Shown in pieces: positions 1 to 64,000 of a stretch of DNA of 64,000 nucleotides. The DNA is from Acidobacteriota bacterium. GTDB taxonomy: Bacteria > Acidobacteriota > Blastocatellia > Pyrinomonadales > Pyrinomonadaceae. The stretch covers positions 248,001 through 312,000 of the forward strand of contig RFGC01000018.1 in the NCBI GenBank assembly GCA_003697135.1. Direction: 5' to 3'. The translations under genes and the position numbers were made by a program. Position 1 is the stretch's first letter. Every line of letters starts with the position of its first letter. A model generated the notes under the pieces. It worked only from the letters and a program-made list of their open reading frames with translations. It was not told the origin of the DNA and searched no databases.

Positions 1-2
1 AC

Positions 3-491
3 GAAGACTTGAGCGGGCGGATAGATTGCATCCTCATAGGCGAGGTTACCGAAATAGGTTTAGAGTCAACCGTAGTAGATTGCACTACAGAAACGCCAGT
101 AGTCTTGAGACCGGGAGCCATTTCGCTTGAAGATATAAGAAAAATCTTTCCAGCGGCCTGTCTTTTCTCGCCAAAGTCAAATGAACCTGTCAGGAGTCCG
201 GGCTTGAAGCACAAACACTATTCACCAAAGGCAAAGGTAGTCTTGATAAAGTCACTTGAAGAAGCCGAAAGTGCTGAAAATCCGAAAGCTTTTATAGGAT
301 TGAGCAAGCCGACAGGCGATTTTGATTTGATAAAGTCATGCGAATCAGTTGAAGAATATGCTCATGAAGTTTTTTCTTTTTTCAGAGAATGTGACCGCCG
401 AAAGATCGGTAAAATATATTGTGAAGAAGTCGAAGAAAAGGGTATTGGGCTAGCTTTGATGGATAGGCTCAGAAGAGCTTCTGCTCGATAG
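3..491 (+). CDS. Threonylcarbamoyl-AMP synthase (Sua5/TsaC family), 5' end outside the window
   Basis: C-terminal part of an L-threonylcarbamoyladenylate synthase, which makes the TC-AMP intermediate for t6A37 of ANN-decoding tRNAs in the cytoplasm. The reading frame is open upstream (Glu-Asp before the first possible TTG at 9), so the gene is cut by the window edge and no start is assigned. Visible family features are the ESTVVD segment, the LRPGAIS segment that ends the YrdC core, and RSPGLKHKHYSP, the linker typical of the longer Sua5 form. The remaining roughly 100 residues match the Sua5 C-terminal domain, so this is Sua5-type rather than short TsaC. It ends 8 bases before the Rad50-like gene, so the two are probably co-transcribed. 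Confidence 0.88.
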   Translation, partial: EDLSGRIDCILIGEVTEIGLESTVVDCTTETPVVLRPGAISLEDIRKIFPAACLFSPKSNEPVRSPGLKHKHYSPKAKVVLIKSLEEAESAENPKAFIGLSKPTGDFDLIKSCESVEEYAHEVFSFFRECDRRKIGKIYCEEVEEKGIGLALMDRLRRASAR

Positions 492-499
492 GAGAAGTT

Positions 500-3160
500 A
501 TGTTAGTAAAAACTCTGGAACTTGAAAACATAAAATCCTATGAAGCCGCTCGTTATGAGTTTGATGAAGGGATAATTGCGATTATTGGTGAAAACGGTTC
601 TGGGAAAACTACCATCATTGAAGCGATTGCATGGGCGCTTTTCGATGTTCTCGAATACAAAAAGGAAGATTTTATTAGACGTGGGCAAAAAAGAGGTGTT
701 GTTAGAGTTACCTTTGTAAGTCCTACGGATGGGCGTGAATATGTTGTTCAAAGAGATACAGCCAACCAATATGAGGTGTATGATCCGCAAAACAAGATTC
801 GCATCGCTCAAGGTAAAAGCGAAGTGATGAGTTTCATTCATAAGGCTTTGGGTGTTGGCAGTGTGGATTTACAAGTTTTCTTTAGGTGTGCTATTGGTGT
901 TCCCCAAGGAACTTTCACAGCAGATTTTCTTCGCACGCCTTCGGAAAGAAAAGTCACGTTTGACAAGCTGCTAAAGGTCGAAGAATACAAACAAGCTTCG
1001 GAAGCACTTCTCTTGACTCAACGCTATGGAGAACAGCAGAGAAGTGAAGTTGTAAAAAGAATTCTCAGAATGGAAGGAGAAATCGAACACCTGCAAGACT
1101 ACGAGGAGAAGATTAAAAGCATAGGAAATGAGATTCAAAAACTTTCTGATGAGTTAGAAAAACTGGAAGCAGAAATCAAACAAAAGTCGGAGTTGGTGGA
1201 AAAGCTCGATGAACAGGAGAAAAAGTTTGTCGAGATGGAAAACGCTTTAAGAAGTCTAAGAGAAGAAAAACGGAAGAATGAAAGCTTGCTCAACCAAAAG
1301 CAAAGGGAGTTAGAAGAAGCAAAAGAGGCTGTTGAAAAAGTTAGTGAAGTCAAGGAGGATTATTTGCGTCATCGGGAGATTACAGAACTTCTTGGCGAAT
1401 TAGACAAAAAACGTAATCAACGCAGCAAATTATTAGAAAAGAGAAATAACGCCGAAATTCAGATTTCCAAACTCAGTTCTGATTTAGAAAAGCTTAAAGA
1501 AAATTTGCAAAAGGTTGAAGAAGCAAAAGCTAAAATTGGCGATCTCAAGTCTTTTGTTCCGAAGCAAGAAGAATTGGAGAAAAGACTAGAAGAAGCTCAA
1601 AGTCTGGTTCATCGTGAAAAAAGTCTTCAAGAGCAGGTGAAAAATCTTGAAGAGAAGATAAAAAAACTACGTAGAGAATATGAGAACAAGAATAAGCAGA
1701 GGCAGGAGTTAGAAAAGGAACTCAAGGATGATATTGAGAAGTATGATTCGTTAAACGCTCGTTTAGATGAATTGAACAAGCAAATAACTTATCTTCAGGC
1801 CAAATGGGAAGCAGAAAAGAAATTTAGACAGGAAATAAAAGGTGGTCTTTGTCCCATTCTGAATCAAAAATGCCTTAACATCCGTGAAGGTGAAACTTTG
1901 GAAAATGTTGTAGCCAAGAAGGTATCAGATTCTTATAGTGAAATTGAAGTTTTAGAGACCGAGAAAAAATCAGTTGAAACAAAGCTTCAGGCTTTTCAGG
2001 AGATTGAAAAGAAAAAGCTCAAGCTGGAAAGTCTCAAGACCGAAATTGGAAAAATGGTTCAGGATGGGAAATCTTTGAGAAAAGAACAGGATGAATTAAA
2101 AACTGAGCTAGAGAAAATAGGAGCAAGGTCTTTTGATTTCTCGAAAATCAAAGAGGAATTGGAAAGCTTAGGACATCCTAAAACTCAAATAAGACTTTTG
2201 GAAGAAGAAATCAAGAAAGAAACTGAATTGCGGAAAAAAATTTCTCACGCAGAAAAGCAAGTGTCGCAGCTTTATGCTGAAGTCGAAAATATAAAAACTC
2301 AAATAGATTCGTTAGGCGATGTTGAATCTGAATGGCAAAGACTTTCTAAAGAGAAGGAAAAGACTTTGACTTCTTACGAACAGTATTTGAAATACGAAAA
2401 GGCGGCAAATGCTTTTCCTAAGATTCAGCAGGAATATGAGGAACTGCGAAAGAATCTTGAAGATTTAGCTACTCGGTTGTCAGAGCAGGAGACGGAGTTT
2501 GAAGCTGTTTGTAAGGTTTACAGCAGAGGACAGCATGAAGCTGAAAAGCAAGCACTACAACGCATGAAGATCGAGCAAGCTACGAAAAGAACTACGCTCG
2601 AAAATTTACGAAAGGATTTTGAAAACTGCCTTAGGCAGATTGAGAAACTTAGGGAAGTTAGAGAGAAAATCCAAAAGGAAGAGAGTGAGAAGCAAAGATT
2701 GGATAAAGTTCTTGAGGCGGTGCAATTTACTCGTGAAACTCTAAAAGTTTCTGGACCTTTGGTCGTTAAAAACCTGATAGAACAGATTTCAAACGAAGCA
2801 AATCGAATTTTCCGAGAAATAATGGATAATCATGAAATAACTTTGGAATGGACGGAAGATTACAGCATCGTTTTGGAAGAAAAAGGCTACAAGCGTCCGT
2901 TTGCAAGTCTTTCTGGTGGCGAGCAAATGGCAGCAGCTTTAGCAGTGAGGTTAGCATTCTTGCTACTTCTTTCCGATATTCGTATTGCCTTTTTTGATGA
3001 GCCTACAACAAACATGGACGGGATTAGATGCGAAAGATTAGCTCAGCAAATCGAAAGGATAAACAACAGCCGATATTTTAACCAGCTTTTCATCATATCA
3101 CATGACAGCACCTTCGGTAGTTTGGTTGACAATCCGATATATGTTCAGAAAAAACAATAA
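500..3160 (+). CDS. Rad50/SbcC-like SMC-family ATPase with an unusual zinc-hook spacing
   Basis: Large DNA-repair ATPase of the Rad50/SbcC type (886 residues), expected to act with an Mre11/SbcD nuclease on broken or hairpin DNA ends. The ATPase head is split. Walker A GENGSGKT is at residues 30-37. The signature LSGGEQMAAA and Walker B IAFFDEPTTNMD lie near the C-terminus. Between them is a long charged coiled coil with its hinge near residues 448-460. The hinge carries Cys451 and Cys458 (CPILNQKC) instead of the usual CxxC. The start follows GGAG with good spacing. No mre11/sbcD gene is in the window, so the partner must lie elsewhere or upstream. The function is family-based; the altered hook is seen directly. 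Confidence 0.85.
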   Translation: MLVKTLELENIKSYEAARYEFDEGIIAIIGENGSGKTTIIEAIAWALFDVLEYKKEDFIRRGQKRGVVRVTFVSPTDGREYVVQRDTANQYEVYDPQNKIRIAQGKSEVMSFIHKALGVGSVDLQVFFRCAIGVPQGTFTADFLRTPSERKVTFDKLLKVEEYKQASEALLLTQRYGEQQRSEVVKRILRMEGEIEHLQDYEEKIKSIGNEIQKLSDELEKLEAEIKQKSELVEKLDEQEKKFVEMENALRSLREEKRKNESLLNQKQRELEEAKEAVEKVSEVKEDYLRHREITELLGELDKKRNQRSKLLEKRNNAEIQISKLSSDLEKLKENLQKVEEAKAKIGDLKSFVPKQEELEKRLEEAQSLVHREKSLQEQVKNLEEKIKKLRREYENKNKQRQELEKELKDDIEKYDSLNARLDELNKQITYLQAKWEAEKKFRQEIKGGLCPILNQKCLNIREGETLENVVAKKVSDSYSEIEVLETEKKSVETKLQAFQEIEKKKLKLESLKTEIGKMVQDGKSLRKEQDELKTELEKIGARSFDFSKIKEELESLGHPKTQIRLLEEEIKKETELRKKISHAEKQVSQLYAEVENIKTQIDSLGDVESEWQRLSKEKEKTLTSYEQYLKYEKAANAFPKIQQEYEELRKNLEDLATRLSEQETEFEAVCKVYSRGQHEAEKQALQRMKIEQATKRTTLENLRKDFENCLRQIEKLREVREKIQKEESEKQRLDKVLEAVQFTRETLKVSGPLVVKNLIEQISNEANRIFREIMDNHEITLEWTEDYSIVLEEKGYKRPFASLSGGEQMAAALAVRLAFLLLLSDIRIAFFDEPTTNMDGIRCERLAQQIERINNSRYFNQLFIISHDSTFGSLVDNPIYVQKKQ

Positions 3161-3298
3161 ACTAGGTGATTATTTGCTTATGTAGGTTTTAAGTGATTTG
3201 AATCAAAATGTCTGCGGTCTGGATTTGAGTGTTTACTAGCTTTGATTTTTGAGTCATGTCTGTTAAAATTTGCGTTTTGTTCGATGAGGGCAATGGGT

Positions 3299-3688
3299 AT
3301 GGAACTGATGGAAAAGCGAATAATTTGGACCGATAAAGCGCCAGATGCAATAGGACCTTATTCGCAAGCTATTTTAATTGGAAACATGATTTTTTGTTCA
3401 GGTCAAATCCCCATAAATCCTGAGACAGGGGAATTCGTTTCGGGTGGGATTGCAGAACAGACGGAGCAGGTCATCAAAAATATATCAGCCGTTTTGGAAG
3501 CGGCTGGAGCTAGCTTGAAAAATGTTGTTAAGACAACCGTTTTCTTAGCGGATATGAATGACTTTGCTGAGATGAACGAAGTTTACGCAAAGTATTTCAA
3601 AGATAACAAACCGGCAAGAGCTACTGTTCAAGCGGCTAGGTTGCCGCGAGATGCAAAGGTTGAGATAGAGTGTATTGCATTTATCTGA
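3299..3688 (+). CDS. ridA: RidA family reactive-imine deaminase
   Basis: Small cytoplasmic enzyme that hydrolyses reactive enamine/imine intermediates such as 2-aminoacrylate from PLP enzymes. Family signatures are the N-terminal [11 protein letters not shown], the central FCSGQIP, and the C-terminal [18 protein letters not shown] containing the substrate-binding Arg and the catalytic-site Glu. The frame is open back to 3242, but homologues begin close to the EKRIIWT segment. ATG 3299 has GAGGG about 9 bases upstream and is chosen; ATG 3308 is a close alternative. The length of about 129 residues is normal. It converges with rpmB, with only 14 bases between the stop codons. Confidence 0.9.
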
Positions 3689-3702
3689 AAACGCATAAGC
3701 GA

Positions 3703-3897
3703 TCAAGCCGCTTTAACGACTTTGCCGGCTTTCAAGCATCGGGTGCAGACTCTTTGGCGAACGGTTGCTCCATTTGGTAGCTTAACCCGAACTCTTTGGA
3801 GATTAGGATTAAAACGCCGTTTGGTTCTGTTATTAGCATGAGAAACGTTATGTCCAAATTGAGGTCCTTTTCCACATATTTCACATCGTTTTGCCAT
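3703..3897 (-). CDS. rpmB: Large ribosomal subunit protein bL28
   Basis: Ribosomal protein L28, 64 residues, part of the 50S subunit. It begins [20 protein letters not shown], the standard L28 start, and keeps two Cys pairs (C5/C8 and C51/C54) that would bind zinc, so this is the zinc-containing paralogue type. AGGAGG sits just upstream of the ATG. A strong promoter (TTGACT, 18 bp, TATAAA) lies immediately upstream on the same strand. It is monocistronic as far as can be seen, divergent from the foldase lipoprotein gene and convergent with ridA. Confidence 0.97.
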
Positions 3898-3936
3898 TGT
3901 CTTATGCCTCCTATGAACTTAAGTGCAAAAATAGAT

Positions 3937-3966
3937 TTTATACCAAAAATTTTTCAGATGAGTCAA
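3937..3966 (-). promoter_or_regulatory. Predicted promoter of rpmB
   Basis: Read on the minus strand, TTGACT (3966-3961), an 18-bp spacer and TATAAA (3942-3937) form a good housekeeping promoter about 40 bases before the rpmB ATG. It overlaps the ATG at 3958 on the other strand, an argument against that ATG as the start of the divergent gene. Confidence 0.6.
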
Positions 3967-4005
3967 ACCACAGATAATCAAATACTTCAAGGAGTCCAAA
4001 TAAAA

Positions 4006-5202
4006 GTGCGAGAGAGAATAGTTTTGGCAATTGTTCTTGTTTTAGCTACTTTTTCAGCCATAAGTTGTAATTCAGAGAGGGCTTCGGGTGGAGAAATAGC
4101 AGCCACCGTTAACGGAAAGCCTATAAGGATGGAAGAAGTTGAGAGAGTTGTAAAATCTCAACTTCGTGGTGAGGAGAAGAAACTTTCTCCATTAGAAATA
4201 GCACAAGCTAGGCTTCAGGCTCTTGATCTTTTGATTCAAAGAGAGGTCTTGTTTCAGAAGGCACAGAAAGAGAATCTTGTCCCAAGAGACGAAGAAATAA
4301 CAGCAGAAATAAACAAAAGAAAAACAGAAAGCGGTCTTTCGCAGGAAGAATTCGAGAAAAGGCTAAAAGAGATTGACGAAACAGAGGCTTCACTTAGGGA
4401 ATCTGTGAAGAAAGAATTGGCAATCCAAAAGCTAAACGATAAGATCACCGGCAGGATAGAATCGCCGAAGGAAAGCGAGATCAAAGCCTTTTTTGAAAGC
4501 AATAGGGAACTCTTCAAAGCCAAAAGAGGAGCGCAACTTGCTGTTATAGTAATCGATCCGCAGAAAACAAGTGAGCAAGATACAACGACTAATCAAGTTG
4601 AGGCTCAACAGAAAGCAAAAGAGTTGGGTGACAGGCTTCTTCGAGGAGCTGATTTTGCAACCGTTGCGCGTGAAAATAGCGAAGACCCACAAACTGCCTT
4701 ACGAGGTGGCGATTGGCGTTATTTCACCGAAGAGGAACTGAAGCAAGCGTTCGGTGATGCTGCTGCAGATTACATAATGAACAAAATGAACGTCGGGGAC
4801 ATAATTCCGCAAGTGATCCCTTTTGAAGGAAGATACTTAATTATCAAACTTCAAAGAAGACAAGAAAAGGATGAAGACCAAACATTAGATTCTCCAGGCG
4901 TTCGTCAGCAAATCACCGATCTTTTGGTAAATGCTAGAAAACAGCTTCTCATTCAAGCCTACATGGCTGTTGCGATGGATGAAGCTAGGATCGAGAACTT
5001 TCTAGCTAAGAAAGTTATAGAAAACCCGAATGAACTAAGCGGCGCACGGCCTATGGTTGCTGAGACTCCCACACCAGAAACAACGCCTTCTAACACCGAC
5101 ACAAATTCCAGTCCAAACACTAATGCAAATACTTCGGTGAATTCAAAAGCTAACGTTAACTCTGGCGGGAATACAAAAGGAAACTCGAACGTCAAAAAAT
5201 AG
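4006..5202 (+). CDS. SurA/PpiC-type peptidyl-prolyl isomerase lipoprotein
   Basis: Periplasmic chaperone or foldase that assists outer-membrane or secreted protein folding. GTG 4006 gives a classic short lipoprotein signal peptide (RERIVLAIVLVLATF, then a lipobox ending in Cys) with AAGGAG about 11 bases upstream. ATG 3958 and the longer frame back to 3796 are less likely because they run into rpmB and its promoter. After the signal come a SurA_N-like segment (VNGKPIRMEEVERVV), a helical region and a parvulin-type rotamase domain (FATVAREN, GGDWRYFTEEEL). The last 45 residues are an Asn/Thr/Ser-rich tail with no visible fold, like the low-complexity lipoprotein at 52041-52391. A strong terminator follows. 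Confidence 0.82.
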   Translation: MRERIVLAIVLVLATFSAISCNSERASGGEIAATVNGKPIRMEEVERVVKSQLRGEEKKLSPLEIAQARLQALDLLIQREVLFQKAQKENLVPRDEEITAEINKRKTESGLSQEEFEKRLKEIDETEASLRESVKKELAIQKLNDKITGRIESPKESEIKAFFESNRELFKAKRGAQLAVIVIDPQKTSEQDTTTNQVEAQQKAKELGDRLLRGADFATVARENSEDPQTALRGGDWRYFTEEELKQAFGDAAADYIMNKMNVGDIIPQVIPFEGRYLIIKLQRRQEKDEDQTLDSPGVRQQITDLLVNARKQLLIQAYMAVAMDEARIENFLAKKVIENPNELSGARPMVAETPTPETTPSNTDTNSSPNTNANTSVNSKANVNSGGNTKGNSNVKK

Positions 5203-5221
5203 TAGGAAAATGCATTCGATC

Positions 5222-5262
5222 AAAAACCATCTGCCTTAAAAGGTAGATGGTTTTTGTTTTTC
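5222..5262. terminator. Strong bidirectional rho-independent terminator
   Basis: A 15-bp stem (5222-5236 with 5241-5255, one G-T pair) with a TAAA loop. It is flanked by A-tract and T-tract, so it works on both strands. It ends the foldase lipoprotein gene on the plus strand and the xerC-rlmH-dksA-comF operon on the minus strand. Confidence 0.9.
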
Positions 5263-5272
5263 GCAAATATCC

Positions 5273-6052
5273 CTAATGGCTTGCTCTTGCTAAAGTTAGA
5301 ACGTAAACTTTCAAAGCACCGTTTTCTTTAAGAACTTTAGCGCAGTTTGAAGCGGTAGCACCTGAGGTTAGCACGTCGTCAATTAAAATAATTGTTTTTC
5401 CCTTGATTTTTTCGCTACTTACCACTGCAAAAGCTTCTTTAACCAATCTCTGGCGGGCTGTTTTATCCATGCCAGGACGATGGCGTTGAGTGTGCTTGAG
5501 ACGAACTAGACTAGAAGTGTCCATAGGCATTTTAGTTTTTTGGGCTAATAATTTTGCTATCAATTCTGCTTGATTGAATCCGCGCTCGATGAATCTTGCT
5601 TTTGAAAGAGGAACCGGAACTATCAAATCTGCATCCTGAAATGGTGCATTTCGGAAGGCTTCATAGAGCAAATCCTGAACGTATGTAGCCAAGAAGGGAG
5701 TTGTTTTCAGATGCAGAACTGTTTTCATCAAAGCCTTTTCGTAAAGCCCGATAGAGCGAGCCGCATCGAAGAAATCATCTTTGCATGCATGACAAAAGGT
5801 TTTCTCTTCAAAACTGCTGTTTGCTTTCAATAGCCGAGAACATTTGTAACAAATAGATGTTTCCCTTTTGAAGATAAAAGTTTCAGCCCAACAGTCTTGA
5901 CATGTTACTCCCAAACTTCTAGATTCGATTTCGTCTTGGCAAATTCGGCAGGGCTGGGGAAAAAACAAACTTATTCCTAAATCCAACAAATCCGACAGCC
6001 CTATTTTTGTCGGTGGACCCAGAAAAGATTTCCGAAAAACGGCTTCATTCAA
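5273..6052 (-). CDS. comF: ComF family amidophosphoribosyltransferase-like protein
   Basis: ComF-like protein (259 residues) of the type needed for DNA uptake during transformation in competent bacteria; its biochemical role is unclear. The N-terminal half has four Cys pairs (CRIC, CQDC, CYKC, CHAC) typical of the double zinc ribbon. The C-terminal half is a phosphoribosyltransferase domain with the PRPP loop ILIDDVLTSGAT. The frame starts at TTG 6052, two bases after the DksA-like stop, with no in-frame ATG nearby. The start is therefore an inference from tight operon packing. It is the last gene before the terminator at 5222-5262. Confidence 0.85.
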   Translation of the reverse strand: MNEAVFRKSFLGPPTKIGLSDLLDLGISLFFPQPCRICQDEIESRSLGVTCQDCWAETFIFKRETSICYKCSRLLKANSSFEEKTFCHACKDDFFDAARSIGLYEKALMKTVLHLKTTPFLATYVQDLLYEAFRNAPFQDADLIVPVPLSKARFIERGFNQAELIAKLLAQKTKMPMDTSSLVRLKHTQRHRPGMDKTARQRLVKEAFAVVSSEKIKGKTIILIDDVLTSGATASNCAKVLKENGALKVYVLTLARASH

Positions 6053-6054
6053 AG

Positions 6055-6402
6055 CTATTGTTCTTCAATCAAGCCTTGTTCAACGAGTTCTTGACATTTT
6101 AGGCAATATCGCGCCCAGGGAATAACTTCCAGCCTCTTTGGTTGTATGGGCTTTCCGCAATTAAGGCAAAGCCCATATTCGCCTTCTTCAATTCTTTGCA
6201 GGGCTTCCTCGATGTATTTTAATTGCCGACTTTCGTTTTCTGATACGGCAAGCGTCAGGTTCTTAGAATAATTCCTTGCCGCTAAATCCACCGGGTCTGG
6301 TGTCTCACTGTTGTCTATGGAAAGATCATTGCCTGAGAGTTTCGCAAGCAACGCCTTTCTTTCTTCGATTAGTCTCTTTTTGATTTCTTCCGTGTTTGTC
6401 AC
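6055..6402 (-). CDS. DksA/TraR-type zinc-finger transcription factor
   Basis: Protein of 115 residues expected to bind the RNA polymerase secondary channel and modulate initiation, often with ppGpp. It has a four-Cys zinc finger (C79, C82, C100, C103) in the DksA arrangement. A DxxDxA motif (D36, D39, A41) matches the acidic tip of the coiled-coil finger needed for activity, which favours a functional DksA-like factor rather than a bare TraR zinc protein. The GTG start overlaps the rlmH stop as GTGA, so it is translationally coupled. The exact subfamily is uncertain. Confidence 0.85.
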   Translation of the reverse strand: MTNTEEIKKRLIEERKALLAKLSGNDLSIDNSETPDPVDLAARNYSKNLTLAVSENESRQLKYIEEALQRIEEGEYGLCLNCGKPIQPKRLEVIPWARYCLKCQELVEQGLIEEQ

Positions 6403-6842
6403 TTTTGATATGGAAATCCTTTCATTATAGTAAAAGCACGATAAAGTTGCTCAAGCAAAATCACACGAGCCATTTCGTGTGTAAAAGTCAGAACTGATAA
6501 GGATAAGCTAAAATTAGCTCTTTTAGCAACCTCAGACGTGACTCCTTCGTGACTTCCGATAATAAAAATTATTTCCTTCAAACCTAAGTTTTGCCATTTT
6601 TCCATCTGTTTAGCTAATTCTTCTGAGCTAATTGCTTTCCCTTTCTCATCAAGCAAGACAACGAAGCTTTTTTGATTCAGGCATTTCAGAATTCGGTTGC
6701 TTTCTTCGGTTTTGTTTGGCCCTTCTTTTATCTCGGTGATTTCGCATTTAACGAAGTGAGAAAGCCTTTCTAGATATTCTTCCTGTAATGCCAGCCAGTG
6801 TTTGTTTTTGGTTTTTCCAACCCATAAAAATTGTAGTTTCAT
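6399..6842 (-). CDS. rlmH: 23S rRNA (pseudouridine1915-N3)-methyltransferase
   Basis: RlmH is a SPOUT methyltransferase that methylates pseudouridine 1915 in helix 69 of 23S rRNA using SAM. The 147-residue length is normal. Family features are the start KLQFLWVGKTK, the central VVLLDEKGK, the SAM-binding knot loop FIIGSHEGV, and the end LEQLYRAFTIMKGFPYQK, a variant of the conserved C-terminal tail that reaches the neighbouring active site in the dimer. It lies 49 bases after xerC and overlaps the next gene by four bases. Confidence 0.95.
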   Translation of the reverse strand: MKLQFLWVGKTKNKHWLALQEEYLERLSHFVKCEITEIKEGPNKTEESNRILKCLNQKSFVVLLDEKGKAISSEELAKQMEKWQNLGLKEIIFIIGSHEGVTSEVAKRANFSLSLSVLTFTHEMARVILLEQLYRAFTIMKGFPYQK

Positions 6843-6891
6843 AATATCCCGAATCTTTGCAGAATTGATCTCTGCATGCTCTCGTAGGAAA

Positions 6892-7806
6892 TCAAGCCTT
6901 TGGGTGGGACTTATCGTATTCTTTCGCTATTTTTTCTGTTGAAACTTGAGCATAGATTTGCGTTGTTGAAAGAAGAGCATGTCCCAAGAGTTCTTGCACT
7001 TCGCGCAAGTTCATTTTTTCTTCGTATAGGTGAGTTGCGAAAGTGTGTCTGAGGACATGAGGCGAGATCGAATGCAGATCGGCGCATTGCTGAATGTATT
7101 TTTCAATCATGCGTCCTACGGAGCGAGTAGTAATGCGTGTGCCTTGATAATTCAGAAACACTGCTTGATCGTCCATTTTGTCGGGCGGACAATTGCTCAA
7201 AAACTTCGGTCGGACTTCTGTCAAGTAAGTCTTCAAAGCCTGCGCCGCTCGATCATGAAAGAAAACTATCCTTTGTTTTCTGCGTTTTCCCGTAACTCTG
7301 GCGGTTTTTTGGTTCAAATCAATATCACGCAGGTTGAGACTAACAAGCTCACCAACACGAACTCCAGTTGCATAGAGAAACTCCAATATGGCACGGTCTC
7401 TTTTTCCTAAGTCCGTATTTGGATCAGGCGTTTCAAGGAAACGAAAAACTTCATCAACAGAAAGGACTTTCGGGATTTTTTGCTCAACACGCGGTCTTGA
7501 GACGATTTTTGCCGGATTCTTCTCCAGAATGCCTTCTCTAACCAGAAATTGGAAGAATGTTCTTAGACTAGCCAATTTGCGCGCAATCGAAGATTTTTTC
7601 TTCTTGAGACTGTGAAGATGAGACATCCATTCGCGAATGGTTAAGTGATCTATCTCGGAAACATCAATCGAACTTCCTTTTCCCACAGAAGCAAGAAATT
7701 CCTGAAACTGCTCCAGATCGCTTGCGTAGTTGCGAAGCGTGTGTTGACTGGCGTTCCGCTCGTAACGCAGATGTTCTAAAAATTCCTGCACTCTTTTTTC
7801 AAGCAT
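6892..7806 (-). CDS. xerC: Tyrosine recombinase XerC/XerD family
   Basis: Site-specific recombinase expected to resolve chromosome dimers at dif sites at the division septum. All catalytic residues are present: R150 (TGVRVGE), K174, H250 and R253 (HVLRHTFATHL), H276 (LGHALL) and nucleophile Y285. The N-terminal SAM-like DNA-binding domain covers about residues 1-90. At 304 residues it is the normal Xer size. GGAGG lies about 10 bases before the ATG. It sits in a housekeeping operon with rlmH, not beside phage genes or attachment sites, which argues for a chromosomal Xer. XerC versus XerD cannot be settled from one copy. Confidence 0.88.
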   Translation of the reverse strand: MLEKRVQEFLEHLRYERNASQHTLRNYASDLEQFQEFLASVGKGSSIDVSEIDHLTIREWMSHLHSLKKKKSSIARKLASLRTFFQFLVREGILEKNPAKIVSRPRVEQKIPKVLSVDEVFRFLETPDPNTDLGKRDRAILEFLYATGVRVGELVSLNLRDIDLNQKTARVTGKRRKQRIVFFHDRAAQALKTYLTEVRPKFLSNCPPDKMDDQAVFLNYQGTRITTRSVGRMIEKYIQQCADLHSISPHVLRHTFATHLYEEKMNLREVQELLGHALLSTTQIYAQVSTEKIAKEYDKSHPKA

Positions 7807-7875
7807 TTTCTCAACAACCTCCTTGATTCATTTGTATTCCGACCTTTGACTTTATCGCAATTTTCCAAAAAGCCC

Positions 7876-8214
7876 TTACGGAAAAAGCTTTTTTCTTTTC
7901 TTCAGCTTATTTCTTTCAAGAATCATTGCAAGTGCCATTGATTTTTCATTCAAAACTCTGCTCAAAGCCTTTTTCTCTTCTTCATCGGCAGTGCAGTTTA
8001 TTTTCTCTTTGAGTTCTCCGATTTCTCTTAAAAGCTCGACCTCTTGCGGCACGAATTCGTGATGTTTTAAGAGAGAATACATGGCGCGAACGTCTTCTGG
8101 CGCGGCGAAGTATTCATCTAAGTTCACGGGCTTACCTGCGCCTTTGAGATTATCGAATTTTCCTTCCGCAATAGCTTTTTGGATTTGCTCTTCGATGAAT
8201 TTTTCAAATGACAT
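7876..8214 (-). CDS. DUF1992 (DnaJ subfamily C member 28-like) protein
   Basis: Small protein of 112 residues with the DUF1992 core: a helical start FEKFIEEQIQKAIAEG, then FDNLKGAGKPVNL, and a charged C-terminal helix region. The family is related by name to human DNAJC28 but has no J domain here, and its molecular role is unknown. There is no signal peptide or membrane segment, so it is cytoplasmic. It lies 69 bases upstream of xerC on the same strand and may be read with it. Confidence 0.82.
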   Translation of the reverse strand: MSFEKFIEEQIQKAIAEGKFDNLKGAGKPVNLDEYFAAPEDVRAMYSLLKHHEFVPQEVELLREIGELKEKINCTADEEEKKALSRVLNEKSMALAMILERNKLKKRKKLFP

Positions 8215-8285
8215 CTCTCATATTCTAACGAAATCATGGAGATAGAGAAAGTTTCTCAAGTTTCTCAAAGTCTTTTTCATTAGAA

Positions 8286-9071
8286 TTATCCACAAAGGAC
8301 TGTGCCGCCGTTGATGTTCAAAATCTCGCCCGTTATGTGTCTTGCCCAATCGGAAAGCAAAAAGCAAATCGAAAGTGCAATGTCATCGGTCGTTGCTACT
8401 CTTTTGAGTGGAATCGAGTCTATGACTTTTCTTTTGTATTCTTCATCTTGAAAAACAGGTCTTACCATTGCGGTTTCAATCCAGCCTGGAGCGACGCAGT
8501 TAACGCGAATTTTCGGAGCAAGTTCTGTAGCAAGTGCTTTGGTGAAAGAAATCTGCCCGCCTTTTGAAGCGGCATAGTTTGAGTAATTTGCTTCTCCTCT
8601 CTGTCCTGCCGTTGAAGAAACCAAAACGATTGCGCCTTTTTCTTGTTTTTTCATTGTTGGAACGCAGGCTTTGGACATTGCCCATGCGGACTTTAGATTC
8701 GTATTCAAAACTCTATCCCAAGTTTCTTCACTCATTTCTTCAATTGGTGCGCCTTGCCAGATGCCAGCATTTATGACCAAAAGGTCAATCTTACCGAATT
8801 CTCTCAGCGTAGTTTCGGCGATTCTTTTTGCATCTTCCCAAACAGAGGTATCGCCTTGCACCGATATTGCCCTTACGCCTTGTTCTTCACACATTTTAAC
8901 GACTTCTTCTGCTCGCTCTTTTTCTTTCAGATAATTCACGACTACATTGGCGCCAGCTTCAGCTAAACGCAAAGCAGTTGCTTTACCGACGCCACGACTT
9001 GCGCCTGTAACTATTGCAGTTTGTCCTTTGAAAAGCTCTGAAGGTAGTTTTATTCCAACGACTTCGCTCAC
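8286..9071 (-). CDS. Short-chain dehydrogenase/reductase (FabG-like)
   Basis: NAD(P)-dependent oxidoreductase of the classical SDR type, 261 residues. The nucleotide-binding motif is TGASRGVG (22-29), followed by NAG at 101-103, the catalytic Ser152/153, and YxxxK (Y166, K170). It ends with the ITGEILNINGGT dimer-interface segment. It resembles 3-oxoacyl-ACP reductases, but no other fatty-acid gene is nearby, so the substrate is open. The start is GTG 9071 with GGAGG 7 bases upstream. It is preceded by 173 non-coding bases in which no clear element was found. Confidence 0.88.
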   Translation of the reverse strand: MSEVVGIKLPSELFKGQTAIVTGASRGVGKATALRLAEAGANVVVNYLKEKERAEEVVKMCEEQGVRAISVQGDTSVWEDAKRIAETTLREFGKIDLLVINAGIWQGAPIEEMSEETWDRVLNTNLKSAWAMSKACVPTMKKQEKGAIVLVSSTAGQRGEANYSNYAASKGGQISFTKALATELAPKIRVNCVAPGWIETAMVRPVFQDEEYKRKVIDSIPLKRVATTDDIALSICFLLSDWARHITGEILNINGGTVLCG

Positions 9072-9244
9072 GAAACTTCCTCCCTTTATTTTTAGTTTCT
9101 AAAATTCAAGTATAGCTTGTTGAACTGTATTGTCTTAAAGGCTACAAGAACGCAAGCGGAAAAAGCAATTTGTCATGGAGTTTTGTTTGCACAGAAAACT
9201 TTACAAATTTGCTGGGAAAAAATTTGCTCAATGTCGGGGAAGAA

Positions 9245-10372
9245 TTAAGAAGAGTTTTTAAGTTCGACGCGAAAGATCGGATTAGGCTTGTGTCTTACTA
9301 CTTTTAGGCTACCGCCGTGTTGTGCGATGATTTTATGCGCTACAGAAAGACCTAGCCCGATGCCTTTTTCTTTTGTTGTGAAGAAGGGATCGAAGACCTT
9401 TGGCAGGATTTCGTCACTGATTCCAGAGCCAGTGTCTTCGACTTCTACCGAGCAAATACCATCTGAACTCAAGGTCCTGAAAATCAGCTTGCCGCCGTTA
9501 GGCATTGCTTGAAGCGAATTTATCGAAAGATTAAGAAGCACTTGCTTTATTTGTTCTTCGTCAACGAAAACTTTTGGAAGCTTGTCGGCTAGGTTTTTCT
9601 CGATGATTACCTTTTGTTCCAGCGCTTTATTCTCGATTAGCGATGTAACTGATTCTACGATTTTGTTTAGATTGCACGGTTTAATGTTGAGTTTCGATGG
9701 GCGCGCAAAGCGCAGGAATTCTCCGACTAGTTTGTCGAGTCTTTCAATCTCTTTTTTTGCAAGTTTAGCAAATTCGCGACGTGGGCTGTCGGGCTTGAGT
9801 TCATCTTCCAGTATTTCGATTGCGCCTTTGATTGAGCTTAAGGGATTCCTAACTTCATGGACTATTCCTGCGGCGAGTTCACCTAGTGAAGAAAGTTTTT
9901 CAGCTTGAAGTAGTTGCTCAAAGGTTTTCTGTAGTTCTTCATAGGCTTTTTGTCGCTCGATTGCATTGCGTTCAGCTCGAAGCCTTGCTTGGCGGAGTTT
10001 ATCGCCTAGCGCGCCCATGATGCCACCTACAAGATTGAAGATTATCATCTCGGCATACTGATTTATCGAATAATCAAAGAATTGATGTTGCCAATGCAAG
10101 TAAACATGCGGGAAATAGATAATCGAGGTGAATATGGAAGCGGCAAGACCGCCACGTAAACCGAAAAGAAGTGCAGATGCGATTATCGGAATGTAATAAA
10201 GTCGCTGGTAAATTTCGTGCCAAACCACTCGATCAATCGGGGTTAGAAAATGCAAAACTGTCACTGCAACAATCGAAAAAGCAATAACAAAAGAAGCAAA
10301 AAACTTGAATTGCGGCGAATCTAGAGCAAAAGTCTCATTCAGGTTGTTGGATTTTCTGTTCTTGGTGAACAT
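9245..10372 (-). CDS. Membrane sensor histidine kinase (NtrB/AtoS type)
   Basis: Sensor kinase of 375 residues. Residues 22-122 hold about four hydrophobic helices with very short loops, so sensing is likely in or at the membrane rather than by a periplasmic domain. A coiled coil (125-158) leads to the HisKA dimer helix with H172 in GIVHEVRNPLSS. The HATPase domain has N-box NLSINSLQAMPNGG, G1 DTGSG and G2 GIGLGLSV. It starts 10 bases after the response regulator gene, which fixes its cognate partner. The signal is unknown. Confidence 0.92.
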   Translation of the reverse strand: MFTKNRKSNNLNETFALDSPQFKFFASFVIAFSIVAVTVLHFLTPIDRVVWHEIYQRLYYIPIIASALLFGLRGGLAASIFTSIIYFPHVYLHWQHQFFDYSINQYAEMIIFNLVGGIMGALGDKLRQARLRAERNAIERQKAYEELQKTFEQLLQAEKLSSLGELAAGIVHEVRNPLSSIKGAIEILEDELKPDSPRREFAKLAKKEIERLDKLVGEFLRFARPSKLNIKPCNLNKIVESVTSLIENKALEQKVIIEKNLADKLPKVFVDEEQIKQVLLNLSINSLQAMPNGGKLIFRTLSSDGICSVEVEDTGSGISDEILPKVFDPFFTTKEKGIGLGLSVAHKIIAQHGGSLKVVRHKPNPIFRVELKNSS

Positions 10373-10382
10373 TCTCGCTTCA

Positions 10383-11744
10383 TCATTCCAAACCGTATTT
10401 TTTCATTCTGTAAATCAAAGCGCTTCTTGTGATGCCCAGATAACGCGCCGCTTGTGATTGATTACCGCCAAAGCGCTTCAGAGTTTCTCTTAAAATCTCA
10501 CACTCCAAAGCTTCCAAATTTATCGGTTCTTCAGGTAACTCAAACCAGAGCCTTCTGCTTTGTTCGTTTTTTATATGTTCGGGAACGTCATCTAAGGTGA
10601 GAATTTCTTTATCTGACAAAATGACCATTCTTTCGATAACATTTTCCAATTCACGAACGTTTCCTGGCCAAGAATAGCTGTTGAAAATTTCAAGGACTTC
10701 TTGAGTGATTTTCACTGGCTTAATACCGTGTTTTTGAGTTATCTTTTGCAAAAAATGCTCTGCAAGAAGTGGTATGTCTTCACGACGTTTGCGAAGCGGT
10801 GGAAGCGTTATCGGGACGACCGCTAAACGATAATACAAATCTTCGCGGAATCTATTTTGCTTTATCAACTCAGATAAATCTTCGTTAGTAGAAGCAATGA
10901 CACGGACATTTATTTTGCGTGGCAAATTTTCTCCAAGTCTTGTGATTTCATGTTCTTGAAGGACGCGAAGGAGTTTAGTTTGAGAAGATAAGGGCATGGC
11001 GGAAACTTCGTCTAAAAACAACGTTCCGCCGTTTGCTTCTTCAAATTTGCCTTTTGATTCTGAAATTGCACCTGTGAAGGCGCCTTTTTTGTATCCAAAA
11101 AGCTCTGCTTCAATCAAGGTTTCTGGTATTGCAGCGCAGTTGATTGCAATGAAAGGTTTACCTTTTCTTTCACTTAAAAGATGTATTGTTTTTGCGACTA
11201 ACTCCTTTCCTGTGCCGCTTTCGCCCTGGATTAAAACTGTTGCGTTAGTTTTTGCGACGCGATTGATAATTGCAAGAACCTGCTTTATTTTTTCCGAGTT
11301 TCCGATGATGTTTTCAGGGTAGGAATCATTGTGGGCTAACGCTCGTAGGCGTCTTTTTTCGGCAAGTGCAGACCCGTATTTCAGAGCTTTTTGGATTGTT
11401 GAGAGAATTACTTGACGATCAAATGGCTTCGTGATGAAATCGAAGGCTCCGCCACGCAAAGCCTGAACGGCGGTTTCTACATCACCAAAGGCTGTAATTA
11501 TTATGACCGGCGTTTCGCTATTGATTGTGTTTGCTCGTCTTAAAACTTCTAAGCCTGAAACTGCTGGCATTCGCCAATCAGTTATCACACAGTCGAATTT
11601 TGTTTTAGAGAAAAGCTCTAGTGCTTGCGCTCCATCTGCTGCGGTTTCTACCTTGTAGCCAGCTTCTGATAGTTGAAATTCCAGCACTCGACGCAGTGAG
11701 TCATCATCGTCTGCTATCAGAATTTTCGGCTTCTTTTCTGCCAC
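10383..11744 (-). CDS. Sigma-54-dependent response regulator (NtrC/AtoC type)
   Basis: Three-domain activator of 453 residues. The receiver domain has acidic pocket D12-D15 and phospho-acceptor D56 (ITDWRMP). The AAA+ domain has Walker A GESGTGKE, the sigma-54 contact loop GAFTGA and Walker B GGTLFLDEV. A C-terminal Fis-type helix-turn-helix reads NQSQAARYLGITRSALIYRM. It activates sigma-54 promoters after phosphorylation by the kinase encoded just downstream. The start is GTG 11744 with no ribosome-binding site, and TAAAAT ends only six bases before it, so the message may be leaderless. Targets are unknown; no clear GG-N10-GC sigma-54 promoter was noticed nearby. Confidence 0.93.
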   Translation of the reverse strand: MAEKKPKILIADDDDSLRRVLEFQLSEAGYKVETAADGAQALELFSKTKFDCVITDWRMPAVSGLEVLRRANTINSETPVIIITAFGDVETAVQALRGGAFDFITKPFDRQVILSTIQKALKYGSALAEKRRLRALAHNDSYPENIIGNSEKIKQVLAIINRVAKTNATVLIQGESGTGKELVAKTIHLLSERKGKPFIAINCAAIPETLIEAELFGYKKGAFTGAISESKGKFEEANGGTLFLDEVSAMPLSSQTKLLRVLQEHEITRLGENLPRKINVRVIASTNEDLSELIKQNRFREDLYYRLAVVPITLPPLRKRREDIPLLAEHFLQKITQKHGIKPVKITQEVLEIFNSYSWPGNVRELENVIERMVILSDKEILTLDDVPEHIKNEQSRRLWFELPEEPINLEALECEILRETLKRFGGNQSQAARYLGITRSALIYRMKKYGLE

Positions 11745-11918
11745 AGAGATATTTTACCGAAAATTGCAAAGGAATTTGGTTGTGTTTAGAGCAAGAACCT
11801 TTTACTGAGATAAAATTTTAAGGCTGGTGAAAAGTTAAAGTTTGTAGGTTCTTTTGAGGATTTTGGTTATAGTGCTTGCAATGATACGATTTCTTTTAGT
11901 TTATTCTGAGTGTGAGCT

Positions 11919-13568
11919 ATGAAAAGAGTTGTTAAAGCACCGACAGGAACGAAGCTTACATGCAAGAATTGGCTTATAGAAGCGGCTTATCGAATGATTC
12001 AGAATAATCTCGATCCGGATGTTGCGTTCGATCCGGATAATCTCATTGTCTATGGCGGTAGAGGCAAAGCGGCAAGGAATTGGGAGTGCTTCGATGCGAT
12101 TTTGGAAAGCCTAAGAAACCTTGAGCCTGATGAGACGCTTCTTGTTCAATCGGGTAAGCCGGTTGCTGTTTTTCGCACTCATGAAGACGCTCCGAGAGTT
12201 TTGCTTGCCAATTCAAATATCGTTCCCGCATGGGCAACACAAGAAAATTTCGATAAATGGGAACGTGAAGGCTTGATAATGTTTGGTCAGATGACCGCTG
12301 GAAGCTGGATTTACATTGGCACGCAAGGGATTCTGCAAGGCACTTACGAAACCTTTGGCTCACTTGCGCAAAGACAAGGTTGGGGTAGTTTAGAAGGCAA
12401 ATTTGTTCTAACGGCTGGGCTTGGTGAAATGGGCGGAGCGCAACCACAGGCAATTACCTTCAACGGTGGAGTCGGCTTAATCGTGGAAGTCAATCCTTGG
12501 CGCATTCAGAGAAGACTCCAGCTTAAGCAGGTTGATACAGCTACGGAAAACCTTGATGATGCCTTGAAAATGGTAGAACAAGCTCTCAAAAACAAAGAGG
12601 CTAAGTCAATAGCCTTGCTAGGAAATGCGGCAGAAGTTCATTGGGAAATCCTTAAAAGAGGGATCGTTCCTGATGTTGTGACCGATCAAACGTCTGCTCA
12701 CGATGTGCTTTATGGCTACATACCTGCTGGGCTTACAATTGAGCAGGCAAACGAACTTCGCTCGAAAGACGAAGCAGAGTATAAAATGCGCGTTCTTGAT
12801 TCGATTGCGCGTCATGTTGAGGCAATGCTCGAATTTCAAAGACGTGGTGCAGTTGTTTTCGATTATGGAAACAACATAAGGCAAAGAGCTTTCGACAATG
12901 GCGTTAAGGACGCATTCAGCTATCCGGGTTTTGTCCCTGCTTACATCAGACCGCTGTTTTGCAGAGGAAAAGGGCCATTTCGCTGGGTCGCTTTAAGCGG
13001 TGATAAGGAAGACATATACAAGACCGATAGGGCAATGATGGAACTTTTCCCCGATGACGATCATCTCGCACGTTGGCTTACGATGGCTCAAGAAAAAGTT
13101 GAGTTTCAAGGACTCCCTGCTAGAATCTGTTGGCTTGGCTATGGCGAGAGAGCGAAAGCAGGCTTGAAACTAAATGAAATGGTTGCTTCTGGAGAATTGA
13201 AAGCTCCGATTGTTATCGGGCGAGATCATCTCGACAGTGGCTCTGTCGCTTCACCGAATCGCGAAACTGAAGGCATGAAAGATGGCTCTGATGCGATTGC
13301 CGATTGGGTTTATTTGAATGCGTTGATAAACGCTGTTAACGGTGCCACTTGGGTTTCTGTGCATCATGGTGGCGGTGTGGGCATAGGATATTCTCTTCAT
13401 GCTGGGCAGGTTATAGTCGCTGATGGCACTAAGGAAGCCGCACGTAGAATAGAGAGAGTTTTAACTTCCGATCCTGGGATCGGCGTTGCTCGCCATGCCG
13501 ACGCAGGTTACGAAGAGGCAATTACATTTGCAAAACAGCACGGAATAAAAATCCCGATGCTGAAGTAA
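11919..13568 (+). CDS. hutU: Urocanate hydratase
   Basis: Second enzyme of histidine degradation; it converts urocanate to imidazolonepropionate using tightly bound NAD+ as an electrophile. The 549 residues cover the full family length. Key features are YETFGSLAQ, the NAD-region [13 protein letters not shown], and the active-site Cys348 segment [10 protein letters not shown], followed by [18 protein letters not shown] near the end. The ATG at 11919 follows GAG weakly. No hutH, hutI or hutG lies in the window, so the rest of the pathway must be elsewhere. It is divergent from the two-component pair, with 174 bases between. Confidence 0.96.
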
Positions 13569-13667
13569 TAATTTTTGAGTAGAAAATCTAGATGAAAACC
13601 AATTCGAGCATTCGTTCATCATAGGTTTGCAGTTAATGCTTGTTTTCAGTAACGGGCATATTAGGCG

Positions 13668-16298
13668 ATGGGACAAGAACACGGTAACGAAAATCTCAAA
13701 TTTCGCCTTCCTTTTTATTTGCGCATCACAGCCTTTTTGATGTTTGCGGTTTGCGTGATCGCCATAGCTTATAGCATTTACCAGTCACGAAATCAGCCAA
13801 AGTTTGTGATGAAGGGATTGCCTGCGGAACTTTCAAAAGACGTGGTTGCTGTTGTTAACAACTATGAAAGATTAGAATTCAATGGTCAAGTGCCGAGATA
13901 TTTAATTAAAGCTGTTAAAGCGACGACTTTTGCTGATAATCATCAAGAACTTGAAAATGTTTATATTGAAGTTTATGACGAAACAGGACAGAACGCTGAC
14001 AAACTTTCTTCGGAGCGAGCAATCTACATACCTTCAGAGAATAAAAGTTTCAAAGTTTTTTTCTTTGGATCAGTCCTGATTGAAACACGCGATCGCTTAA
14101 TCGTTAGGTCTGAAAAGATAAGCTACGACGAATCTTCCAAAATTGCCGAAAGCGAAGGAAAAACTGAATTTGAGCGCGAAAACGTAAACGGCAGTGCTTT
14201 GAATGCAAAGGTGTTTGTCAACAAAAGCCAAGTTGAACTTTTTGGCGATGTTCAAATTTTCTTCAATGGTGACGAAGAAGAGACCAGAAGACTGCAAAAA
14301 GCTCAAATAAAATCAGACTACGCAAAATTTGATAAGGAAGAGCAAAAAGTAGAATTTAAGGGTAGTGTTTTCGTTGATTTGCAACCGAAAGAAGAAGGTG
14401 GAAAACCTGCAAATCCGATTGAGGCGCGAGCCGAAAGGCTTACATGCTTTTTTGATGAAACAAAAATCAAAAGGCTTGAGCTTGCCGACAGAGCTGAGTT
14501 TTTCCAAAAGCCTACTAGTGTTGATAAACGTTATTTGAAAGCCAGTGCTTTGCTTGTGAGTGCTTACTTCAAAGAGGATTTGAATAAGCTGGAACTTCAG
14601 GGCCACGTCAGAATTGAGGTTCAAGGTGCAGAGGAAGGCGATTTAACACGCGCAAATGCTGAACTCGTCAAATACTTCAAACCAACTGAAACGCTTGAGT
14701 TGAAACAAAAGGCAGAAATTTCAACTTTCCAGCAAAATGAGACTTCTTATTTGAAGGGCAATGAAATAAAAGCAGAATTCTTCCCGAACCGAAAACTCAA
14801 AAATGCTTTTGTTTTTGGAGACGCTTATTTTAAGCAATCTACGGTCGAAAGGATTGTCGAATCTTTTGCGAAGGAGATGAAGGTTTTTTACTCAGATAAA
14901 CATCAACCACAGAGTGCTGATGCTATCGGTTCGGCAAGCATAATCGTAACACCTTCAGAGATGCGCGATTATTCAAAAGCAACCGTTTTTGCTCCGAGAG
15001 CCATAAGATTTTCGTTTGCAGAAGGGCTATTGAATCAGGTTCAAACGGAAGGTCGCACTTCGATAAGTCTGGCGGCTCCGCCCGACAGATTAAATGCCTC
15101 GAATCGCAAGCTAACCGCCGACACGATAAAAACCGTCTTTCGGCCAAATGGCAAGGAGTTTCTACGTGCCGAAGCGATTGGAAGCGTTTTGTTGGAAATA
15201 GAACCAGTTGAGAAATCTTCGGGAAGCTACAAAACAAACATAACGGCGGAAAGGTTTGACTGTGATTTTTACGAGGGAAACAATATCGAAAAGTGTGTGG
15301 CGGCCAAGAGCACGAAAGTTGTGCAAGAACCTTTCGACAAGAGCAAAAATAATAGAATTTTGACAGCAGAAACGTTGATGGCAGATTTCAATCGTGAAAC
15401 TCAACAGATAGAAAAATACGAAGCCATAGGCAAGGCAAGATATTCTGAAGGCGATAGAAACGCAATTGCCAATCAGATAATCTTCACTAGAGCAGACGAA
15501 ATAGTGCGTCTTCGTGGTGGAGACCCAACCGTTTGGGATTCAAAAGCTAGGGCTAGAGCTGGCGAGATAGATTGGGATACTCGAAACGAAAAGGCTTTTT
15601 TGCGTAGGAAAGTTTCGACTACGTATTACAATCAACGTCAAACTGATGGAGCGATACCTTTTACAGATTCTTCCGCTCCTGTTTATATCACATCAACAGA
15701 TGCTGAGTTTGATTATCGCAGTGAGATCGCTCGTTATTTTGGCAATGCTCGTGCATGGCAAGAAAACAACTATGTTCGTGCTGAAAATCTGATTCTATAC
15801 ACGAAAGAAAAACGAATGGAAGGTGAAGGCAAAGTGCAGAGTCTTCTTTATAATGCGCGTCAACGTTTATCTGATGGCAAGGAGATTACGCAACCTGTTT
15901 ATGCTTCGTCTGAAAAGATTTTCTACAGAGACGATCAGCGTTTGATTCGCTACGAGGGGAAGGTTGATGTCAAGCAAGGAACGGATAGACTCAAGGCTGA
16001 GGTTGTAAATGTTTTCTTAGATGAGAAAAACGAGGTAAGGCAAACAATTGCGCAGGGAAGCGTTGTGATAACTCAGCCGAACCGAATTGCATCTGGCGAT
16101 TATGCTGAATATAAGGCAGACGAGGAATTAGTGATTTTACGTGGTAGTCCAGCAATTGTTCGGGATGCTCAAGAAGGGCAATTACAAGGTGCACAAATGC
16201 AATTTTATCTTCGTGAAAATCGCTTTTTGAATCAAGGTGGTGAAAAGCCAAATGTCAGTGGTGGTAGAACTCGCTCGGTTTACAAAGTGCGGAATTAG
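13668..16298 (+). CDS. Giant LptC-LptA-like LPS transport bridge protein
   Basis: Protein of 876 residues, expected to form the periplasmic bridge that moves lipopolysaccharide from the inner-membrane LptBFG complex towards LptD. One N-terminal membrane anchor (residues 17-38) is followed by an LptC-like beta segment (about 39-200). After it comes a long run of OstA/LptA-like repeats (about 200-870), seen as recurring units of the form ‘A..L.....E....A.GKA.....’ such as [14 protein letters not shown] and [14 protein letters not shown]. Typical LptC has about 190 residues and LptA about 185, so this is far longer. lptB starts 13 bases after its stop, which supports the assignment. The domain limits are estimates by eye. 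No lptF, lptG or lptD is in the window. Confidence 0.8.
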
Positions 16299-16311
16299 GT
16301 TTTTGGAAGCT

Positions 16312-17085
16312 ATGCAAGTAATTTCGAGCAAAAGTGAAACTAACGGCAAACTGGACTTGCCAAGAAACGCTCTTGCCGCTTTTGATCTTCAAAAGACATA
16401 CGGTAGAAGGCGAGTTGTTGATGGAGTGAGTCTCTATTTAGAACAGGGTGAGATAGTAGGATTGCTTGGTTCAAACGGTGCTGGTAAGACCACAACCTTT
16501 TATATGCTAATCGGACTGGAAAAACCGGAAAAAGGAAAAATTGTGCTAAACGGGCAAGATGTAACGAATTTGCCAATGTATATGCGCGCCCGATTGGGCA
16601 TGGGTTATCTTCCGCAAGAGCCTTCGATATTTCGCAAGATGAGCGCTGAGCAAAATATAATGGCAATTCTCGAAACAATGAAAATCTCAAAGCAAGAAAG
16701 AACGGAAAGATTGGAAAAACTTCTGAAGGAACTTGGCATTGTGCATGTTCGCAAAACTCGCGGCGATTTGCTTTCCGGCGGAGAAAGGAGAAGAGTTGAA
16801 ATAGCACGATGCCTTGCTACCGAGCCGAAATTTATTTTGCTAGATGAGCCTTTTGCCGGTATTGATCCAATAGCGATTGAGGAAATTAGGGAAATCATTT
16901 TGTATCTGAAAAAACGTGGTATTGGGATTCTTATAACAGATCACAACGTTAGAGAAACTTTAAGCATAACCGACAGAGCTTACATAATGTCAGAAGGGAA
17001 AATTCTTCGATCAGGCAGACCTGAAGAGCTTGTTCAAGATGCAGAAGTTAGAAAGCTTTACTTAGGCGAAAACTTCAAAATGTAG
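16312..17085 (+). CDS. lptB: LPS export ABC transporter ATP-binding protein LptB
   Basis: Cytoplasmic ATPase that powers LPS extraction with LptF and LptG. Walker A is GSNGAGKTT, the Q-loop lies in [13 protein letters not shown], the signature is [13 protein letters not shown], Walker B is [11 protein letters not shown] and the H-loop is ITDHN. The [12 protein letters not shown] segment and the C-terminal extension are typical of LptB. The frame is open back to 16237, overlapping the bridge-protein gene. ATG 16312 has GGAAG close upstream and gives about 257 residues, slightly longer than the usual 241 because of a short N-terminal leader. It is co-transcribed with the bridge gene. Confidence 0.93.
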
Positions 17086-17119
17086 GTTTGAAATTGACTA
17101 GTCAACAAAGCCGTTGATT

Positions 17120-18085
17120 TCAGAGTCCACTTCTAACAATATCATGAAGTCTGATGAGACCGATGCATTTGCCGTTTTCGATTACAGGCAGAACCGAGAT
17201 TTGCGATGGGCGGTTTTCCATCAGTTGCAGTGCATCGTATGCGAGCATCTCGGAAGGTGCTGTGATTGGGGATCGAGTCATCATCGCTTGAGCAGTGAGA
17301 CTGGAAAGTTTCTCTGGTGGGGTCTTTTCTACTGTTCTTCTCAGATCGCCATCGGTTATGATTCCTAAGAGCTTCCCCTCTTCGTCAACAACATTGACTG
17401 CACCGAGAGCATGTTGAGAGATTGTTCTCACTACTTCGATCCAGCTTGAGTCAGGCTTAACGTTCGGACTTTCGTGCATAAGGTCTTTTACACGCAAAGT
17501 TAAGCGTTTACCTAATCTTCCCGCAGGATGATTTGCGGCAAAGTCTTCTGCCGTTAAGCCTTTCAAACGCATTAGTGTCATAGCCAGTGCATCGCCTATG
17601 GCTAAAGCCACGGTGGTAGAATTCGTCGGCGCAAGATTCAAAGGACAGGCCTCTTTATCAACGGAAGCGTCAATAACTACGTCAGCACGTCTTGCCAAAG
17701 TCGAGGATGTATTTCCTACAATTGCAATCAAGGAAACTTTTCGTTTTTCCAAAAAAGGCAATAGCATCAAAATCTCATCGGTCTCGCCTGAATTGCTAAT
17801 TGCAATAACGCAGTCACCTTCTGTTATAACTCCAAGCCCACCGTGAAGAGCGTCAGAAGGATGCAAAAAGATCGCAACTGTGCCAGTTGAGGTCATCGTA
17901 TCTGCGATCTTGTTCGCAATAATGCCTGATTTGCCTACCCCTGTCACTACAACCTTGCTTTTGCAATTCAAAAGAAGCGAAATCGCTTTTTCAACAGCAT
18001 TCTTTTCTAATCTTCGAGCCGCTTTTTCAATAGAGAGCGCTTCTAGTTTGAGGAGTTCTTGAAATTCTGTGAATAGATTGCTCAT
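17120..18085 (-). CDS. kdsD: Arabinose-5-phosphate isomerase
   Basis: Converts ribulose-5-phosphate to arabinose-5-phosphate, the first step of Kdo synthesis for LPS inner core. A sugar-isomerase (SIS) domain has VVTGVGKSG, HPSDALHGGLG and SNSGETDEI, and two CBS domains occupy roughly residues 205-320. ATG 18085 gives 321 residues, matching the E. coli enzyme; the open frame back to 18205 adds an unlikely extension overlapping the divergent gene. It converges with lptB, 34 bases apart, so two LPS functions sit together. The palindrome TTGACTAGTCAA lies between the stop codons. Confidence 0.93.
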   Translation of the reverse strand: MSNLFTEFQELLKLEALSIEKAARRLEKNAVEKAISLLLNCKSKVVVTGVGKSGIIANKIADTMTSTGTVAIFLHPSDALHGGLGVITEGDCVIAISNSGETDEILMLLPFLEKRKVSLIAIVGNTSSTLARRADVVIDASVDKEACPLNLAPTNSTTVALAIGDALAMTLMRLKGLTAEDFAANHPAGRLGKRLTLRVKDLMHESPNVKPDSSWIEVVRTISQHALGAVNVVDEEGKLLGIITDGDLRRTVEKTPPEKLSSLTAQAMMTRSPITAPSEMLAYDALQLMENRPSQISVLPVIENGKCIGLIRLHDIVRSGL

Positions 18086-18187
18086 GTTTAGTAAATTTAC
18101 CACAATTGAACCTATGTCACCGAATTGATTTTCTTTTCTTTGTTGTGTAGTCTTATGGCGAATGCTTGATAGTGAGGAGAAAAGCGA

Positions 18188-19042
18188 ATGCGGCAACCGA
18201 TACACAGACTACCGTCGTTTTACTCCGGTGCTATTGTGCCTTGGGATTGCGTAAGAAATTCTTGGGAAGTGGTTAAACCAGATAAGTTAAGATTCATTGG
18301 GGGAATTTTTGTATTATTTTTGCTTCTTTCCTGTTTACCTTGTTTCGGATACCTTTTGTTTGGGCCTGTAATGGCAGGGATTTACTTTGTTTTTCTGCTC
18401 AGAATGGAAAATAAAAGCTTTTTCTTTAACGATTTCTTCAAGGGTTTTGAGCAATTTTGGCCAACAGTGGGTGTTGGGTTAATTCAGTTAATACCTGACG
18501 TCATTTATGCGATACTTTATTTTGCGTTTAATAGCGCTTTAGAACCGAGAGGGTCTCGTAATATCCGGCTTGAAGAATTTCTTTTCGCTTTTGGGTTTAT
18601 TTTTTTGGTTTACTTTATTTTGAGTATAACTTTTAAGGTTTTGTTGATATTTGCACTTCCGCTCGTGGTTGAACGTCGGCTTGGAGTGTTAGAAGCGATA
18701 AAATTAAGCATAAAAGCGGCTTTAAGGAATCTGGGAGGAATTATAGTTCTTATCATCCTTCAGATTCTGATTTCTATTCCGGCTGTTCTTCCTATCTTCA
18801 TTATTTGGGCTTTTGTTCTTGTGATTGCATTAATTCCGTTTCTGGGAGTTTTCCTTTCTATCTTCGGCATTATTTGCTTAATAGCTTATATCGTCATAGC
18901 CTTTCCGCTTCTCGGGGCAGTTGTTCTAGGGTCGAATGTATTTGCATACAGACAGGTATTTCCCAAGTTGGATTCAGATGATATTTTCCATTCACCGCCG
19001 CCACCGACGGCTTACGGTAGCGAATACGGGACTGCTATGTGA
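18188..19042 (+). CDS. Polytopic inner-membrane protein of unknown function
   Basis: Protein of 284 residues with about six strongly hydrophobic segments (roughly residues 35-72, 92-112, 132-160, 185-215 and 220-255). A short soluble tail ends in a Pro-rich stretch (SPPPPTAYGSEYG). It resembles the DUF975/DUF4013-like group of integral membrane proteins in its pattern of paired helices, but no specific motif fixes a function. AGGAG lies about 9 bases before the ATG. It is divergent from kdsD. Confidence 0.75.
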   Translation: MRQPIHRLPSFYSGAIVPWDCVRNSWEVVKPDKLRFIGGIFVLFLLLSCLPCFGYLLFGPVMAGIYFVFLLRMENKSFFFNDFFKGFEQFWPTVGVGLIQLIPDVIYAILYFAFNSALEPRGSRNIRLEEFLFAFGFIFLVYFILSITFKVLLIFALPLVVERRLGVLEAIKLSIKAALRNLGGIIVLIILQILISIPAVLPIFIIWAFVLVIALIPFLGVFLSIFGIICLIAYIVIAFPLLGAVVLGSNVFAYRQVFPKLDSDDIFHSPPPPTAYGSEYGTAM

Positions 19043-19078
19043 TTTTGAAGCCATGTTTTTTACAAACAAATCATCTGA

Positions 19079-19103
19079 AGTCTTAAGACTTTAGTTTTAA
19101 GAC
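19079..19103. repeat. Nested inverted repeats between convergent genes
   Basis: A perfect 12-base palindrome AGTCTTAAGACT (19079-19090), plus a second pairing of GTCTTAA (19080-19086) with TTAAGAC (19097-19103). It lies between the membrane-protein gene and lepA, which converge. There is no clear T-tract, so its role as a terminator is uncertain. Confidence 0.35.
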
Positions 19104-19138
19104 CAGTGCAGTTTGAGGATTTAAACTTAAGGTCACTT

Positions 19139-20941
19139 TTATTCGCTTTGAACTTTCAGGACTGCTAAAAAGGCTTCTTGTGGGATTTCGACGCGTCCGA
19201 TCTTTTTCATTCGTTTTTTACCTTCTTTTTGCTTTTCTAGGAGTTTGCGCTTTCTCGTAACGTCGCCACCGTAGCATTTTGCCAGAACGTTTTTGCCCAT
19301 AGCTTTTATGGTTTCACGAGCAATGACTCTATTACCAATTGCCGCTTGAATCGGCACTTCAAAAAGTTGCCTTGGTATCAATTCTTTCATCTTCGCAACC
19401 AAGGCTCTTCCCTTTGTGTAAGCGTTTGAGCGATGCAGAATCACTGAAAGCGCATCAACAGGCTCACCTGAAACCAAAATATCCAGCTTCACAAGATCAC
19501 CTTCTTTGTAGCCGATGAAATGGTAATCGAAAGATGCATAGCCGCGTGAAACGGATTTCAAGCGATCGTAGAAGTCTAAGACTATTTCATTTAGCGGTAG
19601 TTCATAAACCAGCATGACTCGACCTTCTGCAACATACTCGAATTTTTTCTGTATTCCGCGCTTTTCTTCAAGTAGAGACAATATGCCGCCGAGGTATTCA
19701 TCATTTGTCAGAATAGTCGCTTCAATGTAAGGCTCTTCGATTTTCAGAATCTTGCCTGCATCGGGCATTTGGGCGGGACTGTCAATTTCTAGAACTTCGC
19801 CTTTTGTGGTTGTAACTCTGTATCGAACGTTCGGTGCTGTCGTTATCAAATCTAGGTTGAATTCTCTTTCCAGGCGTTCTTGTATGATTTCCATGTGAAG
19901 TAGTCCCAGAAAGCCACATCTAAAGCCAAATCCCAATGCGGCAGAAGATTCGGGTTCATAGAAGAACGAGGCGTCATTTAAGCGGAGTTTTTCCATTGCA
20001 TCTCTCAGGTCTTCATACTGCGCCGAATCTGTTGGATAGAGTCCTGCAAAAACCATTGGCTTGATTTGTTGAAAGCCCGGAAAAGGCTCGGCTGTTGGGC
20101 GAGCGGCTTCGGTTATAGTGTCGCCAATCTGAACGTCAGCTACTGTTTTGATTGAGGCAGTTAAAAACCCGACTTCTCCAACGCTGAGTTCATCTACAGG
20201 TATCGGACGCAAGCGGTTTACACCCAAAGATTCAACAGAATACTCGCGGCCCGTATTAAAGAACTTTATTTTCATTCCCTTTCTTATCGTGCCTTCAATT
20301 ATACGAAAAAGCACTATGACGCCGCGGTAAGAATCATACCAAGAATCAAAAATCAAAGCTTTCAAAGGTGCGTCTGGATCGCCTTTCGGTGGTGGGATTT
20401 TTGAAATGACAGCTTCTAAGACTTCGTCAACGCCTTGACCTGTTTTTGCACTTGCCAGAATTGCTTCGCTTGCATCTAGCCCGATAATTGTTTCGATTTG
20501 CTCTTTGATTCTTTCAGGATCAGCGCTTGGAAGATCAATTTTGTTCAAAACCGGAATCAATTCAAGGTTATGTTCGATTGCAAGATAAGCATTTGCAAGT
20601 GTTTGGGCTTCGACGCCTTGCGAAGCATCAACAACCAAAAGCGCACCTTCGCAAGCTGAAAGACTTCTTGAAACTTCGTAAGAAAAATCAACGTGGCCGG
20701 GTGTATCAATCAAGTTCAGTATGTATGTGTTACCATCTTTTGCTTTGTATTCAAGCCGAACCGCATGAGCTTTGATCGTTATACCGCGTTCTCTTTCTAA
20801 GTCCATGTTGTCGAGGATTTGGTCTTCCATTTCTCTTTCTGAAACTGCTCCGGTGCGCTCAAGGATTCTGTCTGCAAGCGTTGATTTACCGTGGTCTATA
20901 TGAGCGATGATCGAGAAATTTCTAATAAACTGCGGATTCAT
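19139..20941 (-). CDS. lepA: Elongation factor 4 (LepA)
   Basis: Ribosome-associated GTPase of the EF-G superfamily, 600 residues, acting in translation under stress and in initiation or subunit biogenesis. The G domain carries [10 protein letters not shown], the effector region [21 protein letters not shown] and NKIDLPSAD. The LepA-specific C-terminal domain follows ([21 protein letters not shown]), where EF-G would have domain IV. It begins at an ATG with the extended start [18 protein letters not shown]. It is apparently monocistronic with its own promoter. Confidence 0.98.
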
Positions 20942-20969
20942 ATTCGATGGTTGCTTCGGTAATACTTAA

Positions 20970-20999
20970 ATTATAGTTTACTCAATTGACACCTGAAAA
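20970..20999 (-). promoter_or_regulatory. Predicted promoter of lepA
   Basis: On the minus strand, TTTTCA (20999-20994), an 18-bp spacer and a perfect TATAAT (20975-20970) lie about 30 bases before the lepA ATG. The -35 is weak and the -10 is consensus. Confidence 0.5.
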
Positions 21000-21106
21000 C
21001 TCGAAGAATTTTATTCGGTATGTGCGCAGAAAGCATTTTGGACAAAATTTTTCGGTTTTTGAAAATGAAGTTCAAACTGGACTCGAATTAAAATATCCTT
21101 TTGGGT

Positions 21107-21898
21107 ATGGCTGAAGAAAAAAGCTCAAGAGCTGTAGCGCGTGCGCTTTCGATGCTGGAGCTAATAGCAGAAAGCAGAAATGGTTTGACAAATTCAGATT
21201 TGAGCCGAAGGCTTAAGATTCCGAAAAGTTCAGCTAGTTACATTCTGCGGGAATTGGAAAGGAGAAACTATGTTCACAGAGACAAAAACGGAAAATATAG
21301 GCTTGGATTGAAGTTGATGAGTCTCACAAGTTCTGCTGCTGTTCATCTCGACATAAGAGAGATTGCTAAGCCTGTTTTGGAGGAATTTTTGGAAAAAAGT
21401 CGCTTGCCCGAAGCACATTTAGCGGTTTTGGATAACGGACGAGCTGTTTATATCGAAAAGGTTGAAGATGAAAGCTGTTTTATAAAGATGGATATTTGGG
21501 TTGGACACAGGTTACCTGTTCACACGACTGCAATTGGCAAGGCTTTGGTCGCTTTCTTGCCGAAAGAAGAGGTTCTGAAAATACTGCAGATTCACGGCAT
21601 GGAGAAAAGAACTAAAAACACCATTACGTCGCCACAAAAGTTTTTGTTGGAATTGGAGAAAGTTCGCAAGCAAGGATTTGCTGTTGATGACGAGGAAAAT
21701 TCCGAAGGTGTCAGATGCGTTGCTTCACCCATCTTCGATTCTTCTGGCCGCGTCGTTGCCGCTTTCGGGACTTCAAGCGTGACCTTTTACATTGACGATG
21801 CAAAACTGCCAAGAATAGCAGAATTAGTTAAAAAATCAGCCGCCAAAATCTCAAAGATGCTTGGCTTTGCGCAAGCGAGCAAGCTTCAAAGCCCATAG
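21107..21898 (+). CDS. IclR family transcriptional regulator
   Basis: Regulator of about 263 residues. The N-terminal winged helix-turn-helix (about 8-70) contains LTNSDLSRRLKIPKSSASYI. The C-terminal effector domain has the IclR pattern HLAVLDNGRAVYIEKVED and HTTAIGKALVAFLP. The ligand is not predictable; IclR proteins often control aromatic-compound or acetate metabolism. ATG 21107 is preferred over TTG 21101. The ribosome-binding site is poor and TAAAAT lies only 12 bases upstream, so the leader is very short or absent. It converges with guaB. Confidence 0.92.
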   Translation: MAEEKSSRAVARALSMLELIAESRNGLTNSDLSRRLKIPKSSASYILRELERRNYVHRDKNGKYRLGLKLMSLTSSAAVHLDIREIAKPVLEEFLEKSRLPEAHLAVLDNGRAVYIEKVEDESCFIKMDIWVGHRLPVHTTAIGKALVAFLPKEEVLKILQIHGMEKRTKNTITSPQKFLLELEKVRKQGFAVDDEENSEGVRCVASPIFDSSGRVVAAFGTSSVTFYIDDAKLPRIAELVKKSAAKISKMLGFAQASKLQSP

Positions 21899-21919
21899 TT
21901 TGTGACAAGCGATGAATTT

Positions 21920-23401
<1,482 letters not shown>

Positions 23402-24196
23402 TTATTTTGTTTTTTTGGGTTCATCAATCGTAATTTGTCCAGATTGTAAAATCTGTGGCAAATTTTGTTTGTTGATTTCAAAATCCACAATGTTTCGATT
23501 TTGTGGCGGTTGCGGTGGTTTTATCGGCTTTCCGTTTAGAGTCAACTCTACTGCATTTGCAAAACCTTTGTAATAGCGAATTCGTAGCGACTCCTTAGCA
23601 ATGTAGGTTTCTGCTTTTTCGGAAGTTATCTCCTTCATTGTTTTTTGCCCGTCTGCTATGGCTTCGATCCAAACCTTTGGAGCTGAAACCTTAAGCTCCA
23701 ATTTGATCTCATCGAGTTTTTCTTTAAGTTCTGAAGGATTTTGCACGTTCAGTTTTTCTTGGCTTGAATGCTGTTCAGGAGTTTTTTCAAGGCTTTCGCC
23801 CGACTGAAAGTAGCCGACCAAGACTATGCCACCCCAGATCAGTAAGCCAAAAGCTACGACTCCAATAATGATTGTTAGCAATCTCGATTGTGTTTGGTTG
23901 TTGTCAACAAAAACTTCTGAAGGTCTGTATAGTTTCGGCTCTTCTTCGACTTTGTTTTGCTGGCTCATCAAGCGAGTGTAGTCTTGAAGAGCTTCTTGCT
24001 CGTCAATTCCAACGCATCGAGCATAGAGTTTCACGAAGCCTTTGTTAAAGACACCTCCCGGTAAACAGCTGTAGTCGTCTTTTTCCATGCACTCAATATA
24101 GTGAACTGAAATACGAGTTTGTTCGGCGACGTCGTTTATCGTCATTCCACGTGCTTCGCGTGCTTGCCTTAACTTTTCGCCAAGAGTCAGACTCAT
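23402..24196 (-). CDS. RodZ-like membrane protein with N-terminal helix-turn-helix
   Basis: Bitopic protein of 264 residues. A cytoplasmic Xre-type HTH_25 domain (1-75, LGEKLRQAREARGMTINDVA) is followed by one membrane helix (106-129) and a periplasmic DUF4115-like domain (about 165-255). This is the layout of RodZ, which links MreB to the cell-wall elongation machinery. No mre genes are in the window. The pairing with guaB is unusual for rodZ, so the RodZ role is inferred from architecture alone. Confidence 0.83.
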   Translation of the reverse strand: MSLTLGEKLRQAREARGMTINDVAEQTRISVHYIECMEKDDYSCLPGGVFNKGFVKLYARCVGIDEQEALQDYTRLMSQQNKVEEEPKLYRPSEVFVDNNQTQSRLLTIIIGVVAFGLLIWGGIVLVGYFQSGESLEKTPEQHSSQEKLNVQNPSELKEKLDEIKLELKVSAPKVWIEAIADGQKTMKEITSEKAETYIAKESLRIRYYKGFANAVELTLNGKPIKPPQPPQNRNIVDFEINKQNLPQILQSGQITIDEPKKTK

Positions 24197-24309
24197 TAGG
24201 CTTCTTCAGACGTCTGTGGTATTAAAATTGAATGTTATCTCTAATGAGCCTTTTTCTCAAGCATGCATACCACGAAATTTTTGAGCATCAAGTCAATTCT
24301 AACCGGGCT

Positions 24310-24338
24310 TTGAAAATCTGTGTAAACATAATTAGAAT
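24310..24338 (+). promoter_or_regulatory. Predicted promoter of the cystathionine beta-synthase operon
   Basis: TTGAAA (24310-24315), exactly 17 bp, then TAGAAT (24333-24338), 35 bases before the ATG at 24374. This is one of the clearest promoters in the window. No riboswitch-like fold was seen in the short leader. Confidence 0.65.
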
Positions 24339-24373
24339 TTAACGTTGCGATAAAAATTTGAAGGATTAAGAAG

Positions 24374-25735
24374 ATGAGAGCATACAACAGTGTTTTAGAG
24401 TTAATCGGGAATACTCCTCTTGTCAGAATCAACAAAATCACGAAACAATATGGCATAAAAGCACAAATCTACGGCAAGATGGAATCTCTGAATCCCGGTT
24501 ATTCTGTTAAGGATAGAATCGGGATTGCAATGATCGAAGATGCCGAAAAGAAAGGGCTTTTGAAGCCCGGAGGCACGATCATAGAAGCAACTTCGGGAAA
24601 TACGGGCATCGGATTAGCTCTTGTTGCGGCTGTGCGCGGTTATAAATGTATTTTCGTCATGACAGACAAAGTTTCGGTTGAAAAGAGGCGATACTTGAAA
24701 GCCTTAGGAGCAGAGATAGTTATTTGCCCAGCAGCGGCCAAATACGGAGCACCAGACCATTATCTTGAAACTGCAAAGAGAATAGCTAAGCAAACTCCGA
24801 ACTCGTTTTATCCCGATCAATACAGTCATCCTGCGAATCCTTTGGCGCATTACAACACGACGGGACCGGAGATTTGGCGAGATACCGAAGGGAAAATCAC
24901 TCATTTTGTTGCAGGAATTGGAACAGGTGGGACAATTTCGGGAACAGGGCGATATTTGAAGGAAAAAAATCCGAACATTAAGGTTATAGGAGCTGATCCT
25001 TATGGTTCGATTTTCAAGACCTACAAGGAAACTGGTTTAGTGCCTGAGGCTACGCCTTATTTGGTTGAAGGTATCGGGCAAAACATGCCCGTCGAGAATG
25101 CCGATATGAAGATAATTGATGAAATAATCAATATCACCGATAGGGAATCCTTCGAGATGTCGCGCCTTCTTGCTCGTCAAGAAGGAATCTTTGCTGGAGG
25201 CTCAACAGGCACTAATCTTGCGGCGGCTTTGAAAATAGCTAAAAATCTTGATGAAAACGCTGTTGTGGTCTTCATCGTTTGCGATACGGGCGAGCATTAT
25301 TTGACGAAGCATCATTCGGACGAATGGATGAAAGAAAAATTGATGCTTGAACCGCAGAAAATCACGGCTGAATTGATTTTGGAAACCAAATCAAACGGCG
25401 CACCAAAAGAATTGGTTTTCGTTACACCGAACGAAACTGTGGGCGAAGCATTAAAGAAAATGAACAAGAACGGTATTACTCAACTTCCTGTTTTGGAAGG
25501 CGAAAAATCCGTAGGTAGTTTGCGCGAAAATCAGGTCTTGGCAAAACTTCTCGAAGACCCAAGTCTTTTGAATGCACCTGTAACTGAAATCATGGACAAA
25601 AGTTTTCCAATTGTTCATCCGGACACAAGCGCAGAAGAAATAAAATCAAAACTTAGGAAATCTCCAGCGGTTTTGGTAGAGACATTTTCAAGAATAACTG
25701 GAATAATCACAAGAGCAGATATGCTGGATTTGTGA
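24374..25735 (+). CDS. Cystathionine beta-synthase (PLP enzyme with CBS pair)
   Basis: PLP enzyme of the cysteine synthase/CBS family, 453 residues. The catalytic domain has the PLP Lys46 in SVKDRIG, the phosphate-binding SGNTG loop and [10 protein letters not shown]-like [15 protein letters not shown]. Two C-terminal CBS domains (about 335-450) make it cystathionine beta-synthase-like rather than plain CysK, so it probably condenses serine and homocysteine in transsulfuration. O-acetylserine sulfhydrylase activity remains possible. It has its own promoter and is followed after one base by the FHA gene, so their translation is coupled. Confidence 0.9.
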
Positions 25736-25736
25736 G

Positions 25737-27317
25737 ATGCCGAAAGCAAAACTCATAATTGACGGAACAGAAATCCCGCTTGAAGACGGAATAACGACTA
25801 TAGGAAGAGCGCCAGATAACAAAATCTGTTTGGCTGAAGACTCTAATGTTTCACGCTATCATGCTGAAATCGAATGTAAAGACGGAAGGTTCTGGCTTAC
25901 GGACGTAGGAAGTCGCAACGGAACGACCATAAACGGAATCTCTGTAAAAACAACCGTGGAGCTATTCGACGGTGATTTAATAGTTTTGGGCGGGACAAGC
26001 CAAATAAAATTTCATATTGAAAAGAGCGAACCGGAAACTGAAAAGCCGCAAGACACTGAGAGTAACTTTGCAAGTGAATCATCGGCAATTGAGGCGCCGA
26101 AATCGGAAATAGTTGAGCAAGCATCAGTGGAAGTCTCGAAAAAGTCATCATTTCCATTGATTTTGATGGGATTTTTCGTAGCTTTAATGATGATTTTCGT
26201 AGCGGTTTTGGCTTTCTTCCTTTACGGAAGTTTTGCTAAACCAGCTTGCGAAGTAAAAGCCAAGATCGTAAGCCCGGAAAGTGGCGATTTGATTGATAAG
26301 GAGACGGAAATCAATATCGAAGTTCAGAACGGCGAATGTTTAGAGCGCCTTATTGTTTTACTGGAAGATGAACCAGTAGCGATAATTGAACGCCAACCCT
26401 TCGTTGCTACCTTGAATCCTGCTGATTTTCCGGAATTTGCCGATGGCTTGGAGCATTCGTTGAAACTTGTTGTAGAAGATTCAAACGGTAAAAGATCAAG
26501 CGCCGATGCCATCTCAATAGCTTTGGAGACAGCAAGCATTAAGAAACCAGAGGAAAGAGACATTTCGCAGGCTGGTAGCGAGGATGGTTTCAGTAGTGAG
26601 AACAATCTTGAAGGTAGTTCTTCATCTAGCAACTCAAAGCCCAAGATTTCTCTAGTCGAGACTCAGCAAGCAATTCAGCAAATTCTAAAACAGTTTTCCG
26701 GCAACTTTTCATACAAGTTCGATGAACAATTTTTACGAGAAGTGCAGAGCAAAACAGGCGAATATGCTGAGGAAGGCTATTTTTCAAAAGCCGAAACTTA
26801 TCGTGATTTGATAAACATTGAATTTCACAAGGAAAACGGACTCGACGCTCCGCTTGGATTTCTCTTGGCGATGAGCCGAAGTAAATTCAATCCGCAAAAA
26901 CAAGGTGACAAAGAAGGCTTGTGGCAACTTTCTGATGAGTTTCTGACAGCAAACGGTTACAAAACTCTTTGTCCGAACGAGTCCTTAAGTAACAAAGAAC
27001 AATCTTGTGCCGCAAAAACAGCGGCTGTCTATACAAAGGCTTTGTTTTTGAAGGTATTTAATGGCGATCTGATTTACGCAATAGCCGCTTTTGGAATGAA
27101 TGAGCAAGAGGCTTTTTCTTGGGCGTCGAGTTTGCCTGCAAGTAGAATGGATTTTTGGAAAGTAGTAAAGAAGCCTCAGCAGAGAGAGAATTTAGTTAGG
27201 TTTTTTGCCGCGGCTATAGTTGCAGAAAATCCGCAGAAATTCAATCTCAAAAGGGATAGACCTATCTCCGAATTATACAGAAGCCTAATGATTAACCTTC
27301 CTGCTTCCAATCGTTAA
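25737..27317 (+). CDS. FHA-domain membrane protein with an Ig-like and a degenerate transglycosylase-like domain
   Basis: Protein of 526 residues with a rare architecture. Residues 1-95 are a forkhead-associated domain with the phosphothreonine-binding set (R24 in TIGR, S39 and H42 in SRYH, N61 and G62). A low-complexity acidic linker leads to one membrane helix (139-164). Outside the membrane lie an Ig-like segment (about 172-265), a Ser-rich linker, and a region (about 365-470) that resembles soluble lytic transglycosylases (FLLAMSRSKFNP, then EGLWQLSD). The position of the catalytic Glu appears to be Arg381, so it is probably a binding domain. The start is one base after the previous stop. 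No Ser/Thr kinase gene is in the window. Confidence 0.78.
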   Translation: MPKAKLIIDGTEIPLEDGITTIGRAPDNKICLAEDSNVSRYHAEIECKDGRFWLTDVGSRNGTTINGISVKTTVELFDGDLIVLGGTSQIKFHIEKSEPETEKPQDTESNFASESSAIEAPKSEIVEQASVEVSKKSSFPLILMGFFVALMMIFVAVLAFFLYGSFAKPACEVKAKIVSPESGDLIDKETEINIEVQNGECLERLIVLLEDEPVAIIERQPFVATLNPADFPEFADGLEHSLKLVVEDSNGKRSSADAISIALETASIKKPEERDISQAGSEDGFSSENNLEGSSSSSNSKPKISLVETQQAIQQILKQFSGNFSYKFDEQFLREVQSKTGEYAEEGYFSKAETYRDLINIEFHKENGLDAPLGFLLAMSRSKFNPQKQGDKEGLWQLSDEFLTANGYKTLCPNESLSNKEQSCAAKTAAVYTKALFLKVFNGDLIYAIAAFGMNEQEAFSWASSLPASRMDFWKVVKKPQQRENLVRFFAAAIVAENPQKFNLKRDRPISELYRSLMINLPASNR

Positions 27318-27430
27318 ATCGCACCAACCGCCAGATAAAAGTAAAAATTCTTCGCTGAAGTTTCAATCATTTTCAAGCTTGTAAATCTTTGAAGTTTCGT
27401 TTTGCAAGAATCTTTTTACATTAGGCAAAT

Positions 27431-27458
27431 TTGATTTGCTAACTATTTCGGCTAGACT
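27431..27458 (+). promoter_or_regulatory. Predicted promoter of the S1/P1 nuclease gene
   Basis: TTGATT (27431-27436), 16 bp, TAGACT (27453-27458), 26 bases before the ATG at 27485. Confidence 0.5.
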
Positions 27459-27484
27459 AATTTGAGTTGGTGAGGGCTTTTGAG

Positions 27485-28423
27485 ATGAGAGTAGCAAGGC
27501 TTTTGCTTGTTTTTGTCTTAGTTTCGTCGGTTTTTGCATGGGATGATGTAGGTCACAAGGCTACAGCCTATATTGCATGGCAATTGATGTCGCCGCAGGC
27601 ACGGGAAAAGGCTGTAAAAATTTTGCTTTCCGCTCCAGAAGATTCTCATTTAGCCGTTTTTTTCTCAAACTACAGTGCAAGACCGCTAGAAGTGCGTCAA
27701 CTGGAATTTTTCATGATGGCTTCCGTTTGGGCTGATGTTGTCAGAGACCGTAACTTTCCTGTTCGCAACAGCAAGTATCACAAGAGCGATTGGCATTATT
27801 TTGATAAATTCTGGAAGTTTGAAAACGGAAAAGTCAAGTTACTCGAAAATCCCGAAGGTGAAAGCGGTGGCAAGGCGGTTGAAAAACTTTTTGAATTAGA
27901 GAAAATCTTGCGCGATCCGAGCGTGCAAGATTCTGAAAAAGCAATCGCTTTAGCTTGGTTTCTGCACATTGCGGGCGATATTCATCAGCCACTGCACAAT
28001 TCGGCAAAAGTAACTGAAGCCTTTCCTAAAGGCGATCAAGGCGGAAACCTGTTCTTGCTTACACCAAAAGGAACACCACGAGAAAAACAAGAGAATCTAC
28101 ATTGGTTTTGGGATTCAATCATCATTCGCAATATTGAACGAGGTAGCGCTTGCGATTTGGATTTTATTCCTAAAATTACCGAAATGATAACGGCTGAGTA
28201 TCCATTATCTTCAATGCGCAACAAGCTCGAACTTGGAAAATATGATAAGTGGCACGAAGAGGCTTTTGAGATTGCAGTAACGAAAGTCTATCCACCGACG
28301 CTTAAAATGTTCGAGATGCCTTCGGAAGAATACCGCAAAGAGGCTTTCAGGATTTCAAAACAGCAAATAGCTTTAGCTGGCTATCGCATCGGAGAAACCT
28401 TGAATCAGATTTTCGGGAAATAG
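27485..28423 (+). CDS. Secreted S1/P1-type zinc nuclease
   Basis: Extracellular or periplasmic phospholipase C/P1 nuclease-fold enzyme that cleaves single-stranded nucleic acids and removes 3'-phosphates. The signal peptide (residues 1-18) ends so that the mature protein starts with Trp19. In this family that Trp supplies the N-terminal amino and carbonyl zinc ligands. Further ligands are in DDVGHKA and HIAGDIHQPLHN. The length of 312 residues is normal. ATG 27485 follows GGTGAGGG by about 9 bases, so the TTG at 27467 is rejected. It likely scavenges phosphate or nucleosides from outside DNA and RNA. Confidence 0.92.
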   Translation: MRVARLLLVFVLVSSVFAWDDVGHKATAYIAWQLMSPQAREKAVKILLSAPEDSHLAVFFSNYSARPLEVRQLEFFMMASVWADVVRDRNFPVRNSKYHKSDWHYFDKFWKFENGKVKLLENPEGESGGKAVEKLFELEKILRDPSVQDSEKAIALAWFLHIAGDIHQPLHNSAKVTEAFPKGDQGGNLFLLTPKGTPREKQENLHWFWDSIIIRNIERGSACDLDFIPKITEMITAEYPLSSMRNKLELGKYDKWHEEAFEIAVTKVYPPTLKMFEMPSEEYRKEAFRISKQQIALAGYRIGETLNQIFGK

Positions 28424-28458
28424 CCGATGCTTTTGGCGGATAAACCAGAAAAGAAGCT

Positions 28459-29616
28459 ATGGACTACAAGCAAGTAATTGGCTTTTTTGATTCTCGAAAA
28501 GAGCAAATTCTTCAAGCAATCAGTGATTTGGTTGAGATAGAATCGCCTTCCTTTGATCGGCTTGGAAGTTTCGCTGTTGTGGATTTTCTGGCTGAAAGAG
28601 CGGGAAAATTATCGTGTGTTAGGAAAATCGAAAAGATTGAAACTGAATACGGCAAACACCTAATCATTCGGGCGTTTGATGCCCCGAAGAAAGTTTTGCT
28701 CGTAGGGCATACCGACACGGTGCATCCGAGAGGAAGCAAGCTGAAGAATCCAACTAGAATCGAAGGCGATAGGTTTTATGGTTGCGGAATCTTCGACATG
28801 AAAGCAAACTGCGTGTTGATGATTGAGGTTTTGAAAGCATTTGAAGAGCTTAAAATCTCGCCAAAATACGGAGTGACGATTTTTCTTTCGTGCGATGAAG
28901 AAGTTGGAAGCAAGACAGGGCGAGAGGTAGTTGAGCGTGAAGCTCAAGGTTCGGCATTTTGTTTAGTTTGTGAGCCTTCTGCTGATGGTAAGGCAAAGAC
29001 GGGCAGGAAAGGCACGGCTGGTTATGTAGTCAAGGCTTATGGAATACCGGCTCATGCCGGTTTAGAGCCACAAAAAGGAGCTTCGGCGATTCTTGAGCTT
29101 GCAAGACAGATAGAGAAAATTCACCTTCTCAACAATGGTCAAACCAGCGCTGTTGTTTGTCAGATTAAAGGAGGGACAGCTCCGAATGTTGTCCCAGCGG
29201 AGGCTGAATGCACGGTTGATGTTCGTTTTACGAGTTTAGATGAAGCAATTAGAGTAGATCAAGCGATAAAATCTCTAAAGTCTTTCGATGAAAGAGTGCG
29301 GTTGGAAATAACAGGCGGTATAAATCGTCCTCCGTTAGAAAGAAACGAAAAGGTATTGGCGCTTTACAATCACGCAAAGAAACTAGCCGAAAAACTGGAC
29401 TACGAACTAGGGGAAACGCAAGTCGGAGGTGCTTCGGACGGCAATTTTGTCGCATCTCTTGGAATCCCAGTTTTAGACGGACTTGGCATTAGAGGCGGTG
29501 GCGCTCACACGCTCGAAGAATACATCTTCATCGAAGATATACCGAAGCGAGCATCGCTTTTGTTTGCTTTGTTGCAAGAGAATTTTCCTGATTTTGAGAC
29601 TTCCGAAAGCCTTTGA
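28459..29616 (+). CDS. M20 family metallopeptidase (carboxypeptidase G2/ArgE-like)
   Basis: Di-zinc exopeptidase or deacylase of 385 residues. Metal and catalytic residues lie in VGHTDTVHP (H84, catalytic D86), FDMKANC (D113) and CDEEVGS (E147/E148), with a dimerisation insert around residues 195-300. It has no signal peptide. The closest pattern is the glutamate carboxypeptidase group, but the substrate is not readable. It lies 35 bases after the nuclease gene and 6 bases before xthA, so these are one transcription unit. Confidence 0.9.
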   Translation: MDYKQVIGFFDSRKEQILQAISDLVEIESPSFDRLGSFAVVDFLAERAGKLSCVRKIEKIETEYGKHLIIRAFDAPKKVLLVGHTDTVHPRGSKLKNPTRIEGDRFYGCGIFDMKANCVLMIEVLKAFEELKISPKYGVTIFLSCDEEVGSKTGREVVEREAQGSAFCLVCEPSADGKAKTGRKGTAGYVVKAYGIPAHAGLEPQKGASAILELARQIEKIHLLNNGQTSAVVCQIKGGTAPNVVPAEAECTVDVRFTSLDEAIRVDQAIKSLKSFDERVRLEITGGINRPPLERNEKVLALYNHAKKLAEKLDYELGETQVGGASDGNFVASLGIPVLDGLGIRGGGAHTLEEYIFIEDIPKRASLLFALLQENFPDFETSESL

Positions 29617-29622
29617 GGATTT

Positions 29623-30393
29623 ATGAAAATCGCTACTTGGAATATAAATTCAATTTCCGTAAGGCTAGAGCAAGTTTTAAGGTGGCTTCAGGAAACTCAA
29701 ACAGAAGTGCTTTGTCTTCAAGAGACAAAATGTCCTGATGACAAGTTTCCCGTTTTTGAACTAAAATTTTGCGGTTATGAAACGGCGTTTATTGGGGAAA
29801 AGTCCTACAACGGTGTCGCCATAATTTCGCGCTATCCGATTGAAAAAGTCCAATATAATTTGCCTGATGATACTGCAGATGCTTCAAAACGCTTGATCTC
29901 ATGTGTCATCAAGGGTGTTAAAATCGTAAATGTTTACGTTCCGAACGGGACAGAGCTTTGGTCGGATAAATATCATTTCAAGCTGGATTGGCTGATGCGT
30001 TTGAGGGAGTTTTTGGATTCTAATTTCCGAAAGGACGAAGATGTTTTGTTGTGCGGAGATTTCAATATAGCGCCCGACGAGCGAGATGTTTGGAGTGTTG
30101 AAGCTTGGGAAGGGAAACTTCACTTTTCAAAGCCTGAAAGAGCGGCACTTGAACACCTGAAGAAATGGGGTTTTGTTGATGTTTTCCGAAGATGCAACGG
30201 CGATGTGAAAGAATTTTCGTGGTGGAATTATCGAGAAAATGCGTTTGCCAAGAATCAAGGTTTAAGGATTGATTTGATTTGGACTTCGGAAAGTCTTGCA
30301 CAGAAATGCACTGCTTGTTGGATTGATAAAAGAGTGCGTGCTTGGGAGCGTCCTTCGGATCACGTTCCTGTTGTTGCAGAATTTCAGGTTTGA
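29623..30393 (+). CDS. xthA: Exodeoxyribonuclease III
   Basis: Base-excision-repair AP endonuclease and 3'-5' exonuclease, 256 residues. The metal and catalytic set is present: ATWNINSI at the start, CLQETKCP (Glu metal ligand), LCGDFNIAPDERDV, and the final PSDHVPVVAEF with the Asp-His pair. It starts 6 bases after the M20 peptidase stop and is followed 12 bases later by the ACMSD-like gene. This places a repair enzyme among catabolic genes. Confidence 0.96.
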   Translation: MKIATWNINSISVRLEQVLRWLQETQTEVLCLQETKCPDDKFPVFELKFCGYETAFIGEKSYNGVAIISRYPIEKVQYNLPDDTADASKRLISCVIKGVKIVNVYVPNGTELWSDKYHFKLDWLMRLREFLDSNFRKDEDVLLCGDFNIAPDERDVWSVEAWEGKLHFSKPERAALEHLKKWGFVDVFRRCNGDVKEFSWWNYRENAFAKNQGLRIDLIWTSESLAQKCTACWIDKRVRAWERPSDHVPVVAEFQV

Positions 30394-30405
30394 GCATGGA
30401 AAGCG

Positions 30406-31413
30406 ATGAAAATTGATGTTCACACTCATATTTTGCCTGAGAAACTCCCTGACTGGTTCAGTAAATTTGGTTACGGTGGCTTCATAAAGCTTGAGCACTA
30501 CAAACCGGGATGTGCTCGAATGATAAGAGATGATGGAAAGTTTTTCCGAGAGATAGAGGAAAATTGCTGGTCGCCTGAAAGAAGAATAAAGGAGTGCGAC
30601 GAGCAGGGTGTCAATGTTCAGGTGCTTTCAACTGTTCCCGTGATGTTTAGTTACTGGGCAAATCCGAGGCATACGCTTGAGATTTCTAAATTCCTGAATG
30701 ACAAAATTGCAGAAGTTGTTGAGAAGTATCCGAAAAGATTTGTAGGTTTAGGCACTGTCCCGATGCAGGAAACAGAGCTTGCAATTGTAGAACTTGAGAG
30801 ATGCAAAAAAATCGGGCTTCGTGGTGTTCAAATCGGCTCTAATGTAAATCAGTTGAATTTAGGCGAGCCTAGGTTCTTCGAGTTTTTCGTTGCTTGTCAA
30901 GAGCTTGAGATGGCAGTTTTTGTTCATCCTTGGGAGATGCTTGGGCAAGAACATATAGAAAAATACTGGCTTGCGTGGCTTGTAGGGATGCCTGCTGAGA
31001 CGGCAAGGGCGATTTGCTCGCTGATTTTTTCGGGGACGCTAGAAAAACTAAAGCGTCTTAGAATCTGCTTTGCTCACGGTGGAGGTGCTTTTCCTGCAAT
31101 CATCGGCAGAATCGAGCATGGCTTCTTGGTGCGGCCTGACTTGTGCGCCGTAGATAACCAAGTAAATCCCAAACATTACCTTGATAAAATCTACTACGAT
31201 TCGCTCGTTCACTCTCCTGAGATGCTTGATTACTTGGTAAAGTTAGTTGGAGACGATAGAGTTGCTTTGGGAACTGATTATCCTTTTCCTTTGGGTGAAC
31301 AAATTGCGGGAAGTTTGATAGAATCCATGCCTTACGAACAAGAAACGAAAGAAAAGCTTCTCTACAAAAATGCTCTAAGATGGCTCAATATGGAGGAAGA
31401 ATTTTTCGTTTGA
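30406..31413 (+). CDS. 2-amino-3-carboxymuconate-6-semialdehyde decarboxylase-like amidohydrolase
   Basis: Zinc amidohydrolase of 335 residues in the ACMSD group, which diverts the kynurenine pathway from NAD synthesis towards degradation. The HxH zinc pair is H6/H8 (DVHTH). Further ligands or catalytic residues are in FVHPWEM, CFAHGGGAFP and GTDYPFP. The long match along the ACMSD pattern and the kynureninase gene 0.5 kb downstream support this role over other decarboxylases of the family such as gamma-resorcylate decarboxylase. Confidence 0.85.
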   Translation: MKIDVHTHILPEKLPDWFSKFGYGGFIKLEHYKPGCARMIRDDGKFFREIEENCWSPERRIKECDEQGVNVQVLSTVPVMFSYWANPRHTLEISKFLNDKIAEVVEKYPKRFVGLGTVPMQETELAIVELERCKKIGLRGVQIGSNVNQLNLGEPRFFEFFVACQELEMAVFVHPWEMLGQEHIEKYWLAWLVGMPAETARAICSLIFSGTLEKLKRLRICFAHGGGAFPAIIGRIEHGFLVRPDLCAVDNQVNPKHYLDKIYYDSLVHSPEMLDYLVKLVGDDRVALGTDYPFPLGEQIAGSLIESMPYEQETKEKLLYKNALRWLNMEEEFFV

Positions 31414-31425
31414 TATATTTTGCCT

Positions 31426-31791
31426 ATGAAACTGCGCATACGTGGAAATTCCATCAGGTTAAGGCTAAGTCAAAAAGATGTAGAGAGGATCAAATCAGAG
31501 GGTCTATGTGAAGAAAGAGTGGAATTTCCATCAGGAGAGGTTTTTTCTTATCTTCTTTCGGTATCAAAAGATATTGAAACTCCAAAAGCTGAGTTTGCCG
31601 ATAATGCGATCAGGGTAGAGATTAGCGAAAGTGAGGCAAAAACTTGGGTAGAAACCGACCAGGTTGGAATCTACGGTGAATGTGGGAAAATAAAGATCGC
31701 GGTTGAAAAAGATTTCAAATGCCTTGTCCCAAGAGATGAAGAAGACGAGGATGCTTTTCCGCATCCCAAACAGGGAGCCAAGAGTTGTTAG
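31426..31791 (+). CDS. Small conserved protein, DUF7009-like
   Basis: Protein of 121 residues, all beta-rich by appearance, beginning KLRIRGNSIRLRLSQKDV. The motif IRLRLxxxEV and the C-terminal DFKCLVPRDEEDEDAFPHP match a small family I recall as DUF7009, with an acidic tail and terminal Cys. It has no signal or membrane segment. The start is ATG 31426; TTG 31420 is rejected. It sits between two kynurenine-pathway genes, which suggests but does not show a link to tryptophan degradation. A 146-base gap to kynU holds nothing recognised. Confidence 0.7.
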   Translation: MKLRIRGNSIRLRLSQKDVERIKSEGLCEERVEFPSGEVFSYLLSVSKDIETPKAEFADNAIRVEISESEAKTWVETDQVGIYGECGKIKIAVEKDFKCLVPRDEEDEDAFPHPKQGAKSC

Positions 31792-31937
31792 AAACTTCAT
31801 CAAGAGCCTGTAGAGAAACAATAAAGTGCCTAAAATTAGGAACGGCAAGTTGAAAACATAGAAAAGTGTTATGACTAGGAAAGATTTGAGATTTTTCGTC
31901 AATTGTTTTTCTCTACGAATCGAGTGAATCATGGCTT

Positions 31938-33260
31938 ATGAAAGTTTATGAATTTTCCGAGTCCTTTGCGCGAGAGAAGGATCGGCAGGACTCACTAAAA
32001 GATTTCAGAGATAGATTTTACATTCCCAAACACTCGGACGGCAAAGAAAAGATATATTTTTGCGGGAATTCTTTAGGGCTTCAGCCCAAAAGCGTGCGAG
32101 AATACGTAGTTTGCGAACTAGAAGATTGGGCTAGGCTCGGCGTTGAAGGACATTTTAGAGCTAGAAATCCATGGATGCCTTATCATGAGTTTTTGACCGA
32201 AAAAATGGCTGAAGTTGTCGGAGCAAAGCCCATTGAGGTTGTTGTAATGAATTCTTTAACCGTCAACCTTCACTTTTTGATGGTTTCATTTTATCGTCCT
32301 ACTTCTCGGCGCCATAAAATCGTAATAGAATCCTTTGCTTTCCCTTCTGATAGATACGCCGTTGAATCGCAGATAAGATTTCACGGATTCAATCCTGAAG
32401 ACTCACTGATTGTATTGCACCCACGTGAAGGCGAGACGATTTTGAGAACGGAAGACATATTGCGCACGATTTACGAAAACGGTGATTCTATCGCTTTGAT
32501 TTTGCTTGGAGGAGTGAATTATTACACAGGGCAGGCTTTTGATTTTGCAGAGATAACTAAAGCGGGACATGAGGTTGGGGCGGTCGTGGGTTTTGATTTG
32601 GCACATGCGGCAGGAAATTTGGAATTGAAGTTACATGATTGGAATGTTGATTTTGCCGTGTGGTGTTGCTACAAGTATCTGAATGCTGGTCCTGGCGCAG
32701 TTGGTGGAGCCTTCGTTCATGAAAATCATGCCGAGAGATTTGATCTGCCAAGATTTGCTGGCTGGTGGGGACATGACAAAGAAACCAGATTTTTGATGCC
32801 CGATCAATTCAAGCCAATTGCAGGAGCGGAAGGATGGCAAGTATCGAATCCACCGATTCTTCAGATGGCGGCTTTGCGGGCTAGTCTAGAGATTTTTCAT
32901 CAAGCGCAGATGAAAAATCTACGTGAAAAATCCGTTGAGCTAACGGGCTATCTTGAATTTTTGATAAATCAGATTGCTGATGAAAGAATCGAAATCATAA
33001 CACCAAAGAATCCTGAAGAGCGAGGATGCCAGCTTTCGATTCGTGTTAAGGGTAAAGAAAATCACGTGCAGGGTTTTGAACAAGGTGTAAGCTCAAATGG
33101 GCGTAAGAGTTTGTTCGAGAAATTACTGCAAAGTGGGGTTGTAGCAGATTGGCGCGAACCTGATGTTATAAGAGTTGCTCCCGTTCCGCTTTACAATACT
33201 TTTACTGATGTGTTCCGATTTGCAGAAATCTTGAGAGATTTGATGAAGTCGGAAAATTAG
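31938..33260 (+). CDS. kynU: Kynureninase
   Basis: PLP enzyme that cleaves kynurenine or 3-hydroxykynurenine to (3-hydroxy)anthranilate and alanine. The 440 residues match the family. Features are the PLP Lys in WCCYKYLNAGPGAVGG, the Asp-His before it (VGFDLAHAAGN), YFCGNSLGLQP near the N-terminus, and the substrate-loop region GWWGHDKETRF. With the ACMSD-like enzyme it makes a partial tryptophan-catabolic set; no tryptophan dioxygenase, KMO or 3-hydroxyanthranilate dioxygenase is in the window. The stop is 4 bases from the convergent feoB stop. Confidence 0.96.
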   Translation: MKVYEFSESFAREKDRQDSLKDFRDRFYIPKHSDGKEKIYFCGNSLGLQPKSVREYVVCELEDWARLGVEGHFRARNPWMPYHEFLTEKMAEVVGAKPIEVVVMNSLTVNLHFLMVSFYRPTSRRHKIVIESFAFPSDRYAVESQIRFHGFNPEDSLIVLHPREGETILRTEDILRTIYENGDSIALILLGGVNYYTGQAFDFAEITKAGHEVGAVVGFDLAHAAGNLELKLHDWNVDFAVWCCYKYLNAGPGAVGGAFVHENHAERFDLPRFAGWWGHDKETRFLMPDQFKPIAGAEGWQVSNPPILQMAALRASLEIFHQAQMKNLREKSVELTGYLEFLINQIADERIEIITPKNPEERGCQLSIRVKGKENHVQGFEQGVSSNGRKSLFEKLLQSGVVADWREPDVIRVAPVPLYNTFTDVFRFAEILRDLMKSEN

Positions 33261-33264
33261 CCTT

Positions 33265-35238
33265 TCACAGAAATGGCTCTATGCTACTGTAAACCAAGAA
33301 ACTTCCGATTTTGTGAGTTAAGAAAGCGGCCGTGTACGCGAGAAGAGTCATGTAGATTATCATGAAGAGCGTCCATTTCCACGAATTAGTTTCGCGACGA
33401 ACAACTGCAACCGTTGACATGCATTGCATAGCTAGGACATAAAAAACCATCAAAGTAAGTGCCGTTAATGGTGTCCAAACAGGTGAGCCATCTTCTTTTT
33501 TAGCTTCACGAATGGCTTGAATCAGCGTGGCGTTTTCGGCGTCTGCTTCTTTGCCAACGTTGTAGATAATGCTCAAGGTCGAAACAAAGACCTCTCTAGC
33601 GGCAAAACTGGAAACAAGAGCGATGCCGATTTTCCAATCAAAGCCCAATGGTTCGATTGCAGGTTCGATAAGTTTGCCTATTTGGCCAGCATAACTGTTT
33701 TCAAGTTGTATGCTCGCTTTTTGGTTTTCGTCAATTGCGTCATTGTCAACTCTCGGAAAATAAGCCAAAGCCCAAAGAATCATTGAGATAAGCAAAATGA
33801 TTGTTCCTGCGCGTTTGACAAATAACCAGGCTCTCAAGAGCATGTTTTGAACGACGTTTCTAAGCTTTGGCAGGCGATAAGGTGGAAGTTCCATAACAAA
33901 AGGTGGCGGTGGTGCTTTCAAGAGGGTTTTTTTCAAGACAAAAGCCACAATAATTGCGACGGTTATCCCAAGCAGATACATTGCGAGCATCAAGACAGCG
34001 CCGACCGAAATAAAACCCAAGACGATTTGATCCGAAAAGAATGCGGCAATCATCAAGGTATAAACCGGAAGGCGAGCCGAACAGCTCATGAAAGGTGCAA
34101 TGAGTATAGTTGCCAGGCGATCGCGTGGATTCTCAATTGTTCGAGTCGCCATGATACCCGGAATGGCACAAGCAAAGCTTGATATTAGAGGAAGAAAAGC
34201 CTTTCCGTGAAGTCCAACCTTTGACATTATTTTATCCATCAAGAAAGCGGCGCGTGCCATGTATCCGGTATCTTCCAAAATAGAAATAAACAAAAAAAGC
34301 AGAAGAATCTGCGGCAGGAAAACTAAAACTGCGCCAACTCCTGCAATCACACCATCAGCTAAAAGATCGGCTATAATTCCTTCGGGTAGTTGAGAGCGAA
34401 CAAGCTCTCCTAAACTTCCAAACACATTCTCAAGGAGTTCCATTGGCAGTGTAGCCCAGGAAAATATGGCTTGGAAAACTATAAGTAAAAGCAGGGCAAG
34501 TATGATAAGACCAAAAAACTTGTGCGTTAGAACTTTGTCTATTTTGTCAGAAAGTCGCTGTCTTTTTTGGTTAGGATAAGTAACAGTTTGTTGAACAACG
34601 TCTGTGATGAAGCTATATCGAGCAAAAATCTCAGCATTTTTTGAGTGTCCGTTTTCGCTTGAGCTAATTTTCTCTTTTAGTTTTTCAGGGATTTCAGGCT
34701 CTTTTTGCAAAACTTCTTTGACAGCTTCGGCAAGTTCTTTTAGACCTAATCCTTTAGCGGCATTGACTTTTACGACCGGCACACGAAGACAGTGGCTAAG
34801 TTTTTGGGAATCTATTTTCAGCCCTTCCTTTTCGGCTTCGTCAATCATGGTTAAGGCTACGACGATTGGAAAGCCATGTTCAATGAGTTGTGTGACCAGA
34901 TAAAGATTCCGCTCAAGGTTGGTTGAGTCAACTACTGCTATGATGGCTGAAGGCTTTTTCAGACCTTTGATTTGTCCTGTTAAGACATCTAGGGCAATTT
35001 TTTCGTCAATGGAACTAGCATCCAGACTGTAAAGTCCGGGTAGGTCCAGAAGGCGATAATCGGTTTGTGAGCCATCTACACGCCAAATTCCTTCTTTGCG
35101 TTCAACCGTAACACCCGGATAATTCGCTACCTTTTGTTTAAGACCTGTCAGTGCGTTAAAAAGGGTTGTTTTTCCAGCGTTCGGATTCCCTGCAAGGGCA
35201 ATTATGATTTCTGAATTTCCGATATTTGAATCTCTCAC
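33265..35238 (-). CDS. feoB: Ferrous iron transporter FeoB
   Basis: Inner-membrane Fe(II) uptake protein of 657 residues. The N-terminal G domain (about 10-170) has GNPNAGKTT, the NYPGVTVE switch region and DLPGLYSLDA, followed by a helical guanine-dissociation-inhibitor region. The remainder has about eight to ten membrane helices with the paired Gate motifs, including SCSARLPVYT and the second half around FAAREVFVSTLS. It is somewhat short for FeoB but complete. It lies 48 bases after feoA in the same transcript. Confidence 0.97.
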   Translation of the reverse strand: MRDSNIGNSEIIIALAGNPNAGKTTLFNALTGLKQKVANYPGVTVERKEGIWRVDGSQTDYRLLDLPGLYSLDASSIDEKIALDVLTGQIKGLKKPSAIIAVVDSTNLERNLYLVTQLIEHGFPIVVALTMIDEAEKEGLKIDSQKLSHCLRVPVVKVNAAKGLGLKELAEAVKEVLQKEPEIPEKLKEKISSSENGHSKNAEIFARYSFITDVVQQTVTYPNQKRQRLSDKIDKVLTHKFFGLIILALLLLIVFQAIFSWATLPMELLENVFGSLGELVRSQLPEGIIADLLADGVIAGVGAVLVFLPQILLLFLFISILEDTGYMARAAFLMDKIMSKVGLHGKAFLPLISSFACAIPGIMATRTIENPRDRLATILIAPFMSCSARLPVYTLMIAAFFSDQIVLGFISVGAVLMLAMYLLGITVAIIVAFVLKKTLLKAPPPPFVMELPPYRLPKLRNVVQNMLLRAWLFVKRAGTIILLISMILWALAYFPRVDNDAIDENQKASIQLENSYAGQIGKLIEPAIEPLGFDWKIGIALVSSFAAREVFVSTLSIIYNVGKEADAENATLIQAIREAKKEDGSPVWTPLTALTLMVFYVLAMQCMSTVAVVRRETNSWKWTLFMIIYMTLLAYTAAFLTHKIGSFLVYSSIEPFL

Positions 35239-35286
35239 TTTTTAGCCTTTGTGGAAACTCTGGATTTTGAAATTTTAGTTTAGCCT

Positions 35287-35517
35287 TCAATTTGTGTGAA
35301 TTTCTATTAGCTCAGCTTCGCTTCTTCTTATGGCGAGATCGTATTCACGAATTCTGATCTGTATCGGACAGCCAAACGGCGCTGTTTTAATAATTTTAAC
35401 CGCAACACCTGGCAAAACTCCCATCTCCATCAAGCGCTTCGTAATCACCGAATCTCCTGCAATGCCTTTGATTATTCCAACTTCTCCAACTGCTAAATTC
35501 GCTAGAGTCATCTTCAT
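35287..35517 (-). CDS. feoA: Ferrous iron transport protein FeoA
   Basis: SH3-like protein of 76 residues needed for FeoB activity. The typical pattern is visible: TLANLAVGEVGIIKGI, RLMEMGVLPG, then PIQIRIREYDLAIRRSEA. Two ATGs (35517 and 35511) are possible. The predicted -10 ends at 35526, so transcription would start within a few bases of ATG 35517, giving a leaderless or nearly leaderless message. Confidence 0.95.
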   Translation of the reverse strand: MKMTLANLAVGEVGIIKGIAGDSVITKRLMEMGVLPGVAVKIIKTAPFGCPIQIRIREYDLAIRRSEAELIEIHTN

Positions 35518-35525
35518 ATCTCGAT

Positions 35526-35553
35526 TTTATAACATAATGAAATTCACTTTCAA
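35526..35553 (-). promoter_or_regulatory. Predicted promoter of feoAB
   Basis: On the minus strand, TTGAAA (35553-35548), 16 bp, TATAAA (35531-35526), directly ahead of feoA. A 23-base palindrome overlaps the -35 and spacer. Confidence 0.6.
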
Positions 35554-35559
35554 TTTCAT
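35537..35559. promoter_or_regulatory. Candidate iron-responsive operator in the feoAB promoter
   Basis: Perfect 8-base arms ATGAAATT (35537-35544) and AATTTCAT (35552-35559) around 7 central bases. The site covers the -35 box and most of the spacer, where a bound repressor would block RNA polymerase. It is not a textbook Fur box. The size and position fit a Fur- or DtxR-type repressor, but this is inference. Confidence 0.5.
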
Positions 35560-35699
35560 AAAGCCTTTTGAGGTTCGGCTTTACCGTTTTGTTTGATGAC
35601 TTTCTACTAAATAAGCTCAATGGTGTGCAACCTGATTCGATTATTTGTCGAACTTTTAACATTGGTGAACGATTTTTGAAGATTTTTCATCTGACAAAG

Positions 35700-35727
35700 T
35701 CGGGAATTTCCGTTCGGGAGTTCCCGA
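35700..35727 (+). promoter_or_regulatory. Leader inverted repeat before the glycine-rich secreted protein gene
   Basis: Arms TCGGGAA (35700-35706) and TTCCCGA (35721-35727) form a G+C-rich stem 33 bases before the ATG. A near-perfect ribosome-binding site, AAAGGAGG, follows. It is possibly an mRNA-stabilising leader hairpin. Confidence 0.35.
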
Positions 35728-35760
35728 TAACCCAATAATTTCGGAAAGGAGGAAGATTTT

Positions 35761-36510
35761 ATGAAGTTATTTTTGGCTTTTGTTTTGAGTTTGAGTTTTT
35801 TGAGTTTTACATTTGCGCAAGGGGTAAAAAACACCAAGCAATCAAGCATTTCGTTAAAGTCTGAAACGATGATTCAAGGGAAATTAGAGACTGCGCTTGA
35901 TGCGCAAAAGTCGAAGGTGGGAGATGAAGTTATTTTGAGGATTAGCAAGTCCGTAAAACAAGGGAATGAAGTTATCGTTCCGAAAGGAGCGAGAGTTATA
36001 GGCAAGGTGACCGAGATCAAACAAGCTACAAAGGCGGATAACGAATCGAAAATCTCGGTTGTTTTTGATCGGATTGAGAATGGAAGCTTGAAAATTCCGA
36101 TTACTGCAACCATAGTTTCCATTGCGAATGCTTCTTTGGATGCGAATGCTTCGTCCAAGATGCAATCAGAAGATAGCTTGATGTCTGAAACTTCTATGAA
36201 TTCGAGAACCGAAGTTTCTTCTTCTACCAGAACTTCGAGTGGCGGTTTGCTGGGAGCGACGACAGGCGTTGTGGGTGGTGTTGTGAACACAGCAACTGGA
36301 ACTGTCGGACAGGTTGCTGGTGCAGCGACTAATACTGTCGGTGCTTCAACTAAAGCGCTTGGAAACACAATCAACAACATAAAGATTTCTCAATCAGCAG
36401 AAGCTTCAGCAAGTGGTTCTTCTGTTTTAACGCTTGAAGGTGGAAACATAAGGCTAGAGAAAGGCACTTATTTTGAGCTTAAGGTTAAGGAATCAGTCGA
36501 GAAAAACTAA
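35761..36510 (+). CDS. Secreted protein with TrbI-like barrel segment and glycine-zipper-like region
   Basis: Exported protein of 249 residues with a clear signal peptide (about 1-19, cleavage after FTFA). Residues 35-125 form a beta-rich segment (ETALDAQKSKVGDEVILRI, VIVPKGARVIGKV) resembling the barrel found in VirB10/TrbI-type and related envelope proteins. Residues about 160-205 are rich in Gly, Ala, Thr and Val with repeated small-residue spacing (GGLLGATTGVVGGVV), like a glycine zipper that could insert in or pack against a membrane. It has an ideal ribosome-binding site and a strong terminator, so it is probably well expressed. The function is unknown. Confidence 0.75.
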   Translation: MKLFLAFVLSLSFLSFTFAQGVKNTKQSSISLKSETMIQGKLETALDAQKSKVGDEVILRISKSVKQGNEVIVPKGARVIGKVTEIKQATKADNESKISVVFDRIENGSLKIPITATIVSIANASLDANASSKMQSEDSLMSETSMNSRTEVSSSTRTSSGGLLGATTGVVGGVVNTATGTVGQVAGAATNTVGASTKALGNTINNIKISQSAEASASGSSVLTLEGGNIRLEKGTYFELKVKESVEKN

Positions 36511-36534
36511 TGAAACTCTCAGGAATTCTTGAGG

Positions 36535-36565
36535 AAAAGGCTGATGAGGTTTCATCAGCCTTTTT
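36535..36565 (+). terminator. Rho-independent terminator after the glycine-rich secreted protein gene
   Basis: A perfect 13-bp stem (36535-36547 with 36552-36564) with a GGTT loop and a T-tract. It is A-tract flanked and so may also work on the minus strand. Confidence 0.9.
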
Positions 36566-36624
36566 GCTTAGTGTGATGAGGTTAGGTTTTCTTCAAGAAG
36601 GACAAGGAAAGCCTTTTGTATTTT

Positions 36625-36652
36625 TTGCTTTCAGGCTGTTTTCGTTTAATAT
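36625..36652 (+). promoter_or_regulatory. Predicted promoter of the CarD-like gene
   Basis: TTGCTT (36625-36630), 16 bp, TAATAT (36647-36652), giving a leader of about 43 bases before the ATG at 36702 with GGAGGG. Confidence 0.5.
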
Positions 36653-36701
36653 ATGAGAAGTAATTGAAAAATCTATCAGCTTGTTTGCTTGGAGGGAGAA
36701 A

Positions 36702-37244
36702 ATGCACATAAGGGTAGGACAAAAAGTGACTTATCCGAGCCAAGGCGTATGCCAAGTTGAGGCAATAGAGGATAGGCAAATAGGCGGCTTTTCGGAGAAA
36801 TTCTACATGCTTCGGCTTTTAGCCAATAATTCTTCCATAATGATTCCCAGGTCTAAAATTCTTGAGATAGGTGTTAGGCCAATCATAAATTCGATACAAT
36901 GCCAAAATTTGTTGAAATTTTTATCAGAAGATTTTGAAGAGCCACCTTCTGATTGGAAAATTCGCACCAAAGAATTCAATGCTAAAGTTCAAAGTGGTGA
37001 CATTTTTCAAGTTGCAGACGTTTTGAAGAAACTCTATTACCTAAGTCGCTTGAAGTCGCTTTCTTTTCGTGAGCAGAGAATGTTTGAGAAGACAAAGTTC
37101 CTTGTGGTTTCAGAGATGGCCATTGTTTGTTCGCAACCTGAGTGCATGATTGAGGAAAAAGTTAATGAGCTTTTGGAAATTTCATACAAAAAGCACATTG
37201 GGCAAGAGATAAAAGCAAGTTCGGCATCTGAGGCAATTCATTAA
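36702..37244 (+). CDS. CarD-family transcriptional regulator
   Basis: RNA-polymerase-binding regulator of 180 residues. The N-terminal RNAP-interaction domain (about 1-60) reads RVGQKVTYPSQGVCQVEAIE, the standard CarD/CdnL/TRCF-RID start. The helical C-terminal DNA-binding domain includes KKLYYLSRLKSLSFREQRMFE. Such proteins stabilise open complexes, mainly at rRNA and housekeeping promoters. ATG 36702 with GGAGGG upstream is preferred over 36681. The C-terminal 40 residues extend slightly beyond CdnL. Confidence 0.9.
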   Translation: MHIRVGQKVTYPSQGVCQVEAIEDRQIGGFSEKFYMLRLLANNSSIMIPRSKILEIGVRPIINSIQCQNLLKFLSEDFEEPPSDWKIRTKEFNAKVQSGDIFQVADVLKKLYYLSRLKSLSFREQRMFEKTKFLVVSEMAIVCSQPECMIEEKVNELLEISYKKHIGQEIKASSASEAIH

Positions 37245-37333
37245 GGCTAATTCATAGTCGAAAAGTTTAAGCTCTCTGAAGGGAACAGAATTTGACAATT
37301 TTGAGGCTAGCTGGAAACTGCGAAAGGTGACTT

Positions 37334-37819
37334 TTAGTCTATTTTGACTTCTTCTTCGACAACCTTGAACTTGATTGAGTCCTTAAATTTCTTCTTTTTA
37401 CCTTTTCTTTTGTATTTCGCTTCGACTATTGTTTTGATGTTTCCCCGGACGTTAAAATCACCGACAATTTTTACTTCAAGAGGATCACAAGCTTTCACAA
37501 AATCTTCTAGAATAACGTTAATTGCGTGTTCATGGAAGATTTTGACGTTTCTGAAAGAATTTATGTAGAGTTTCAAACTCTTTAACTCAATGCATCTTTC
37601 GTTTGGGATATACTCGATTCTAATAGTTGCAAAGTCGGGAAATTCAGAAAAAGGGCAAATAGCTGTGAATTCGGGTATTTCAAAGTTTACTTTGATTTTC
37701 CTTCCGACGAATTCGTAAGGAAAAGTGTCGAGCGGATAGAGATTCATCTCTTCACGCGGAGTTGACTGAATTTTGAGTCCTTGTCTGTTAACTGGCGGAA
37801 GCTCGAAATCGTTTGCCAT
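37334..37819 (-). CDS. queF: NADPH-dependent 7-cyano-7-deazaguanine reductase
   Basis: QueF reduces preQ0 to preQ1 in queuosine biosynthesis. It is the short unimodular type (161 residues) with the catalytic Cys55 ([12 protein letters not shown]), Asp62, and the QueF motif ELKSLKLY (79-86). The C-terminal 25 residues are Lys-rich, an unusual extension. The start is ATG 37819; ATG 37828 is possible. queC, queD and queE are absent here. No preQ1 riboswitch could be recognised in the leader. Confidence 0.93.
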
Positions 37820-37901
37820 AATAACCACTTACGATAACTTTTGTCGAAATTTAATTATACACTACCGAACCGTTGTGAATCTATGAATGCACAGCTTTTA
37901 T

Positions 37902-39255
<1,354 letters not shown>

Positions 39256-39275
39256 TTCGGCACGATGAATAAAGC

Positions 39276-40400
39276 ATGGATGAAGAAATCCGAAAACTTT
39301 TTCCTGCTGTTGAAAAGTATGCATATCTAAACAATGCGGCTGTTGCTCCAATTCCAGTAGTTGCCATTGAGGCAGTGCTGTCTCAACTCAGAGACGTTTC
39401 GGAAAACGGTTCTCTTCACTATTCAGAATGGATTGCAACAAAAGAAAGAGCGCGTAAGCTAGTTGCTGAAATGCTTAAAGTGCGTCCAGACGATATTGCG
39501 TTTATGCGGAATACTTCGGACGCACTTTCGTCAGTTGCTATGGGATTGGACTGGGCTGAAGGCGACAATATCGTCACCTTTGAAGGTGAATTCCCATCGA
39601 ACTTTTATCCGTGGCGAATGATAAGAGACAGATTCGGTGTTGAACTCAGAGTTTCAAAACGTAAAGGCGGGCTTGTTGATGTTGACGATTTCGTGAGTTT
39701 GATTGACGCAAACACAAAACTCGTAGCAATCAGCTTCGTGCAGTTTGATACTGGATTTCGATGCGATTTGGAGAGGATTGGGCAGATTGCAAGAAAGCAC
39801 GACGCTTTGTTTGTTGTTGATATTATTCAAGGTTTTGGGGCTTTGGAGCTTGATTTGCCATCGCAATTTGTTGATGTTGCGGCGGGCGCGTCTCACAAAT
39901 GGCTTTGCGCACCAGAAGGATGCGGGATTTTGTATCTGTGTGAAAGAGCCAGAGAACGCATTCAGCCTTCAGTTGTTGGTTGGATCAGCGTTGAAGACGT
40001 CTGGGACTTTGACAACAAAGAACAGGTGTGGAAGCCGAACACCAAAGCATGGGAATCGGGGACAAGTAGCTTAAGCCTTTTCTACGGGTTGGAGCAAAGC
40101 CTGAATTTACTAAACAAGGTCGGAGTGGCAAAAATCGAAAAGTATTTGGAAGAGTTAACCGATTCGCTTTGCTCGATGCTGGTAGAGAAAGGCTACAGAG
40201 TTCTAAGTTCTCGTTTGAAAGGCGAAAAATCGCAGATAGTTTCTATCTTGCCGAAAGAAGGCTGGACAGATGTTGGATTGGTGAAGTTTCTAGAAAAGCA
40301 AAATATTATCGTTTCTGCCAGAAACGGGTTGGTGCGCATAGCACCACATTTTTTCAATAATCTTGAAGACCTGCAAAACCTTATTCAAACTCTGCCTTGA
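39276..40400 (+). CDS. Class V aminotransferase (cysteine desulfurase-like fold)
   Basis: PLP enzyme of 374 residues in the class V group. The PLP-binding Lys is in GASHKWLCAPEG, and the cofactor Asp lies in the strand FVVDIIQGFG. The N-terminus reads AYLNNAAVAPIP. It lacks the SufS/IscS catalytic Cys loop. It more resembles isopenicillin-N-epimerase-like and selenocysteine-lyase-like members, whose substrates are mostly unknown. It is downstream of eno in what looks like one transcript. No specific reaction is proposed. Confidence 0.82.
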   Translation: MDEEIRKLFPAVEKYAYLNNAAVAPIPVVAIEAVLSQLRDVSENGSLHYSEWIATKERARKLVAEMLKVRPDDIAFMRNTSDALSSVAMGLDWAEGDNIVTFEGEFPSNFYPWRMIRDRFGVELRVSKRKGGLVDVDDFVSLIDANTKLVAISFVQFDTGFRCDLERIGQIARKHDALFVVDIIQGFGALELDLPSQFVDVAAGASHKWLCAPEGCGILYLCERARERIQPSVVGWISVEDVWDFDNKEQVWKPNTKAWESGTSSLSLFYGLEQSLNLLNKVGVAKIEKYLEELTDSLCSMLVEKGYRVLSSRLKGEKSQIVSILPKEGWTDVGLVKFLEKQNIIVSARNGLVRIAPHFFNNLEDLQNLIQTLP

Positions 40401-40513
40401 TAATCCGCTGAATTTCTTCGCCATTTTTAACAGAAATTTTGCTTAAGCTGCTATGGCTTTTGGATATATTTGATTCGGTCAAAGTTTACAAGGAGAGCCA
40501 TAGGTGTTGTGAA

Positions 40514-40543
40514 TTGATTTTGACGAAATCAAAACGATAAAAT
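40514..40543 (+). promoter_or_regulatory. Predicted ribA promoter with an inverted repeat
   Basis: TTGATT (40514-40519), 18 bp, TAAAAT (40538-40543). The arms TTGATTT (40514-40520) and AAATCAA (40526-40532) place a small palindrome across the -35, a possible repressor site. Confidence 0.4.
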
Positions 40544-40586
40544 GTTTTAAGGAAAGTAAAAGTCGAACAAGGGAAAGGTTTTCGAT

Positions 40587-41234
40587 ATGCAAACGGAAAT
40601 TCTTAGTTATCGAGAGGAAAAGCCAAATTTGGAAATAAAAACTGTTGAAAAAGTAGCTGAAGCTCGCCTTCCAACTGAGTTTGGAGATTTTCAGATAGCG
40701 GGTTACAGGTCGCTGACAAGTGACGAAGAGTTTATAGCTCTTTTCAAAGGTGAATTTGATGAAAAAATGCCTGTGCCTGTAAGGATTCATTCGCAATGTT
40801 TAACAGGTGATGTTTTTCATTCGCTCAAGTGCGATTGTGGAAAGCAGCTTCGTTGGGCGATGGAAAGAATTGCAAATGAAGGGCATGGCATCATAGTTTA
40901 TCAATATCAAGAAGGACGCGGGATTGGGATAATAAACAAAATTCGCGCATACGCTTTGCAAGACAAAGGCGCAGATACAGTCGAGGCTAACTTGATGCTT
41001 GGTTTTGACGTTGATCTGCGTAAATATGACCAGTGCGTTGAGATAATAAAAGATTTAGGCGCAAAGCGGGTGAAGGTAATGTCAAACAATCCACAGAAAA
41101 TAAAAGCAATGATTGAAGGAGGTTTGGAGATTGTTGAGAGAATACCAATAGAGTTTAAGCCTTCAAAGGACTCGGTAAATTATCTAAAAGTCAAAAAACT
41201 TCAGATGGGACACCTGTTAAACCTTGTTGGTTAA
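40587..41234 (+). CDS. ribA: GTP cyclohydrolase II
   Basis: First enzyme of riboflavin synthesis: it opens GTP to the diaminopyrimidine phosphate. The 215-residue stand-alone RibA has zinc Cys71, Cys82 and Cys84 ([14 protein letters not shown]), the GTP-binding [11 protein letters not shown], and the conserved [13 protein letters not shown]. It is not fused to a DHBP synthase (RibB). Other rib genes are absent. A standard FMN riboswitch was looked for in the leader and not found. Confidence 0.96.
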
Positions 41235-41263
41235 GGCAGGTCTTAAATTTTGTTGGTTAAACA

Positions 41264-41300
41264 AGTCGCTACTATTTGTTAGTTTCAGATAGTAGCGACT
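41264..41300. terminator. Probable terminator hairpin between ribA and the TolC-like gene
   Basis: Perfect 12-bp arms (41264-41275 and 41289-41300) with a 13-base loop between convergent stops. There is no long T-tract, so efficiency is uncertain. Confidence 0.5.
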
Positions 41301-41318
41301 GTAGCTCCTGAAGAAATG

Positions 41319-43082
41319 CTATTTGTCTTCTGTGGGAGAGTCTATCTGTATATTGTTTGCCTGAAAAGTTGTTGAAGTTACTCTCTGCAAATCAGCCAGA
41401 GCTTTCTTGTAGTCAGTTTCGGCGCGAATTTCGGCGTTTTTGGCGTTTGCGAGTGCGTTTTCTCTTTGAAAGAGCAAAAAGGTTGTTGAACGTCCTGCCT
41501 GAAATAGCTTGCGTTCACCTTCGAGTTGAATTTCCGCATTCTCGCGTGCACGTCTTGCTGCGATTACGCGCTGTCTTGCAGTTTCGAGAGCTTGAACCGC
41601 GTTTCTCACTTCAACAATGATGCTTTGCTCAAGACTTCGCATTTGAGCTTCAAGCCTTTGTCTTGCAATCTCTGCACCTGCGAGATTCGCTTCAGCGGTT
41701 TTGTTCTTGAAAGGAAAAGAAATCGTTAGGCCAACCGTATAATTTGGGGCATCGCTTCTGAACATATTAGACAGCGACCGATTGAATCCGCCTGCAAAAA
41801 AATCAGGTGTTCCCGGCACGACAACCGTTGGACTTGAAACCGGCGGCAGGTTCAGTGTTGAGCGAATAGAGTTTATTTGCTGAAGTAAAAATGCGTTTGC
41901 ATTAGTTGCCGGATTTCCTGAAATCAAAGGAATCGTTTGTGGGTTTGTGTTTGTATTGCCAGCGCTAAAACCATTTAGCGATGCTGTTGCCACAAGATCG
42001 ATCTGCGGGCGTGTTTGGTCTTTGAAAAAGTCAATATCTATTTTGTTAGCTTCAAGTTCTAGTTTCAGGCGTTTCAATTCAGGACGATTCTCGATAGCTT
42101 GTTTTATCGCTTCTTGCAGGTTTATCGTTTCGTTTAGATCAAACTCTGGTTGATCTGTTGGTATTAAACTTCTCGCCCAATCTGATGAAGTCGGGTCCTT
42201 GAAAATAAGGGCTTTCAAACTGTTTTCTGCGATTGAGACCTGTTGAGCGGCAACCAAGACTTCTGCTTCGCGATTCGCAATCTCTGTTTCGACTTCTGCT
42301 TTTGCAATTGGTGCAGCCGTTCCTGCCGCAATTTTGGCTTCGATTTGTTTCAGGTTCTCTTTTGAAAGATTCAAGTTTGCCATCTTGTTTTGCTGATCTC
42401 GAAGAGCAAAAACCAAATCCCAGTATGCCTTTTGCACACGAGAGATTATCTCGATAACTTGCTGTCTAAAGTCTGCATCGGATTGAGCCAGTCTCTTTCG
42501 CTGAATTTTCAATTGCCTTCGTGTATTGTCAATCCTGAAATTTCGCCACAAAGGTTGAGTCACCGTCAAGCCCAAGCTTGATGAGTAGAGAATTCCAGTT
42601 CCAGAAGCCGCGCCTGAACTGATTTGAGCTTGAGAAAAGGTGTTTTCTGTGCGGACATTGTTGAAAAATACTCTGTAGTTGCCGCCACCATATCTGAAAA
42701 ATTTTGTCATTCCAGCGTTTATTCTGAAATCATTAGTGGGTCGCGAGCCTGTGGTTGACGTTTTGGTAAATTGCGGCGAAACTGTAAAGACGGGATCAAA
42801 ACTACCGAGTATTGATCGAAGTTGTGTTTCCTGTAATTTTACGTCACTTTTCGCTATCTCGATTTCGTTATTGTTTTCCAAAGCTCTGCGAATAGCTTCG
42901 TCAAGGCTAAGAGTTATTGGTTCTTGGGTTTCTACACCAATTCTTCTCAAAGGATAAGTTCCCGTGGCTTCAAGCTTTTCTTTGCTTTCGCTGAATTCAT
43001 CTTTCAACACCACAGTTTGGGCGTTTAATTCGGTGAAAAGAAAAGGAAGAATCCAAAGAGAAAGAATTAAGAACTTTTTCAT
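41319..43082 (-). CDS. TolC-family outer-membrane efflux/secretion channel
   Basis: Outer-membrane protein of about 587 residues with a signal peptide (KKFLILSLWILPFLF, cleavage near NAQ) and two long alpha-helical OEP repeats (LDEAIRRALENNNEIEIAKS in the first, LQEAIKQAIENRPELKRL in the second). It would form the exit duct of a type I secretion or RND/MFP efflux system. It is longer than E. coli TolC, with an Asn/Pro/Thr-rich insertion around residues 375-440. No inner-membrane pump or adaptor gene is adjacent. ATG 43082 follows GAGAGG. Confidence 0.9.
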   Translation of the reverse strand: MKKFLILSLWILPFLFTELNAQTVVLKDEFSESKEKLEATGTYPLRRIGVETQEPITLSLDEAIRRALENNNEIEIAKSDVKLQETQLRSILGSFDPVFTVSPQFTKTSTTGSRPTNDFRINAGMTKFFRYGGGNYRVFFNNVRTENTFSQAQISSGAASGTGILYSSSLGLTVTQPLWRNFRIDNTRRQLKIQRKRLAQSDADFRQQVIEIISRVQKAYWDLVFALRDQQNKMANLNLSKENLKQIEAKIAAGTAAPIAKAEVETEIANREAEVLVAAQQVSIAENSLKALIFKDPTSSDWARSLIPTDQPEFDLNETINLQEAIKQAIENRPELKRLKLELEANKIDIDFFKDQTRPQIDLVATASLNGFSAGNTNTNPQTIPLISGNPATNANAFLLQQINSIRSTLNLPPVSSPTVVVPGTPDFFAGGFNRSLSNMFRSDAPNYTVGLTISFPFKNKTAEANLAGAEIARQRLEAQMRSLEQSIIVEVRNAVQALETARQRVIAARRARENAEIQLEGERKLFQAGRSTTFLLFQRENALANAKNAEIRAETDYKKALADLQRVTSTTFQANNIQIDSPTEDK

Positions 43083-43162
43083 AGAATGAAGACCTCTCAA
43101 CAATTTTCATGGAAAAAATCCAAGCGATATTACGATTTTATCGGGTTTGCAGTTTCATGAAA

Positions 43163-43182
43163 TTTGAATCCGGGGGTTCAAA
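43163..43182. repeat. Short inverted repeat in the tolC/gap divergent region
   Basis: Arms TTTGAATC (43163-43170) and GGTTCAAA (43175-43182) with one G-T pair and a CGGG loop, located in the 229-base gap between divergent genes. It could be an operator for either gene; no stronger claim is possible. Confidence 0.3.
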
Positions 43183-43259
43183 AGTTTGCTGTTTTCAAAA
43201 TAGTGAAAATTGGATTTTTCAGAGTTGAAAAATCTTGTTTTTTGGACTTGTAAGCCGAT

Positions 43260-45545
<2,286 letters not shown>

Positions 45546-45623
45546 GGATTTTTTGGAGTTTTGCGGGACGTAAATTTGTTCAGAGTTAACCGCAACGTTG
45601 AGCTGGGATTGCCGTAGTGCAAA

Positions 45624-46892
45624 ATGCCTACCGAAGGCCGTAAAGTTTCTCCTGCAAGAATAGCCGCTTTCAAAGTGTTGCGCAGGGTTGAAAGAGATAA
45701 GGCTTTTTCTTCAATTTTGCTTCCACAAGTTGAAGCTGAACTTTCGCCAAAAGACAAAAAATTGTGTCATAAAATCTGCCTAGGCGTTCTCAGAAACAAA
45801 ATCTTTCTCGACGAGATTATAAAAACCTTTGCACGCGACAAAAAGATAGATTTAGAAATCAGAATCATTCTACGCATGGGACTTTATCAATTGATTTTTC
45901 TCGATAAAGTCCCAAGTCATGCAGCGGTTAGCGAATCGGTGAATTTGGCTGAGATTTGCGGGAAGCCCGAAGCAAAGGGTTTTGTAAACGCTATCTTACG
46001 TAAATATAGGCCCGGCAAACTCGCTCTTCCTAAAGACCCTGTAGATCGCCTTTCTATAACAGAATCTCACCCACGGTTTCTTATTGAACGATGGATAAGG
46101 CAGTTTGGGTTTGACGAGACAGTTGAATTGGTGAAAGCAAATAACGAAGAGGCTGAGTTGGATTTCAGGTTTACGGCTAAAACTTCTCCTGCCGTTAAGG
46201 AGCTTTTATCGGGCAAAAAGGTGGTTGTTTCAAGGGAAGAGCTATTAGAACTGGCAAGCAGAGGTGAAATATACTTTCAAGACAAGGCATCTCAGCTAAT
46301 TGCGAGTTTGGTAGAGATTCATGATGGAGAAAACTTTCTTGATTTATGCTGTGCGCCAGGCGGGAAGTTTACACTGATTCATTTACTAGCAAAGCCTAAA
46401 GGTCTGTTTGTCGGGGCAGATGTTTTCTTGCAAAGGTTGAGGATGGTAAAGGAAAATTGCCGAAAGCTCGGCATTCAAAACTATCAGCTTTTGGCTTGCA
46501 ACGCTGAGATGGAACTGCCTTTTGAGAATGAAAGTTTTGACGTCGTCTTAGTTGATGCGCCTTGTTCTGGCACGGGAACGATTAGACGAAATCCTGAAAT
46601 AAGATATTTCCTAAAGGAAACAGATTTTGCTGTTTTGTCGGAAAAGCAATCTAGAATACTCGAAAATGCTTCAAGAGTTCTTAAAAGAGGCGGTCGCTTG
46701 GTTTATTCAACCTGTTCATTGGAAAGGGAAGAAAATGAAGAGGTAATAAATGCTTTTTTGCAAAAGCATAAAAACTTTTCTTTACTCAAGCCTGATCTAA
46801 CACAGAATTTAACGAAAGAAGGATTTATGAGAACATTTCCGCACAAGGACAAAGCAGACGGATTTTTTGCCGCTATACTAAAAAAAGTTTGA
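45624..46892 (+). CDS. rsmB: 16S rRNA (cytosine967-C5)-methyltransferase RsmB
   Basis: SAM-dependent methyltransferase of 422 residues. The N-terminal NusB-like RNA-binding domain (about 8-135; PARIAAFKVLRRVERDKAFS, then FVNAILRK) is followed by the catalytic domain with SAM motif CCAPGGKFTLIH, motif IV DAPCSGTGTIRRNPE and the nucleophile-containing motif VYSTCSLEREENEEV. The two Cys residues are those expected for m5C enzymes. It may be read through from pgk. Confidence 0.95.
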   Translation: MPTEGRKVSPARIAAFKVLRRVERDKAFSSILLPQVEAELSPKDKKLCHKICLGVLRNKIFLDEIIKTFARDKKIDLEIRIILRMGLYQLIFLDKVPSHAAVSESVNLAEICGKPEAKGFVNAILRKYRPGKLALPKDPVDRLSITESHPRFLIERWIRQFGFDETVELVKANNEEAELDFRFTAKTSPAVKELLSGKKVVVSREELLELASRGEIYFQDKASQLIASLVEIHDGENFLDLCCAPGGKFTLIHLLAKPKGLFVGADVFLQRLRMVKENCRKLGIQNYQLLACNAEMELPFENESFDVVLVDAPCSGTGTIRRNPEIRYFLKETDFAVLSEKQSRILENASRVLKRGGRLVYSTCSLEREENEEVINAFLQKHKNFSLLKPDLTQNLTKEGFMRTFPHKDKADGFFAAILKKV

Positions 46893-46956
46893 TCTTTGCC
46901 GAGAAATTGTCCGCTTATCCTGCAACGTATTTTTCGAGTTAACACATCGTAAAGGA

Positions 46957-46984
46957 TTGACAAAGCCCACCTGAAGGATAAAAC
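46957..46984 (+). promoter_or_regulatory. Predicted promoter of the three-gene secreted cluster
   Basis: TTGACA (46957-46962), 16 bp, TAAAAC (46979-46984). ATG 47002 follows within 18 bases, so the leader is very short. Confidence 0.55.
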
Positions 46985-47001
46985 TTGAATTGGTAGAGCG
47001 T

Positions 47002-47619
47002 ATGAAAAAATTTGCTTTGATTTTAGTTTTTTTTCTAATCTCGTCTGCATGGGCGCAAACAGGTAAGGGTATTGATACACAAACTAGGCAAATACGCACC
47101 GATTCAGATAAGATTGGCTCGCGTCCAAACGATGTCGGAAGGACTATTGACTTCGGCGAAGGGAAAACTCGTGTTAAGCAGAGGCTACCGAATCCTTACA
47201 CAATCGTCGCTAGAAGAGATGTTTTGATAGAAAGTATCATCGAAACTTTGCAAGAGATGAAACTAATTTTAGACGAGGCATCATCTAGGCCCAATGAAGG
47301 CTTGATAATCACGCAGCCTTTTGTTTTTGCTAGAGGTGCTATTATCACAGCAAATGAGCTTAATCGTTATGCTATTTTGCCTTCTTCTGGTGACGTTTGG
47401 ACTAGAGGTAGATACACTTTAACGATTGAAGTCCAATCGATTGATGGAATCCGAAACAAAGTCTCTGTGATTGCCAAGGTTGAAGGGCGTTCGGAGAGCG
47501 GTGTTGGTTCAGAATGGACAACGCTGCAGTCAAGCGGACAAGCCGAAGATGAATTTTTGAATAAACTTATCGAGCGGTTTGGTGGAAGAAGAGAAGATGC
47601 AGATGAAGATAATGAATAA
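47002..47619 (+). CDS. Secreted protein of unknown function
   Basis: Exported protein of about 205 residues. The signal peptide is KKFALILVFFLISSAWA, then Gln. The mature part is predicted beta and alpha mixed: a helix DVLIESIIETLQEMKLILDE followed by strands that include YTLTIEVQSIDGIRNKVSVIA, cut here by acidic and Arg-rich tails (GRREDADEDNE). No known domain is recognised. It is first in a cluster with a membrane-anchored coiled-coil protein and a VWFA protein, all exported, which suggests a shared envelope task. Confidence 0.75.
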   Translation: MKKFALILVFFLISSAWAQTGKGIDTQTRQIRTDSDKIGSRPNDVGRTIDFGEGKTRVKQRLPNPYTIVARRDVLIESIIETLQEMKLILDEASSRPNEGLIITQPFVFARGAIITANELNRYAILPSSGDVWTRGRYTLTIEVQSIDGIRNKVSVIAKVEGRSESGVGSEWTTLQSSGQAEDEFLNKLIERFGGRREDADEDNE

Positions 47620-48193
47620 CCGCTTTGCATTTGTAAAGAAAGCCCATGTTGGTTTTCATTGCAAGAGGCTTTTTGTCGAGAAACTTAGTGTATTTCTTGC
47701 AATTGTCTTCTTGAATATCGTAGCGGTCATGGCACAAATTCGGCTCGATCAAGATGGACGTTCAAAAGATGATTTTCCAGCGAACATTAGAGAGGCGCTT
47801 GTAAAAAGACAAATTGAAGAGGCTAAAAAAGATTTCAGCGAAATGCTTAAGAGAGGTGAGGAAGCTGAAAGGTTGGGCAGGGAACTTTTCGAGTCTTATG
47901 AACAGAACAAGAGAATAACTGCTGAAGATGAAAAGAAACTTGAACGTTTAGAAAAGCTAATTAAAAAGATATGTGATGATTTAGGCGGGGATGTTAATAA
48001 TGATGAAGAAGAACAAACAAAATTTTCTGGATTAAATGAATTGTTTGAGGCGCTGAAAAACTCGACGGAAGAACTAGCTTCCACTTTGAGGAAAATTTCT
48101 CGATTTACAGTATCAGTAGGGGCTATTGAGACGTCAAATTCGATACTGAAAACCATCAAGTTTATCAAGACTCAATTTGCACGGGTTAGGTGA
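47603..48193 (+). CDS. Exported or membrane-anchored helical protein of unknown function
   Basis: Protein of about 196 residues. The start is not certain: ATG 47597, 47603 and 47612 are all in frame and overlap the end of the previous gene. One hydrophobic segment (LSVFLAIVFLNIVAVMA) acts as a signal or anchor. The rest is charged and strongly helical (VKRQIEEAKKDFSEMLKRG, ERLEKLIKKICDDLGGD), probably a coiled coil. It overlaps its neighbour by about 17 bases and is followed 12 bases later by the VWFA gene. No family is recognised. Confidence 0.68.
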   Translation: MKIMNNRFAFVKKAHVGFHCKRLFVEKLSVFLAIVFLNIVAVMAQIRLDQDGRSKDDFPANIREALVKRQIEEAKKDFSEMLKRGEEAERLGRELFESYEQNKRITAEDEKKLERLEKLIKKICDDLGGDVNNDEEEQTKFSGLNELFEALKNSTEELASTLRKISRFTVSVGAIETSNSILKTIKFIKTQFARVR

Positions 48194-48205
48194 GAAGGGC
48201 TGTTG

Positions 48206-49111
48206 ATGAAAAATGCACAACTAAAGAAATTCTTGGTGTCTTTTGTCTTTTTGTTGAGTTGCGTTTATTCTCACGCACAAGAAGAGGACGAAATCATCAA
48301 GGTTGATTCTTCCATCGTAATCGTCAATGCGATAGTTACAGACAAAAATGGCAATCCGATTCTTGGTTTGAAGCGCGATGCTTTTCGCTTGTTTGTTGAT
48401 GGAGTTGAAGAACCTATTGTATCTTTTTCCGCCGAAGAAACGCCTTTTGCGGCAGTTATCTTGATTGATACTTCGGGAAGCATGGAAAGGCAGATAAGCC
48501 TTGCTCGTTCGGCTGCTATAAATTTTCTGAATGGCCTTCGTTCTGAAGACACAGTTGCGATTTACAATTTCGATTCAAAAGTTTCGATGGTGCAGGATTT
48601 TTCAAATAGTCGCTACATTGATGATGCGATTTTTGATCTTTCTGCAAAGGGAATGACAGTTTTGAATGATGCGATTTATGAAGCGGCTCAGCTACTGGCG
48701 CAGAGACCAGAGAAGAGACGTGCAATCATTGTGCTTTCTGATGGTGCTGATACAAGAAGCAAGACAACTGCTGATAAAGCTTTGAAAGCATCGCTTGCGG
48801 CAAATGCTATGATTTACACAGTTGATATGTCGCCGATGAACGCAAGCGAACGAGAGAAACTGCAAAATAGAAATGTGCTTAGAAATTTTGCGGAAAAATC
48901 GGGCGGTTTTTTTATTGAAACTCCCGGCGGGCAAGCTCTACGTGATGCTTTCAAAAACGTAGTTACTGAGCTTGGAAGTCAATACACGCTGACGTTTCAG
49001 TTGCCGGAATCGAAAATGGACGGTAAGTGGCATACGATTGAGGTTAGAGTTAACAGAGAAGGTGTTAAAGTGCGTGCGCGCAAAGGTTTTAATGCACCGA
49101 ATAAAAAATAG
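48206..49111 (+). CDS. Secreted VWFA-related protein (acidobacterial type)
   Basis: Exported protein of 301 residues with a von Willebrand factor A domain. After the signal peptide (about 1-24) comes an N-terminal segment VDSSIVIVNAIVTDKNGNP typical of the acidobacterial VWFA-related family. The A domain follows with a complete MIDAS: D88-T-S90-G-S92, the Thr in KGMTVLND, and the Asp in LSDGADT. A metal-dependent adhesion or protein-binding role is expected. This family is a good lineage marker. It is third in the secreted cluster. ATG 48206 is preferred over TTG 48203. Confidence 0.88.
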   Translation: MKNAQLKKFLVSFVFLLSCVYSHAQEEDEIIKVDSSIVIVNAIVTDKNGNPILGLKRDAFRLFVDGVEEPIVSFSAEETPFAAVILIDTSGSMERQISLARSAAINFLNGLRSEDTVAIYNFDSKVSMVQDFSNSRYIDDAIFDLSAKGMTVLNDAIYEAAQLLAQRPEKRRAIIVLSDGADTRSKTTADKALKASLAANAMIYTVDMSPMNASEREKLQNRNVLRNFAEKSGGFFIETPGGQALRDAFKNVVTELGSQYTLTFQLPESKMDGKWHTIEVRVNREGVKVRARKGFNAPNKK

Positions 49112-49344
49112 CAGCTCGCCTATGTTTGCGAACGCAGTTGCAGGTGCGAAAATTCTGGCTCGTTAGAACGAATAGAAAATCTTGTGTATCAATGCATTGA
49201 TTTTCACTTCTCTTATCTTGAAAAATTGTGTTAAACTAAAAACCGGCAGTTTAGAAGTGAGTCCTATCAAAACAAAACTTCATCACAATCAGATGGCCAA
49301 ACGTTATAAGCTTAAAAATCCCGACAAAAGGAGTTTATGTAAAG

Positions 49345-50073
49345 GTGTTACCGGAGCTTGAGAAGCTAATATCATTGCAGCAGATTGATACTAGAATCAG
49401 AATACTTAAGAAAAATATCGAGACAGCAGATCAGAGACGTATTAACCTTCAGAAAGAATTTGACAGAAAAGCAGGTGAAATCGTAGAAGTTCAGACGAGG
49501 CGACGAGAAGCAAATAACGAGCGGATTAAGCTTGAAGCTAAGGTAAGTGACATAAAATCGAAGATTCAACGTGCAGAGAGAAATTTAAGAGTTGCACGCA
49601 ATCAGAAAGAATATGAGGCAGCGGTACGTGAGCTTGACGTTCTTCAAAAGCAGCTTTCTGCTTTGGAGACTGAACTACTTGATAAGATGGTCATAATTGA
49701 GGAAGCCGATAAGTTTTTAAGCGAAAGAGCTGAAGAGATAAGCAAATTAGAAGCCGAACGCAAAGAAGCCTTAGAAAATTTCGACAGACAGCTTGAACAT
49801 GATAAAGCACAACTAGAGATTTCTCTCAAAGTCCGTCAAGAGGTTTTTGCATCGCTTTCGGCTAACAGTGCCAGAGTTTATACAAGGCTTATTGAGAGAA
49901 GTAATGACGGTATAGCTGTTGCTGAGGTAATCAACGAGTCTTGCAGTTCATGCTTTATGAAACTTCGTCCACAAGTGATGATGGAGCTAAAACGTGCTGA
50001 GAAAATAATAACCTGCGAAAGCTGCACCAGAATTCTCTATATCGCAAAAGCAGAGGCTGAGACTACGGCTTAG
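49345..50073 (+). CDS. Coiled-coil protein with C4 zinc ribbon
   Basis: Cytoplasmic protein of 242 residues. Residues 1-175 form a long antiparallel coiled coil (LEKLISLQQIDTRIRILKKN, then ARNQKEYEAAVRELD). It ends in a zinc ribbon with two Cys pairs (CSSC and CESC) separated by LRPQVMMEL. This is the zf-RING_7/CT398-like family, with suggested roles in secretion or flagellar regulation in other bacteria but none proven here. The start is GTG 49345, about 11 bases after AAGGAG. The preceding 233 bases hold no recognised feature. It converges with the pilT-like gene. Confidence 0.85.
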   Translation: MLPELEKLISLQQIDTRIRILKKNIETADQRRINLQKEFDRKAGEIVEVQTRRREANNERIKLEAKVSDIKSKIQRAERNLRVARNQKEYEAAVRELDVLQKQLSALETELLDKMVIIEEADKFLSERAEEISKLEAERKEALENFDRQLEHDKAQLEISLKVRQEVFASLSANSARVYTRLIERSNDGIAVAEVINESCSSCFMKLRPQVMMELKRAEKIITCESCTRILYIAKAEAETTA

Positions 50074-50104
50074 ATTAAGTCAGCCTATTCTGTCTCAGCA
50101 GGAT

Positions 50105-51880
50105 TTACCACATCCTTATGCCATTCTTTTGCAAGAGAGCTTCAAATCCTGTTTTGTCAACTGCTTTTAGGTAGGCTTCACGTGGCTCGACGATGCCTTT
50201 TTTAACTAAATCCAGTAGCGAATCATTAAGCATCACCATTCCAAGGGCTTTTCCTGTTTGCATGGCAGAAGGAATCTGGTAGGTTTTTCCTTCTCTTATG
50301 AGATTTGAGATTGCAGGTGTCACGATTAAAATCTCGAAAGCGGCAACTCTGCCACCACCTTTTTTGGGCAAAAGTGTTTGAGCTATGACAGCCTTAAGAG
50401 ATTCGGAAAGCATTACACGAATTTGCTGTTGGCGATCTGAAGGAAACTGATCGATGATTCTATCAACAGTAGAGGCAGCTGAAGAAGTGTGCAAAGTGCC
50501 AAAGACAAGGTGACCTGTTTCGGCTGTTTCAATTGCGATGGAGATGGTTTCAAGATCACGCATCTCACCAACTAGGATAATATCAGGGTCTTCTCTAAGC
50601 GCAGCACGTAGAGCATCCTTGAAACTTCTCGTATGGCTGTGGACTTCTCGTTGGTTTACTAAACATCGCTTATTCTCATGAACAAATTCAATCGGGTCTT
50701 CGATGGTTATGATGTGATCGTCTCGGTTTTGATTTATAAAGTCAATCAAGCTAGCCAAGGTTGTGGATTTTCCTGAACCTGTGGGACCTGTAACCACTAC
50801 TAATCCTTTGGGAAGAAAACATAAATCTATAACTGCTTGTGACAATCCTAGTTCGCCCGGTGGAATTATCTTGGTGGGAATGAGACGAAACACACCGCCC
50901 ATGCCTTTTCTGTCCATAAAGACATTTGAACGAAAACGTGCCTGAGGCATCTGATAAGAAAAGTCCGTGTCATTTCTTTCAGCAAACTCTTCTCTGTTTC
51001 TTTCGGGCATTATTGAGAGCAGTAGTTCACGCACTCTTTCTGGCGAAAATACTTCTTCATAGCCGGGAAACTTCATCATTTTTCCGTCTTTACGAATCAT
51101 CGGAACAACGCCAGATGAAAGATGGAGGTCTGAAGCTCCCAGCTCTATCATCCGATGAAACATTCTTTCCATGAATTCTCTTGACTTTGCCGAACCTGCA
51201 AAGTTTACTTTTTGGAATTGTTCTCTTCGAGATTCTTGTTGCGGCTGCATAACGACCTCTGATTGTGTTTGAAAGTTTTGTTCACTGTAGAACTCTTCGG
51301 AGCGAGCTTGAAACGAGGATTGAGCGGTTACCGCATCGGAAGTTTTGGTTTCAGATTGAGTGATAAGCTCGACTTGCGGATAGTCGCCTATCTCTTCTTC
51401 CGTTTGATCAAGATTTTCAATTACTATTTTCGACTGACTTGTGGTTGTGTTTTCCATGTAACTTTGGAAATGTGATGTTGGCTGATAATCGGGTTCCTGT
51501 TTTGGAAACTCTTTTTCTACCTCGACCTTTGAGGTTTTTTCTTCAGTTGAGATGAGCGGACGAATTACAACATTGAAACCATGAGGAGATTTTCTTACTG
51601 TAAAGTTGAATTGCCCAAAGCTACTAGAATGAACAAACTCAACTTCTGGTTTGTTCGGAAGCTGCATTTTGACATCATTTGGAATCAAAGGAAAAATCAT
51701 TGTGCTGATTTGCATTCCCGGAATAGGCACATCAGCTATTTCACTCACCCCTTTGGCCGAAAGAACATAAGGTTTTTTGTTCGGTTCTATACGTAGTTCA
51801 TAACCTTGCAGAGAAACTAGATTTTGTAGATATTCATTTAACTTTTCCATACTTGCTTGAACTATCTTTGGTAGATTCAT
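50105..51880 (-). CDS. PilT-like twitching ATPase with an extra N-terminal domain
   Basis: Type IV pilus retraction ATPase family. From about residue 246 onward it matches PilT: PAS-like N domain (ASDLHLSSGVVPMIRKDGK), Walker A GPTGSGKST (about 364-372), the Asp box, Walker B ILVGEMRDLET, the His box FGTLHTSSA, and the conserved C-terminal LIREGKTYQIPSAMQTG. Residues 1-115 form a second, divergent copy of the same PAS-like fold (ELRIEPNKKPYVLSAKG). It is joined by a Gln/Thr/Glu-rich linker of about 130 residues. Normal PilT is about 350 residues; this one has about 591. ATG 51880 is preferred over TTG 51892. No other pilus genes are nearby. Confidence 0.87.
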   Translation of the reverse strand: MNLPKIVQASMEKLNEYLQNLVSLQGYELRIEPNKKPYVLSAKGVSEIADVPIPGMQISTMIFPLIPNDVKMQLPNKPEVEFVHSSSFGQFNFTVRKSPHGFNVVIRPLISTEEKTSKVEVEKEFPKQEPDYQPTSHFQSYMENTTTSQSKIVIENLDQTEEEIGDYPQVELITQSETKTSDAVTAQSSFQARSEEFYSEQNFQTQSEVVMQPQQESRREQFQKVNFAGSAKSREFMERMFHRMIELGASDLHLSSGVVPMIRKDGKMMKFPGYEEVFSPERVRELLLSIMPERNREEFAERNDTDFSYQMPQARFRSNVFMDRKGMGGVFRLIPTKIIPPGELGLSQAVIDLCFLPKGLVVVTGPTGSGKSTTLASLIDFINQNRDDHIITIEDPIEFVHENKRCLVNQREVHSHTRSFKDALRAALREDPDIILVGEMRDLETISIAIETAETGHLVFGTLHTSSAASTVDRIIDQFPSDRQQQIRVMLSESLKAVIAQTLLPKKGGGRVAAFEILIVTPAISNLIREGKTYQIPSAMQTGKALGMVMLNDSLLDLVKKGIVEPREAYLKAVDKTGFEALLQKNGIRMW

Positions 51881-51945
51881 AACCTTAAGCAATTTGAAAC
51901 AAACAAAAGATTAGCATAACTTGAAGTATTTTGTCATCAAAAATT

Positions 51946-51988
51946 TTTACTAAAAAACAAAAACTCGGGTTTGTATAAACCCGAGTTT
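51946..51988 (-). terminator. Rho-independent terminator after the repeat lipoprotein gene
   Basis: Perfect 12-bp arms (51961-51972 and 51977-51988) with a 4-base loop, followed on the minus strand by a T-rich run (51960-51946). It separates the lipoprotein gene from the downstream pilT-like gene. Confidence 0.85.
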
Positions 51989-52040
51989 CTGATTAAAGAA
52001 GGAAAGACGGTTCAGAAAACCGTTCTTGAAAAAGCTCTCA

Positions 52041-52391
52041 TTATGGCTTTTTCTCTGCTTCCTTCTTATCAGCCGTATTGGCTGCAGTATTAGCAGGCTT
52101 TGCAGCCGCATTCGTGTTGGTTGTTGCAGCTGTGTTTGTAGCCGTATTTGCGGCTGTATTTGTGGCTGTATTTGCTGTCGTGTTTGTAGCCGTATTTGCA
52201 GCTGTGTTTGTAGCTGTATTTGCTGCCGTGTTTGTAGCTGTATTTGTTGCGGTAGTATTACCGTTGGTTGTTGCTGCGTTTGCAGGTTTGTTAGCGTTTG
52301 TTGTGGTATTTGTTGCTTGTTCTCCACCACAAGCTCCGACCAACAAAGCCAAAGATGCAACCGCTGAAATAGTCATTACTTTCAATTTCAT
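52041..52391 (-). CDS. Small lipoprotein with ten tandem TNTA/ANTA repeats
   Basis: Lipoprotein of 116 residues: signal peptide and lipobox (SLALLVGAC, lipid Cys at 21), then an Ala/Asn/Thr-only region with ten consecutive four-residue units of the form (T/A)NTA, and a charged tail DKKEAEKKP. The composition predicts an extended or disordered surface or periplasmic tether. It has its own promoter, a long 5' hairpin and a strong terminator, the hallmarks of an abundant small lipoprotein. There is no homology to Lpp, but a similar structural role is conceivable. Confidence 0.8.
   Translation of the reverse strand: MKLKVMTISAVASLALLVGACGGEQATNTTTNANKPANAATTNGNTTATNTATNTAANTATNTAANTATNTTANTATNTAANTATNTAATTNTNAAAKPANTAANTADKKEAEKKP
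52128..52247 (-). repeat. Ten tandem 12-bp repeats inside the lipoprotein gene
   Basis: Ten consecutive 12-base units, minus-strand form close to ACAAATACAGCT, differing by single bases. They code for (T/A)NTA. Other frames are also open through the repeats. The array could change length by slippage or recombination. Confidence 0.9.
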
Positions 52392-52426
52392 ATCCCTCTA
52401 ATCTCCTCTAAAGTTTATTGTTTTTA

Positions 52427-52464
52427 TTTGTTTGAGAAAAATATCACTATTTTCCTCAAACAAA
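52427..52464 (-). promoter_or_regulatory. Long 5'-terminal mRNA hairpin of the lipoprotein gene
   Basis: Arms 52427-52436 with 55-64 of the same hundred (10 bp), then a G-U pair in the minus-strand RNA, then 52438-52443 with 52448-52453 (6 bp). Together they make a 17-pair stem closed by a GUGA (GNRA-type) tetraloop. The -10 ends at 52471, so transcription should start at about 52464, the first base of the stem. It probably protects the 5' end of the mRNA from decay. Confidence 0.65.
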
Positions 52465-52470
52465 TTGTTG

Positions 52471-52498
52471 ATGCTACCAAAAATAAAAAAAATTTCAA
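52471..52498 (-). promoter_or_regulatory. Predicted promoter of the repeat lipoprotein gene
   Basis: On the minus strand, TTGAAA (52498-52493), 16 bp, TAGCAT (52476-52471). An overlapping TTGACT (52503-52498) is a weaker alternative. Confidence 0.55.
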
Positions 52499-52609
52499 GT
52501 CAATACGAGCAAAGTAACAAAAATTTTTACTTTTTTAGGCTGGAAACAGCTCGTCAAAGATTTGCGTTGACCTAAATGGTTACCTTTTTCTTTAGTTGGT
52601 TGTCTGATT

Positions 52610-53110
52610 CTATCTTTTCTCAATTTCAGGACTCTGATCAGTTATTTTCCATTGACCGTTTTCTTTGACAAAAAAGAATTTTGTCCAAACGGCGTAGTTT
52701 CCCCCTTTGATTTCTGCTACTGCTCTGTCGCCTTCGATTTTTTCATTTCTTACTTGGTAGGGTGTATCAGTATTTTCTATTTCAGCGACGTAATCAATGA
52801 GGGATTTTTTCTTTTCGCTTTTCATATCTTCTTCCAAAGCCTTCAAAGTATCAGAAGAAAGAACGCTTCGGAGTGCTTTTTCGTCTTTGTTTTTCACAGC
52901 ATTGTAATAAGCTATGACGACAGGCGTAAGAGTGGGAGCATCATTAAATTTTTCTGTTTCGGGGGTCTTGGTTGTTGTAATAACTGATTTATCGGTGTTG
53001 TTTTCTACCTCTGATTTGGTTGCAGCGTTCTTTTGCAATTCGTTTACAGTCCCTGAGCTACTACAACAAACAAAAAGGAAAGTAGCACCGATTAAAAGCA
53101 GCTTCCTCAT
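52610..53110 (-). CDS. Lipoprotein with an NTF2-like/DUF4878-like domain
   Basis: Lipoprotein of 166 residues. The signal peptide RKLLLIGATFLFVC ends in a Cys-Cys lipobox. A Thr/Asn/Lys-rich linker (about 18-60) leads to a domain with the NTF2-like pattern: helix VVIAYYNAVKNKDEKALRSV, then strands ending in FFFVKENGQWKITDQSPE, where the final Trp-Lys-Ile is typical. Such domains bind small ligands or stabilise complexes; the specific role is unknown. It is divergent from the CYTH gene, with interlocked promoters. The 218 bases downstream hold only the repeat-lipoprotein leader and promoter. Confidence 0.75.
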   Translation of the reverse strand: MRKLLLIGATFLFVCCSSSGTVNELQKNAATKSEVENNTDKSVITTTKTPETEKFNDAPTLTPVVIAYYNAVKNKDEKALRSVLSSDTLKALEEDMKSEKKKSLIDYVAEIENTDTPYQVRNEKIEGDRAVAEIKGGNYAVWTKFFFVKENGQWKITDQSPEIEKR

Positions 53111-53124
53111 AAGCGAACCTTTTC

Positions 53125-53152
53125 TTGAAACAGCGTAGTTAAAAAGTATAAA
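53125..53152 (+). promoter_or_regulatory. Predicted promoter of the CYTH gene
   Basis: TTGAAA (53125-53130), 16 bp, TATAAA (53147-53152). ATG 53165 lies 13 bases after the -10, so the transcript would have a leader of about 6 bases and no ribosome-binding site. Confidence 0.6.
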
Positions 53153-53172
53153 ACAGATTTATGTATGAACAA
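53145..53172 (-). promoter_or_regulatory. Predicted promoter of the NTF2-like lipoprotein gene
   Basis: On the minus strand, TTGTTC (53172-53167), 16 bp, TATACT (53150-53145). Its -10 overlaps the -10 of the divergent CYTH promoter, so the two should compete. Confidence 0.5.
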
Positions 53173-53740
53173 AAATTACCGAATTGAGAGAAGGCGTGTT
53201 TTTTTATTTCAAGATTTACCAGAAGGTCTCATGCGTTCGAGTGAGCATCTGCAATTTTTTGACAATTACCTTCAAAACACCAGGTTGCGTATTCGGAGCA
53301 TTCGCTCACCGAAGACAAAACAATGGAGTTACGTTTTAGAGCAAAGAATTCAAATCAATGAAAATGACTTCTCCGTTTGGTATGTAAACGAGATGCAGTT
53401 AGATGAGGCTGAGCATTCGATCTTTGAGCAATTCGAGGAATTGGAGATTGAAGTAAATGGACAGAAACGAACCAACGAACTCCGTTTTAATCGTTACTTT
53501 TACAAGTTCAACGATAAACAAATCGAACTTGATATTTTTCTTAGACCTTTGTGGGGACTGAACTTGGCAAAGGTATTTTTTGAATCGGAAGATGAGATGC
53601 GAGCCTTCCGAAAACCTGATTTTTTATTGCTGGAAGTAACACAGATGCCTTTCTTTTTGGGCAAAAATCTCGTTGGTAAAACTTTGGAAGATGTGAAAGA
53701 GTATCTTCAATCAATAAGCGAATCCGTAGAATGCTTGTAA
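53165..53740 (+). CDS. CYTH-domain (triphosphate tunnel) protein
   Basis: Protein of 191 residues with the CYTH fold pattern: N-terminal YRIERRR (the ExExK-type signature in altered form), then DNYLQNTRLRIRSI, an alternating charged strand series (NRYFYKFNDKQIELDIFL), and ALAxVEFES-like LAKVFFESEDEMRAF with LLLEVTQ. Members hydrolyse or cyclise triphosphates (inorganic triphosphate, thiamine triphosphate, ATP to cAMP). The signature here, I-E-R-R-R, lacks the usual final Lys, so activity is uncertain. It is likely leaderless. The cREC gene follows 72 bases later. Confidence 0.75.
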   Translation: MNKNYRIERRRVFLFQDLPEGLMRSSEHLQFFDNYLQNTRLRIRSIRSPKTKQWSYVLEQRIQINENDFSVWYVNEMQLDEAEHSIFEQFEELEIEVNGQKRTNELRFNRYFYKFNDKQIELDIFLRPLWGLNLAKVFFESEDEMRAFRKPDFLLLEVTQMPFFLGKNLVGKTLEDVKEYLQSISESVECL

Positions 53741-53812
53741 AAATTGGATTTGAAGTATGTAACTTTGGGAGCAATACAAGCTGATTGTCTGAGTGTGATA
53801 AGATATTGCCTT

Positions 53813-54271
53813 ATGCAATTGTGGCGGAATCTGCTTTTGAGACTTGGGATTTTAGGAGTGAAGGCTGAGCGGAGTCCTATTTCAGTCTTCATTCTTGATG
53901 ATGATCCCTACCGCCACGCATGGTTCAAAAGGCGCTTTGAAAAAGACCGCCTAGACATAGCTCAAACGGTTGAAGAGGCTAAAAGGTTGTTAGCGGAGAA
54001 TTCTTACGACGCTATCTTTTTGGATCACGATCTTTTGCCACATCACTACGGCTCAGATGAGCATAACGACTACGAAAACACAGGTTATGCGATAGCTGAA
54101 TTCTTAAATGAGCATCCTGAACTTCAGGGTGCGGCGACTATAATTGTTCACACTAGGAATGCCGATGCGGCTATTCCGATGGTGCAGAAGCTACGAGAGT
54201 CGGGTAGAAACGTTGAATATGTGCCTTTTCCGATGCTGGACTTCAAAATTAAAAAGTATTGGGAAAGATGA
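53813..54271 (+). CDS. Receiver-like cREC (cyclic-phosphate-processing receiver) protein
   Basis: Protein of about 152 residues built almost wholly of a receiver-like domain. It has acidic LDDD after the first strand, IFLDHDL at the phospho-acceptor strand with an extra His-Asp, an inserted His/Asp-rich loop (HHYGSDEHNDYENTG), IIVHTRN at the Thr position, and no Lys in the last motif. This matches the cREC family as I recall it, thought to act on cyclic phosphates or nucleotides rather than as a phosphorylation switch. ATG 53813 is uncertain: the frame extends to 53744, and a GTG near SD-like GGA just before the domain is also possible. Confidence 0.65.
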   Translation: MQLWRNLLLRLGILGVKAERSPISVFILDDDPYRHAWFKRRFEKDRLDIAQTVEEAKRLLAENSYDAIFLDHDLLPHHYGSDEHNDYENTGYAIAEFLNEHPELQGAATIIVHTRNADAAIPMVQKLRESGRNVEYVPFPMLDFKIKKYWER

Positions 54272-54289
54272 TTTTTGGAGATACCATAG

Positions 54290-54982
54290 ATGCACGAAGT
54301 TAATTTTGCAATTTTGATCTCGCATCTTGTTATTTACATTGTTGTTTTGCTTCTAGCGGTTTCTGTGCATGAAGCTGGTCATGCATGGATGTCATACAAA
54401 TTTGGTGATGACACAGCCTACATGCTCGGTAGAGTAACTCTTAATCCTGTAAAGCATACCGATCCGATAGGCACGCTCCTAATACCGATAATGGCTTTTA
54501 TTTTTAGTGCCGTTGGCGGTTTGCTTGGAGCGATTCCTTTGATTGGCTGGGGAAAGCCAACACCCGTTAACCCGAGAAAGTGGCATCGCTACAGGTTAGC
54601 AAATTTTATGGTCTCGATAGCAGGTGTCTTGGCAAATCTGATTTTGCTGATTGTGGCTTTCGCAATAGCAAAAATAATGATCTGGCAAGGAGTTGATATA
54701 CAAACCTTTTTCAGTGCAGAGGCAAATCCTTTTGTTATCTTAATAAGCTACATGATGATGATGATGAATCTATCGCTTTTTGTTTTCAATCTTTTGCCGT
54801 TTCCGCCGCTCGATGGAAGTAAGATTCTCTCGACGTTTCTACCCGAAAGCTTTCAACCTTTTCTTGATTTACTTGAGCAATATGGCTTTATTATTTTGCT
54901 TCTTTTTGTTTATTTTGGCTTTTTCAGCGCAATCATAAGACCTTTTCAAATAGGTTTGATTTATCTATTAGTTTACCTATGA
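54290..54982 (+). CDS. Site-2 protease-like M50 family membrane metalloprotease
   Basis: Polytopic membrane protein of 230 residues with zinc motif H27-E28-A-G-H31 in the first helix pair and the second ligand motif in LPFPPLDGSKI. Further features are the NPVKHTDPIGT segment and PTPVNPRKWH, typical of the compact, PDZ-free M50 subgroup seen in many bacteria. There are about five or six helices. Substrates are unknown; roles could include regulated intramembrane proteolysis. It overlaps trpS by ATGA, so it is coupled to it, as these genes often are. Confidence 0.9.
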   Translation: MHEVNFAILISHLVIYIVVLLLAVSVHEAGHAWMSYKFGDDTAYMLGRVTLNPVKHTDPIGTLLIPIMAFIFSAVGGLLGAIPLIGWGKPTPVNPRKWHRYRLANFMVSIAGVLANLILLIVAFAIAKIMIWQGVDIQTFFSAEANPFVILISYMMMMMNLSLFVFNLLPFPPLDGSKILSTFLPESFQPFLDLLEQYGFIILLLFVYFGFFSAIIRPFQIGLIYLLVYL

Positions 54983-55959
54983 AAAAACGAATTTTCAGTG
55001 GTGCTCAGCCTACAGGGAATTTACACATAGGCAATTATTTGGGAGCTTTGAAAAACTGGGTTGCTTTGCAGAAGGATTATGAAAGTTTCTTCTGCATAGT
55101 AAATCTTCATGCTATTACAGTTCCGCAGAATCCTGAAGTTTTAAGACGAAAAACTTTAGAGCTTGCAAGGATATATCTTGCTTCTGGGATCGATCCGACG
55201 CATTCAGTTATATTTGTTCAGTCGGATGTTCCAGAACATGCTGAACTTGCGTGGGTGCTTTGTTGTATTGCCAGAATGGGCGAGCTTGAAAGAATGACAC
55301 AATTCAAGGATAAGTCGAAGGGAAAGGGAGAGAATGTTGGAACGGGTATATTCGTTTATCCGCTTCTGATGGCTTCGGATATTCTTCTTTACAAAACTCA
55401 TCTTGTTCCTGTTGGGCAAGATCAGAAACAACATCTCGAATTAACTCGTGATTTAGCCGAAAGGTTCAATCGTGATTACGGCGAAACTTTTGTTATTCCC
55501 GAACCTTACATTCCGCCTGTTGGGTCGAAAATCCAATCACTTCAAAATCCTACAAAAAAGATGTCAAAGTCAGACGAAGACGCAAACGGCGCTATTTTTC
55601 TTCTTGATGACGCTGATTCGATAAGAAAGAAGATCAAAAAGGCTGTAACGGATTCGGGAATGGAAGTTAAGTTCGATGAATCGCGTCCTGCAATCAACAA
55701 TTTGCTGACAATCTACAGACTGGTTACAAATCTTCCACCCGAAGAGTGTGAGGCTAGATTTGCGGGCAAAGGCTACGGGTATTTCAAGACGGAACTTGCA
55801 GAGGCAATTATAGAGTTTCTAAAGCCTTTTCAGCAGAGAGCAAAGTCTTTCAAGGACGAAGAGATCGTTGAGATTCTCAAATCCGGGGCTGAAAAAGCTA
55901 GAGAAATAGCCAGCCAAACCTTAAAGGAAGTTTACGACAAGATGGGAATAAACCGATAA
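54979..55959 (+). CDS. trpS: Tryptophanyl-tRNA synthetase
   Basis: Class I aminoacyl-tRNA synthetase of 326 residues. The HIGH motif appears as LHIGN (residues 15-19) after SGAQPTGN, the KMSKS motif as KKMSKSDED, with GQDQKQHLELTRD between. It charges tRNA-Trp with tryptophan. It overlaps the M50 gene by four bases and is followed 18 bases later by the exonuclease gene. Confidence 0.98.
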   Translation: MKKRIFSGAQPTGNLHIGNYLGALKNWVALQKDYESFFCIVNLHAITVPQNPEVLRRKTLELARIYLASGIDPTHSVIFVQSDVPEHAELAWVLCCIARMGELERMTQFKDKSKGKGENVGTGIFVYPLLMASDILLYKTHLVPVGQDQKQHLELTRDLAERFNRDYGETFVIPEPYIPPVGSKIQSLQNPTKKMSKSDEDANGAIFLLDDADSIRKKIKKAVTDSGMEVKFDESRPAINNLLTIYRLVTNLPPEECEARFAGKGYGYFKTELAEAIIEFLKPFQQRAKSFKDEEIVEILKSGAEKAREIASQTLKEVYDKMGINR

Positions 55960-55977
55960 GGTTCAAGAGTTCATGAG

Positions 55978-56589
55978 ATGGATATTTTCATCGCAAAAAA
56001 CTTTGACGACTTTGAAGTAGCTTACGAAAGGCTAAAGCATTCTGCGATTATCGGTTGTGACACTGAAACTTCGTCTCTGTCGGTTCGCCAAGGAAGGTTG
56101 TTGAGTATTCAATTTTCCGATGGTGAATTTTCTGTTTTTGTTCCTTTCTCGCCAGAAACGGGTATAGGACATTTGGCAAAGTTGCTTTCGGACGATAACA
56201 TAACAAAGGTTTTTCACAATGCGAAATTTGATTTAGGTTTTCTTCAGAGAAACTCTTTTCTGGTCAGAAATATCTTTTGCACAATGATTGCGGAAAAGCT
56301 TATAACGAAAGGAGCGAACCAATCCGTAAGCCTAGCCGAGACTGTTTATCGCTATTTCGGTGTCAATCTTGACAAATCGCTTCGAGATACCTTTGCTTCG
56401 CAAGACTGGAATGGCATTTGGACAAGAGAGCTTATCGAATATGCTGTCTCCGATGTTTTTTATCTACCTAAACTGATGCTTGAGCAAAGAAAATTCTTAG
56501 AAAAATTAGGACTACTGGAAGAGTTTGAGTCAGAGATGAAAAGAAGGTTCGGTGAGAATTTGGGAATTTTTGGTTTTGGGACAAGGTAA
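55978..56589 (+). CDS. DEDD-type 3'-5' exonuclease (RNase D/PolA-exo-like)
   Basis: Stand-alone exonuclease domain of 203 residues. The Exo I motif is CDTETSSL (D28, E30), Exo II is HNAKFDLGFL, and Exo III is EYAVSDVFYLPKL, the DEDDy type with Tyr. It lacks the HRDC domain of RNase D and the polymerase domain of Pol I, so it is a short single-domain form. It may process RNA or DNA ends. It ends the plus-strand operon and converges with the barrel-like gene. Confidence 0.88.
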   Translation: MDIFIAKNFDDFEVAYERLKHSAIIGCDTETSSLSVRQGRLLSIQFSDGEFSVFVPFSPETGIGHLAKLLSDDNITKVFHNAKFDLGFLQRNSFLVRNIFCTMIAEKLITKGANQSVSLAETVYRYFGVNLDKSLRDTFASQDWNGIWTRELIEYAVSDVFYLPKLMLEQRKFLEKLGLLEEFESEMKRRFGENLGIFGFGTR

Positions 56590-56621
56590 TTTCGCTGTAA
56601 GTTTGAAAAATTTCAGAGTCT

Positions 56622-56924
56622 CTAGAGGGCTTTGAATTCTAGACCTGTTCGATTGAAGAATTGCTCGGCGAGCGATTGAGTTTCAGAAGAGCCTTCGTCG
56701 CGCATTAGTTTTTCGACACGCCACATCGGAAAAAAATAATCTTGCATCGGGAGATATTCTTCGCCCTTTCTGATTGAATTTGTAAGGTCATCGAAATAGT
56801 TAAGCTCTATGCCGCGAAGAAAAATCCCAGCAGGGCTTATCTCTTGCAAAACACCTAGCATCTTTTCTCTTGGATTTTGCAAAACCAAAATAACAACTTC
56901 ACCGACTTGTATTTTCATTCGCAT
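56622..56924 (-). CDS. Small conserved protein with Sm-like/SH3-like beta-barrel pattern
   Basis: Protein of about 100 residues. Residues 1-45 read as five short strands (VGEVVILVLQNPREKMLGVL then SPAGIFLRGI), as in small Sm/SH3-like barrels. A conserved-looking FFPMWRVEKLMRDE and a helical tail follow. I recall similar short proteins in acidobacterial genomes, but the function is not known; an RNA-binding role is only suggested by the fold and the operon. The frame is open to 57020 and overlaps trpA. ATG 56924 with GAAGGA is preferred, 58 bases after the trpA stop. Confidence 0.65.
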   Translation of the reverse strand: MRMKIQVGEVVILVLQNPREKMLGVLQEISPAGIFLRGIELNYFDDLTNSIRKGEEYLPMQDYFFPMWRVEKLMRDEGSSETQSLAEQFFNRTGLEFKAL

Positions 56925-56982
56925 ATTTTCCTTCAGGGAAAGCTTTTCAAAAAAACAAGATAAAGCTCCTTTTTGTTTCAAT

Positions 56983-57810
56983 TCAAGCGGCAGGAAGCAA
57001 CTGTCGCACAAATTCTTCAACTCTTTTGATAATGCCCGATTTGTCAGCTATTCCAAGATTGATGGATTCTTCGATTTTTTGAACTATTGCCGATCCGACA
57101 ACAGCCGCATCGGCGTATTTCCAAACTTCCGCAATCTGATTCGCATTTGAGATGCCGAATCCAACAGCAACGGGCAAATTAGAAAATTTCTTAATTCTCT
57201 GGACCAATTTTTCGGCTCTCTCGCTTAATTTTTCTTGTTGTCCTGTCACGCCTGTGCGTGAAACTGCATAAATAAAGCCAGTTGCTTTTTCAGCAATCAT
57301 CTTAATCCTTTCATCAGTAGAAGTCGGGGCGGTGAGAAAAATCATGTCTAAGTGATTTGCGCGCAGCATCTGCGAAAATTCTTCTGCTTCTTCGGGAATT
57401 AGGTCTGTCACCAAAATTCCGTCAATGCCTGCTTTTTTCGCATCTCGACATAGGTTTTCTAAACCGTATTGAAGCAAAGGATTAAAGTAGCTGAAAAGGA
57501 TTATCGGTGTTTCAGTTTGGGTGCGAACTTGAGCTACAATTTCCAGAATTTCTGCCACACCAAATTTGTTGCGCAAGGCTCTCTCCGAAGACTTTTGAAT
57601 GACAACACCATCAGCCATCGGGTCTGAAAAAGGCACGCCTAACTCTATAACTGTTGAATCTAGATTCGACAGAGATAAAAGAAGCGATTTTGTAGTTTCC
57701 AAATCGGGATCGCCAGCGGTTATGAAGGGTATAAAACCTTTTCGGGTTTTGCTTTGAAGTTCAGCGAAGGCTTTTTTTATTCTGTTTTCGTTCATCGGTG
57801 TTGGAAGCAT
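56983..57810 (-). CDS. trpA: Tryptophan synthase alpha chain
   Basis: Cleaves indole-3-glycerol phosphate to indole and glyceraldehyde-3-phosphate. The 275 residues carry the catalytic Glu56 (VIELGVPFSDP) and Asp67 (ADG), then AGIDGILVTDL and the phosphate-binding VGFGIS and GSAIV. No trpB or other trp gene is adjacent. Instead it sits 43 bases after rnhB in the ffh-trmD operon, an unusual place. The start is ATG 57810; ATG 57795 is possible. Confidence 0.96.
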   Translation of the reverse strand: MLPTPMNENRIKKAFAELQSKTRKGFIPFITAGDPDLETTKSLLLSLSNLDSTVIELGVPFSDPMADGVVIQKSSERALRNKFGVAEILEIVAQVRTQTETPIILFSYFNPLLQYGLENLCRDAKKAGIDGILVTDLIPEEAEEFSQMLRANHLDMIFLTAPTSTDERIKMIAEKATGFIYAVSRTGVTGQQEKLSERAEKLVQRIKKFSNLPVAVGFGISNANQIAEVWKYADAAVVGSAIVQKIEESINLGIADKSGIIKRVEEFVRQLLPAA

Positions 57811-57853
57811 AGTTTAGGTTACAAGAAAATTTCCAAAGATTCTCAAAGCTAAA

Positions 57854-58450
57854 CTAGCAGACTCCATGGAAAGACTTGCGATGGATAGGGCAAGGTCCAT
57901 ATTTTCGGAGAGCTTCCAGATGCTGTTTTGTTCCATAGCCGACGTGTTTGGCGAATCCGTAAATCGGATAAGTTTTATCGAGTTCTTTCATCAGGTTATC
58001 TCGATAAGTTTTGGCAATGATAGAAGCGGCGGCTATCGAAGCGCAGGTTGCATCGCCGCGGATAATTGATTTTTGCGGTATCTTCAATGTATCCAAACTT
58101 AAAGCGTCTATCAAGAGAAAATTCGGAGCGGGCTTGAGTTTTTCTACAGCCATTTTCATAGCTTTTTTGGTGGCTTGAAGGATGTTTATTTTGTCAATTT
58201 CTTCCGCTTCGACCTGCGCAATCGAATAGGCTATTGACGCTCTCTTTATTTCATCGGCAAGTCTTTCACGCTCTTTTGCAGAAACTTTTTTTGAATCGTT
58301 AAGACCTTTCGGTAAAGGTTTTGAAGGATCAAGAATGCAAGCGGCGGCAACAACTGGCCCTGCAAGGCATCCTCGACCTACTTCATCAATCCCTGCTACG
58401 AAATGAAAACCTTGCAAAAATAGTTGCCTTTCTAGTTCGTCGGAAATCAT
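57854..58450 (-). CDS. rnhB: Ribonuclease HII
   Basis: Removes RNA from RNA-DNA hybrids and single ribonucleotides from DNA. The 198 residues have the catalytic D22-E23 in AGIDEVGRGCLAGPVV, the Asp in LLIDALS, and the later Asp in GDATCASIAAASIIAK (where the Asp precedes the Ala-rich helix). HVGYGTKQHLEAL and PIHRKSF mark the C-terminus. It is commonly found after rplS, as here. Confidence 0.97.
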   Translation of the reverse strand: MISDELERQLFLQGFHFVAGIDEVGRGCLAGPVVAAACILDPSKPLPKGLNDSKKVSAKERERLADEIKRASIAYSIAQVEAEEIDKINILQATKKAMKMAVEKLKPAPNFLLIDALSLDTLKIPQKSIIRGDATCASIAAASIIAKTYRDNLMKELDKTYPIYGFAKHVGYGTKQHLEALRKYGPCPIHRKSFHGVC

Positions 58451-58643
58451 TAAGACTTCAGCTTAAATCTCATCGGAAATCTTCAGAAATCTCGAACTCG
58501 ACAATGTATTACGACCGAGAGTGACACTAGAACTTTTCAACAGATGACCCTGATAAGCTAAAAGCCCATCAAGACAAACAGTCTAAATCAAATTGAGACT
58601 TATCAGCCCAAGTTTTTGCTTCAAGGCTTTCATGAAGTTTTGG

Positions 58644-59042
58644 CTATGTCTCTTGAGTTTCACCGTTTGCGCCAGTTGTCTTTGCTTCACGAGTTTTTCT
58701 ATCGGATTCACGAATTCTTGCCGCTTTACCTTTCAAGTTACGCAAGTAGTAAAGTTTGGCTCTACGAACGCGGCCGCGTCGCACAACCTCGATTTTGTCT
58801 ATAACGGTTGCATGTAGCGGAAAAATTCGCTCTACTCCGATTCCGAAGCTAACTTTCCTAACAGTAAAGGTCTCACGCGCGCCTCCGTGTTTACGTGCAA
58901 TGCAGATTCCTTCAAAAGCTTGCAGACGTTCTTTGTTGCCTTCTTTTATACGAACATGCACGCGCACAGTGTCTCCTGGCTTAAAGTCTGGTATATCTTT
59001 TCTCAACTGCGATTTTTCGACTATTTCCATCAATTTGTTCAT
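58644..59042 (-). CDS. rplS: Large ribosomal subunit protein bL19
   Basis: Ribosomal protein L19 of the 50S subunit at the 30S interface, 132 residues. Family features are [44 protein letters not shown] and [16 protein letters not shown]. The C-terminal 15 residues (Thr/Gly/Glu-rich) extend past the common core. The 193 bases between it and rnhB hold no gene; an 8-base inverted repeat (CTGATAAG near 58550 with CTTATCAG near 58600) may form a weak hairpin. Confidence 0.97.
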
Positions 59043-59118
59043 AAACTTATGACTCCTTTATCGAAATTTTCAAAGCTTTAGACGTCGAATTGGCTGAAAA
59101 ATTAAGAATCTCAAAGCA

Positions 59119-59838
59119 TTATGAATCTTTCAACTCCAGAAGGTCTTTTCTCATTTTTCTGGTTTTTTCAAGTGCCTTTTCGCGACGCCATTTTTCTATT
59201 TCTTTGTGGTTACCGCTCAAAAGAATTTCGGGAACTTTCATTCCGCGAAATTCTCTTGGCTGGGTGTATTGCGGATAGTCCAGAAGATTTTCGGTAAAAG
59301 ATTCGCGAACGGCTGAATCTGGACATCCTAAAGCATTCGGCAAAAGGCGTGTTACTGCATCTATTATTACAACCGCCGCAGGTTCGCCGCCTGATAAAAT
59401 ATAATCGCCGATTGAAATTTCGTCTGTTACAAGTGCTTCATTAACTCTTTCGTCAACGCCTTCGTAACGGCCGCAAATCAAAACCATGCGTTTGGTCTTT
59501 TCAGCCAATTCTCTAGCTAAACTCTGCTTGAAGACAAAGCCTTGCGGAGAAAGCAGTATAACCTTTGTGCCTTCTGGATAACGCTCTCTTTCGCAAGTGC
59601 CTATAAGTTTTTCGATGGCGTTGAAGATTGGCTCTGGTTTCATTACCATTCCTTCGCCGCCACCAAAGGGACGATCATCGGTTTTTCGATGTTTATCAGT
59701 TGTGAAAGATCGCAAGTCGTGAATGTTTATCTCGACAATTCCAGATGCTTTTGCACGACGTATTATCCCGACCTCGAAAACGCCGCTGAAAAATTCTGGG
59801 AAAATCGTCAAGACATCAATTTTAAGCGGCTCGTTCAT
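59119..59838 (-). CDS. trmD: tRNA (guanine37-N1)-methyltransferase
   Basis: SPOUT-family enzyme that methylates G37 next to the anticodon to prevent frameshifting. It shows [11 protein letters not shown] at the start, [24 protein letters not shown], and the SAM trefoil knot [18 protein letters not shown]. The start is ATG 59838, two bases after the rimM stop; an in-frame TTG at 59844 overlaps rimM. It is part of the ribosome-maturation operon. Confidence 0.98.
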
Positions 59839-59840
59839 CG

Positions 59841-60356
59841 TCAAAAGTCTAACAAGCCTTCAGGTGCATCAATTTTGATTATTTTCTTCTCGATGTCAAC
59901 TTCTGGACAAATGGCATTCACAAACGGGATCAGATAGTCTTTGTTTTCTCCCTGAACAACCAAAATTTCCGAAGCGACACCTTGCATAACTTCCTTAACT
60001 TCGCCTATTCTTTCTCCCTGAACCGTCTCAACGATGCATCCTATCAATTGCCAATAGAAAAATTCATCTTCTTCCAGTTCGACAACTTCCGATTCGTGAA
60101 TGCATATTTCACAGCCGATAAGTTTTTCGGCTTCTTCGATTGAGTCAATGCCTACAAATTTTAGGACAACTCTGTTTTTTTGAAACCAGAAATCTTCGAT
60201 TTCAAGTCCCTGTATTTTTCCTTTTGGGCTTACAGAGAAAACTCTTTCCGTGTAGCTGAATCTTTCAGGAAAGTCTGTTAAAACTTCGGCTACTATCTCA
60301 CCTGCAAGCCCATGAGTTTTGACAGCTTTAGCGATTGCAACTAACTGCTCTCTCAC
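59841..60356 (-). CDS. rimM: Ribosome maturation factor RimM
   Basis: Binds S19 and helps assembly of the 30S head. The 171 residues form two domains: an N-terminal barrel ([20 protein letters not shown]) and a C-terminal PRC barrel ([15 protein letters not shown], then [14 protein letters not shown]). Its GTG start overlaps the rpsP stop as GTGA, so it is translationally coupled. No KhpA gene lies between rpsP and rimM. Confidence 0.95.
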
Positions 60357-60607
60357 TTCAATTCAGCTTCTTGCGGCGGATTATTTTTTATCAAACTTGC
60401 AACAGTTTCAGTAGGCTTCGCTCCGACGCTTATCCAGTATTGAATTCTATCATGCTTGAGATTCACCTTAGGTGGATTGCTCAAAGGATCGTATGTTCCT
60501 AGGTTTTCAATGTATTTACCGTCGCGCTTTGAGCGTTTTTCTCTCACGACAACACGATAAAAAGGTTTCTTCTTTGCACCCATTCGCATCAGACTAATCG
60601 AAAGCAT
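60353..60607 (-). CDS. rpsP: Small ribosomal subunit protein bS16
   Basis: Ribosomal protein S16, 84 residues, needed for 30S assembly. It reads SISLMRMGAKKKPFYRVVV, then KYIENLGTYDP and RIQYWISVGAKPTETV, all standard. It begins 3 bases after the ffh stop and overlaps rimM by 4 bases. Confidence 0.97.
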   Translation of the reverse strand: MLSISLMRMGAKKKPFYRVVVREKRSKRDGKYIENLGTYDPLSNPPKVNLKHDRIQYWISVGAKPTETVASLIKNNPPQEAELK

Positions 60608-60610
60608 AGC

Positions 60611-62086
60611 TCATCTCCTTTTCTTTTTGTGTCTTTTTTTCTTTTTCAATCTTTTTGCAAAAGACTGGTTTTCACTGAAATCTTCGTCATCGAGACTTGG
60701 AAAGCCGCTTCCCATCAATGCGCTCAAACCACCTGCGCCGCCCATGCCCATAGCTCGACTGGCAAGACGACTGAAAAGTCCGCCTCGTTTCATTTCGGCT
60801 ATCATTCTGCGCATGTGTTCATACTGTCTTAAGAGCTTGTTAACTTCTGCTATGGTCGTTCCTGAGCCACGGGCTATTCTGGTTTTGCGACTTGCGTTGA
60901 TAATCTCAGGATTTTGTCTTTCCTGTTTGGTCATCGAGTCAATTATGGCTTCGGTTCGTTTTAGTTCTTGGTCGAGCATTTCCATTTGTTCTTCGCTTAG
61001 TTTAATTCCGCCGAGTAGCTGTTCTGGAAGAAGTTTCATTATCTTCGACATTGAGCCAAGTTTCTTGAACTGGCGGAGTTGATCTCGGAAGTCTTCAAGT
61101 GTGAATTGATTTTTTTGAATTTTCTCTAACTGTTTTGCCGCTTCTTCTTCGTCAATTTTCGCCTGGACTTCTTCTATTAAGGTTAGGACATCGCCCATTC
61201 CTAAAATTCTTTGGGCGATTCGGTCAGGGTAGAAAGGTTCGATTGCATCGTATTTCTCGCCGACACCAACGAATTTAACGGGTTGCCCGGTTACGTATTT
61301 AATTGAAAGAGCCGCTCCGCCACGAGCGTCGCCGTCCATTTTAGTTAGAATAACGCCGGTTATGCCGATTCTGCGATGGAATTCTTCTGCTGAACGAACT
61401 GCGTCTTGCCCTGTCATTGCGTCGGCTACGAACAGAATCTCAATAGGTTTAGTCTCAGCCTTGATCTTTTCAAGCTCAACCATTAGTTGCTCGTCAATGT
61501 GGAGCCGACCCGCTGTATCAATCAGGAGCGTGTCATAGCCAGTTTCCTGAGCATATCGGACGGCATTTTTGGCTATTTCTATGGGGTCGGTTAGCTGTCT
61601 GTTGTCGTAGATAGCAACTCCAACAGCTCCTGCAACAACTCTTAATTGTTCACGCGCGGCAGGACGATATACGTCGGTTGAAACTACCAGAGGATTCCTT
61701 TCTTGATTCTTCTTAAGCCAAGCCGCTATTTTGCCTGTTGAGGTTGTTTTTCCAGAACCTTGTAAGCCAACGATCATTACTACATTCGGCACTTGGCGGG
61801 TAAATACGATGCGCGAAGAAGCTCCGCCCATCAATTCAACAAGTTCGTCATAGACTATCTTGACAACTTGTTCGTGAGGTTTCAGCCCTTTCCAGATTTC
61901 TTGACCTTCAGCCTTGAGCCTTATTCTCTCGACAAAATCTTTTGCGACTTTGTAGTTTACGTCGGCTTCTAGCAAAGCAACACGGATTTCTCTAAGCGCA
62001 GAATCAACCTGTTCGGGCGTGAGTTCCTTTGTGCCTCGTAGGTTCCTAAGAGTGTTTTTTAATTTTTCCGATAGCGACTCGAACAT
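60611..62086 (-). CDS. ffh: Signal recognition particle protein Ffh (SRP54)
   Basis: GTPase that targets nascent membrane proteins with 4.5S RNA. The 491 residues form an N domain, a G domain with P-loop GLQGSGKTT (107-115), DTAGRLHID and TKMDGDARGG, and a Met-rich M domain with the RNA-binding helix (RIARGSGTTIAEVNKLL) and a Gly/Met-rich tail ending in a Lys/Arg run. It leads the ffh-rpsP-rimM-trmD-rplS-rnhB operon. The 4.5S RNA gene is not in the window. Confidence 0.98.
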   Translation of the reverse strand: MFESLSEKLKNTLRNLRGTKELTPEQVDSALREIRVALLEADVNYKVAKDFVERIRLKAEGQEIWKGLKPHEQVVKIVYDELVELMGGASSRIVFTRQVPNVVMIVGLQGSGKTTSTGKIAAWLKKNQERNPLVVSTDVYRPAAREQLRVVAGAVGVAIYDNRQLTDPIEIAKNAVRYAQETGYDTLLIDTAGRLHIDEQLMVELEKIKAETKPIEILFVADAMTGQDAVRSAEEFHRRIGITGVILTKMDGDARGGAALSIKYVTGQPVKFVGVGEKYDAIEPFYPDRIAQRILGMGDVLTLIEEVQAKIDEEEAAKQLEKIQKNQFTLEDFRDQLRQFKKLGSMSKIMKLLPEQLLGGIKLSEEQMEMLDQELKRTEAIIDSMTKQERQNPEIINASRKTRIARGSGTTIAEVNKLLRQYEHMRRMIAEMKRGGLFSRLASRAMGMGGAGGLSALMGSGFPSLDDEDFSENQSFAKRLKKKKRHKKKRR

Positions 62087-62131
62087 CTAAATACACCTTG
62101 AAAAGCCGACTAACAAGAGCCGAAATTTTAG

Positions 62132-62160
62132 ATGATAAATTCCAAAGAGCATCTTGTCAA
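62132..62160 (-). promoter_or_regulatory. Predicted promoter of the ffh operon
   Basis: On the minus strand, a consensus TTGACA (62160-62155), 17 bp, TATCAT (62137-62132), 45 bases before the ffh ATG. This is the best -35/spacer combination in the window. Confidence 0.7.
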
Positions 62161-62225
62161 GCAAGAAAAGCAAGTAAAGATCGGAATCTTTCTTTTATTT
62201 TGTTCTGAAAAACTCCCTTCTTGAC

Positions 62226-62254
62226 TTGACTTCTTGCCTTTTTTGTTAGAAAAT
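62226..62254 (+). promoter_or_regulatory. Possible promoter of the amidase gene
   Basis: TTGACT (62226-62231; a second copy at 62221), 17 bp, GAAAAT (62249-62254). The -10 is poor. The leader to 62358 would be about 97 bases; no riboswitch was recognised in it. Confidence 0.35.
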
Positions 62255-62357
62255 TTCAAACCGAATTTATTTTTGCTCAAAGTCATATTTTCCGAACAAT
62301 TTTCAGATAGCTTACTGTGGTTTCATCGGCGGCAATTTTAATTGGGGAGGATGATGG

Positions 62358-64000
62358 ATGAGAAAAATTGTGCTTACGACATTGATTATTTTCCTATTTT
62401 ACGTAGGAAGTGTATCGGGCCAATCTGTTCAAATCGAGCTTGCGAAGTATTTCGAGGAAGCATATCAAACCTATCCAAACATACCGCGCGGTATTTTGGA
62501 AAGCATTGCATACTCAGCAAGCCGTTTTGAGAATTTACGGCCGGCAGAAGAAGATGAACACCATCAACCAGCTCGTTATGGGATTTTTGGTTTGGTTAAA
62601 GACGGAAAGGGATATTTTAGGAACAATTTGCAAGAAGTTTGTAGGTTTGCAAAAATCTCAGAAAAAGAGTTCCTAGAAAGTCCTTATCAGCAAATTATGG
62701 CGGTGGCGGCATATCTGTCTCATCATGCAAAGGCAGAGGAAGCGATAACTTACGAAGATTTCGCAAGGATTTTGCGGAAACTTTCCGAAATCCCTGATGA
62801 CAACACTCTTAACCGTTATGCTCAAGACTTACAGCTTTACGAAGTCTATACAAATCTTCAAAAGGGAATTGAGACTCCTGAGGTAAAAACTGAAGGTGTT
62901 CAGATAAACATGGAAGCAATCTTCGGAGCGGAAAACCTAATGATTCTTTCTGCTCCGGAAGTTGTCATTTATGAGGAGTCCACGGGCAAATTCCGCATCA
63001 CCAACGGTGAGCAAATTTATGGTGAAGCTACTGCAAGCACGGATTATCCGGGAGCGCGTTGGGTTCCAGCAAGTCCTTACAATTATTCATCACGTTCAGG
63101 TGCTACCATAACTCATATCGTGGTTCACACAACTCAAGGTTCTTACGCAGGGGCGATTTCTTGGTTTCAAAATCCAAATGCTAGGGTTTCGGCTCACTAT
63201 GTAATTCGCTCTTCTGATGGGCAAGTTACTCAAATGGTGCGAGAATACGATAAAGCATGGCACATTTATGCGCATAGTAGCTACACGATAGGGATTGAGC
63301 ATGAAGGATACGTCAGCAATCCTTCATGGTATACAACTGCCATGTATCAATCTTCGGCTAATTTGGTAAGAAACATAACCGAGCGGCGCGGGATAAGCCG
63401 AAGTGCTTGCTATAGTGGACCTGGCCACAGTGGTGTGGTCGTCTTGTCTAGCGCTTATCGCATTAAGGGGCATCAACATTTTCCAGATCAAACGCACGTT
63501 GATCCGGGAATTCACTGGAATTGGTCTCGATACTGTAGTTTAATCAATGGAGGTTCTACACCGCCGCCATGTAGTGTAGGAACGCCGAATGGATTGGCTG
63601 CAACTCAAATATCAACTTCTGCCGCAACGCTTTCATGGAATGCCGTTTCTGGAGCCGCAAACTATACGGTGCGGTATCGCATTCAAGGAACTTCGTCTTG
63701 GACAACCGTTAATGCTTCCTCAAGAAGTATCCGCATTTCAGGACTAACCGCAGGCAGAATGTATGAGTGGCAGGTTAGGGCAAATTGCAGTTCAGGTTCT
63801 GGAGCATTTAGCGGAAGTTCTTATTTTGCTACTGCGCAATATCATAGAGTGGTTACCGCTTGCACGGGAACATTCACCGATACTGGCGGACCTACTGGTA
63901 ACTACGGAAATAACGAGAATTACATTTTCACCATTGATCCTCCGGGAAATAGCCGAGTAACGGTTGATTTCTATAGTTTCGGTTTAGGAGCAGGTGATCG
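62358..64000 (+). CDS. Secreted multidomain N-acetylmuramoyl-L-alanine amidase (3' end outside the window)
   Basis: Open reading frame of 547 residues running off the window. ATG 62358 lies 7 bases after GGGGAGG. The signal peptide is about residues 1-21 (cleavage before QSVQIELAK). Residues 30-150 resemble a lytic-transglycosylase-like helical domain (PRGILESIAYSASRFENL, YGIFGLV). About 225-390 is an Amidase_2/PGRP domain with zinc His257 (HIVVHTT) and His380 (QTHVDPG). About 405-490 is a fibronectin type III domain. From about 500 a CUB-like beta domain begins (CTGTFTDTGGP) and is cut. It should cleave the amide between MurNAc and the peptide stem; the extra domains suggest sugar or protein binding. 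Confidence 0.85.
   Translation, partial: MRKIVLTTLIIFLFYVGSVSGQSVQIELAKYFEEAYQTYPNIPRGILESIAYSASRFENLRPAEEDEHHQPARYGIFGLVKDGKGYFRNNLQEVCRFAKISEKEFLESPYQQIMAVAAYLSHHAKAEEAITYEDFARILRKLSEIPDDNTLNRYAQDLQLYEVYTNLQKGIETPEVKTEGVQINMEAIFGAENLMILSAPEVVIYEESTGKFRITNGEQIYGEATASTDYPGARWVPASPYNYSSRSGATITHIVVHTTQGSYAGAISWFQNPNARVSAHYVIRSSDGQVTQMVREYDKAWHIYAHSSYTIGIEHEGYVSNPSWYTTAMYQSSANLVRNITERRGISRSACYSGPGHSGVVVLSSAYRIKGHQHFPDQTHVDPGIHWNWSRYCSLINGGSTPPPCSVGTPNGLAATQISTSAATLSWNAVSGAANYTVRYRIQGTSSWTTVNASSRSIRISGLTAGRMYEWQVRANCSSGSGAFSGSSYFATAQYHRVVTACTGTFTDTGGPTGNYGNNENYIFTIDPPGNSRVTVDFYSFGLGAGD

Follow-up and report, generated by a model that had tools for sequence, protein, structure and literature searches.

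A transmembrane FHA protein with a transglycosylase-type domain lacking the catalytic Glu, and its association with a type VI secretion system in Pyrinomonadaceae

The open reading frame at positions 25737–27317 of the window (the window is the whole 64,000-nucleotide stretch analysed, from an Acidobacteriota bacterium of the family Pyrinomonadaceae) encodes a protein in which an FHA domain is joined through a transmembrane (TM) helix to an Ig-like domain and to a domain that, by homology, belongs to the SLT (GH23) transglycosylase family. The SLT-type domain has Arg381 where the catalytic Glu should be. In related genomes the gene opens a row of three FHA-TM-SLT genes (the trio) that stands before genes of a type VI secretion system (T6SS), and its association with the T6SS is strong. 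The reading that we lean towards is that the trio is a T6SS accessory set acting at the cell wall, with the window protein as its non-cutting subunit.

Domain layout and loss of the catalytic Glu

The features of the locus are as follows.

25737–27317, + strand: FHA-TM-Ig-pseudoSLT protein, 526 aa (open reading frame; present in 54 of 119 family genomes)
25794–25991, + strand: FHA domain, residues 20–85, predicted phosphothreonine-binding residues intact (Pfam PF00498, E = 1.9e-19; key residues invariant)
26151–26225, + strand: single transmembrane helix, residues 139–163 (hydrophobic stretch C-terminal to Lys-Lys; helical in the model)
26253–26531, + strand: Ig-like (Big_7/FN3-like) domain, residues 173–265 (Big_7 in orthologs; model; PDB 3pe9 match)
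26643–27314, + strand: MltD-type SLT (GH23) pseudo-domain, residues 303–526 (hhalign with the sister FHA-SLT family and with MltD of the same genome; PF01464 in orthologs)
26877–26879, + strand: codon of Arg381, at the catalytic Glu position (profile alignments; ortholog rows)
24374–25735, + strand: cystathionine beta-synthase-like gene (PALP and two CBS domains), 5′ neighbour of the FHA-pseudoSLT gene (domain matches; locus survey)

Positions 25737–27317 are open on the + strand only. The FHA match scores 70.3 bits against a curated cut-off of 20.7, and none of the residues G23, R24, S39, R40, H42, N61 and G62 varies among the 52 ortholog rows covering them. An earlier note, made from the letters of the sequence, had described an FHA domain with intact key residues, a layout of FHA, membrane helix, Ig-like and transglycosylase-like domains, and Arg381 in place of the catalytic Glu; all three descriptions hold. 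Two Lys residues precede the TM helix, therefore the FHA side is predicted to be cytoplasmic.

Pfam finds Big_7 in 20 of 21 orthologs (best E = 7.9e-9). AlphaFold2 (AF2) models the Ig-like domain at pLDDT 80–88, and in a Foldseek search the model resembles FN3-like modules from glycosidases (TM-score 0.79 to PDB 3pe9, normalised by target length). Cys171 and Cys201 are invariant in a 21-member ortholog alignment, and Cys412/424 are kept in 54 of 55 ortholog rows; two disulfides on the outer side of the protein are plausible. An S1/P1 nuclease gene adjoins the FHA-pseudoSLT gene downstream (window positions 27467–28423).

The C-terminal domain is assigned to the SLT (GH23) family from profile comparisons. 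The pseudo-SLT profile aligns with the sister FHA-SLT family described below (hhalign, E = 8e-19) and with the LysM-MltD protein of the same genome (E = 1.6e-7). NCBIfam MltD (PRK10783) matches residues 375–502 with E = 0.024. Pfam searches detect PF01464 SLT in 4 of 21 orthologs (best E = 1.7e-5) and in 21 of 21 members of the sister family; the window protein by itself falls below the PF01464 threshold. The fold predictions speak mainly for the other domains. AF2 runs of the full protein and of the C-terminal domain alone, each with two input sequences, give an all-alpha SLT region at pLDDT of about 40, and the FHA, TM and Ig parts of the full protein are well modelled. Significant Foldseek matches of the full model, whose SLT region is of low confidence, are to FHA and FN3/Ig modules only. 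A profile search of the PDB with the pseudo-SLT family matches FHA and Ig-type modules and no transglycosylase; the same search with the sister family matches MltD-like 8rhe (E = 2e-11).

In both profile alignments Arg381 of 'AMSRSKF' falls on the Glu of 'AMIESEH' (sister FHA-SLT) or 'GQVESMW' (own LysM-MltD). No ortholog row departs from Arg at position 381 (55 rows, 54 distinct sequences; the invariance covers orthologs of the window clade, and distant members vary at this site). F384, D444, G453 and P499 are likewise kept in 55/55. Gly453 occupies the position of the Asn of the AYN motif, and the Gln of the GLWQ motif is Arg or Lys in 35 of the 55 rows. Window-type orthologs thus lack two residues by which a GH23/SLT enzyme is recognised, the catalytic Glu and the AYN-motif Asn.

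Distant subfamily members carry Glu (G437), Val (G106), Gln (G502, G510) or Arg (G127, G179, G085, G001) at position 381. Because of this variety, the simplest reading is that the ancestor had Glu, that Glu was lost, and that Arg became fixed in the window clade. In a tree of SLT domains a single branch with support 100/99 separates the pseudo members from the Glu-bearing ones. A Glu near the site, overlooked in the alignment, had been named in the earlier note as evidence that would count against the loss. Glu occurs at the exact position in one distant member, and one position before the conserved Arg ('LERSKF') in the orthologs of G082 (L037) and G057 (L038), this being the only Glu directly beside site 381 in the window clade; the window protein has none.

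Lytic transglycosylases described in the literature work with either Glu or Asp (PMC5841429), and with Asp444 invariant in 55/55 rows it could be argued that the window protein is still an enzyme working through another acid. This is very unlikely. Asp444 is found at a helix start, nine residues ahead of the AYN-motif position, and is off the catalytic position in the alignment; the replacements at the AYN Asn and GLWQ Gln positions speak against it as well.

The three-gene set and its linkage to the type VI secretion system

Two more FHA-TM proteins of the same kind are encoded in the window's genome, both on contig C44.

L039 10547–11983 (own genome, C44): sister FHA-TM-SLT protein, with Glu, Gln and Asn all present
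L039 14218–15555 (own genome, C44): third FHA-TM member, SLT motifs gone

Glu321, Gln339 and Asn400 of the sister protein are invariant columns in the alignment of its family. In most Pyrinomonadaceae members a conserved EHCxC motif directly follows the catalytic Glu of the sister. Ordinary secreted transglycosylases are also present in the genome (L039 3859–4704; L040 4807–6585). The second of these is the LysM lytic transglycosylase MltD, the closest full-enzyme relative of the window protein's C-terminal domain; MltD keeps its Glu and has LysM repeats, whereas the window protein has Arg381.

The survey of gene neighbours suggested in the earlier note shows the three-gene set and its T6SS context in relatives. 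In related Pyrinomonadaceae three consecutive genes encode the pseudo-SLT protein, the Glu-keeping SLT protein and a more degenerate member. The order in most of the related genomes read is FHA-pseudoSLT, FHA-SLT, FHA-degenerate, (a YkgJ-like gene), TssK, TssL, TssM, with TssK confirmed by PF05936; at trio loci of related Pyrinomonadaceae the remaining T6SS genes follow TssK-TssL-TssM. A trio or duo stands directly before TssK in G437, G106, G127 and G085, and of these G437 and G127 belong to other families. ImpE and TssABC come after TssK in G127 instead of TssL-TssM. Within the survey, which covered Acidobacteriota, orthologs of the window gene are seen in one class only, the window's own.

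Among 119 family genomes, the counts for the window-gene ortholog and TssK of the same class (both, ortholog only, TssK only, neither) are 53/1/3/62, with a Fisher p of 6e-29 that ignores shared ancestry. For that reason dispersal with retention is the better argument. The window's genus has the trio broken up: in G019 it is spread over contigs C21, C20 and C11, the T6SS being on C16, and in the window's genome it is split between C40 and C44, the T6SS being on C33; in both, everything has been kept. The ortholog without TssK is in G075, a fragmented genome in which TssB is present. G016 and G025 have same-class TssK without the ortholog. G502 and G510 have the trio and no tss gene on the stretch read, and there is likewise no tss gene near the FHA-pseudoSLT gene within the window.

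The T6SS on C33 comprises TssKLM, ImpE, TssABC, Hcp, TssEFG and ClpV by homology and reading of the sequence; TssK, TssB, TssL, TssM and ImpE are confirmed by Pfam. VgrG of this genome is on C24. TssJ is a divergent family. PF12790, a profile that detects E. coli TssJ, recognises a TssJ in 0 of 119 family genomes. Pfam finds no peptidoglycan-binding domain in the genome's own TssL and TssM. PADLOC gave no match.

The trio is not common to every T6SS in the family. A second, divergent TssK class without the window gene occurs in seven genomes (E about 1e-39 to 1e-46). In this class a putative lipoprotein gene, a candidate TssJ, is found just upstream of TssK (L087 7906–8415, G027).

Several other genes were observed around these loci. 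Just upstream of the sister gene on C44 (L039 5925–9816) are an FHA-adenylate cyclase, an MreB-like protein and a site-2-protease-like protein with CBS domains, as read from the sequence. In other families, secreted trypsin-like and DUF4384 proteins are encoded immediately upstream of the trio (L106 12056–15056, Pfam; L104 12909–15780). Many T6SS-bearing genomes have a second protein of PF05591 (the T6SS sheath family), about 500–530 aa long, away from the main T6SS operon, and in G001 it is located near the trio (L090 13675–15273, G001 contig C18).

The fha genes of classical T6SS clusters sit 5′ of tssKLM, and the trio occupies the matching position. The window protein could then be a TagH/Fha-like T6SS regulator of which only the cytoplasmic FHA matters, the outside domains being eroding remnants of a former FHA-transglycosylase; absence of the catalytic residues from the pseudo-SLT member and of the motifs from the third would fit this. 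The outside domain is, however, well conserved at the residues listed above, including the Cys412/424 pair, and an invariant Arg would not be expected in a domain undergoing decay, which makes this reading unlikely.

The cystathionine beta-synthase neighbour

The coupling of the window gene to cystathionine beta-synthase (CBS) remarked on in the earlier note is real in the window, where one base separates the CBS end (25735) from the ATG at 25737, and a four-base overlap is found at the corresponding junction in L001. Such tight stop-start coupling is seen in the window's genus only. CBS is the conserved 5′ neighbour at 20 Pyrinomonadaceae loci; outside that genus the two genes are mostly separated by a small gene or by some tens to hundreds of bases. 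The locus lacks CBS in G001, G437, G127, G502 and G510. CBS is thus a positional neighbour only. Apparently it was a boundary gene, and it stayed beside the leading gene of the operon once the cluster had come apart.

The idea of a functional link to CBS was rejected, since CBS is missing at the locus in other families and the window gene co-occurs with the T6SS instead. For the same reasons it is extremely improbable that the window protein serves sulfur metabolism and that gene order links it to the T6SS by mere coincidence, although CBS adjoins it in most Pyrinomonadaceae and is stop-start coupled to it in the window.

Proposed role and comparison with known T6SS components

On balance we favour the view that the trio is a T6SS accessory set coupling threonine phosphorylation to wall opening and anchoring, the window protein being a wall-binding or regulatory subunit that does not cut. 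The cytoplasmic FHA would dock on a protein phosphorylated on threonine, which would be a kinase or an inner-membrane component of the T6SS. On the periplasmic side, the Ig and dead SLT domains would attach to glycan strands, or else would bind the sister FHA-SLT and hold it in position; this sister has retained its Glu and would do the cutting. The set may in this way open and grip the peptidoglycan at the site of TssKLM assembly, and only when the phospho-signal is on.

The earlier note had suggested that a kinase signal is carried to the wall. This fits, and the kinase search it proposed finds at least 10 Ser/Thr kinase genes in the genome, none of them tied to the window protein; what the note had missed is that the protein has two FHA-TM-SLT paralogs and that all three are tied to the T6SS. 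Four genes upstream of the trio, G502 encodes a kinase fused to an FGE-sulfatase domain (L104 15777–17909, − strand).

Signalling could also run the other way, with the window protein as a sensor of wall damage that binds muropeptides outside and reports inward via the FHA, e.g. triggering T6SS retaliation. A pseudoenzyme ectodomain on a single-TM receptor would suit such a role, as would the abundance of kinases. An FHA domain, however, reads phosphorylation and does not make it, so that the natural flow is from inside to outside, and retention with a sister of the active type favours action on the wall. The sensor is accordingly rated an improbable alternative to the accessory set.

A more far-reaching version of the accessory-set proposal is offered tentatively, as a possibility we rate below an even chance. 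Here the T6SS would breach its own wall under direct phosphothreonine control, through three TM FHA-transglycosylase paralogs at the membrane complex (one cutter and two non-cutting members) that take over the anchoring done by TssJ/TagL and have the Fha regulator and MltE-type cutter fused in single polypeptides. How the wide T6SS membrane complex passes through small-pored peptidoglycan is an open question, and according to a 2023 review wall-cutting enzymes are not commonly part of T6SS clusters (PMC10433429). In the present case a whole lineage retains, alongside its T6SS, one transglycosylase and a pair of dead relatives, and all three are fused to FHA across the membrane. A link between phospho-regulation and wall opening thereby becomes testable, and the window protein is an example of a dead transglycosylase retained with a fixed Arg. 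Nothing relevant was found in the open-access literature on FHA fused to a transglycosylase, or on FHA and an SLT domain in a T6SS.

Among known components, TagH/Fha1 (TIGR03354) shares with the window protein the FHA domain, a gene in the T6SS operon (of relatives, for the window protein) and the likely reading of threonine phosphorylation; Fha of A. tumefaciens binds the phosphothreonine of TssL and activates T6SS secretion (PMC3953482). TIGR03354 scores 44.2 bits with the window protein against a cut-off of 120.25 and covers the FHA part only, not the full length; the TM helix and the periplasmic Ig and SLT domains set the window protein apart.

EAEC TssM recruits and stimulates MltE (PMC10433429), likewise a protein of the lytic transglycosylase family at the wall with a T6SS (PMC5841429), whose counterpart here is the sister FHA-SLT. 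Peptidoglycan is cut by MltE during T6SS assembly. MltE is an active housekeeping lipoprotein encoded elsewhere, whereas the domain described here is FHA-tethered and T6SS-encoded, and in the window member lacks Glu. TagX, also a wall-acting protein from a T6SS cluster, cuts peptidoglycan for T6SS assembly in Acinetobacter (PMC5061870), where, as here, no TssJ is recognisable (PMC10564176). Unlike the window protein, TagX is an L,D-endopeptidase of another family and has no FHA.

Anchoring of the T6SS to the wall, as proposed here, has also been proposed for TagL, TagP, evolved TssL and TagV (PMC10433429). These have known peptidoglycan-binding domains (SH3b in TagV) and neither a dead transglycosylase nor an FHA domain. 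By analogy with these systems, the trio looks like Fha regulation and MltE/TagX-type wall cutting joined together.
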